The position numbers and the translations under genes were made by a program. A DNA stretch of 36,635 nucleotides from Candidatus Methanoperedens sp. Its GTDB lineage: Archaea; Halobacteriota; Methanosarcinia; Methanosarcinales; Methanoperedenaceae. Below the pieces are notes generated by a model. That model was given only the letters and a program-made list of their open reading frames with translations. It was not told the DNA's origin and searched no databases. The stretch is taken from NCBI GenBank assembly GCA_012026795.1, contig VEPM01000038.1, forward strand, positions 1 to 36,635, in the 5' to 3' direction. Shown one piece after another: positions 1 through 36,635 of this stretch (position 1 is its first letter; every line of letters starts with the position of its first letter).

Positions 1-1
1 T

Positions 2-151
2 CCTTCCTGTGGTCTTATCATGGGAAGAGATCAGGTATCTGCGATATTAATCGAGAATAGCCCAACCAGTACGGTAGGAACTACCGGAATTAACGCCCGC
101 CAAGGACTACTCAATAGAGGGTCAATGCAACGGGACGCTCCGCGGCTTTAG
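2..151 (+). CDS. tnpB: TnpB-type protein, C-terminal end only (cut by window edge)
   Basis: An open frame enters from the left edge and ends at the TAG at 149-151. Its first residues contain CGLIMGRDQ, which matches the end of the TnpB zinc finger followed by the Arg-Asp of the third RuvC motif, and the tail carries the TVGTTGINARQG stretch common in archaeal TnpB C-termini. TnpB is the RNA-guided nuclease encoded by IS200/IS605-type elements. The usual Asn after the RD motif is not present (RDQVSA), so the copy may be diverged or dead. Only about 49 codons are visible, so intactness cannot be judged. Family assignment is from motif and position, not from a search. Confidence 0.72.
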   Translation, partial: PSCGLIMGRDQVSAILIENSPTSTVGTTGINARQGLLNRGSMQRDAPRL

Positions 152-159
152 CCCCGAGC
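137..159 (+). other. Imperfect hairpin at the tnpB 3' end (element right end / omega-RNA region)
   Basis: GCTC at 137-140 pairs with GAGC at 156-159, and the inner CGGC/GCC bases pair around a TTTA loop that covers the tnpB stop codon. IS200/IS605 elements carry imperfect subterminal hairpins, and the guide (omega) RNA of TnpB overlaps the 3' end of the gene. The exact right end of the element and any guide boundary cannot be placed from this window. Confidence 0.45.
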
Positions 160-246
160 AGTTCACAGGCGCAGTCAAGAATTTTTACGGCGTAATTGAA
201 AACTTCTTTCCTGGGCAGGCAATTATTGAAAAGCATGAAGTATAAC

Positions 247-258
247 GGTGGTTACCAA
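247..258 (+). repeat. Left terminal inverted repeat of the insertion sequence
   Basis: GGTGGTTACCAA is an exact reverse complement of 1680-1691 and is directly preceded by the ATAAC target duplication (242-246). Confidence 0.88.
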
Positions 259-405
259 TTCATAGGTTCACCATTTAAACTTAACTATTTTTTATGCTTG
301 CAGTAAACCAATGTAACTGTTACAATACTGTAAAAATAGGTCTATAATTATTAGTGTTCACTCCCCATTATATTTTAGCCATAAATGTAAGTGGAGGAGT
401 GAACA

Positions 406-1641
406 TTGGAATTTAATGTAGATAGGCACGTAAAAACCTATTGGGACAAATTTATCAGTCTTACCTATTCAAACAATGAAGAGTTTACAGATGCAACCTT
501 CAAGAATAGTGTTCGAGCATCAAAGTTTCTGGAAGGATTAGATCTTGACCCTATAATGCCTGAAATCAACAAGCATTACACTGTTAAAGAAGGAGTGGAA
601 ACATATCCAAGAAAAGCAATGGTAAAGACATTTATCTGGAGAAACATAAAGACAATAAAATATTTTACGAAAGAGGAGAGATACTTAAAAACACATCCTG
701 ATGAGGCATTGGAATTGGGTTTCAATATTGATCCGGATGGCAACGTCATTATTCCGGATCATGAAACTTTAAGGCATTTCGAAAAAGTTAGAATGGGTAA
801 CAAAGGCATGGATGCGATAATGCAGCTTTTTTGCATAAAAGTTGTAGATACTGGCAACAAATTGGATTTAAAAATTGGAAAATGTACAGGAACAGATAGT
901 ACTCCGATCAAGACGCATAACGATCCTGATGGAAAATACAATGGATATTATAAGAAAGAGATGATGAAAGCACAAATAACTATGGATTATGAGCATAATA
1001 TTCCTCTGGCCAAAAAGGTGTGTGGTGGAACAGAAAGTGATGACCCTTATCTTGAAGACATGCTCCGGATGACCGCAGTATCTGCCAGGATGAACATGGA
1101 GGAGACATGGTTTGATGGCGGTTATAATAGTAACAAAAATATTGCGTTTGTTCATGTTGAAATGGGTTTGATGTCACATTATCATATTGACAAGGATTGG
1201 AGAGAAAATGTAAAATACGAACATAAATTTAATGGAAAAACCTACTTCTACTCCCCTGAAAAGGAGATTAATTATCTTTATAGGAAAAATTGGCAAGATC
1301 CAAAATATAAGAAAGATGCTTCTCTTGAATATATGATGCAATTTCTTGTCAAAAAAGGATTTCATGATCCTGTCGCTATGTATTTCAGGAATGAATATAT
1401 GCAAAAGTATGAGGAATGTCCGGATAATATTCTTGATCTTTATCATAGAAGAAACAGCAACGAAGGAATCAATAGCTATCTGAAAGACCATCTTGAAGTT
1501 GAAATTCACTTGAATGGCAAAGGTATGAAGAATATTGATCTTCATGTGACAGAGTGTTGTATTGTCATGCTGGCAGTAGCATTTACACGATTGCAGCATG
1601 GAATAAAAGAAAATCTTTCTTCAGTTGTATATCTCACATAG
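406..1641 (+). CDS. DDE transposase of the insertion sequence
   Basis: A 411-residue protein with the spacing of a DDE transposase: a first acidic residue in GTDSTPIK (D164), a second in WFDGGYN (D237) and a Glu in RRNSNEGINSYL (E353). The last region resembles the Y-R-x5-E signature seen in IS4-like enzymes. It would cut and rejoin the element ends through two-metal catalysis. The start is TTG at 406, supported by a GGAGG ribosome-binding site at 393-397 with 8-base spacing; no in-frame ATG lies close by. The gene ends 38 bp before the right inverted repeat, so it spans nearly the whole element. Length and reading frame are intact. The family name stays open; a search against ISfinder would settle it. 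Confidence 0.85.
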   Translation: MEFNVDRHVKTYWDKFISLTYSNNEEFTDATFKNSVRASKFLEGLDLDPIMPEINKHYTVKEGVETYPRKAMVKTFIWRNIKTIKYFTKEERYLKTHPDEALELGFNIDPDGNVIIPDHETLRHFEKVRMGNKGMDAIMQLFCIKVVDTGNKLDLKIGKCTGTDSTPIKTHNDPDGKYNGYYKKEMMKAQITMDYEHNIPLAKKVCGGTESDDPYLEDMLRMTAVSARMNMEETWFDGGYNSNKNIAFVHVEMGLMSHYHIDKDWRENVKYEHKFNGKTYFYSPEKEINYLYRKNWQDPKYKKDASLEYMMQFLVKKGFHDPVAMYFRNEYMQKYEECPDNILDLYHRRNSNEGINSYLKDHLEVEIHLNGKGMKNIDLHVTECCIVMLAVAFTRLQHGIKENLSSVVYLT

Positions 1642-1679
1642 GAGGTGAATAAAAATCTACCAATCGTTTCAAGGGGGTC

Positions 1680-1691
1680 TTGGTAACCACC
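1680..1691 (+). repeat. Right terminal inverted repeat of the insertion sequence
   Basis: TTGGTAACCACC is the exact reverse complement of 247-258 and is directly followed by the second ATAAC copy (1692-1696). Confidence 0.88.
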
Positions 1692-1756
1692 ATAACGAGA
1701 CATGACCAATAGGAATAATTTATTATCTCAAAAAAGTATAATAAACGTGAGAAAAC

Positions 1757-2218
1757 ATGATTTTAAACTTCCAGCTTACAAATGTGGAATCAAAGGTTTA
1801 TTCAACTGCTGATGATATTCGAAAATACAAGAATATCAATATAAATTATGATGTAAATCTTAAAAATCCATCATTAGTTTCCCAGAATACACCATTTGGA
1901 GAAAAATCAGTATTAAGGGTGGAATACACTTTTGCCATCAATTATCTTAGCCCCAATATCGGTCACATCAGGTTTGAAGGTGCGACGGATTATTACAGCG
2001 ATGGGGATTTAAAAGCCCTGAAGGAAAAATGGGACTCAGGAAAAGCTCCGGGGGACATCCAGAACGAGCTGGCAAACACAATGGTTGCAAATCTTGCGCC
2101 TCTTGCGTTACTACTCTCAAAGTCGCTTGGTCTTCCTCCATCTATGCCTATTCCGGTAATCAATTTCCAGCAGCAAGCACAGAAGAAGAAGGAAGAGCCG
2201 ACTTTTTATCATGGGTAA
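1757..2218 (+). CDS. Conserved-looking archaeal protein of unknown function, possibly SecB-like fold
   Basis: A 153-residue soluble protein with no signal peptide or membrane segment. The first 95 residues look like alternating beta strands (ILNFQLTNVESKVY, LRVEYTFAINYLSPNIGHIRFEG). Then comes a helical part (DLKALKEKW, IQNELANTMVANLAPLALLLSKSLG) and a Pro-rich tail LPPSMPIPVINF. This order of strands then long helices with an LGLPP-type tail recalls small archaeal SecB-like chaperone proteins, but that is an impression from pattern, not a recognised signature. The gene starts 66 bp after the right end of the insertion sequence, so its native promoter region may have been displaced. No clear ribosome-binding site is visible; ATG at 1757 is the first in-frame start. 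Confidence 0.6.
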   Translation: MILNFQLTNVESKVYSTADDIRKYKNININYDVNLKNPSLVSQNTPFGEKSVLRVEYTFAINYLSPNIGHIRFEGATDYYSDGDLKALKEKWDSGKAPGDIQNELANTMVANLAPLALLLSKSLGLPPSMPIPVINFQQQAQKKKEEPTFYHG

Positions 2219-2616
2219 GAGCTCTTATTATTGCGGTCATTTCAATTGATGGATTTGATTTGGCCCCATCCTTCCCACCCCGGAATAAATTCCGCAGTAT
2301 CCATGCCTTCGGCTTTGGATTCTGTAGAGACAGTCACTACGCTCGGAATCGAATTCCGAGGCATCATGGCGCAGGTGCATGAGGGTTTCTATCGAATATT
2401 GCTATTCTGCGTATATCGACACGATAGGGGCACGAGGTTTGTATGAATCTTGGGCGAGGCGGTTTATAAATTAGTGAACTTACAGCTATTGAATCGGTTG
2501 GTGAACTTGCGATAGACTCCAAATACGTGTAATTTGTACGTAGCATAAAGCTTATATACAATAAAATGCTTTAAGATAATACGTACATAAAATACGTATA
2601 TTCAAAAGGTGATTAA
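2219..2616. other. 398-bp intergenic stretch with two AATTCC-type dyads
   Basis: No credible gene was found. It holds two small perfect dyads: CGGAAT-AA-ATTCCG (2281-2294) and CTCGGAAT-CGA-ATTCCGAG (2342-2360). A short direct repeat of GTGAACTT occurs near 2476 and 2502. The right end carries the TATA box and boxes listed separately. The composition between 2250 and 2460 is richer in G and C than the flanks, which suggests leftover sequence from another element. Confidence 0.5.
2524..2598 (+). promoter_or_regulatory. TATA promoter flanked by paired TACGTA boxes
   Basis: A TATA box CTTATATAC lies at about 2551-2559, which puts the predicted RNA start near 2583 and leaves a short leader with the ribosome-binding site GGTGAT before the ATG at 2617. 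Four TACGT boxes surround it: TACGTG at 2524, and the palindrome TACGTA at 2537, 2580 and 2593. They form two pairs, each with exactly 13 bp between starts, one upstream of the TATA box and one at the RNA start. This arrangement suits an operator for a small DNA-binding protein; the next gene has a DNA-binding-like N-terminus. Confidence 0.5.
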
Positions 2617-3150
2617 ATGAATGGAAAACAAAAATTGACTTTAAGCGTTGAAAAAGAGCTTGTAGAGACAGCTAAAAAGTTAGGTGTGAACATTTCTGAG
2701 ATTACTGAAACTGTATTAAGACATATATCAGAGACAGAAACTAAAGAAGTTGTAACTAAAGAAGAAGTGGATATTGCATATAAAAAATTATTTGATGCAA
2801 TGCTACCTGCCATGAAGAAGTTCGGTTCTGTCGTTAAAGTTGGAGTAGCAATGGAAGCGAACCGTGATATAGAAGGAAGATTATATGTTGATCCCATAGG
2901 GGATGTGGATCTTTTATTAAACGGTGAACTTTGTATTCAGGGGGTAGATAAAACGCCAAAATTTGAAGAAGTTTCTTTTTATCCTCCAAAAGAAATTCTT
3001 TCAAACTATATCGACTCTCTCACAGAAGCTTCTGAAAGAAATAAAGAAAGACTAAAGGAACTGGATATTTTTCGTAGGGTTATTGAGGCACTAACCGAGA
3101 CGACTATATCAAAGTATCCTGAAGAGAAGAAGATAGAGGTATTGAGGTGA
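2617..3150 (+). CDS. Protein with CcdA/ribbon-helix-helix-like N-terminus and unknown C-terminus
   Basis: A 177-residue soluble protein. Residues 1-35 (LTLSVEKELVETAKKLGVNISEITETVL) have the strand then two helices layout of CcdA/VapB-type antitoxins, where the strand pairs in a dimer and contacts DNA. The remaining 140 residues (including GSVVKVGVAMEANRDIEGRLYVDP and a charged helical end) match no family I recognise, and the protein is long for an antitoxin. The start is ATG 2617 with GGTGAT about 7 bases upstream. The stop is followed at once by a second small gene. Autoregulation through the TACGTA boxes upstream is an inference. It could also be a phage- or plasmid-type protein that only borrows the antitoxin fold. 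Confidence 0.6.
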   Translation: MNGKQKLTLSVEKELVETAKKLGVNISEITETVLRHISETETKEVVTKEEVDIAYKKLFDAMLPAMKKFGSVVKVGVAMEANRDIEGRLYVDPIGDVDLLLNGELCIQGVDKTPKFEEVSFYPPKEILSNYIDSLTEASERNKERLKELDIFRRVIEALTETTISKYPEEKKIEVLR

Positions 3151-3188
3151 ATTATGGCAATAGAAATAATATCTGGAGGAATAAAAAT

Positions 3189-3446
3189 ATGAAGAAAACA
3201 ACAACTAAAGAAATGTTTGAAATATATAGAAAATATGCATTAAAAGATGGTGCACAAGGTTCAGCCCCGGCAGGTACTCGTTATGAAGAACACATTATTG
3301 ATATGTGGACGGACGATGATGAAGCTGAAGATTTTAGAGTTCAGAGTACTGCTGCTATGAAAGACCTTATTGAAAGTATCAATGCTGAAAATCTGACGAC
3401 AGAAGAAAAGATTTACATTGCTCTAAAAGTTGGGATGTTGATGTAA
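3189..3446 (+). CDS. Small acidic protein of unknown function
   Basis: An 85-residue protein beginning MKKTTTKEMFEIYRKYALKD. I chose ATG 3189 because GGAGGA lies at 3175-3180 with ideal spacing; a longer frame from 3147 overlaps the preceding gene but has no comparable site. The protein is acidic in its centre (WTDDDEAEDF) and ends in short helices (NLTTEEKIYIALKVGMLM). No signal peptide, membrane segment or metal-binding motif is visible. It follows the antitoxin-like gene on the same strand with a 38-bp gap, so the two are probably cotranscribed. Function unknown; a toxin or partner role would be speculation. Confidence 0.6.
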   Translation: MKKTTTKEMFEIYRKYALKDGAQGSAPAGTRYEEHIIDMWTDDDEAEDFRVQSTAAMKDLIESINAENLTTEEKIYIALKVGMLM

Positions 3447-3516
3447 CGTTTAAGCAGGAATAACTGCAACTGTTCAAGAATTCAATGTTAATTGAAATAT
3501 TTGTATGTAGGTAAAC

Positions 3517-4059
3517 ATGGTAGCGGAGTTATATATATGTCCAGATATTCTAAAGCAAGACAGAAAGCCAATCATAGTAAAAATAGAAGATAGACATGGA
3601 GATAAGTACATCGCTGTAAATCCGAAATATGAAGACAAATTCTTTAATTTGGCGCAAAGGGACTTTGTTGTCCGCTTTACGGGGTTTTTTTCAGAAAAAA
3701 AATATAAATATGTAATGAGAAAAAGAAAAATAAGATTGGTAGAACAAGTAGAACACCACATAAAATATAAAGAAGTAGATGGATACGATGAAACAGCATG
3801 GCTATCTGTGGCTGAGCATGAAAGAGTTCACTCCAAAAGAACACTTTTAGATGAATTAGGTATTCATGGGAAAGAACGCCATAGGCTTACAACGAACGCA
3901 TACAGACGTACTGAGAAGACCAAGACATGGCAGCAAAGAAATCGCATTGAGTTCACTACGCATGTCAACCCAGGCTGGTTCATTGTAGAAGAGATCCGGT
4001 ATTATCCGACAACTGGCAATATCAGCACCATGTCTCGCTTTAAAAAACCAAATGTATAG
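3517..4059 (+). CDS. Unrecognised basic protein of the accessory cassette
   Basis: A 180-residue protein, Lys/Arg rich, without a signal peptide or membrane helix. The N-terminal half looks beta-rich (ELYICPDILKQDRKPIIVKI, GDKYIAVNPKYEDKFF, DFVVRFTGFF). The middle has AEHERVHSKRTLLDELG and the end has paired aromatic and basic residues (WFIVEEIRYYP, MSRFKKPNV), which could contact nucleic acid. I see no catalytic signature. It lies 70 bp after the small acidic gene and is likely part of the same transcription unit. AT-rich codon use and the company of insertion sequences suggest horizontal acquisition. The start is ATG 3517 with a weak AGGT upstream. Confidence 0.55.
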   Translation: MVAELYICPDILKQDRKPIIVKIEDRHGDKYIAVNPKYEDKFFNLAQRDFVVRFTGFFSEKKYKYVMRKRKIRLVEQVEHHIKYKEVDGYDETAWLSVAEHERVHSKRTLLDELGIHGKERHRLTTNAYRRTEKTKTWQQRNRIEFTTHVNPGWFIVEEIRYYPTTGNISTMSRFKKPNV

Positions 4060-4354
4060 TTCCCCAAAATGGTTGAATAGGAATTCCGAAATCACACATT
4101 AAAGAATATATTGGTAAAAAGAGATTACTCTATAATTATAAAAAATAAATATGTCAATTAGCTGAGGGACTTATTTCTTTGCATCAAATTTCACTATTTG
4201 CCCCCTCTGTTTGTTATTTCATCCGTGCCCAAATTTCTCTGCCAAGATCGTCACTCTGATTTAAGCCATTCTAACGGATGCACGAGAACGTCCTATTGGA
4301 TGCAGTCACTAAACCCCGGACTTAATGTACAGGGCCTGTAGCTAGTGTTTCTGT
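4060..4354. other. Intergenic stretch between convergent genes, no gene seen
   Basis: About 295 bp between the end of the accessory cassette and the converging DUF2551 gene. It marks the join between accessory sequence and core chromosome. I found no tRNA-like fold, attachment-site duplication or start codon with a ribosome-binding site. A short direct repeat GGATGCA occurs near 4275 and 4299. Confidence 0.5.
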
Positions 4355-4672
4355 CTAATAATTCTCCATCGTAGCCTTCACGCTATTTTTATACTCATCT
4401 TTGAGCGAATAGACGTTATGGTCACCTTTCACGTCAATTCTCAAAATGCCAAGCCTTGTATTCATAAGACCGACCATTGCTGAAATCCCCCTGTAATTGA
4501 CGTCGAACCCCTGTGCCTTAAGAAGATCAAATACATTCTGGGTAGTGTAGGGTTTCTCATTAAGAAATAATTTCAAAACTGACTTTCTGATACCGGTTTC
4601 ATCCCTTGCCAGATATTTTGTAAGTCTTGTTTTCAGGTCTTCATTTTCTTTTCTGGTCAGTGAAACCACCAA
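4355..4672 (-). CDS. DUF2551 winged-helix-like protein
   Basis: A 105-residue protein of the small archaeal DUF2551 type, with predicted helices LKTRLTKYLARDETGIRKSVLKLFL and YTTQNVFDLLKAQG followed by a strand-rich wing (GILRIDVKGDHNVYSLKDEY). The fold suggests DNA binding but no function is established. The given start is TTG at 4672; GTG at 4669 is an equal alternative, and no strong ribosome-binding site decides. It lies 40 bp behind the radical SAM gene on the same strand and is probably the last gene of the isoprenoid synthase / radical SAM unit. Confidence 0.68.
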   Translation of the reverse strand: MVVSLTRKENEDLKTRLTKYLARDETGIRKSVLKLFLNEKPYTTQNVFDLLKAQGFDVNYRGISAMVGLMNTRLGILRIDVKGDHNVYSLKDEYKNSVKATMENY

Positions 4673-4712
4673 ATCCCATATTCGATTTTTAGAGTTTATA
4701 CCTTTCCATTTA

Positions 4713-5735
4713 TCAAAGCGGTGTTTTTTCTACTACCATTCCGTTTTTCATGGGATATCTCTCAACTACTGATACTTTACATCCGTTTTTCTTCAATTCA
4801 CCTGCAAGATCCTCTGCTATCCACCACGCAGTATCAACAATACCATGCTTCTCAACAAACATTTCATCCTGTACTCCTGCCTCTTTCAAGAAAGACATGC
4901 AATTTCCTTCGATAACGCCATAGACAAGAGTCCCGTCTTCAGTAACCTCATCAAAATTCCGTGCGGATTTTTTTGCTATCCGCTTAAATCTTTCCCGCAT
5001 CTGCACTGCGTCCTTGAATCTTGAAGAACAGAAATGCAGCCTGTCAAAATCAAGGGTTTCTGCAAATTCTTTACTTCCAAGTGCTGCACAGGAAGTATCA
5101 TTAACAGGCACATATCCCTTTTTCTTAAGTTCAGCCAGGTTTGTTTCTGAAAATTCAAGCTCATTCAGGTTCAGGAAACCATCAACTTCCTTTAATAATG
5201 AAATTACTCCGCTAAGGTCGCAGGTTATTGCCGGGACTTCGATCCCTGTTGAGATACCCATTTTATGTGCTTCAATGATAGGGACCTTATACATGCGGTC
5301 AATATTTTGAAGCATATTCCGGGGAGGATGGAACCTGATCTCATCTAAACCTGCTCTTCTTAACGATTCAAGTACATTTTTATCCGGGGCAAGGGCTGTA
5401 TAAAGATGAATATGATGTGATTTCCCAAAATTATTTTTCAGTAACTTAATATAATGAACCACCCGGTCTAATCTTAAGAGCGGCTCCCCGCCTGTGATTC
5501 CTGTACCGAGGGCGTCCATTGAAATAGCCTCTTCTATCAGGTCTTCGTCCGTATTAACCGGTCTTTCATTTGCAAATATTTGATCCTTCTCGCGCCGTTC
5601 ATTTGAAACCGGGCAATAAAAGCAATTCTTTCCGCATATTCCTGTAACAAAGAGGACCATTTTTGCCCCTTTATAACATAAGCGGCATCCTTCGGGAAGG
5701 AAATTGAAAAAAGAACCGCTATTATCTTTTTCCAT
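4713..5735 (-). CDS. Radical SAM protein of the archaeal COG2108 type
   Basis: A 340-residue cytoplasmic protein. The [4Fe-4S]/S-adenosylmethionine motif CxxxCxxC is clear at C34, C38 and C41 (CGKNCFYCP), preceded by a second CxxC pair at C17 and C20 that is usual in this group. TGITGGEPLLRLD supplies the GGEP-type SAM-binding strand. The family resembles pyruvate-formate-lyase activases, but its substrate is unknown. The C-terminus (about 270-335) is a separate small domain. It begins 3 bp after the stop of the prenyl synthase gene, so the two are translationally linked; whether that reflects a role in lipid metabolism is open. Confidence 0.82.
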   Translation of the reverse strand: MEKDNSGSFFNFLPEGCRLCYKGAKMVLFVTGICGKNCFYCPVSNERREKDQIFANERPVNTDEDLIEEAISMDALGTGITGGEPLLRLDRVVHYIKLLKNNFGKSHHIHLYTALAPDKNVLESLRRAGLDEIRFHPPRNMLQNIDRMYKVPIIEAHKMGISTGIEVPAITCDLSGVISLLKEVDGFLNLNELEFSETNLAELKKKGYVPVNDTSCAALGSKEFAETLDFDRLHFCSSRFKDAVQMRERFKRIAKKSARNFDEVTEDGTLVYGVIEGNCMSFLKEAGVQDEMFVEKHGIVDTAWWIAEDLAGELKKNGCKVSVVERYPMKNGMVVEKTPL

Positions 5736-5738
5736 GTA

Positions 5739-6653
5739 TTACTTACTGCGGGTTATTATAAATTCACCCATTTCATTGAGCTTCCTTTTGGCGTAACTTT
5801 CATCAAAGTCCTCGATCTGTCGTTTTGCAAGATCTATCTCTTCTATTGCTACGTTCTTTGCGTTTTCAATCGACTCGGAAACAAGATGCATGAGTTCCCC
5901 GTTATTGCATTTCATCATTCTTTCGATTGATATCCCGGAATTAATAGCATCAAGCAGTACAATGGATGGCCTTCCCATAAAAAGGTCTTTCTTCACAGGC
6001 TTACCCAGGTCATCTTCCTTCGAAATACAATCCAGTATGTCATCACGTATCTGGAAAGCAAGACCAATGTGGTTTCCGAATTCCTTGAGCTTTTTTATCT
6101 GGGTTTCATCTCCTCCTCCAACAAGAGCACCAACTTCTGCTGCCGAACTGAAAAGTGATCCGGTTTTCCTGAAAGCAAGGTCAAGATAACTTTTTTTATC
6201 CTTTGCAAACTCCACAAGCTCCATTGCTTCGCCTTCCCCCATATAGAACAGTGAATCCGCAATAGCATGGATAAGCCTAGGATCACGTGCTGCGATCCTG
6301 AGTGAAAGCGCTGCAAGGATCTGTACTGTCAGTAGAGCCATATCATTGCCCCAGAGCGTATGGACTGTGGATCTTCCGCGTCTTTTTTCAGATTTATCGA
6401 TCACATCATCCAGTACGAGTGATGATGAATGAATCAATTCAATAGATGCTGCTGCAAAGCAGGCTTTTTCGGCTGTACCGCCAACTGCTTCGCTGGCAAG
6501 TGTCACAAGAGCCGGCCTGATGCGTTTTCCTTTTGATAATATGGCATAACTGACAGCTGCGGCGAGTTCAGGAGGTTTTATATCCATAAGCAGGTTTGGC
6601 ATTTCTCCGTCCACCAGTCTTGCGCGCTGTGCCAAAAGTTGCTCAATGTCCAT
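5739..6653 (-). CDS. idsA: Geranylgeranyl/farnesyl diphosphate synthase
   Basis: A 304-residue trans-prenyltransferase. Both aspartate-rich motifs are present: DDVID (82-86) and DDILD (204-208), which bind the magnesium-diphosphate of the substrates. KGKRIRP (41-47) binds isopentenyl diphosphate. The residues 4 and 5 positions before the first motif are Ser (S77, S78), so there is no aromatic block to chain growth and a C20 product is likely, as needed for archaeal ether lipids. Product length is inferred. It is the first gene of a minus-strand unit with the radical SAM and DUF2551 genes. Confidence 0.9.
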   Translation of the reverse strand: MDIEQLLAQRARLVDGEMPNLLMDIKPPELAAAVSYAILSKGKRIRPALVTLASEAVGGTAEKACFAAASIELIHSSSLVLDDVIDKSEKRRGRSTVHTLWGNDMALLTVQILAALSLRIAARDPRLIHAIADSLFYMGEGEAMELVEFAKDKKSYLDLAFRKTGSLFSSAAEVGALVGGGDETQIKKLKEFGNHIGLAFQIRDDILDCISKEDDLGKPVKKDLFMGRPSIVLLDAINSGISIERMMKCNNGELMHLVSESIENAKNVAIEEIDLAKRQIEDFDESYAKRKLNEMGEFIITRSK

Positions 6654-6746
6654 TATTTACACTCATCTCCCGAATACATAAAAAGGATTTCTATTTCGAA
6701 GCATATTTCTTCCTAACTTTAACTACTCATAAATAGATTTTATCTT

Positions 6747-7946
6747 TTATTTTGAGGATCCCGATTGATTTATGATGATAGTTCTTTCTCCTATATCCAG
6801 CTTACGCATTCTATTAACGGCTTCATTTATCCTGTCCACAGATTGTGTTAAGGCGAATCGTACATACCCTTCGCCATATTCTCCGAATCCGATGCCGGGC
6901 GTTGCCACAATTCCTGCTTTTTCAAGAAGCATTTTTGAAAAATCACCTGCTTTCCCATTTACATGTGCCCATACGTAGAATGTAGCTTTTGGCGGTTTTA
7001 CATCAAGCCCCAGTTCCTCCAGGCCCGTAAGGAGAGCATCGCGCCTTTCCTTATAAATTTTATTCATGTCATGCACACAATCCTGGGGGCCGGTGAGCGC
7101 TGCGATCCCTGCTTCCTGGATGGCTTCAAATGCTCCTGAATCCACATTCGTTTTGACCTTTCCGAGACCAGCCAGTATCTCCGGGTTCCCAACTGCAAAA
7201 CCAAGTCTCCATCCGGTCATATTATATGTTTTTGAGAGTGAATGCATCTCGATCCCGACCTCTTTTGCACCGCTGGCATTCAGGAAACTCGGAGCTTTAT
7301 ATCCGTCGTAGGTCATTTCCGAATAGGCATCATCATGTACTACTATGATCTCAAATTCATTTGCAAAATCCACAACTTCTTCAAAGAACTTTATGGATGC
7401 AGTTGCAGATGTAGGATTATTGGGATAATTCAGGAACATGAGCTTTGCCTTTTTTGCTACATCCTTTGGTATAGCATCAAGGTCGGGCAGGAACTCATTC
7501 CCGGCAAGTAAGGGCATCTTAAAAGGTTTAGCACTTGCAAGGATAGAACCGATATTATACACAGGATAACCAGGATCCGGAACTAAAGATATATCCCCTG
7601 GGTTCAGGAAAGCAAGCGGAATATGGGCTATGCCTTCCTTTGAACCGATAAGAGTGAGAACCTCGTCTTCAGGATTTAAGGTTACGTTCATTACTTTCCT
7701 ATACCAATCTGCTGCCGCTGCCCTGAAAGATAGCATACCTTCATAAGAGGGATACCTGTGCCTGGCTGAGTTGTTCAGGGATTGTTTCATCGCATCAACA
7801 ATATGTGGCGGAGTAGGCATGTCAGGGTCGCCTATTCCAAGGTTAATGACATCAACACCCTTTTTTATGATCTCGGCTTTTGCTTTATCGATAGCGGCAA
7901 ACAAATAAGGTGGTAATGAATTGATCCTGTCAGCGTACTTAATCAT
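6747..7946 (-). CDS. dapL: LL-diaminopimelate aminotransferase-like class I/II aminotransferase
   Basis: A 399-residue fold-type I PLP enzyme. The Schiff-base lysine is K239 in [16 protein letters not shown], which with [13 protein letters not shown] (35-47) and YPNNPTS (174-180) is typical of the DapL group. This enzyme makes LL-diaminopimelate directly from tetrahydrodipicolinate, a lysine biosynthesis shortcut in methanogens. Close relatives act on other amino acids, so substrate is inferred. About 15 residues at the C-terminus ([13 protein letters not shown]) extend past the usual end. The gene is transcribed alone and divergently from the carbonic-anhydrase-like gene. Confidence 0.82.
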
Positions 7947-8102
7947 GGGGCTTTTTGATGTGTTTAAGGTATATAATATATGAGCTTTTTATTTTGTGAA
8001 CTAAAAAACGAAACAAAAGCGAAAAATTTTTATCCCGATTGAATCAATTCACCTTAAGATAGTCTGCAATATGTGATTTCGATTTGGATAAAGAGGATAG
8101 AT

Positions 8103-9311
8103 ATGAAAGGTGGAATTAAGAATAAATTGCTAATTGAATTGCTGGTAGCCTTTGTAATTGTTAATATTTCTACTGCTGGGGCTTATAATACAGGTCCTTA
8201 CCCGGGGAATAGTTTCGTTGACCCGTCAGTTCAAATAAATGTCAGTGATTTCTCTATTGGTTCCGAGACTTATGTTGGCCCGTTCACTTCATTCTCCGGA
8301 GAATATGCCCATATAGGCAGTTACAGCGATTTTCAGGACGGCGTCAGCAATTCCGGAAATATAACTGTTAAAGATGATGCTGTGATCGCTCATGGGGCAG
8401 ATCTTGTTGGAGAAGTAGAAATTGGAAGCAAGGCATTTATTGGATTTAATACACTTATCAAAGATTCAAAAATTGGCGATAATGCCTATATCGGAATCGG
8501 AAGCAAAATAACGGGTATTGACATTCCCCCTGGAAAATCAGTGCCGGAAGCAGCAGTGATCGATAGTGCAGATGATATTGAAAAGCTTAAAAACGTTACA
8601 GAAGAGCAGGAAGAATTTGTTCAGGAAGTAATAAACGTAAATAGAGTCCTTGCGATAGGGTATACCAGGCTATTCGAGAAGAGTGGTGTATCGGCATTTG
8701 GTAAAGTCGGCCCTAATGGGGATGGTGATATATTATTGGAGGGAAAGGATATCCTTGCCCGTAGTGGAAGTAATGAACCTGTTATCGGGGCTGGATCAGT
8801 TATTGAGTCAGCCCGCATAATCGGGGATGTTTTCCTTGGTGAGAATAGTAAAGTCAAAAGTGGGACATCTATCAGGGCAGATGAAGGGATTCCCACAAAA
8901 ATTGGGAAGAATGCAATTATAGGCATGAATAATACATTCCATTCCTTGAATGATCAAGAGATCATTATTGGAAATGATCTTAACCTGGGAAGCGATTCAG
9001 TATTACATGGACAGCTCATTATAGGGAACAATGTCAGAATAGGTAATAATGCAGTGGTTTTTAAGTCCACGATAGGAAATAACGTGGAGATAGGTGACAA
9101 TGCGATTGTTGTAGGCGTGAAAGTCCCGGATGGAACTGTAATACCTTCCGGTTCTGTGGTCTTAACAAAGAAAGATGTGAGATTATTGAATCCTGAAGCC
9201 GTTGCACCAGGCACAAGATTTGCCTCAATAACGGATTTATTCCTTGTAGGCATGGTCCCGATAGTTCTAGGCCTTGCTGCATCAGTGATCCTGAGAAAAA
9301 AAGAGCATTAA
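8103..9311 (+). CDS. Membrane-anchored protein with two gamma-carbonic-anhydrase-like beta-helix domains
   Basis: A 402-residue exported protein: signal peptide 1-27, two left-handed beta-helix (hexapeptide) domains at about 38-155 and 225-360, and a C-terminal anchor (376-397) with a KKEH tail. The second domain closely follows the Cam carbonic anhydrase of Methanosarcina: SIRADEG (R258, D260, E261), H280 and H302 match Cam Arg59, Asp61, Glu62, His81 and His122. The Cam His117 position is Ser (S297). Domain 1 has the reverse pattern: H97 at the His117 position (VIAHGADLVG) but no His81 or His122 equivalent. Helix TVTEEQ-type linker 158-195 joins them. It may be an extracellular carbonic anhydrase with a composite zinc site, or a non-catalytic relative. 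ATG 8103 is preferred over GTG 8073 because GAGG precedes it and the signal peptide then fits. Confidence 0.82.
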   Translation: MKGGIKNKLLIELLVAFVIVNISTAGAYNTGPYPGNSFVDPSVQINVSDFSIGSETYVGPFTSFSGEYAHIGSYSDFQDGVSNSGNITVKDDAVIAHGADLVGEVEIGSKAFIGFNTLIKDSKIGDNAYIGIGSKITGIDIPPGKSVPEAAVIDSADDIEKLKNVTEEQEEFVQEVINVNRVLAIGYTRLFEKSGVSAFGKVGPNGDGDILLEGKDILARSGSNEPVIGAGSVIESARIIGDVFLGENSKVKSGTSIRADEGIPTKIGKNAIIGMNNTFHSLNDQEIIIGNDLNLGSDSVLHGQLIIGNNVRIGNNAVVFKSTIGNNVEIGDNAIVVGVKVPDGTVIPSGSVVLTKKDVRLLNPEAVAPGTRFASITDLFLVGMVPIVLGLAASVILRKKEH

Positions 9312-9322
9312 GAGGGTTTAAT

Positions 9323-9682
9323 TTAATCCTCTTCATCTTCTTCGTCTTCTTTTCCTGCCTCAAGCAGCAATTCACCATATATTAATTTTTCAATAATATG
9401 GGAAACAAAAAGACGTTTATGATATTTTTCTATATTTTCATTCAGATGAAGCTGTGAATCGATCTGGACCCTTATCAATACGAACCTGAATTTTTCAAGG
9501 TCTTCAATTTCCAGAGATTTTATTGTTTCCAGAAAATATGGCAATTTATCAGGATCATCCACGACTTGTGCTATAATAAGAATATTATCATGGACTTTTT
9601 CAATATCCACATCCATCTGGCCTGTTAGAAGTTCCAATGTTTTTAATGAATATTTCTTATCTTTGAAAAAAATAATATCCAT
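9323..9682 (-). CDS. Small protein of unknown function with acidic tail
   Basis: A 119-residue soluble protein (MDIIFFKDKKYSLKTLELL at the start) that ends in an acidic run after residue 108 (GKEDEEDEED). The body has predicted strands around NILIIAQVVDD and FRFVLIRVQIDS with helices between, and a region FVSHIIEKLIYGELL near the end. I do not recognise a family; similar short acidic-tailed proteins occur in methanogens. The start could also be GTG 9691, three residues upstream. It converges on the carbonic-anhydrase-like gene (11-bp gap) and is divergent from trmI, so the 53 bp between 9682 and 9736 hold both promoters. Confidence 0.6.
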   Translation of the reverse strand: MDIIFFKDKKYSLKTLELLTGQMDVDIEKVHDNILIIAQVVDDPDKLPYFLETIKSLEIEDLEKFRFVLIRVQIDSQLHLNENIEKYHKRLFVSHIIEKLIYGELLLEAGKEDEEDEED

Positions 9683-9735
9683 AATAACCACGTATTCTAT
9701 ATCTAATAAGTCCTATATTACCCCAGCGGAGAAAA

Positions 9736-10479
9736 ATGGACACACCCGTAATTTTAAAAATATTTCATAAAGGAAAGATGAAAGAGTATTTTGTTAAGCC
9801 TGAGGGCGAAATGCATACTGACCTCGGGATTATAAAGCTTGGTGAACTTAAAACGAAAAACTTCGGAGATAAAATAAGTTCCCATCTGGGTGCGGAATTT
9901 ATAATCCAGAAACCCCGTGCTCCTGATTTTTTTATTCATGCCAGGCGCAGTGGAGCGCCTATGATGCCAAAGGATATCGGGGTGATTATCTCAAGCACGG
10001 GTCTTTGCTCTTCGGATCAAGTGCTGGATGCGGGAACCGGTTCCGGGATACTTGCAATATATCTTGGAGGCATTGCGAAGAAGGTCATAACATATGAAGT
10101 GAGAGAAGAATTCGTAGAAATAGCCAGGAATAATATTGCTCTCACAGGTCTTTCAAACATAGAATGCAGGCATGGGGATATTATAGAAGAGATCCATAAA
10201 TCGGATGAGAAATTTGATGTTATAACACTTGACACTATTGCGGCTGCCCGGGTGATTCCATATGTCCCGGCTGTCATTTATCCGGGTGGTTTTCTTGTCG
10301 CATATTCACCTTTCTTTGAGCAGGCAAAAGAGATCAGGGAGGCCATTGCAAAAACGAATTATTTAGATGTGACGACAATAGAGAACCTGGAACGTGAGAT
10401 TTCTTTCACAGACAGGGGAACACGACCCTCAACCTCAAAAGTAGGCCATACGGGTTTTATTACAATAGCCAGATATTAA
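9736..10479 (+). CDS. trmI: tRNA (adenine-N1)-methyltransferase TrmI
   Basis: A 247-residue S-adenosylmethionine-dependent enzyme that makes 1-methyladenosine in the T-loop of tRNA (positions 57/58 in archaea). The small N-terminal beta domain (1-65) precedes the Rossmann domain with VLDAGTGSGILAIYL (DAGTGSG at 98-104), the acidic ribose contact YEVREEF and the LDTIAAARVIPYV catalytic strand. RGTRPSTSKVGHTGFI near the end is a family signature. Length is normal for archaeal TrmI. It stands alone on the plus strand. A run of eight T at about 10588-10595 could end transcription. Confidence 0.88.
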   Translation: MDTPVILKIFHKGKMKEYFVKPEGEMHTDLGIIKLGELKTKNFGDKISSHLGAEFIIQKPRAPDFFIHARRSGAPMMPKDIGVIISSTGLCSSDQVLDAGTGSGILAIYLGGIAKKVITYEVREEFVEIARNNIALTGLSNIECRHGDIIEEIHKSDEKFDVITLDTIAAARVIPYVPAVIYPGGFLVAYSPFFEQAKEIREAIAKTNYLDVTTIENLEREISFTDRGTRPSTSKVGHTGFITIARY

Positions 10480-10681
10480 TTATATCGGCAATTTTGGTAA
10501 TTAAGAAACTTTTTGTGATTATAATATAAATATGATGCCAAATAGAATATAAAAAACCGAACTAAACAATAATAAAGCTTAAATCCGTTTTTTTTATGTG
10601 ATAGTTCCCCTGCAACCAAATTTTAAATTGAATAAATAATGGAATAGTAAATCTTATTACCTATGTAATTGTTTCATAAGA

Positions 10682-11830
10682 ATGATGAGATTTGTCTTTA
10701 TCTGCATATTTTTACTATTAGGAGCAAATATTGTAGCAGCACAGCCTGTACCATCTGCTCAGTCTGTAATAACAGTTAATATTAACGAAAGTGGAGATGC
10801 GGTATGGACCATGGAAAAATTCTTTCCTCTTTCACAGTCCGATTTAAACCAATGGGAAAGTGCCATAAAAACTGGCCAGAACATGTCCAATTATAGAAAT
10901 ATTCCGGATTACGAAATTATTATCAAATCATTTCAGTATTCAGCAGCTAATTTCTCAAACCGCACAATGGAAATTGAGCCCTTCAATATCTCATATGATA
11001 CCAGGAAAACATTTTCAGATGGGCTCGGAATTATAAGATATACTTTCAAATGGACAAATTTTTCTTATAATGATTCAGAAAAAATATATATAGGGGATGC
11101 CTTCCCCGGTGGTCTCCTCTCACCGGATAACCAGCTAGTAATCAAAATACCTGATGGGTATAATGTTACAAATGTGACGCCTGTTTATGATAAAAAGAAT
11201 GGGAACCTTTTGATCTGGGATGGGACTCTTTATAGTAATCTCAGCAGCGGGGAACCAAATATTATACTCTCCCGGGAGAACGTAACAGTTCAGGCTATAG
11301 AAAATGCCGGGAATGAAAAAGAATCATGGCTGGCAAAATTGCCAATCCTGGAGATCGCCATAATTTTCCTCTCTATTATAGCATTAGCTGCTTTTATTAG
11401 ATTATTGAAAAAAAGGCGTTCAGGAAAAGTCTCCACAGCAGAAATGGTATCACAGATGCCAAAAGAGATGCTTCATGAAATTTCTGAAATCCCGGGAGCA
11501 TGGACACAAATTGTGGAATCTATTCAAAATCAATTTGGAAATGAATCCATAGAAGAATTGGAGAAGGCTGCAAGAGAACAGAGAATGAAAAACATGGGGC
11601 TTGATCCCAGTATTCCACTTTCCGACCTGGCAAAAGAAGACCTGGAGGATGAGGAGATGGTAAAACAATTCCTTCTCAGGTCAGGTGGACAGGCATATCA
11701 AACCGATATTGTTGAACATAGCGGACTATCAAAATCCAAGATCAGCATGGTTCTTTCCAAAATGAAAGACGATGGTATGATAATAAAGATAAGAAAAGGT
11801 AAAGAAAACCTGATAAGACTGGTTCAGTGA
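10682..11830 (+). CDS. Membrane-anchored winged-helix regulator with exported N-terminal domain
   Basis: A 382-residue protein with a signal peptide (1-20), an extracytoplasmic beta-rich domain of about 190 residues with many N-glycosylation sequons (such as NVTNVT, NLSS), one membrane helix (221-239) followed by KKRR, a charged helical linker and a C-terminal winged helix (about 326-382: LLRSGGQAYQTDIVEHSGL, SKSKISMVLSKMKDDGMI). This layout, known in many archaeal proteins, suggests an outside sensor with a DNA-binding domain on the inner face. The ligand and target are unknown. ATG 10682 and 10685 are both possible. It is followed 25 bp later by the DNPH1-like gene and may share its transcript. 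Confidence 0.75.
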   Translation: MMRFVFICIFLLLGANIVAAQPVPSAQSVITVNINESGDAVWTMEKFFPLSQSDLNQWESAIKTGQNMSNYRNIPDYEIIIKSFQYSAANFSNRTMEIEPFNISYDTRKTFSDGLGIIRYTFKWTNFSYNDSEKIYIGDAFPGGLLSPDNQLVIKIPDGYNVTNVTPVYDKKNGNLLIWDGTLYSNLSSGEPNIILSRENVTVQAIENAGNEKESWLAKLPILEIAIIFLSIIALAAFIRLLKKRRSGKVSTAEMVSQMPKEMLHEISEIPGAWTQIVESIQNQFGNESIEELEKAAREQRMKNMGLDPSIPLSDLAKEDLEDEEMVKQFLLRSGGQAYQTDIVEHSGLSKSKISMVLSKMKDDGMIIKIRKGKENLIRLVQ

Positions 11831-11855
11831 ATCATAAATTAAGGGTAAAGAAATT

Positions 11856-12260
11856 ATGAAAATATTCTTTGCTGGTTCCATCAGGGGAGGCCGGAGTATG
11901 CTGCCGGCTTATATCCAGATAATAGAAAAGCTCAAAAATCAGGGACATACGGTCGTAAGCGAACACGTAGCATCTGAAGTTCTTGAGGAAACAGAAGCAA
12001 AAATAACTGATGAAGAAATATGCAAAAATGACTTAGGATATATTGACAGTTGCGAATGTCTTGTGGCTGAAGTAACGATTTCCTCGATCGGTGTTGGTTA
12101 CGAGATAGGTTATGCGGTATCAAAGGGCAAACGTGTTCTTTGCATTTACAGGGAGGAGACGAATGTTTCAGCCATGGTGCGTGGAAACAGGCAGATCATA
12201 TCGGTCCCATATACGAATATCGAGGAATTGGAAAATATCTTCACGACGCTGAATAATTAA
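11856..12260 (+). CDS. DNPH1/nucleoside 2-deoxyribosyltransferase-like nucleotide hydrolase
   Basis: A 134-residue protein with the fold of nucleoside 2-deoxyribosyltransferases. The N-terminal FAGSIRGGR (5-13) phosphate-binding loop, SEHVA, and VAEVTISSIGVGYEIGYAV match the DNPH1 (Rcl) subgroup, which cleaves 2'-deoxynucleoside 5'-monophosphates into base and deoxyribose 5-phosphate. The Glu of GVGYEIG and the Asp of NDLGYIDSC are the likely catalytic and substrate residues. A role in cleaning damaged or unusual deoxynucleotides is inferred from the family. Its stop overlaps the convergent rfcL stop by 4 bp. Confidence 0.82.
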   Translation: MKIFFAGSIRGGRSMLPAYIQIIEKLKNQGHTVVSEHVASEVLEETEAKITDEEICKNDLGYIDSCECLVAEVTISSIGVGYEIGYAVSKGKRVLCIYREETNVSAMVRGNRQIISVPYTNIEELENIFTTLNN

Positions 12261-13744
12261 AAATCAAACAACGAGCTCTGGGCTTTAATTTCTTTCTTTA
12301 AAGAAATCTCCGGTCGCTCATTGTCCGGTTTTTTCTTTCCTTGTCTTTGTTCATTAATTTCTGATTTTTTCTTTTTCAGTTCAGAATTTTGATTTTCCGA
12401 TTCAGAATATTGATTTTTCGACTCACTGGCTCCGAATCCTCCGAATAGTTCAACCTCATGCTCCGTTTCTTTTTCAATTAATAATTGAGCGCTTTCATAT
12501 ATTTTCTGGATTTTCTTTGTAACGGTCTTTGATTCGATCAGATATGCAATTTCTTCCGGTTCAAGTCCTAATAAAGCAGTGACCTGGGGAGCGTATTCAT
12601 CATCTTTCATAATGGTCCTGAAAAACGGGAATAACTGTGATCGGGTAAAACTCATAGAAACATGGCAGTGTATGCCAATTTTTTTTGCAGTAGAATCCCG
12701 GACCATCCTCATCCCTTTGGTCTGTCCGAGCTTTCTCCATAACGATGGCGGCTGGTATTTTACAAAACCGCTGTTTCGATGAGACCTTGCGACCATAACA
12801 CCAGCTGTCATCAGTACCCCTGCATACCTCCACATATTGTAATTCTGTCTTCTTTTCACCCTGCCAAGAAAAATTGCTGCTCTTCCAAGAGAATGATATC
12901 CCTGCGCAAGATCATGTGGTGAGGTATATTCAATAGGAAGATTTTCATCCATCCATTGTATCAGATCATCCGGGTTCTCATCAAGATGAAAAGCTGCATC
13001 ATGAGCTTCACGGATATTTGTGCTCTTAAAAATTTTTGCGAGAAACTTGAAAATGTTTTCCTTGCTATCCCTTTCACCTGTACTTATATCCTCGACCTGG
13101 ATAGAGGGCTTACCCTGGGCAATGGCCTGGAGATCATTTATCGCGCTTCGGATATCCCCGTTTGCATTCTCGGCAATTTTCTCAATAACTCCCGGACCGC
13201 ATTTAATTCCTTCAGCCTCAACGATTCTCTTTAGCGCCGGGATCATGGAACGCGACATCACGGAATTGAACTGGATGGGTTTACATGCAGTCCTGAGGCC
13301 CGGAGACATATCATAAAGTTCATTTGCTATAAGAATGACAGGCTGGCTTGTTTTCTTGATCAGCTCCACTATTGCCCGTTCACCTCCGCGGTCAGCTGTG
13401 CCGTGGATATTGTCTGCTTCGTCCATGATGATTAGCCGTTTTATCCGTGTTCCGTCCAGCGTCCCCATCCTGGAAGCTGACCCTGCGACTTTATCTATGA
13501 TATCCGCAGTGCGCTGGTCGCTTGCATTTAACTCTATGACTTCCCAGCCCATCTCCCTGACAAGAGCATGGGCTGCCGTAGTTTTGCCTATTCCTGCCCT
13601 GCCGTATAATACAACAGCCCTGTTTTCGGGAATACCGCACATCCAGGACTTAGCCCATTTCTTTAGCTCCTCTATCGGTTTATTGTGTCCAACAACGGCA
13701 GATAAGGTCTGCGGGCGGTATTTTTCAGTCCAGTCAAGGGTCAT
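12257..13744 (-). CDS. rfcL: Replication factor C large subunit
   Basis: A 495-residue AAA+ clamp-loader subunit that, with small RFC subunits, opens the PCNA ring and places it on primed DNA. Walker A GRAGIGKTT (48-56) and Walker B LIIMDEAD (104-111) are intact. The N-terminal TEKYRP (6-11) RFC signature is present. The C-terminal 60 residues form a polar, Lys/Glu/Ser/Gln-rich linker with a short repeated SESxNQ pattern, and the very end QSSLFDF is a PIP box for PCNA binding. Length is normal for archaeal RfcL. Transcribed alone. Confidence 0.93.
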   Translation of the reverse strand: MTLDWTEKYRPQTLSAVVGHNKPIEELKKWAKSWMCGIPENRAVVLYGRAGIGKTTAAHALVREMGWEVIELNASDQRTADIIDKVAGSASRMGTLDGTRIKRLIIMDEADNIHGTADRGGERAIVELIKKTSQPVILIANELYDMSPGLRTACKPIQFNSVMSRSMIPALKRIVEAEGIKCGPGVIEKIAENANGDIRSAINDLQAIAQGKPSIQVEDISTGERDSKENIFKFLAKIFKSTNIREAHDAAFHLDENPDDLIQWMDENLPIEYTSPHDLAQGYHSLGRAAIFLGRVKRRQNYNMWRYAGVLMTAGVMVARSHRNSGFVKYQPPSLWRKLGQTKGMRMVRDSTAKKIGIHCHVSMSFTRSQLFPFFRTIMKDDEYAPQVTALLGLEPEEIAYLIESKTVTKKIQKIYESAQLLIEKETEHEVELFGGFGASESKNQYSESENQNSELKKKKSEINEQRQGKKKPDNERPEISLKKEIKAQSSLFDF

Positions 13745-13796
13745 GGTTTACCTGTAGTTCAACTTATATTGCTTAAATACATATCTCTTTATCAGA

Positions 13797-14882
13797 ATGA
13801 GACTTAATATCATCCAGCTTTTTATTAATTCCTCTGTAATGATGTCAAATTTATTTATTCCTATCTTTGCAAGTGAACTGCATGCAACAGGAACTCAAAT
13901 AGGGATTATAGGAGCATGTTACGGACTTGCGCTTTTCCTTTCAACATATATATTCAGCAGGGCGGCAGATAATTATCCCCCCAAGATGCTTCTATATATC
14001 GGTTTTGTAAGTTCATCCATAACTTTTTTTATCCAGATGTTTGCATACGATCCGGCCAGTCTTGCGATTTTACGCGCTCTTGCGGGATTTAGCGCAGGTA
14101 TTTACCCGGCAGTGCTTTTGCTCTACGTTTATAACCTGAAACGAAGCATCGGGAAGTTCAGTTCATTCATGCCTCTTGGCTGGGCTCTTGGTAATCTGAT
14201 GGCAGGAGTTATAGCTGTATATTCAGAGATTTTCACCATTGCCTCCCTTTTGTTTGCCGCATCGTTCCTTATTACATTGACGCTTCCTGAAACCCGGGCA
14301 GGTACAAAAAAGAAAACAAATCTTTTTTCAGTTGAACTCCTGAAAAAAAACTGGAATATTTACTTTCCATTTTTTATGCGACAAATCGGGGCAAATGCCG
14401 TCTGGTTGATCTTCCCCCTGTATCTTGCCAGTCTTGATGCCAATAAATTCTGGATAGGAATAATATATATGTTGAATCCCACGCTTCAATTCTTTATTAT
14501 GAGGCGGCTTGACAGATATGATAATAAGTTTCTGGTCCATGCAGGCGATCTGCTTTCCGCGGCAGCATTTATTGCTTTGATACCATTAACAATTTTTTAC
14601 CAGGCGGTTCTTGGTCTTGCCCTGATCGCTTTTTCATATTCATTTCTTTATGTTGGTTCAACGAACCAGCTGATAAAGAATAATGAAGAAAAAGGAGCTG
14701 CTGCCGGATTGCTTAATTCATGCATAGCCCTTGCCTCCATCATCGGCTCATTCATAGGCGGCATAATCCTTGAATATTTTGGGTTCAGGGCTGTTATGGC
14801 AACAGGTGCTTTTTTTGCTCTTGTTGGTTATGCCATCATGCTGCTGGCTGATAAGACTCACACACCCCAAAAAAGTTCATGA
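13797..14882 (+). CDS. Major facilitator superfamily transporter
   Basis: A 361-residue integral membrane protein with about eleven to twelve hydrophobic helices and a central basic loop (near 163-178, RAGTKKKTN). The loop between helices 2 and 3 ([14 protein letters not shown]) is the MFS motif A region, in a diverged form. The substrate cannot be told from sequence. The protein is somewhat short for the family. It is divergent from rfcL with 52 bp between; a TATA-like TTATATTG near 13764 predicts a nearly leaderless transcript. Its last 47 bp overlap the end of the convergent guaAA gene. Confidence 0.8.
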
Positions 14883-15411
14883 GAAGCTCATTTCCTTTTT
14901 CAGTATGAGAGACTTCAGGGTGCCACTGGACACCATATAAGGGCTTTACTTTATGTTTCATAGCTTCTACTTCGCATATCCGGGAACTGGCAAGCTTTAT
15001 AAAATCGGGTGGAATTACAGATACTTCGTCCGCATGCGATGCCCATACGTTTGTCTTCGGCCCAAGTCCTTTTAATATATCGTTTTCTTCAATGATCTCT
15101 ATTTCAATTGCAGCATATCCACCCGCAGCGCCTGTTCTCACTGCCCCGCCATAAGCCTGCGCTATGACCTGGTGGCCGAGGCAAATGCCAAGTATGGGAA
15201 GATCAAGCTTCTTAACATATATGCTGCAATTTCCCGCGCGCATAAGTGTGGGGCCGCCGCTGAGTATCAACCCATCCGGTTTTTTTTCAAGGATCTCTTC
15301 TATTGAAGAAGTATTTTTCACCAGCTCTACTTCCTGGTCAAGATCGCGCGCAGCACGATGTATAAGATGGCAGGTCTGGCCATAGTTATTGACAACGATG
15401 ATTTTTACCAT
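14836..15411 (-). CDS. guaAA: GMP synthase, glutamine amidotransferase subunit A
   Basis: A 191-residue class I glutamine amidotransferase. The catalytic triad is visible: Cys in GICLGHQ, and His and Glu in [10 protein letters not shown]. Archaea encode this domain apart from the ATP-pyrophosphatase domain that converts XMP to GMP; this subunit supplies the ammonia. The final residues [12 protein letters not shown] are encoded opposite the end of the MFS gene (14836-14882). No GuaA B-subunit gene is in the window. Confidence 0.88.
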
Positions 15412-15576
15412 TTCATGTAAAATTGTTGTCCGGGTTATTAAATAATACTACAAGCCTGATGACGCTGGAAGACCTGACACGATAGGGTGGTTCACTTCTT
15501 GAAATTTTGAACAGTAAAAGGTAAATATGTTGTGTTATAATGTAAGCCAGTCTTAAGATGTCGAAAGGAGATCCCG

Positions 15577-16533
15577 ATGAATTTAATTAATGAAAAAATG
15601 ATTGACGAATATGTCAAGAAGTTCAATTTCAGACAAATGCTAATTATTCCTGTAATACTTCTTATAGTGTCATTGTCGATTTTGGCTTATACTTCCTACA
15701 CGACCAGAACGCCTGAGGGGCTTGGTGCGCCTGTGAAACTCGGCATGGAATTCCAGGGCGGAACGGCCATAACTTTTGACAGTTCAAAGACTCCTGAACA
15801 GTTAAAAGAAGAATTTTCAGCATATCCTGTTGTGCAGGCAAGGGAATATGGCGGTGGTAACCAGAGATTATTACAATTCGGCCCCATGACGGAATCCCAG
15901 GCCACAGATGTTATAAACAAGGTAAATTCCGAATACTCCAATGTAGGTCAAATAACACAAATGGGAGAAGTAGTCAGTAAATCTTTACAGCGGCAGACGC
16001 TTAACGCTATATTATTCTCGTTTATTGGAATGGCTATTGTTGTCTTCATAATATTTCGGGTTTTTGTGCCATCCATAGCAGTGGTGATTTCGGCGTTTGC
16101 CGATATTGCCTTTGCTGCGGCGATGATGGATGTATTCGGCATTGTTCTCTCTCTCGGGACTGTTGCAGCCCTTCTGATGCTGATAGGTTACTCTGTAGAT
16201 ACCGATATCCTTTTGACCACACGTCTTCTCAAGCGAAAGGGTGAACTGGGTGACAAGATCAAGGACGCCATGAAAACCGGTATGACAATGACATTAACGA
16301 CCCTTGCGGCCCTTATCGCATTATTCCTGGTTTCATCGGGTTCCTCTCTTGTATCATCGTTTACGCGTATTGATATAATAAGAGATATTTCCGTTGTCCT
16401 TATTTTCGGTTTGATAGCAGATATAGTAAACACCTGGATGACAAATGTGGGAATCCTGAAATGGCATCTGGAAAAAACCGGAAAAACGGAAACCAGGATC
16501 GAAAAACCTAAGAAGAGGAGGCATGCAGCATGA
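15577..16533 (+). CDS. secF: Protein-export membrane protein SecF
   Basis: A 318-residue membrane protein: first helix at about 21-43, an external domain carrying GMEFQGGTAITF, then five helices from about 136 onward, including the family region GYSVDTDILLTTRLLKRKGE. SecD and SecF assist the Sec translocase in completing export. A good AAAGGAGAT ribosome-binding site precedes ATG 15577, and a TATA-like TGTTATAAT lies near 15534. The gene overlaps secD by 4 bp (ATGA). The SecF-then-SecD order is typical of archaea. Confidence 0.92.
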   Translation: MNLINEKMIDEYVKKFNFRQMLIIPVILLIVSLSILAYTSYTTRTPEGLGAPVKLGMEFQGGTAITFDSSKTPEQLKEEFSAYPVVQAREYGGGNQRLLQFGPMTESQATDVINKVNSEYSNVGQITQMGEVVSKSLQRQTLNAILFSFIGMAIVVFIIFRVFVPSIAVVISAFADIAFAAAMMDVFGIVLSLGTVAALLMLIGYSVDTDILLTTRLLKRKGELGDKIKDAMKTGMTMTLTTLAALIALFLVSSGSSLVSSFTRIDIIRDISVVLIFGLIADIVNTWMTNVGILKWHLEKTGKTETRIEKPKKRRHAA

Positions 16534-18191
16534 ACGATGAAGAACCTTTTTACAAAAAGCCACGAGTTCTCCTATTATTGGTCGTGATCCTTGCTTCAAT
16601 TGTGGCAATGACTGTCTCTTATAAGAACGGGGAAGTGAAAGTAGGCAGTAATCTCAACTATGGACTTGATCTGGAGGGCGGTTCATGGCTGCAACTGCAG
16701 CTCCAGGGAGCGATTGTCCAGGTAAGCGCAGACGAGAGCAAAATAATTCAATCGGAATTCCAGAGGCTATTAAATGACCCTTCCGTCAAGGTCGAAGAGA
16801 CCACTTTAAATTCAGTTACCTTTACAACCGCAAAACAGACCACCCAGAAAACAATAGATGGCTTCGGATTTGGCAAATCCACGATAACCCAGGCTCCAGG
16901 CGGGGGCACCAGGATCTCCCTGCAAATAAGCAGGGGATATGCCATCCAGAAATATCTTGAGAATAATCTCAATGCAGAGATAAAAATGATCCCTGGAAAT
17001 ATTCTTACATTTGAAATAAGAAAAACCGTGACCCAGGATGAATTGGATGCTCTGCTTAGACCAGTGGATGGGAAAGTCAATTCCTTCAAAGCCGGTGTAT
17101 CATCGGAAACAAGAGAGGAAACAAAGAAGATTCTTGAATCCAAGCTCAATAACCTTGGGATGAAAGAGATCCCGATACGGACAGTTGGAGACAATTATAT
17201 CCTCATCGACCTTGCAGGCGTGGATATAACCACAGCAAAGAATCTTGCTGCCAAACCAGGAAAATTTGAAATTCGGATACAGGTGAATGGCAATGAAAGT
17301 GAACATGTGCTGTATGGAACGGAAATAACACCAGGACTGCCTGAAAAACAGACCGGCGATGTATGGGGCATGTCTTTTACCCTGAGTGACGCTGGTGCAG
17401 CAGCACTCCGTGATGCTGCAATACAGTATGGAGCGGTCACAAATCGTTTAGATCATGAGCTGATAATGTTGCTTGATGAAAAGGAGATATATAGTGCTCC
17501 GCTGTCACCGGAACTGGCCAGGAACATCCAGAGCGTACCCCAGAAAGGCCTTACAGCAACAACAGGCACAGGAGATGAGGGACAAAGAGAAGCAATTGAA
17601 CTCCAGATCCATTTAAGAGCCGGTGCCCTGCCTGTGAAGGTGGATGTGATAGGCGCTGGAGAGGTTTCAGCAGAACTTGGCTCCAGGTTCAAGTCCCAGG
17701 TTTTGATCGCCGGATTAATAGCACTTATATTGGTCGCCATAGTAGTTTCATTAAGATATAAGCAGCCAAACATCGTTATCCCGATGCTTTCGACATCCTT
17801 CAGTGAAGTTATGATCATACTGGGTTTTACTGTCCTTGTCGGGTTCCAGCTTGACCTACCCACAATCGCGGGTATAATTGCGGTCATCGGGACAGGTATT
17901 GACCACCTTATAATTATTACTGATGAGGTTCTTGCAGGCGGTGCAATGCCACCGGATAAGGTTTATAAATCGCGCCTAACCAAAGCATTTGCCATAATAT
18001 TCTCAGCAGCTGCAACAGTGCTTGTGGCGATGTCTCCTCTCCTGATCATGGGATTTGGCGCTCTGAGAGGCTTTGCCGTAATTACCATAGTCGGTGTACT
18101 TATCGGGGTATTCATTGCAAGACCTGCATATGCCGAAGTTATCCAGAGCATGCTTGTTGAAGATACTGGCAGGAAGTTCGTAGATGAGTAA
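16530..18191 (+). CDS. secD: Protein-export membrane protein SecD
   Basis: A 553-residue partner of SecF. It has an N-terminal helix (about 10-27), the LNYGLDLEGGSWLQLQL signature, a long external domain (about 40-385) and a C-terminal block of five helices including IAGIIAVIGTGIDHLIIITDE, the conserved membrane-embedded Asp region. ATG 16530 overlaps the secF stop, giving translational coupling. The length fits archaeal SecD. No SecA is expected in archaea; the pair is thought to act through the SecYEG channel. Confidence 0.93.
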   Translation: MNDEEPFYKKPRVLLLLVVILASIVAMTVSYKNGEVKVGSNLNYGLDLEGGSWLQLQLQGAIVQVSADESKIIQSEFQRLLNDPSVKVEETTLNSVTFTTAKQTTQKTIDGFGFGKSTITQAPGGGTRISLQISRGYAIQKYLENNLNAEIKMIPGNILTFEIRKTVTQDELDALLRPVDGKVNSFKAGVSSETREETKKILESKLNNLGMKEIPIRTVGDNYILIDLAGVDITTAKNLAAKPGKFEIRIQVNGNESEHVLYGTEITPGLPEKQTGDVWGMSFTLSDAGAAALRDAAIQYGAVTNRLDHELIMLLDEKEIYSAPLSPELARNIQSVPQKGLTATTGTGDEGQREAIELQIHLRAGALPVKVDVIGAGEVSAELGSRFKSQVLIAGLIALILVAIVVSLRYKQPNIVIPMLSTSFSEVMIILGFTVLVGFQLDLPTIAGIIAVIGTGIDHLIIITDEVLAGGAMPPDKVYKSRLTKAFAIIFSAAATVLVAMSPLLIMGFGALRGFAVITIVGVLIGVFIARPAYAEVIQSMLVEDTGRKFVDE

Positions 18192-18415
18192 AAATACTGC
18201 ACAATAAGAATATAAATAGAAAATGATGTAGTTCCAACTCAAATAAAGAACATTTTAGGCAAGAAATGAGACCTAACAATAGCTTAATAAATGAATGAAT
18301 CCAAGTATGTATTATAATAGATATAGCAATTATTTAGAGCCATTCATTATGTTTTCATGCAATTTTCCAATGGTCAAACATTATTTCTAAAATCGAAAAG
18401 ATGCGAGGTAAGAAT
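18192..18415. other. Intergenic stretch after secD
   Basis: AT-rich and without a larger gene. An AATGAATG/CATTCATT inverted pair lies near 18290 and 18343. TATTATAAT-type sequence near 18310 could serve the small gene at 18416. Confidence 0.35.
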
Positions 18416-18553
18416 ATGTCAAAACTTAAAAAGCGAGAATTGGAGCGAAAAGGCGAAAAGAAACAGAAGATATTGGATACTAAATTGATGGGTGAGCATC
18501 TTGGGGATTTAACTAAAAAAGAAGTGGAAGTAGCGGAACTCCCTGAGGACTGA
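18416..18553 (+). CDS. Small charged 45-residue protein of unknown function
   Basis: ATG 18416 opens a 45-codon frame (MSKLKKRELERKGEKKQKIL at the start, AELPED at the end) with a GAGGT ribosome-binding site 8-9 bases upstream. It is very rich in Lys and Glu and likely helical. Its stop at 18551-18553 lies one base before the TTG start of the ubiquitin-like gene, and its last codons supply that gene's ribosome-binding site (CTGAGGA). This tight spacing argues that it is translated and coupled to the next gene. No family is recognised. Confidence 0.5.
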   Translation: MSKLKKRELERKGEKKQKILDTKLMGEHLGDLTKKEVEVAELPED

Positions 18554-18554
18554 A

Positions 18555-18761
18555 TTGAAGATAAATGTAAAAATCCTGTCTGGAGGTGTTAAAGAACAAA
18601 ACTTGGACGTTCCATCGGCATCAACATATGAAGAGCTTCTTGAATCTCTTCATATCAATCCGGAAATCGTTCTTGTGTTCAGAGGAGGCAATCCTGTGCC
18701 ACTTGATGAAAAAGTTACATCCGATAATGTTGAAATATTAAGAGTGGTGACAGGCGGATGA
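18555..18761 (+). CDS. Ubiquitin-like ThiS/MoaD/SAMP-type protein
   Basis: A 68-residue beta-grasp protein that ends in the exposed di-glycine VVTGG. Such proteins are adenylated by an E1-like enzyme at the terminal Gly and then carry sulfur (ThiS, MoaD) or attach to lysines (archaeal SAMPs). The pattern LVFRGGNPVPLDEKVTSDNVEILRV fits the ThiS/SAMP side of the fold. It begins with TTG at 18555, supported by GAGGA just upstream. It is followed 25 bp later by the MoaA-type gene, which favours a role in molybdopterin or tungstopterin synthesis, though sulfur supply to other pathways is equally possible. Confidence 0.78.
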   Translation: MKINVKILSGGVKEQNLDVPSASTYEELLESLHINPEIVLVFRGGNPVPLDEKVTSDNVEILRVVTGG

Positions 18762-18786
18762 TTACATTGGCTGTAAATCTTTCATC

Positions 18787-19689
18787 ATGGCAGCTATGCA
18801 ATTAACAGATGCTTATGGGCGAACAATAAAGAGCCTGCGAATTTCCATCACAAACCGCTGCAATCTTAAGTGCATTTATTGCCATCGTGAAGGTGAGATG
18901 CGTTATACCAATGATGAGATGAGTGTTGAAACCATAGCTAATATCGTGGTGGCTTCAAAGAAATTCGGGGTTAATAAAGTGAAATTCTCAGGGGGCGAAC
19001 CTTTAATGCGCAATGATTTTGAAAATATCCTCAGAGCTCTTCCGGAATTAAAGGATATTTCAGCTACAACCAACGGTACACTTCTTGTGCAAAGGGCAGA
19101 CGACCTTGCCAGGAGCGGCCTTAACAGGATAAACATAAGCCTCCCCTCCCTGCGGGCTGAAAAATACAGGAAAGTAACGGGTGGTGATGTAAGAATCGTA
19201 CTTGAGGGAATAGATGCTGCTGTAGCCTCCGGCCTTGTACCTGTCAAGTTAAATATGGTACTCATGAAAGGATTAAATGATACTGAAATTCAGGAAATGA
19301 TGGATTTTATTCAAAAATATAATGGGAAGGTAATCCTTCAGCTAATTGAATTGATGAATTTCCAGCAGACGGCGCAGTACCAGGTAAATATCAATGAGGT
19401 AGAAAAATTCCTTGAGAAAAGGGCAACGGATATAGAAGAACGATCAATGCACAGAAGAAGGAAATACCATATAGATGGTATTGAGGTCGAGCTTGTCCGC
19501 CCCATCGACAATTCGCATTTCTGTGCAAACTGTAACAGGCTCAGGGTGACTTCTGATGGAAAGCTGAAACCCTGTCTCCTGAGAAATGATAATCTTGTGG
19601 ATGTTAATAACAAGGAACCGGATGAGATTGCAGAACTAATGAAATTCGCAATGGAAAAAAGAGAACCCTTTTATAAAGATACTGAATGA
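18787..19689 (+). CDS. moaA: GTP 3',8-cyclase MoaA-type radical SAM enzyme
   Basis: A 300-residue enzyme with the two cluster sites that define MoaA: N-terminal CNLKCIYC (C25, C29, C32) and C-terminal CANCNRL...KPC (C246, C249, C263; CxxCx13C). VKFSGGEPLMR (65-75) binds SAM. MoaA opens pterin cofactor synthesis by turning GTP into 3',8-cyclo-GTP. The C-terminus follows the archaeal form. The start is ATG 18787; ATG 18796 is an alternative. The 3' end overlaps the convergent gene at 19671 by 19 bp. Confidence 0.88.
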   Translation: MAAMQLTDAYGRTIKSLRISITNRCNLKCIYCHREGEMRYTNDEMSVETIANIVVASKKFGVNKVKFSGGEPLMRNDFENILRALPELKDISATTNGTLLVQRADDLARSGLNRINISLPSLRAEKYRKVTGGDVRIVLEGIDAAVASGLVPVKLNMVLMKGLNDTEIQEMMDFIQKYNGKVILQLIELMNFQQTAQYQVNINEVEKFLEKRATDIEERSMHRRRKYHIDGIEVELVRPIDNSHFCANCNRLRVTSDGKLKPCLLRNDNLVDVNNKEPDEIAELMKFAMEKREPFYKDTE

Positions 19690-20612
19690 AGATTATAATG
19701 AGGTTGTTCTGTGTGGATTTTTTCAATAAAACCATACTCGAATATATCTTTTTCTGATATGATTTTTGAGATGTATTTTAGCCTGCACAGCACAGGTACA
19801 AAAGCCATTGTCGATTTAACAAAGTCTTTTGAAAGGGCGGCGCAATATTTTGGAGAGATACGGTAAGCATCCAGGACAAACTCTTCATCAACTATTCCAG
19901 CCAGTCCGGATACAAGTCTTGCAGCTTCTGCCGGACGAATCCTGATGAAATTACTTGCTTTTTCATGTTGTTCCAGGAACGGCAGGACAATACCGGGATA
20001 CTGTACTAATTCTTTTCGGATAACGATGCCGTAACTCGGATTATCAGGCCAGAGCAAGTGAGGTGGAATGATCAATTTTGCATTGCAGGCACGCGCGGCA
20101 GCCACAGCAAGCGATGGAGTTCCAACCGCAGCATCGATCTTTCCATCCACCAGCGCCTCAAGAACAAAGTCAGTCCATGGGAAGTTCTTTACCCTGATGT
20201 TCAAGTCATTTGCATTTATGATATTATTTATAATGACATCATGAATAGACCCTTTTGGGGGAGAACCTATTACTTTTCCCTCAAATTGTCTCATAACAAT
20301 ATTGATATCATCAGGTTCAGTATAAATCCTATAATTTTTCCGGGCGATCAATACCGTTCCTTCGACATGTCCCCCTGCCACGCAGACGATTGGAACACCG
20401 CGATCGATACCAATGATAGCAGGAGGAAGACCAATGTACCCGATATCAATTTCTTTATTTTCAAAAGCTTTAACAATATCAGGTCCCGAAGCAAAAAGTT
20501 TCCAGGTTGCATGTATTCCTGACTTCTCCAGCCAGTCAGTACCCATAAGAATAAAAGAGGTGTGATATAAAGTAGAAAGATGACCTATAATAATTTCTTT
20601 TTTTTCGACCAT
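19671..20612 (-). CDS. Substrate-binding-protein homologue without signal peptide
   Basis: A 313-residue protein of the SsuA/NMT1-type periplasmic binding fold: IIIGHLSTLYHTSFILMG (6-23), FENKEIDIGYIGLPPAII, and GKVIGSPPKGSIHDVIINN are its typical ligand-cleft segments. It begins MVEKKEIIIGH with no signal peptide or lipobox, and no permease or ATPase gene is near, so it is probably cytoplasmic. Cytoplasmic relatives include enzymes and ligand-binding proteins (for example MqnA/MqnD or THI5-like proteins), so an enzyme or ligand sensor is possible. The ligand is unknown. ATG 20612 is the first start of the frame. Confidence 0.72.
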   Translation of the reverse strand: MVEKKEIIIGHLSTLYHTSFILMGTDWLEKSGIHATWKLFASGPDIVKAFENKEIDIGYIGLPPAIIGIDRGVPIVCVAGGHVEGTVLIARKNYRIYTEPDDINIVMRQFEGKVIGSPPKGSIHDVIINNIINANDLNIRVKNFPWTDFVLEALVDGKIDAAVGTPSLAVAAARACNAKLIIPPHLLWPDNPSYGIVIRKELVQYPGIVLPFLEQHEKASNFIRIRPAEAARLVSGLAGIVDEEFVLDAYRISPKYCAALSKDFVKSTMAFVPVLCRLKYISKIISEKDIFEYGFIEKIHTEQPHYNLHSVSL

Positions 20613-20632
20613 GATGTGTTTTTAATGGGAAG

Positions 20633-20658
20633 CTGCAATTAAAACTTTTCTATTGCAG
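20633..20658. other. Inverted repeat CTGCAAT / ATTGCAG before the 19671-20612 gene
   Basis: CTGCAAT (20633-20639) and ATTGCAG (20652-20658) form a 7-bp stem with a 12-base loop, extendable by a G-T and an A-T pair. It lies 20 bp upstream of the ATG of the minus-strand binding-protein gene, so it could be an operator or a leader hairpin. Confidence 0.35.
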
Positions 20659-20713
20659 TTCGATACAAGGATTTGGATGTAATTTGGGTAAAATACTGGA
20701 AAAATACTATTAA

Positions 20714-20815
20714 AGGATAGACCAATTATCAACTACGTAGAGGATAAATACAAATCATCAAGATTCACATCCTATCCTATCCAAAATCTATCCAAGAATT
20801 CTTGAGATCCTCTAC
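20714..20815. other. Intergenic segment with nested inverted repeats
   Basis: GTAGAGGAT (20737-20745) pairs with ATCCTCTAC (20807-20815). Inside, TCAAGATTC faces GAATTCTTGA, and AGGATAG (from 20714) faces CTATCCT, which is part of three CTATCC copies. The right arm is followed by a pyrimidine run CCTTTTTCTTTC. It lies between two divergent genes. It could be a structured RNA, a set of regulator sites or a decayed mobile repeat. Confidence 0.4.
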
Positions 20816-20898
20816 CTTTTTCTTTCATTGATTATAAGATTGCTTACAAAATTACTTGTGTATCTATTTAACTAAATTACAATAACCTTTACATATCA

Positions 20899-21207
20899 TT
20901 GCCTGTATATTACAGAAAAGTGAAACAACATGCTGTCCTTCCGGAAAAAGTAAAAAGATACGAAGAACTCTTACGGAAGGCGTTGAAAGCTTATGAGATA
21001 GCGGTGCAGGAAAATTCCCATTTGATTAAAGTTGCCCGGGATTATTCAAATATGGCCAGTTCCTATTACGATGATGGGATGCACTTTATCAAAGAAGAGG
21101 ATATGGTAAATGCACTTGTCTGTTTCAGTTATGGACACGCGTGGCTGGATGCCGGTGTAAAACTCGGTATCTTTAAAGTAAGTGATGAGAACCTGTTTAC
21201 AATCTAA
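20899..21207 (+). CDS. DUF357 protein
   Basis: A 102-residue all-helical protein of the archaeal DUF357 type. Its two long helices (ERYEELLRKALKAYEIAV-like, residues 16-34, and about 40-95 with DALVCFSYGHAWLDAGVKLGIF in the family form NALVCFSYGHAWLDAGVKLG) are a family signature. No function is established. The start is TTG 20899, close to the predicted RNA start; GTG 20920 in the same frame is possible. It heads a plus-strand unit with UPF0212 and DPH6 genes. Confidence 0.78.
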   Translation: MPVYYRKVKQHAVLPEKVKRYEELLRKALKAYEIAVQENSHLIKVARDYSNMASSYYDDGMHFIKEEDMVNALVCFSYGHAWLDAGVKLGIFKVSDENLFTI

Positions 21208-21222
21208 TAGAGGAGTAATAAA

Positions 21223-21609
21223 ATGTCAAATTATATAGTTACACTTGAAGCCGCATGGCTTGTGAAAAGCGTAGAAAGTGTTGAAGATGCAATGAATATT
21301 GCTATATCTGAAGTTGGAAAAATGCTCAATCCTGATTTGAACTTCGTGGAAATAGAAGTGGGGACAACGAGCTGTCCGGCATGCGGCGAAGCTTTCGACA
21401 GCGTATTTATGGCAGCAGGTACCGCTCTTGTAGGAATTCTGCTTGAAATGAAAGTGTATGATGCCGAAAATGAAGAGCATGCGGCAAAGATAGCAAAATC
21501 AACAATAGGTAAGGCGTTGGTAAGCACACCTCTGGATGTCGTTGATGTCGATGAGTTCGAAGGTGGAAAAGATAGTAAGGAAAAGAAAAAACCCTCAGGG
21601 AAACATTAA
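21223..21609 (+). CDS. UPF0212/DUF555 protein
   Basis: A 128-residue archaeal protein of the UPF0212 family (DUF555). It keeps the CPAC motif ([13 protein letters not shown], about 49-61), which may bind zinc, and the family strands [16 protein letters not shown] and [20 protein letters not shown]. The last 15 residues are a Lys-rich tail. Function is unknown. AGAGGAG precedes ATG 21223, 15 bp after the DUF357 stop, and the next gene starts 5 bp after its stop. Confidence 0.85.
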
Positions 21610-21614
21610 TCCGG

Positions 21615-22283
21615 ATGAAACTTGCAGCTCTTATTTCCGGGGGCAAGGATTCGTCTTTTGCAATATATAAAGCACTTCAGCAAGGTTATGAAGTCACTGA
21701 TCTTGTAACAATAATACCCGCAAATGAAGATTCATATATGTTCCATTCTGCAAATATCCACCTCACCGGGCTTATCTCAGAGGCTTGCGGAATTCCCCTC
21801 ACGTCGCAGCTATCAACCGGCGAGAAGGAAGAGGAACTCGAAGACTTGATAATAGCCCTGAAGTATGTGAATGTTGATGGTGTTGTGGTGGGTGCTATCG
21901 AATCGCAGTACCAGGCTTCCCGGGTGAGGCGGATTTGTGAAGAACTCGGGATAAAAATGTATGCGCCATTGTGGCATGTGGAACCTGAAAAGCTTCTCCG
22001 GGAAATGATTACCTTAATGGATATAAGGATGATAAAAGTAGCGGCAGCAGGGATGGATCAATCATGGCTCGGCAGGCGCTTTGATGATACGTTAATAGAA
22101 GACCTGAAAGCGCTTAACAGGAAATACAGGGTTCATATAGCGGGCGAAGGTGGCGAATACGAGTCTCTTGTTCTTGATGCTCCGTTCTACAAGAAAAGAA
22201 TCAATCTTCTTGAGACCCGAAATATCTGGATGGGAGATCACGGGATCATGAAAGTGGTAGAAGCGGAGCTTGGTGAAAAGTAA
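21615..22283 (+). CDS. dph6: Diphthine-ammonia ligase (DPH6-type)
   Basis: A 222-residue N-type ATP pyrophosphatase. The PP-loop SGGKDSS (8-14) is at the N-terminus and GEGGEYESLVLDAPFY near the C-terminus is the DPH6 signature. The enzyme amidates diphthine on elongation factor 2 as the last step of diphthamide synthesis, using ATP and ammonium. The assignment rests on family knowledge. It is the third gene of the DUF357-UPF0212 unit, and its stop nearly abuts the stop of the converging HxlR gene (22284). Confidence 0.88.
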   Translation: MKLAALISGGKDSSFAIYKALQQGYEVTDLVTIIPANEDSYMFHSANIHLTGLISEACGIPLTSQLSTGEKEEELEDLIIALKYVNVDGVVVGAIESQYQASRVRRICEELGIKMYAPLWHVEPEKLLREMITLMDIRMIKVAAAGMDQSWLGRRFDDTLIEDLKALNRKYRVHIAGEGGEYESLVLDAPFYKKRINLLETRNIWMGDHGIMKVVEAELGEK

Positions 22284-22688
22284 TTATTTTATTTTTCCGG
22301 CAGGCATCACTACTCGGAGACCTCTTTCCAGAGGTTTTATTTCAGGAATTGATGATTCTTCCATTGATACCAGCCATTTCTCTCCCCAACACCTGATCTC
22401 TGCCATAACTTTTCTCAGGTCCTCTCCTTTATTAGTAAGGACATATTCAATTTTATCGGGTTGATCGATATTTGTCTTTTTTTCAATAATACCTTTTTTC
22501 TGGAGATCACATAAATTCTCAGTGAGGACTTTAGATGAAATACCATGTATGCAATTTTTTAACTCATTGAACCGTTTTGGTTCTTTCATGAGATTGTGAA
22601 TAATGACAAGTGTCCACTTATTTCCAATTGTATAGATCGATTCCACAACAGGACACAATTCAGCTTTTTGAGAATATTCAGGAGGCAT
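22284..22688 (-). CDS. HxlR-family transcription regulator
   Basis: A 134-residue winged-helix protein with the HxlR layout: an N-terminal Cys in ELCPVVES (C12), GNKWTLVIIHNLMKEPKRFNEL, and GISSKVLTENLCDLQKKGII as the recognition helix. In several HxlR proteins this N-terminal Cys senses oxidants or electrophiles; three more Cys are present here. It is divergent from a small Cys protein and DoxX, and a dyad sits between. It is most likely a repressor or activator of that unit and possibly of itself. Confidence 0.85.
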   Translation of the reverse strand: MPPEYSQKAELCPVVESIYTIGNKWTLVIIHNLMKEPKRFNELKNCIHGISSKVLTENLCDLQKKGIIEKKTNIDQPDKIEYVLTNKGEDLRKVMAEIRCWGEKWLVSMEESSIPEIKPLERGLRVVMPAGKIK

Positions 22689-22742
22689 AAATTAAAATAA
22701 TAAATATTTGTCATCATAGTTAAATATATCCTGGATTTCATG

Positions 22743-22774
22743 GTTACCAAAAAGTAACTTAAATCTTATATAAT
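22743..22774 (+). promoter_or_regulatory. Candidate HxlR operator next to a TATA box
   Basis: GTTAC (22743-22747) and GTAAC (22754-22758) form a dyad with a 6-base spacer, directly upstream of the TATA box CTTATATAATA (22764-22774) that serves the genes at 22810 and 22949. HxlR proteins bind such short dyads as dimers, and the regulator gene is adjacent. This is inference from position and symmetry. Confidence 0.5.
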
Positions 22775-22809
22775 ATATAATAATAATATGGGATTTGAGG
22801 TTTTAAAAA

Positions 22810-22941
22810 ATGAAATTTGATAAAGAAAAGATTAAAACAGCAATAGACTCGGTGAATAATGCATGCCTGCACTGCGGAAGCGCCCATACAAATAGTTGCC
22901 CGGTAAGCGTAGCAAGACAGGAACTGAGTTCAATAGCGTGA
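22810..22941 (+). CDS. 43-residue cysteine protein ahead of DoxX
   Basis: A frame of 43 codons (MKFDKEKIKTAIDSV at the start) with C19, C22 and C30 in ACLHCGSAHTNSCPV, flanked by H21 and H26. The Cys/His spacing suggests a small metal-binding knuckle or a redox peptide. GAGG lies upstream at the right distance, a TATA box precedes it, and its stop lies 7 bp before the DoxX start, so it is probably the first gene of a two-gene unit. No family is recognised. Confidence 0.6.
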   Translation: MKFDKEKIKTAIDSVNNACLHCGSAHTNSCPVSVARQELSSIA

Positions 22942-22948
22942 TTATCTC

Positions 22949-23398
22949 ATGTCAGAAAAAAACAATCATTATAGCCTGATAATCCTGCGGGCTGCACTGG
23001 GAATCATATTTTTCGCACATGGTTCCCAGAAGCTTCTGGGCTGGTTCGGTGGATATGGTTTTGATGCAACCATGCAATTTTTCCAGCAAATCGGGATACC
23101 AGCAATCATTGCCATGCTTATAATTCTTGGAGAATTTTTCGGTGGAATATTGATATTATCGGGATTATTCACGCGTGTTGCATCAGCATGGATCTCTATC
23201 ATAATGCTTGGTGCGCTTTTCATGGTCCACCTGCCCAATGGTTTTTTCCTCTCAGGAGATAAAGCTGGCTATGAATATGTTTTTGCTCTCCTTTTCACTG
23301 CCCTCTACCTTATGCTGAATGGCGCAGGAAGTCTATCCCTGGATAGACTTATAAAAAATAAGGTTGGAAACGAAACACTCAAGAAATTGGTTTCATAA
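22949..23398 (+). CDS. DoxX-family membrane protein
   Basis: A 149-residue protein with four predicted membrane helices and the DoxX signature at the first one (ILRAALGIIFFAHGSQKLLGWFGG). DoxX-type proteins take part in quinone-linked or thiol-linked redox chemistry and are often controlled by HxlR-type regulators. The role here is inferred from this pairing. It has no strong ribosome-binding site of its own, which fits translational coupling to the small Cys gene 7 bp upstream. Confidence 0.85.
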   Translation: MSEKNNHYSLIILRAALGIIFFAHGSQKLLGWFGGYGFDATMQFFQQIGIPAIIAMLIILGEFFGGILILSGLFTRVASAWISIIMLGALFMVHLPNGFFLSGDKAGYEYVFALLFTALYLMLNGAGSLSLDRLIKNKVGNETLKKLVS

Positions 23399-23509
23399 AC
23401 CTTTTTTCTTAAATGGTCGGTCCACTCCCCAACCCGCTTCAAGCATTCTACACTCTGTGCATCATCATGCAATATAATTGATATAGTATCACCAATAAAT
23501 AGTATATTA

Positions 23510-23521
23510 CTACAATTGTAG
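23510..23521. promoter_or_regulatory. 12-bp palindrome upstream of the ribbon-helix-helix regulator gene
   Basis: CTACAATTGTAG is a perfect palindrome about 40 bp upstream of the TATA box TTTATAAT (23560-23567) of the gene starting at 23597. Ribbon-helix-helix dimers bind such sites, so it is a candidate autoregulatory operator. Confidence 0.4.
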
Positions 23522-23596
23522 CACTTGAGTATTACTTTTTGAACACTAATTTGAAAAGGTTTATAATAGATTAACTCAGTGATAATCTATGGTATA

Positions 23597-24643
23597 ATGG
23601 TTGTTAGAAAAAATATCTCTCTTGAGACAACTCATCTTAAGAAGCTTGATCCGTTAATCACGAAACATAATGGAAATCTGAGCGCGGCTATAAGGGATGC
23701 CATTGATATCACTGAGACTTCTCTTCGACGCTATGGTTCTGTCGAGGAGGCAATATCAAAAATTGCCTCTGATAAAAAAGAATTAACAGGAAGGGAAGAG
23801 TCAGTAGAATCAGGAAAGAACGTTCTTCTCGGAAGGCCTATTTTCCTCTGGATGCTTGAATCTACAAAAGGCATTCCACTTGAAAAAGAAATATTTGAAG
23901 AGATACTTGATCCCCTGAAAATCGTTTCGATACCAGACCTTGATAAGAGGATAAATGAAATAAGCAGCGAATGCGGCTGGAACAGCCAGGTATCCATCTT
24001 TTGTATGGATTATATTAATCCGGCGACTGCGACTATTACCATAACAGGTGATAATGAATTTTATCGTGATTTTGTAGCCCACATTGTGGTAATGTTCCTT
24101 GTTAATAACAAATTCCTGGACATTGATGTTGTTCACAAAAGAGCAACGACTATCAGGATTGACCTGAAGTATCGTGAAAAAGGAACTCAACCTGTTGCAG
24201 CAATGAAATACTTCGGATATTTGAAAGACGCAGTGAAAGAATTCAAATCCAGGGAAGAATTCTGGAAAAACCTGATGGAAATATACCGTTCTGTGAATTA
24301 TAATATGGTATCGCTTTATAAGGGGAATTATGAGGAGCTGCTTGCCTGCGATCCACTTACGGACGCAGGCATATTCGAATCAATATCTAAAAAACATATT
24401 GCCAGCATTCCTCACCAGGACTTTTTGAAACTATTAAAAAAAACCGAAGAATCCATGTTGATAGTGGATAAGATCGAGATAATGGAGAACAGCGTCAATA
24501 TTTATCATAGTTACAAGAACGAAAAAGCGATCAAGAATATCCAGGATTATTATGTATCACTTCTAAAAGCAAACGGGCATGAATATGAAGCGAAATATTC
24601 CACGAGCCTTATAGTATTAAATCATGTCTGCTGCAAAGATTGA
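23597..24643 (+). CDS. Ribbon-helix-helix N-terminus with large sensor-like domain
   Basis: A 348-residue protein. Residues 1-45 (VVRKNISLETTHLKKLDPLITKHNGNLSAAIRDAID) fit the strand-helix-helix DNA-binding form of CopG/MetJ proteins. About 300 further residues, with no membrane segment, form at least one alpha-beta domain (GWNSQVSIFCMDYINPATATITIT; YSTSLIVLNHVCCKD at the end). A DNA-binding domain fused to a large C-terminal domain suggests a ligand-sensing regulator. The ligand is unknown. I prefer ATG 23597 over GTG 23579 because it matches the motif start and lies about 30 bases after the TATA box, as in a near-leaderless transcript. Confidence 0.65.
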   Translation: MVVRKNISLETTHLKKLDPLITKHNGNLSAAIRDAIDITETSLRRYGSVEEAISKIASDKKELTGREESVESGKNVLLGRPIFLWMLESTKGIPLEKEIFEEILDPLKIVSIPDLDKRINEISSECGWNSQVSIFCMDYINPATATITITGDNEFYRDFVAHIVVMFLVNNKFLDIDVVHKRATTIRIDLKYREKGTQPVAAMKYFGYLKDAVKEFKSREEFWKNLMEIYRSVNYNMVSLYKGNYEELLACDPLTDAGIFESISKKHIASIPHQDFLKLLKKTEESMLIVDKIEIMENSVNIYHSYKNEKAIKNIQDYYVSLLKANGHEYEAKYSTSLIVLNHVCCKD

Positions 24644-24659
24644 TTATTGAATTATTGAT

Positions 24660-25673
24660 TTATATTATTATTATCTTTCCTGCAATATCCTTGCACGCAG
24701 CCATGAACCGCGCAGGATCCACGCAAGGGAATGTATCTATCAAACAAATATCACATCCATTAACGGCCATATCAAGTTTGCGTATATCCCCATGGTAAAC
24801 CAGAACTTCTGATTTCCCCTCTGCTCTTGCAAGTAGCACTGGCTCATCCGCAATCAGTTTGTCATAATCTGCTTTCTCAAAATTAATTTTGATCCCAAGG
24901 GCACTTGAGTTCGCTTTGATATTTAAAATGGTATTCTTGAGTGCAGGAAGCCAGGCATCATTGAGGACTACCTTTTTAGCACCTGCAAGAACGCATAACA
25001 ACCCAAGTGTACCCGGACCGCAAAAACCATCGGCCACTATTGCATTTTCCAGTTCTCCTTTAAGGTAAAGTTCCTCTATTTTTGCAATTTTTGTGTTATT
25101 GAACTCTATGTGGATCAGTGACTGGTTCTTGTAAATGCACAATTCCCCGAACAATGACGAGATAACATCACATCGCATATCACATCCAGAAAGCAATTCA
25201 TACGTATGAGGGGAGCTGTTGGTATCAAGGATGCCGATGCTCTGTGATTGCGTACCCTTTCTTTTTATAACTCCTTTAACTTCCGGTACTTTTTCGACTA
25301 TTTCCCTGGCAATGTCTTTTGTCACGGAATCCATAATAAGAACCAGGTTTTTTTCATTGAGCCTTGGCGGATATGGTATCTGATAGCCAAAAGAGATAAG
25401 CGGGGTCCCGACTTCACGAAGGGCTGCATCCTGGGGGAAGAATCCTTTTTCTTTCAATATCGAAAGAACATTCCAGATAACAAGGTCCAGGTGCCTCTTC
25501 CTGCAATTAGTACACTGGCCGAAATTTTTATCGATTTTTCCTGATATCGGGGCATTTTTAGCCAGTACAGGATCGCAAGGGCACAAGCCGCATGCCATAT
25601 ACATACTTAATATATCATCCAGCACTTTCGGGGCAGGAAGAATGCAATCCCCATTGCATGTCGGACATTTCAT
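24660..25673 (-). CDS. Cys-rich N-terminus with putative methyltransferase domain
   Basis: A protein of 337 residues from ATG 25673 (TTG 25691 is an upstream alternative). The N-terminus holds several Cys pairs (CPTCNGDC, CGLCPC, CTNCRKR), enough for a zinc or iron-sulfur site. The C-terminal half has a Rossmann motif ADGFCGPGTLGLLCVLAGAK followed by VLNDAWLPA, the pattern of SAM-dependent methyltransferases, and LIDTFPCVDP further on. Cysteine in the SAM loop is unusual. The substrate is unknown; modification of RNA or of a cofactor would fit. It is transcribed right after the small membrane protein, whose stop is 4 bp upstream of ATG 25673. Confidence 0.65.
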   Translation of the reverse strand: MKCPTCNGDCILPAPKVLDDILSMYMACGLCPCDPVLAKNAPISGKIDKNFGQCTNCRKRHLDLVIWNVLSILKEKGFFPQDAALREVGTPLISFGYQIPYPPRLNEKNLVLIMDSVTKDIAREIVEKVPEVKGVIKRKGTQSQSIGILDTNSSPHTYELLSGCDMRCDVISSLFGELCIYKNQSLIHIEFNNTKIAKIEELYLKGELENAIVADGFCGPGTLGLLCVLAGAKKVVLNDAWLPALKNTILNIKANSSALGIKINFEKADYDKLIADEPVLLARAEGKSEVLVYHGDIRKLDMAVNGCDICLIDTFPCVDPARFMAACKDIAGKIIII

Positions 25674-25677
25674 AGGA

Positions 25678-26043
25678 TCATTCGGATGCAAAATCTTTCA
25701 TGATTGATTTCTTTGGGACGCATGACCTTAAAGCGATATGCCAGGTATAAGCAAATAACACAAGGGTCACCATTGCAACCGTATCAAGTAATTCAAAAAA
25801 TACCATTGTGCCAGGTATATTCAATCCTTCAAATAATTCATGCGCCATGAAAAACGTACTGAATAAGAATATATATATGCAATTTTTTTTAAAAAAAGAT
25901 TCTTTTACCAGGGATTTTAGGACTAACTCATTTTTTTCTACATCCTTCCACAAGAACCATATTTGAGCTAATAAAAAAATAAAAATTAAATATGAAGAGA
26001 ACATAACAAATTCTATATATTTATATAAAGTATAATAATCCAT
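25678..26043 (-). CDS. Small three-helix membrane protein
   Basis: A 121-residue protein with hydrophobic segments around 9-32 (FVMFSSYLIFIFLLAQIWFL), 53-70 (IYIFLFSTFFMAHELFEG) and 82-104 (FELLDTVAMVTLVLFAYTW), and a basic C-terminus with one Cys (ALRSCVPKK). The conserved-looking acidic and His residues inside the second helix (AHELFEG) could bind metal or quinone. The family is not recognised. It precedes the Cys-rich methyltransferase-like gene on the same strand, almost touching it, so the two are likely coupled. mfnA lies downstream of neither: it ends at 26077 and is a separate unit upstream. Confidence 0.65.
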   Translation of the reverse strand: MDYYTLYKYIEFVMFSSYLIFIFLLAQIWFLWKDVEKNELVLKSLVKESFFKKNCIYIFLFSTFFMAHELFEGLNIPGTMVFFELLDTVAMVTLVLFAYTWHIALRSCVPKKSIMKDFASE

Positions 26044-26076
26044 ACATTTAACGTCCTATTAACCTAAGGATAATTA

Positions 26077-27219
26077 TTAAATCTGATAAACATTTCGGTG
26101 AATGCATTCACCAAGATCGGAAATAAACAGCTCAATAGTACTCTCAGTAAGATGAGGCATTATTATCAATCTCATGGCTTTTGGATTTCGCGTTAGGGAA
26201 GTAACCCAGCCCCTGGAACGCAATTTTTTCCTGACCTCATCAAGATCAGGCACGTCAAGAGCTACGATGTTCATTGCAGGCTCGGCCAGCGGTTCAATCC
26301 CCAGGTCACGGGCTCCATCCACAAGCCTGCCAGTCATTTTCATACATCTTTTCACGATTTTTTTGTATCCTTCTGTTCCAAGGTGCATCATAACGGCATA
26401 AGCAGCCGCAACTGCCGCCCCGCTTCGTGTGCCAACCAGGGAATGTTGCTTCCTGATTGTCAGGTAGGGTGTATCGATCTCCAGTGGAAGAAGACAGGCT
26501 TCTTCCCTGAACAGGAGACCTCCTGCAGGAATAGTGGACATGCCCATTTTATGGGGGTCTGCTGTTATTGATGTAACTCCCTGCACTGAAAAATCAAAAT
26601 CATATTTTTTATCAAGAAAAGGTATGACATATCCCCCAAAAGCTGCGTCTACATGCAAAAACAGGTCATGTGACAACGCAAGTCTGGCCAATCTATCTAT
26701 CGGATCGATCTGGCCGAATTCCGTTGAGCCTGCAATACCAACAAGTGCAATGGTGTTATCATCGATAAGGTTTGAAACTGAATCTATATTCACCCTGAAT
26801 TCCGTATCAAGTGAAGCTTTTCTTATCTCTATTCCAAGAAGATCTGCTATCTTATCGAAAGAGAAATGGGCTGAACATGGAACGATCATGTTAGGATGCT
26901 TCTTTTTGCTCATGTTCCTGGCAGTCCTCAACGCCTGGATATTGGATTCCGTGCCCCCTGTGGTAATGTAACCGCATGCGTTATCATCACCAAGCATGTT
27001 TCCCATCATCTTTACTACTTTATCTTCAAGTTCCTTTGTTCCCTGGAATAAACCAAAGTCCCCCATATTTGATGCGATGAATTGCATGTGGGCTTTTACA
27101 GCTATCGGGTGAGGTCTTGTGCACATGGCACTCATGACCTTATCATAGGAAGTGTCTTTTTGCATAGCATTTTTAAGCTGGGATAGTACTTCCTTTTCAG
27201 ATTGCCCTTTCAGGTTCAT
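26077..27219 (-). CDS. mfnA: L-tyrosine/L-aspartate decarboxylase MfnA
   Basis: A 380-residue PLP-dependent group II decarboxylase. The lysine that binds PLP is K224 in ADPHKMGMS; TTGGTESNIQAL (86-97) and HVDAAFGGY (189-197) are the cofactor and substrate loops. In methanogens MfnA makes tyramine for methanofuran, and related enzymes make beta-alanine for coenzyme A; the sequence does not decide between them. It is transcribed from a TATA box at about 27243-27251 on the minus strand, with a short leader. An inverted repeat lies just upstream. Confidence 0.9.
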   Translation of the reverse strand: MNLKGQSEKEVLSQLKNAMQKDTSYDKVMSAMCTRPHPIAVKAHMQFIASNMGDFGLFQGTKELEDKVVKMMGNMLGDDNACGYITTGGTESNIQALRTARNMSKKKHPNMIVPCSAHFSFDKIADLLGIEIRKASLDTEFRVNIDSVSNLIDDNTIALVGIAGSTEFGQIDPIDRLARLALSHDLFLHVDAAFGGYVIPFLDKKYDFDFSVQGVTSITADPHKMGMSTIPAGGLLFREEACLLPLEIDTPYLTIRKQHSLVGTRSGAAVAAAYAVMMHLGTEGYKKIVKRCMKMTGRLVDGARDLGIEPLAEPAMNIVALDVPDLDEVRKKLRSRGWVTSLTRNPKAMRLIIMPHLTESTIELFISDLGECIHRNVYQI

Positions 27220-27275
27220 GTGCTAAACTCCCGAATACTTGCTTATAAAAGTTTGTTTATTGTACAGGAGCAGAG

Positions 27276-27331
27276 TAGAGGAGCCAAAAGGTTCTGGATG
27301 GAATCCATAATGATGGGTTGTAGCTCCTCTA
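27276..27331. other. Inverted repeat TAGAGGAGC / GCTCCTCTA with internal hairpin, upstream of mfnA
   Basis: TAGAGGAGC (27276-27284) and GCTCCTCTA (27323-27331) form a perfect 9-bp stem around 38 bases. Inside, TGGAT (27295-27299) pairs with ATCCA (27303-27307). It is upstream of the mfnA TATA box (about 27243-27251), so it is more likely an operator or an independent structured RNA than part of the mfnA leader. The rest of 27220-27478 holds no gene that I can support. Confidence 0.45.
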
Positions 27332-27478
27332 TCTTTTCAAATATGCAAGCTGAAATATAAATAAACCGACAATTTTTAAAGATTATTTTCAGTTTCTAAG
27401 CAAAAACAATGTGTTTTTTAGTTTAAAATAGTTCATGGTATATAGAATAACAATAAAAACACCAAAAAATGCTTATTT

Positions 27479-28126
27479 TCATGAACTTTGGATGAATTCA
27501 TAGAATTTATCCCAATCAAGTACAGTGGAAACACATCCTGCTTTTTCAAGAACAATTCCCACTCCGAAAAGGTCGATTTTTTCGCACATTTCAAGCCCGG
27601 CTTTTATTTCGGTCATACATCCAATTCCCAGTATTGCCTCTGGCTTGTGTTTTCGTACCAGCCGCCTGATAAAACTTGAACCCGGTACGATAAAAACCTT
27701 ATAACCAAGCATTTCTGCGCTTTTCTTGGCCTGTCCGATCTCACATGCACCGCAATTTTCGCATTGCATGCCCTCAGGACTGAGCTTGGATGGGCAGGTG
27801 GTGGCTCTTAAGCATTGTGGAAAAAATATCAGCCTTTTATTAACCGGCGTGTTCCTGAATTTGCGCAGGGATATCTTGTTCTTAAGCTCTATACCTACAT
27901 CATCTACAATGGAGTCATCCATTTTGATAAGCCTGAATAAAGCCTTGACCAGGTTTTCAAGAAGAGTGATAGAGAAAAGCATAAATCCCGGAAAAATAAA
28001 TTTCTCTGTCTTAAATGAGTAAGCAATAAGAAATGAACCCAGAATTGCTATTATCAATAAAAAAGCCACGAAATATACTACAGCTTCGCCGATTATTGTG
28101 AATAAAGGTTCAATTTCTATTGCCAT
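27479..28126 (-). CDS. DUF116 membrane-linked Cys protein
   Basis: A 215-residue protein with two N-terminal membrane helices (about 10-35 and 44-66) and a cytoplasmic DUF116 domain rich in Cys: PQCLRATTCPSK, QCENCGACEIG, IGCMTEI and AGCVST. The Cys pattern suggests an iron-sulfur cluster or thiol chemistry; no function is proven. It is divergent from fae, and the 152 bp between them contain two copies of a 16-bp repeat that may control both. Confidence 0.82.
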   Translation of the reverse strand: MAIEIEPLFTIIGEAVVYFVAFLLIIAILGSFLIAYSFKTEKFIFPGFMLFSITLLENLVKALFRLIKMDDSIVDDVGIELKNKISLRKFRNTPVNKRLIFFPQCLRATTCPSKLSPEGMQCENCGACEIGQAKKSAEMLGYKVFIVPGSSFIRRLVRKHKPEAILGIGCMTEIKAGLEMCEKIDLFGVGIVLEKAGCVSTVLDWDKFYEFIQSS

Positions 28127-28151
28127 TATATAGTAAGAATATTTTTATCAT

Positions 28152-28205
28152 CTTAAGATTATCTGAAAGGTTAAATTAATTTTTATTGGCTTAAGATTAT
28201 CTGAA
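28152..28205. repeat. Tandem 16-bp direct repeats in the DUF116/fae promoter region
   Basis: CTTAAGATTATCTGAA occurs at 28152-28167 and 28190-28205 with identical sequence, and the match continues for three more bases with one mismatch. Start-to-start distance is 38 bp. Both lie upstream of the likely fae TATA box (CTAAATAT, near 28236-28243) and also upstream of the DUF116 start (28126), so a regulator bound there could reach both genes. Confidence 0.55.
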
Positions 28206-28278
28206 TGGCGTCTCCTTTTTACCAGAAGAATTAGAAACCTCTAAATATCATTAATGTTCAAGAAAGTAGGGTGATTTA

Positions 28279-28779
28279 ATGGGACACATAAGAAGTATGA
28301 TAGGAGAGGCGCTTGTGGGCGATGGTAATGAAATTGCACACATAGACCTCGTAATAGGCCCAAGAGGAGGCCCGGTTGAGACAGCATTTATGAATTCACT
28401 TGCGATGCCCAGGGAAGGACATACGCCGCTTCTTGCGGTGCTTGAACCGAATATCCAGCCAAAACCATGCACATTAATGGTGAACAAAGTTACTATTAAG
28501 AACGCGAACCAGGCCATATTGATGTTCGGGGCCGGACAAGCGGCTGTGGCAAAAGCGGTAATTGATAGTGTAGAGGAAGGAGTAATTGCAAAGAGCGATG
28601 CTGAAGATCTCTTGATAATAGTTTCGGTTTTCATCCACTGGGAAGCCAGGGATAAACAAAAAATATACGATTACAATTACGAAGCCACAAAGCTGGCAAT
28701 AAAACGGGCAATAGCAGGCGAACCTTCTGTGAAAGAAGCTCTGGCGCAAAAGGATAAAGCGAAGCATCCATTCGCATGA
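28279..28779 (+). CDS. fae: Formaldehyde-activating enzyme Fae
   Basis: A 166-residue enzyme that condenses formaldehyde with tetrahydromethanopterin to give methylene-tetrahydromethanopterin. The catalytic His is H21 in NEIAHIDLVIGPRGGP, equivalent to His17 of bacterial Fae. The family strands TPLLAVLEPNIQPKP and KVTIKNANQAILMFGAGQ are intact. It is a stand-alone Fae, not the Fae-Hps fusion. In methane archaea its role is formaldehyde detoxification or coupling to C1 flow, which is inferred. GGGTGATT precedes the ATG. Confidence 0.92.
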   Translation: MGHIRSMIGEALVGDGNEIAHIDLVIGPRGGPVETAFMNSLAMPREGHTPLLAVLEPNIQPKPCTLMVNKVTIKNANQAILMFGAGQAAVAKAVIDSVEEGVIAKSDAEDLLIIVSVFIHWEARDKQKIYDYNYEATKLAIKRAIAGEPSVKEALAQKDKAKHPFA

Positions 28780-28792
28780 ATAAGAATCTAAT

Positions 28793-29776
28793 TCATATTT
28801 CAAGAATGGTATTTATTTCTTCAAGGGCTTTCGCATAAACTCCATTTTTCCTTAAATATGCAGCAAGCTTAAGGGGACGGTTGCCGCCTGGATGGTATGT
28901 GATAACTGCTGACGGTGCGCACTGTTTTGTCATACTGATAAGACCGTTCACATCCATGTGATCGCTGATATTGATGGTGGGAAATTTAATATCCTTTCGT
29001 CCTGTCAGTATGAATTTCGATGCGCAGGTGAGCCTGGAAATTTCACCCGGCGTGGTTATTTTAATACCGCAATTGCTATCAAGGTCAGCAAGCTGCCCTG
29101 CATCTTTCATTAATCCGTCAGTAAGCGCATGAGATACCGGATCCATACCGATCTTTCCCGAATAACCGGATTCACGAATGAGTTTGACTGCACGCTGCGC
29201 CTTCCCGAACGCATAAGCGCCAAAGGCAATATCATCTGGCATTTCTTCCAGGGATTCCCTGAATGCATCCAGATCATCTTCGAAATGACATTTAGGGTCA
29301 TCTGGATCCCCATAATTTGCTTCAGTGACAAGACAATCGCAGTCCGGGAGATCCCGCGAGTCTTTGACATCACCTGTGACCATGATCCTTGTACCAACAT
29401 CATTTTTCCAGTAAAAAGCGCATGAGCCTATTGTATGATATGTGGGATATGTTTTTACTTCAACGCCAGCGATATCAATACTCTCACCGATCTTGAATGT
29501 TCTTCCTGCATATTTTTTCCCGTAAAGGATTTCAAGTGCCTGTGCAGTTTCCTGTGAGCAGACAGCATTCTTTGAGAGCATTGCAGACCTGCCATGATGG
29601 TCTGAATGTGCATGGGTTATAAGGTATGCATCAGGCTGGTGGGAACGGGAGTTCGTAGTATCCACGGAAAAAGTCAACCGTTTCCCTGCATTGAAAACAA
29701 GTGAAATATGGGGTTTGAATCCCTTATCTGTCCTGTGCCTGATCGGCAACACACCAAGGTCAAATAAAGGTTTCAA
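28793..29776 (-). CDS. Metallo-beta-lactamase-fold protein (RNA-processing exonuclease-like)
   Basis: A 327-residue protein with the HxHxDH zinc motif THAHSDHHG (about 54-62), a second His in TYPTYHTIGSC, an Asp in VTGDVKDS and a final His in ITYHPGG. This set of metal ligands marks the beta-lactamase fold of the group annotated as predicted exonucleases in archaea. A beta-CASP domain is not obvious. The start is TTG 29776, 10 bp behind the thioredoxin stop; GTG in the GVLPIRH region is an alternative. It converges with fae and is the last gene of the peroxiredoxin-thioredoxin strand. Confidence 0.75.
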   Translation of the reverse strand: MKPLFDLGVLPIRHRTDKGFKPHISLVFNAGKRLTFSVDTTNSRSHQPDAYLITHAHSDHHGRSAMLSKNAVCSQETAQALEILYGKKYAGRTFKIGESIDIAGVEVKTYPTYHTIGSCAFYWKNDVGTRIMVTGDVKDSRDLPDCDCLVTEANYGDPDDPKCHFEDDLDAFRESLEEMPDDIAFGAYAFGKAQRAVKLIRESGYSGKIGMDPVSHALTDGLMKDAGQLADLDSNCGIKITTPGEISRLTCASKFILTGRKDIKFPTINISDHMDVNGLISMTKQCAPSAVITYHPGGNRPLKLAAYLRKNGVYAKALEEINTILEI

Positions 29777-29786
29777 TCAGACCACG

Positions 29787-30059
29787 TTATTTTAAGGCCG
29801 CGTTTAAATCCGCTTCAAGGACATTCGCGCGGGTTACACCGGTATATCGCTTGAATACAGCGCCATCTTTCTCAATTACCAGTGTGGGGATTGCATGTAT
29901 TGTGAATTTAGCTGCCAATTCATTATTATTGTCAACGTCAATTTTCTTGAATTCCACTTTATCCTGGAATTTTTTCTTAAGCTCTTCAATGATCGGATCC
30001 TGCATCTTGCAGGGACCGCACCATTCTGCAAAAAAATCCATTAGAACGACTTTACTCAT
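29787..30059 (-). CDS. trx: Thioredoxin
   Basis: A 90-residue thioredoxin with the active-site WCGPC (C14, C17) and the cis-Pro loop HAIPTLVIEKDG. It reduces protein disulfides, likely including the neighbouring peroxiredoxin; that pairing is inferred. AGGAGG precedes ATG 30059, and this ribosome-binding site lies inside the end of the 30-residue Cys peptide gene, so the two are coupled. It is slightly shorter than usual because the first strand is trimmed. Confidence 0.9.
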   Translation of the reverse strand: MSKVVLMDFFAEWCGPCKMQDPIIEELKKKFQDKVEFKKIDVDNNNELAAKFTIHAIPTLVIEKDGAVFKRYTGVTRANVLEADLNAALK

Positions 30060-30144
30060 TTGATTTCCTCCTAGAGCAGCAGATTTTGCATAATTTGCAT
30101 TTTTCTTTAATTGGCGTTTTTTTCTCAGCTTTCTTATCTGACAT
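30052..30144 (-). CDS. 30-residue Cys-rich peptide overlapping thioredoxin
   Basis: A 30-residue frame (MSDKKAEKKTPIKEKCKLCK at the start) with four Cys in CKLCKICC, Lys rich. Its stop overlaps the thioredoxin start by 8 bp in another frame, and it carries the thioredoxin ribosome-binding site. AGGT lies upstream of its own ATG. The compact Cys pattern suits a small metal- or thiol-binding peptide. Translation is not proven; the gene is too short for most annotation programs. Confidence 0.5.
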   Translation of the reverse strand: MSDKKAEKKTPIKEKCKLCKICCSRRKSNE

Positions 30145-30206
30145 ATTTTACCTGCTACGATACCTAATAATACACTTATGATTTAAAATTGTTGCCCATT
30201 CAAGCT

Positions 30207-30689
30207 TTATTTTGATTCCTGTTTTGATTCCAGCCCTTCAAGGACTTTTGTTATTTCTTCAATATCAGGCAATTGAGGACCCGGATATACCTTTACGAAT
30301 ACTATCTTTCCGTTCTCATCGATAATAATATTCGCCCTTCTGGAAGTTCCCTCTTTTTCATTGAATATCCCGTAGAGATCAGCAACTTTGCCATGAGGCC
30401 AGAAGTCAGATAGGAGCCTGGTATTTTTTATTCCAAGTTCTTTTGCCCATGCATTTTTTGAAGGGACTGTATCCGTGCTTATACCCAATGCTACTGTATT
30501 TAATTTCTCGAACCTTTCCCGATTTTTTTCAAGCGATTTCATCTGTTCGGCACATACACCTGTCCATGCAAGCGGATGAAAAGATAGCAGTACCCTCTTA
30601 CCTTTGAGGGATGATAGACTGATTTCATTCTCATCCTGGTCGCTTAAATTGAAATCTTTCGCTGTATCGCCAATTTTCACTATGCCCAT
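30207..30689 (-). CDS. 1-Cys peroxiredoxin
   Basis: A 160-residue thiol peroxidase of the AhpC/TSA fold. The peroxidatic site is PLAWTGVC (39-46) with C46; this is the PxxxTxxC motif. There is no other Cys, so it works as a 1-Cys enzyme and needs an outside thiol reductant, for which the thioredoxin gene 150 bp downstream is the natural candidate. SRRANIII holds the active-site Arg. It heads the minus-strand thiol unit; 62 bp separate it from the Cys peptide gene. Confidence 0.88.
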   Translation of the reverse strand: MGIVKIGDTAKDFNLSDQDENEISLSSLKGKRVLLSFHPLAWTGVCAEQMKSLEKNRERFEKLNTVALGISTDTVPSKNAWAKELGIKNTRLLSDFWPHGKVADLYGIFNEKEGTSRRANIIIDENGKIVFVKVYPGPQLPDIEEITKVLEGLESKQESK

Positions 30690-30834
30690 TCTTTAAACTC
30701 CTTAATATTTTTAAAATTATACACTCCAACAATAATTAGTAACATTGGATCTTTTGATATTAACTCTTGCTATTATCATCAGGCAGGTTTAAATACTAAC
30801 TTTGCATATTATGATAATAATGTAAGGTGGAACG

Positions 30835-31188
30835 ATGAGACTGAGTAAAAATAACTTGTTAGTAATAGGAATAATACCAATAATTATTGGTTTGGTAATA
30901 TTTTATAACTTCATAAGCGCCATTAATATTTTACAACCCGGCGGAAAGACAACCGCTATGGTCTATTACCAGCTGCTTGGAATTGCAACTGCAATGCTTG
31001 TGGGTGCTGTGGTTTACTGGGTAATACTGGTTTATTACATTTATTTGATTCAGGAAAATGAAGTTTTCATACAGGATAACTTCACACAACTGGCAGGGAG
31101 CGGCACGGCTCATCTGCAAAATGCCAAAAAGCTGATCACCCAGGTACTGCAAGATATAAAATCTACTGAATTAAAACAGCATCAGTAG
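30835..31188 (+). CDS. Small membrane protein with cytoplasmic tail, unknown function
   Basis: A 117-residue protein with two membrane helices (about 9-28 and 47-72) separated by a short loop, and a 45-residue hydrophilic tail with helices (HLQNAKKLITQVLQDIKS). No family is recognised. AAGGTGG precedes ATG 30835. It is divergent from the peroxiredoxin gene (145 bp between), so it might share regulation, but nothing in the sequence shows this. Confidence 0.65.
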   Translation: MRLSKNNLLVIGIIPIIIGLVIFYNFISAINILQPGGKTTAMVYYQLLGIATAMLVGAVVYWVILVYYIYLIQENEVFIQDNFTQLAGSGTAHLQNAKKLITQVLQDIKSTELKQHQ

Positions 31189-31226
31189 ATTTATTTTTTA
31201 TTGCAGTTTATTTCATTTTATTATTT

Positions 31227-32378
31227 TTAAATCGATTTCAATACATTGCTTGCAGCTTCTACACCCGGTCCCATTTTCTTGACCACATCATTCTTATGGA
31301 GAACAATTTCCACTGCTTGGACCGTGCTTAAAATATCCAGTTTGCTGATATTGCCCATGCTTCCTATCCTGAATATCTTGCCTTCAAGTGCGCCCTGGCC
31401 ACCTGAAACCTGGATGCCTAATTCCTTTATCCCGTTTCGCAGTTTCTTATCATCGATACCTGTGGGTATTTTCATTGCTGTTACGGTATTTGAGTATTTG
31501 CTATATTTATTCAACCGGGGGAACATTTCGATATTCATAGCATCTGCTGCCGCACGGATTGCTTCTGCAAATTTTGCATGTCTCATTATACGGACCAGGA
31601 GTCCTTCTTCCTTTACGATACGAAGCGCTTCCTGCATTGCAAAAAATAAAGATACTGCCGGAGTATAAGGTGTCTGGGCCGTATCCTTATTTGCTGATTT
31701 TTTATAAGCTTTAAGATCTATATAATAAGGAGGCTTATCAACCATGGATTCCCATGCTTTTTTGCTAACAGATATTGCTGATAATCCCGGAGGCGCGCCT
31801 ATGCACTTCTGGGAGCCAACAACAGCAATATCCACACCCCATTTATCTACAAGAACTTCATCACCGCCAATAGTAGTCACACCATCCATGATAAATATGG
31901 CGCCGTATTTTTTTGCCAGGTCGCCTACTTCTTTTGCAGGATTCTTGATTCCCACTGATGTATCATTATGAACAAGGGTTATTGCTTTTGCTCCTTCTGC
32001 AAGTGCACTTTCAACCCTGTCAAGTTCAATGGATTCACCTTTTGTCCAGTCAAATTTTACAGATTTGACTTTACCGAAGCGCTCTCCGATCTCCCTGAAG
32101 CGTTCCCCGAATTTCCCGTTCTCAATTGTTATAAGAGTATCTTTTTCCCCGATAATGTTGCTAACCGCCGCCTCCATGGCACAGCTTCCCGACCCTGTGA
32201 TTATATACATATCATTTTTGGTACCGAAAAGCTCCTGGAGCGTTGTCCGGCATTCGCTGTACATATCCCCGAATTCCTTGCCCCGATGTCCGATAATGGG
32301 TCTGGACATGGCTCTTAATATCCTTGGCGCAACGGGTACAGGACCCGGTATCATCAATAAGTTATTTTCAAGATTCAT
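31227..32378 (-). CDS. Class V aminotransferase (serine-pyruvate / alanine-glyoxylate type)
   Basis: A protein of 383 residues from ATG 32378, chosen because GGAG stands at the right distance; a TTG/other start upstream adds a basic leader of low value. PLP binds the Lys in VVGSQKCIGAPPGL. The N-terminal MIPGPVPVAPRIL and GHRGKEF are typical of the alanine-glyoxylate/serine-pyruvate group, which in methanogens is assigned to transamination of small oxoacids. Substrate is inferred only. The gene is alone and is the last core gene before the accessory region on the right. Confidence 0.85.
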   Translation of the reverse strand: MNLENNLLMIPGPVPVAPRILRAMSRPIIGHRGKEFGDMYSECRTTLQELFGTKNDMYIITGSGSCAMEAAVSNIIGEKDTLITIENGKFGERFREIGERFGKVKSVKFDWTKGESIELDRVESALAEGAKAITLVHNDTSVGIKNPAKEVGDLAKKYGAIFIMDGVTTIGGDEVLVDKWGVDIAVVGSQKCIGAPPGLSAISVSKKAWESMVDKPPYYIDLKAYKKSANKDTAQTPYTPAVSLFFAMQEALRIVKEEGLLVRIMRHAKFAEAIRAAADAMNIEMFPRLNKYSKYSNTVTAMKIPTGIDDKKLRNGIKELGIQVSGGQGALEGKIFRIGSMGNISKLDILSTVQAVEIVLHKNDVVKKMGPGVEAASNVLKSI

Positions 32379-32531
32379 AAGAATTCTCCTGATTTTTTTC
32401 CTATACAACTAACTTGCATGTATATCTTTTGCAGTGATACGATGATTAGGATGTAAAAAATGGATCAAAAAGAAATAAAAGCTGAAAAAGTTCAGTGTCC
32501 AGATAATTAGGCTCATAGCTGATCAACAATG

Positions 32532-32819
32532 TTATGTTCTCTTTCTGAAGCGCCATGCCATAATCAGAACCATAAAGAAAAAAATCACTGAAGGGAACGA
32601 CGTCTCTTTCGCCGCCGCGCCCGTTCCCGTTATTTGCGGCGCGGGAGTTGTAGTGGCGGCGCCGATGTACTGCTCGTCGAGGATGTAGGGGTTGGAGATG
32701 GTGATCTCTTCAAGGGTCAGAACATAGTGGTAATCGGCAGCGCTTCGGTTTTCAAATTTATTCCAGTAATCTTGTGTCAACCTTTCCGTCAACTCTTGCG
32801 TAAACCTATTTAATGACAT
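32532..32819 (-). pseudogene. Probable C-terminal remnant of a cell-surface protein
   Basis: A 95-residue frame from ATG 32819. It ends in a Thr/Pro/Ala-rich spacer (TTTPAPQITGTG), one hydrophobic segment (FPSVIFFFMVLIMAW) and a basic tail RFRKRT, the layout of archaeal surface-protein C-termini. No signal peptide or larger exported domain is present, so it is probably the stump of a longer gene. A locally GC-rich stretch (about 32620-32720) differs from the flanking sequence. It might still be expressed as a small protein; no good ribosome-binding site is seen. Confidence 0.4.
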
Positions 32820-32931
32820 TCTTACCAAACATCTTTTGAATTTTCACAACTTTTTTTGTCGACTAATGGATGTAATTAACATAATTATATATTCTTTTAC
32901 AGTCATTCAAAACGAAAGGAGAATGAGATAA

Positions 32932-33145
32932 ATGAGTACGCCAGATAATCTGCAAGAATTTTTAAACAGTATTTTTCCATTGACCTTAGGAGAAATTAAA
33001 ATATATGAGGAAGCATTTATCCATAGTAGCAATAACAGTTTATCTAATAATCAAAGATTTGCCACAGGAAAAAGAACTGAAATTTAAAGATTCAGCTATT
33101 ATGCTAGATCAAATTATTAAAATTACAGAAAGTCATTTATTATGA
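32932..33145 (+). pseudogene. Frameshifted fragment resembling the RNase III N-terminus
   Basis: A 51-codon frame from ATG 32932 follows a good AAGGAG site. LGEIKIYEEAFIHSSNNSLSN resembles the start of the ribonuclease III domain (the xxAFTHSS region). It stops at 33087, but the +1 frame continues with a plausible coding stretch (LPQEKELKFKDSAIMLDQII) to the TGA at 33143-33145. Together these look like a decayed or truncated gene, without the catalytic ERLEFLGD block. The rest of 33146-33255 holds only a small hairpin near 33190-33214. Confidence 0.4.
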
Positions 33146-33255
33146 AAGCAGGCCTACTAAGCACAGCATGTTGTTTGCGCGCGCACCTAAAACGTCTGCT
33201 GTTTCATTGCTGACGTAAAAAGAAAACATATCTTGTTTGTGCAGGAGACTAATTA

Positions 33256-34782
33256 ATGGCTAGGAACGATAAAGACAAAAATAACCAGAATGATGAACCC
33301 TTGGAAAAGAAACTCTGGAAGGCAGCCGACAAGTTGCGCAAGAACATGGACGCAGCCGAATACAAACACATTGTATTGGGCTTGATCTTCCTAAAATACA
33401 TTTCTGACGCCTTTCTCGAACTTCATCAAAAGCTGAAAGAAGGCAAAGGAGAATATGAAGGTGCAGATCCCGAAGATAAAAACGAATACACTGCTGAAAA
33501 GGTTTTCTACGTGCCCCCTTCTTCGCGCTGGGACTGGCTGCAGGGCCGTGCAAAACTTCCCACCATAGGCAAAGATATTGATGAAGCCATGGACGCCATC
33601 GAAAAGGATAATCCATCACTAAGAGGTGTTCTTCCAAAGGTATACGCGCAGGAGAAGCTGGATAAACAGAGCCTTGGCGGCCTGATCGACCTTATAGGCA
33701 GTGCAGAATTGGGTTCCAAGGAAGCCAAAAGTAAAGACCTCCTGGGCAAAGTATTTGAATACTTCCTGGGCGAATTTGCACTGGCAGAAGGCAAAAAGGG
33801 AGGGCAGTTCTATACTCTGGGAAGCGTGGTAAAGCTGCTGGTCGAGATGCTGAAGCCTTATGAAGGCCGTGTGTTTGACCCATGTTGCGGTTCAGGCGGC
33901 ATGTTCGTGCAGAGTGAAAAGTTCATAGAGGCGCATCAGGATCATTATAAAAAGAATAATGGCAAGAAACTGAGCATTGATCCCAAAGACCGCATTTCAA
34001 TTTATGGCCAGGAGAGCAATCAGACCACATGGCGCCTGGCAAAGATGAACCTAGCCATCCGCGGCATCGATAGCAGCAACGTGAAATGGAACAATGAAGG
34101 CTCTTTTCTCAACGATATGCACAAGGATTTGAAGGCTGATTACATCCTAGCTAACCCGCCGTTCAACGACAGCGACTGGAGCGGCGAGCTGCTCCGTGAC
34201 GATGCGCGCTGGAGCGTGATGGGGCAAAAACTGCCACCGCCGCCGGCTAATGCTAACTATGCATGGATACAGCATTTTCTCTACCACCTAGGTCCAACCG
34301 GGCAGGCGGGCTTTGTGCTGGCAAAGGGTTCGCTGACCACCAAAACCAACAATGAAGGCGAGATACGCAGGGCAATGGTTGAAAATGATTTGATAGACTG
34401 TATAGTGAATCTCCCGACAAAGTTATTCCTGAATACCCAGATACCTGCATGCCTGTGGTTTTTAAGCCGGAATAAACAGAAGCAAAAAGGCAAGATATTG
34501 TTTATTGATGCCCGCAACATGGGATTTTTAATAAACCGCAGGAACAGGGATCTATCCGATGAAGACATTGCACTGATCGCAGGAACTTATCATAACTGGC
34601 GCACAGGTGAAAGAGAATATAAGGATGTGCAGGGTTTCTGCAAGTCGGCAACACTGGATGAAGTGAAAGCGCTGAACTATGTGTTGACACCTGGCAGGTA
34701 TATTGGGTTGGCTGATGATGAAGACGAATTCAATTTTAGTGAAAGGTTCAATGCCCTGAAATCTGAACTGAAAAGCAGATAG
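33256..34782 (+). CDS. hsdM: Type I restriction-modification methylase HsdM, C-terminus lost by frameshift
   Basis: A 508-residue adenine-N6 methyltransferase. The N-terminal HsdM helical domain (about 13-150) precedes the SAM motif [11 protein letters not shown] (DPCCGSGG, 208-215) and the catalytic NPPF (300-303). The frame closes at TAG 34780-34782 after KSELKSR. One extra A in the AAAA run at 34771-34774 would restore a typical HsdM tail ([20 protein letters not shown]), which ends at TGA 34845-34847, in an ATGA overlap with the next gene. So the copy seems to carry a recent one-base deletion. The catalytic core is intact; the missing tail is the part that often contacts HsdS. GGAG precedes ATG 33256. 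Confidence 0.88.
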
Positions 34783-34843
34783 CGGACGAGGCTGAACTGA
34801 ATGCAGTTATTAAAGAAAATCTTGGCAAGATCAAGGTAAATGT

Positions 34844-35875
34844 ATGATGCTGAGTAAATCTTTTTTCAACGATATAAGAGCCATTCTTCAACAGGCAAGG
34901 CAGAAAGCATATACTGCTGTTAACTTTGTCATGGTAGAGGCTTACTGGCATATAGGTAAACGGATTGTTGAGGAAGAGCAGCATGGGGAAGCTCGCGCAG
35001 AATATGGTAAACAACTTATCAAAGAACTTTCAAAACAACTTACATCAGAGTTTGGCAAAGGATTTTCAGAAGCGAATATTAAAAATTTCAGGCAATTTTA
35101 TCTTGCATTTCCATCTGATGAAATTAGCTACACACTGCGTAGCGAATTGACTTGGAGTCACTACCGACTGATTATGCGTGTGGAAAACCCTGAAGCAAGG
35201 CAGTATTACATTAATGAATCTGCTGAGCAAAATTGGAGTACCCGCGCCCTTGAACGCCAGATAAACTCGCTTTATTATGAACGTATTCTTACAAGCCGGA
35301 ACAAAGCGCCTGTCATCGAGGAGATGCAGGAAAAGGCCGTCAGTCTTGCCCAAACTCCGCAGGATTTTATTAAAGATCCTTATGTTCTTGAGTTCCTTGG
35401 TATGCCCGACTCTTCGCAGTTCAGGGAGTCAGAACTGGAACAGGCTATTATTGATAATCTGAAAGATTTTATCCTTGAACTTGGTAAAGGATTTGCTTTC
35501 GTTGCCAGGCAAAAGAGAATAACTACCGAAACATCGGATTTCTACATTGATCTGGTTTTTTATAATTACCTGCTCAAATGCTTCGTACTCATAGATATCA
35601 AGACCGGAAAGCTCACTCATCAAGACATCGGGCAAATGGATATGTATGTGCGTCTATTTGAAGATCGAATGAAAACCGAAGGGGATAATCCTACAATAGG
35701 GCTACTCCTGTGTACGGAAAAGGATGAAATCATTGTTCGCTATAGCGTGTTGAAGGAAAGCAAACAGCTCTTTGCCTCAAAATACCGCCTGATCTTACCA
35801 ACTGAAGAAGAGCTTAAGGCTGAATTGGAGCGGGAAAAACACCTGATTTTAGAGCAAAAAGGGTTTTATGAATAA
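34844..35875 (+). CDS. YhcG/DUF1016 PD-(D/E)xK nuclease-like protein
   Basis: A 343-residue protein. The N-terminal DUF1016 half (VMVEAYWHIGKRIVEEEQ, YGKQLIKELSKQL, NIKNFRQFYLAF) is a likely DNA-binding domain. The C-terminal half carries a PD-(D/E)xK core: D236 in FYIDLVFYN and D251-I-K253 in VLIDIKTGKL, with Q264 behind it. YhcG-type proteins are found in many restriction-modification loci. No HsdS or HsdR gene is next to it, so it may act as the nuclease or as an accessory factor of this reduced locus. It overlaps the restored HsdM end by 4 bp. Confidence 0.85.
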   Translation: MMLSKSFFNDIRAILQQARQKAYTAVNFVMVEAYWHIGKRIVEEEQHGEARAEYGKQLIKELSKQLTSEFGKGFSEANIKNFRQFYLAFPSDEISYTLRSELTWSHYRLIMRVENPEARQYYINESAEQNWSTRALERQINSLYYERILTSRNKAPVIEEMQEKAVSLAQTPQDFIKDPYVLEFLGMPDSSQFRESELEQAIIDNLKDFILELGKGFAFVARQKRITTETSDFYIDLVFYNYLLKCFVLIDIKTGKLTHQDIGQMDMYVRLFEDRMKTEGDNPTIGLLLCTEKDEIIVRYSVLKESKQLFASKYRLILPTEEELKAELEREKHLILEQKGFYE

Positions 35876-36002
35876 CCCAACTTTCCCCCAAACTTCTGAC
35901 AACAAAATCTGATAATTTATTTTTCCTAAATCAGTAACTGGTATTTTTTACATCTCAACCGAAAAATATATCTACTTTGTTGTCATATATTAGACCACAA
36001 CT
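35876..36002. other. Short gap before the right-hand transposase
   Basis: An AT-rich stretch that should hold the left end of the right-hand insertion sequence. Without its right end the inverted repeat cannot be fixed. Confidence 0.35.
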
Positions 36003-36635
36003 ATGAGTTTTATAAAGAAGATCAAAAAGAAAGGAAAAACCTATGCAATAGAGGTAGAAGGATACAGAGATAAGGATGGAAAAGTTAAGCACAAATACCT
36101 GCGATATTTGGGGACGTTAGATGAAAACGGAAAAGTAAAGTCGTCTCAAAAAGCCATAACCGCCGATAAAGTGTTCCGATTTGGATTGCCAGCTATTGTT
36201 TCAAGAACAATAGATCAATTAAAACTCAAGGATATGATAGAAAAATACAAAGAAGACCTGGATACGATCCTATTAATGCATTTGTGTGCTCCATCGAGCA
36301 TTTCAAAGATGGAGCATCAAATTGAAAACATTGATCCTGATTTTATAAAAGCAGACCTTCCTTTCAACAGGAAAAGAATTGATGCAGCCCTGGATTTTTT
36401 AGAGGAGAATAAAGAAGTTATAGAACAAAATGTTTATGAAAACCTCAAAGAAAAGTACAGCAATGAGACGCTATTCTATGATATAACCAGTATTGCACTT
36501 AACGGTTATCGCTCAACTCTTGCCAAAGTAGGTTATCCTGAATTTTCTCCACAGATAAACATCGGTTTATGCATTGAAGGAAAATACGGTTTTCCTATAT
36601 TTCACGAGATTTTTTCAGGGAATTTCCCTCAGAAA
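36003..36635 (+). CDS. IS1634-type transposase, N-terminal part (cut by window edge)
   Basis: An open frame of 211 codons runs from ATG 36003 to the last base with no stop. MSFIKKIKKKGKTYAIEVEG and KYLRYLG near the start, and the first acidic catalytic residue in TLFYDITSI (about 160), fit the IS1634 branch of IS4-type transposases. It is unlike the transposase at 406-1641. The second Asp and the Glu of the triad lie beyond the window. It closes the accessory region on the right. Confidence 0.75.
   Translation, partial: MSFIKKIKKKGKTYAIEVEGYRDKDGKVKHKYLRYLGTLDENGKVKSSQKAITADKVFRFGLPAIVSRTIDQLKLKDMIEKYKEDLDTILLMHLCAPSSISKMEHQIENIDPDFIKADLPFNRKRIDAALDFLEENKEVIEQNVYENLKEKYSNETLFYDITSIALNGYRSTLAKVGYPEFSPQINIGLCIEGKYGFPIFHEIFSGNFPQK

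Follow-up and report, generated by a model that had tools for sequence, protein, structure and literature searches.

Complementary half-sites in the two fused gamma-carbonic-anhydrase-like domains of a predicted exported protein of Candidatus Methanoperedens

Gamma-carbonic anhydrases are textbook trimers with their active sites between subunits. Here, we describe a gene in a 36,635-nucleotide stretch of DNA from Candidatus Methanoperedens sp. (the whole stretch is referred to below as the window) that encodes two fused gamma-carbonic-anhydrase-like domains. The first domain keeps the active-site residues of one side of the canonical subunit interface and the second domain keeps those of the other side. 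We propose that the protein is probably a single-chain, single-site gamma-carbonic anhydrase, with one site between its two domains, with its other faces decayed, and with its position outside the membrane.

Layout and family assignment

The features of the gene are listed in Table 1. The soluble part of the protein has a computed mass of 36.0 kDa, and from the alignment the interdomain linker is about 28 residues long. A check of the codons placed H97, H280, S297 and H302 exactly where an earlier, sequence-only reading of this DNA had put them, and the signal peptide and C-terminal anchor that it had described correspond to hydrophobic segments with peaks at both ends of the protein. By the positive-inside rule, both domains are predicted to lie on the outer side of the membrane, and we infer a location outside the cell. 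One of seven relatives, probably a contig-end copy (L078, genome G032), also matches the PGF-CTERM motif (Pfam, 0.00045); given this match, the mode of anchoring may vary across the two-domain family.

Table 1. Positions in the window of the two-domain gene and its features.
Feature	Position	Strand	Description and evidence
Whole gene	8103..9311	+	402 aa, ATG start; two gamma-carbonic-anhydrase-like domains, predicted to be exported and anchored in the membrane
N-terminal signal peptide or signal anchor, residues 1-27	8103..8183	+	Hydropathy peak at residues 9-27, mean KD 2.14
Domain 1, about residues 32-196, B-face half	8196..8690	+	Left-handed beta-helix and C-terminal helix; alignment, PDB matches
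Q78-D79 (Cam Q75-D76), B-face pair in domain 1	8334..8339	+	6/6 orthologues, 84/84 single-domain homologues
H97 (Cam H117), putative third metal ligand, domain 1	8391..8393	+	6/6 orthologues
N180 (Cam N202 position), C-terminal helix of domain 1	8640..8642	+	Invariant, 7/7; alignment
Interdomain linker, about residues 197-224	8691..8774	+	Alignment
Domain 2, about residues 225-362, A-face half	8775..9188	+	Left-handed beta-helix without C-terminal helix; alignment, PDB matches
R258, D260, E261 (Cam R59, D61, E62), A-face residues of domain 2	8874..8885	+	7/7 orthologues
H280 (Cam H81), putative metal ligand, domain 2	8940..8942	+	7/7
S297 in domain 2 (Cam H117 position), where the ligand is lost	8991..8993	+	Ser in 7/7
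H302 (Cam H122), putative metal ligand, domain 2	9006..9008	+	7/7
C-terminal membrane helix, about residues 379-397, then RKKEH	9237..9293	+	Hydropathy peak, mean KD 2.63

By sequence, both domains are gamma-carbonic-anhydrase-like, with the hexapeptide-repeat left-handed beta-helix of that family. The best NCBIfam hits fell under the curated cut-offs of their models (CcmM domain, 2e-37; Cam, 1.4e-34); the model for the Cam subclass (NF040597) scored 119.7 bits over the whole protein and did not reach its curated cut-off of 380. Sequence searches of the PDB returned chains of CcmM, dGCA1 and Cam (about 1e-17 to 1e-19); the best match was the C-terminal part of CcmM for domain 1 and Cam for domain 2. 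Pfam Hexapep was found in 7/7 members of the two-domain family. AlphaFold models built from 7 and 9 sequences were of low confidence (pLDDT 47.3 and 55.9, pTM 0.36 and 0.44, respectively), and Foldseek and VIA-align matched them to pectate lyases, pentapeptide-repeat proteins and other solenoids. We set these models aside because their confidence is low and the sequence evidence for a gamma-carbonic anhydrase fold is strong.

Complementary faces of the two domains

In Cam, the metal is held by H81 and H122 of one subunit and by H117 of its neighbour, and N73, Q75, N202, E62 and E84 are important for catalysis (PMC4519908). The interface residues of each side have been tabulated for four gamma-carbonic anhydrases (PMC8000050, Table 2). 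Side A comprises R45, D47, position 48 (V48; E62 in Cam), H66 (Cam H81), H89 (Cam H122) and the N-terminus, and side B comprises Q60 (Cam Q75), D61 (Cam D76), H84 (Cam H117) and the C-terminal helix (PMC8000050). An inter-subunit salt bridge between R45 of side A and D61 of side B corresponds to the Asp-Arg-Asp* triad of gamma-carbonic anhydrases, and in the trimers the N-terminus of side A touches the C-terminal helix of the neighbouring side B (PMC8000050).

We aligned both domains with 84 single-domain homologues, and mapped the interface positions through L043, a gamma-carbonic anhydrase relative that keeps the spacing; the Cam numbers R59, D61 and D76 were derived by counting along the alignment. 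The 84 rows come from the loci of best matches only and fall into about 12 independent clusters at 70% identity, all 84 being counted; they include five domain rows from tandem Cam proteins, plus two rows (L021 and L023) whose loci carry an in-frame stop close to the match. The columns of Cam H81 and H122 hold H280 and H302, and the column of H117 holds S297 in domain 2 and H97 in domain 1, with an identical assignment from a second alignment method.

Among the single-domain homologues, the A-face columns keep R59 (84/84), D61 (83/84), E62 (64/84), H81 (84/84) and H122 (84/84), and the B-face columns keep Q75, D76 and H117 (84/84 each). Domain 2 has all five A residues (R258, D260, E261, H280 and H302) in 7/7 orthologues and the three B residues in 0/7; domain 1 has the three B residues (Q78, D79 and H97) in 6/6 and the five A residues in 0/6. 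The C-terminal helix of side B, with an Asn at the N202 position, is likewise present in domain 1 and absent from domain 2. Within an orthologue set that is small (6+1) and closely related, H97 is unchanged in 6/6 rather than varying freely, and H280, S297, H302 and N180 are kept in 7/7. We conclude that the histidine pattern is not due to chance, since the three His columns are invariant in the single-domain homologues and the pattern recurs in every orthologue. The sequence-only reading had suggested a composite zinc site between the domains from the three histidines; the complementarity extends to the whole A-face and B-face residue sets, which supports such a site at the level of sequence. 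Other features of Cam are absent: the acidic loop is missing and the position of the proton shuttle E84 is N283; E62 is retained as E261. In the work cited, TeCcmM is active though it also has no E84 (PMC4519908).

The skew is apparent beyond single residues. Using a profile score over 14 A-only and 10 B-only interface positions, domain 2 scored high on A (1.85 to 2.31) and low on B (-0.65 to -1.38), and domain 1 showed the reverse (A, -0.07 to -0.51; B, 2.15 to 2.23); the means of the single-domain rows were 2.39 (A) and 2.44 (B). None of the 84 single-domain rows had a skew equal to that of either domain, and the observed A/B contrast was reached in 0/10000 random column splits and 0/10000 label shuffles. 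The interface list of gamma-PmCA, used as a second list, gave the same picture. When the eight active-site columns were removed, the skew remained clear for domain 2 (A, 0.76-1.57; B, -0.17 to -1.21) and was weak for domain 1 (A, 0.22-1.00; B, 1.21-1.32), the corresponding single-domain minima being 0.65 (A) and 0.54 (B). Domain 1 is diverged overall, with a non-interface score of 0.68-0.90 against a single-domain minimum of 1.19; domain 2 is within range. Among the orthologues, invariant columns of domain 2 are concentrated on the A face (10/13, versus 1/10 on the B face; Fisher p 0.003). For domain 1 we found the A face to be no more variable than the B face (invariant columns 6/12 versus 6/10, p 0.69).

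Outside the active site, mean hydropathy on the A face of domain 1 is -0.54 to -1.26, against a mean of 1.59 and a minimum of -0.50 among the single-domain rows. On the B face of domain 2 it is -1.47 to -3.06, against a single-domain mean of -0.43 and a minimum of -1.69, and it falls under that minimum in 6/7 orthologues. The retained faces, B of domain 1 and A of domain 2, have ordinary hydropathy. Thus, judging from their residues, both unused interfaces resemble surface, which makes a closed trimer unlikely. The interfaces other than the composite one, which the sequence-only reading expected to be empty, look dismantled, being polar and non-consensus, and not just free of metal. For the same reason, the trimer or pseudo-hexamer that had been envisaged is not expected to form as a closed assembly. 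Both domains are under purifying selection: over five pairs, dN/dS was 0.10-0.15 across the mature part and, taken by domain, 0.08-0.16 (domain 1) and 0.10-0.15 (domain 2). Since dN/dS is low in each domain, we conclude that both are functional parts and not decaying copies.

A proposed single composite site and its alternatives

We propose the following arrangement. Domain 1 would take the place of a 'B' subunit, giving H97, Q78, D79 and the C-terminal helix with N180, and domain 2 would take the place of an 'A' subunit, giving H280, H302, E261, R258 and D260. Together, R258-D260 from domain 2 and D79 from domain 1 would restore the ionic Asp-Arg-Asp* triad that otherwise spans two subunits, and one divalent metal (Zn or Fe) would sit at the interface of domain 1 (B) with domain 2 (A). 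With the A face of domain 1 and the B face of domain 2 decayed and polar, the usual three-site trimer would most likely not be closed. By sequence, the metal ligand set is present once per chain and in the correct sense, H280 and H302 from domain 2 and H97 from domain 1, and a homotrimer of either domain alone would have no complete site. We favour an intramolecular site because the chain runs from the B-domain through the linker to the A-domain, joining adjacent termini directly. We infer a cis interface without a third subunit, and predict metal binding and hydration of CO2 from the residues that are kept.

An alternative that we consider unlikely is that the composite site forms in trans, with domain 1 pairing with domain 2 of another chain in a domain-swapped dimer or a longer ring. 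The face pattern alone fits cis and trans pairing equally, and a linker of about 28 residues could permit a swap. However, the retained pair of faces has adjacent C- and N-termini in gamma-carbonic anhydrase trimers (PMC8000050), such that pairing in cis would be easy and a swap unnecessary.

It is also quite unlikely that both domains are catalytically dead and form a structural or binding scaffold, like the plant CAL subunits or some CcmM proteins. That E84, the acidic loop and the C-terminal helix of domain 2 are missing would fit a scaffold, as would the gamma-carbonic anhydrase of plant complex I, which is described as having a zinc site without measured activity (PMC7447434). Under this explanation the kept residues would serve folding and the interface. 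Against it, the three metal ligands and E62, Q75, R59, D61 and D76 are each kept once, on the correct side, in every orthologue that covers them, and decay without function would not be expected to give so clean a split.

We regard as improbable a closed heterotrimer completed by a separate, third gamma-carbonic-anhydrase-like subunit. The gamma-carbonic anhydrases described in the passages cited are trimers, including heterotrimers with one zinc site (PMC4519908, PMC7447434, PMC7567890), which makes such an assembly conceivable. However, the faces that a third subunit would contact are polar and non-consensus. In addition, at E<=1e-40 we found no match to a Cam-type gamma-carbonic anhydrase in 5/6 of the genomes with the full gene, that of the window included, G020 alone having a Cam as well. 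Among the five of six matches listed for the window's genome, two other gamma-carbonic anhydrase genes that were read (L031 and L032) have no obvious signal peptide by eye. With no Cam-type match, and with L031 and L032 lacking an obvious signal peptide, no exported third subunit is therefore evident. Two coaxial homotrimers, with a domain 1 trimer stacked on a domain 2 trimer and no full site, would be the simplest symmetric assembly for three two-domain chains, but can be all but dismissed, as they need A:B contacts inside each domain type, which are exactly the decayed faces.

For the preferred single-site arrangement, the known systems offer partial parallels. Cam of Methanosarcina (NF040597; PDB 1thj/1qrg) shares the beta-helix fold by sequence, H81/H117/H122, E62, Q75, R59, D61 and D76, and export; it differs in being a one-domain homotrimer with three sites, whereas the present protein has two domains, one residue set, and no acidic loop or E84. 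In sequence searches of the PDB, domain 1 with its C-terminal helix was closest to the N-terminal domain of CcmM from the beta-carboxysome, a cytoplasmic protein whose chain carries a single domain of this type, whereas the present protein has two and is predicted to be exported. Plant mitochondrial complex I carries a heterotrimer (CA1/CA2/CAL2) in which the three histidines are complete at only one of three interfaces, where different subunits contribute them (PMC7447434, PMC7567890). This parallel is attractive, but there the subunits are separate and form a closed trimer on the matrix side, whereas here there is one chain of two domains, predicted to be outside.

Domain fusion also occurs in tandem Cam proteins of other Methanosarcinales (L008 and L028), in which gamma-carbonic anhydrase domains are joined in one exported chain; unlike the present protein, these have all three histidines in every domain, and a full set of sites is expected. 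One of them (L008:595-2781, -, genome G050) is an exported protein of 729 aa in which three Cam domains stand in tandem and none lacks any of the three histidines; it is possibly a whole gamma-carbonic anhydrase trimer in one chain. The other (L028:3-1313, -, genome G042) has at least two tandem Cam domains, is cut by the contig edge, and has complete histidines in both.

Distribution, gene neighbourhood and significance

The full two-domain gene was found in 6/31 genomes of the genus examined (G000, G003, G004, G017, G020 and G021), and a partial copy, a fragment at a contig end, was found in G032, from another genus of the family Methanoperedenaceae. Matches at E below 1e-100 occurred in 7/237 genomes of the class, all of them in this family, and in an even phylum sample only 1/392 genomes, that of the window, matched at E<=1e-36. 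A contig scan for relatives recovered the same six and no others. The closest named records are metagenome-assembled genomes of Ca. Methanoperedens, the nearest being 'uncultured archaeon isolate LFW-24' (91% identical). Among viral contigs, the two-domain query gave no match, and hence there was no sign of a viral copy; a CamH query likewise gave none, and a Cam/CcmM query gave two distant single-domain loci. In a tree, domain 1 was placed near a group of single-domain proteins with the motif IAHGAVVHGP and domain 2 was placed elsewhere, and a single clade of both domains was not rejected (AU p 0.17). This test is compatible with an origin by duplication or by fusion of two paralogues.

The order of genes around the two-domain gene is conserved in five genomes (G000, G021, G003, G020 and G004), where it is on its own, flanked on one side by an aminotransferase gene and on the other by genes encoding a methyltransferase and a small unknown protein. 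In G017 (L040:10599-12233, +), fpo genes (A, B, C, D, H, I, K, L, M, N and O) form a run that the two-domain gene closes; 18 bases, with an AGGAG that resembles a ribosome-binding site, separate it from fpoO. We looked for a recurrent link to fpo and found none, the linkage being present at 1/6 full-length loci, that of G017, and not at the five others or at the partial locus. FpoO was found in 33/34 genomes of the family and adjoins the two-domain gene only in G017. We conclude that a single fpo-linked locus does not make a pattern.

In G020, fpoO is followed at a distance of about 10 kb by a Cam gene of the ordinary type, separate from the two-domain gene. In this region (L121:10902-17063, +), the Cam gene has a C-terminal anchor-like end and lies between two chemoreceptor-CheW gene pairs; as a guess, it could be connected with chemotaxis to CO2 or bicarbonate. 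Within the window, a gene at 10682-11830 (+) encodes a protein with DUF7345 and a C-terminal winged-helix-like DUF7343, which looks like a membrane-bound transcription regulator.

The gamma-carbonic anhydrase family and heterotrimers with one site are already known. In the open-licence literature, we found no description of complementary half-sites within one chain with the other faces abandoned, and no paper on a gamma-carbonic anhydrase in Methanoperedens. Fused or two-domain gamma-carbonic anhydrases were likewise not seen in that literature, which is weak evidence of absence. The nearest mention of a similar arrangement is the split FohE/FohE' of methanogens (PMC12667266). In the passages cited, FohE/FohE' of corrosive methanogens is exported and gamma-carbonic-anhydrase-like, is split in two in several Methanobacteria, and has possibly lost a metal ligand; it differs in comprising two genes inside a hydrogenase gene island, and the likeness is by description only (PMC12667266).

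Aside from its structure, the protein bears on how these archaea handle CO2. Methane oxidation by Ca. Methanoperedens ends in CO2. At the outer face of the membrane, the two-domain protein would most likely hydrate CO2 to bicarbonate and a proton, such that CO2 made inside the cell would be hydrated there. Cam of Methanosarcina has been proposed, though not established, to act outside the membrane by hydrating CO2 beside a transporter (PMC7399021). By analogy, the chemistry of the two-domain protein would be the same as that proposed for Cam.

A broader reading, for which we see an even chance, is that the trimer has been abandoned in favour of a single-chain pseudo-dimer, with a half-site on each domain and the unused interfaces facing solvent; this would be a minimal one-site enzyme anchored outside the cells of anaerobic methane oxidisers, which at least one lineage probably makes along with its Fpo complex I. 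The sorting of half-sites into two domains would show the requirements of one site and predicts that the trimer is dispensable. It would thus be a clean case of reductive specialisation following fusion, and an archaeal single-chain counterpart to the one-site gamma-carbonic anhydrase of plant complex I, and it would mark extracytoplasmic handling of CO2 and bicarbonate in Ca. Methanoperedens.
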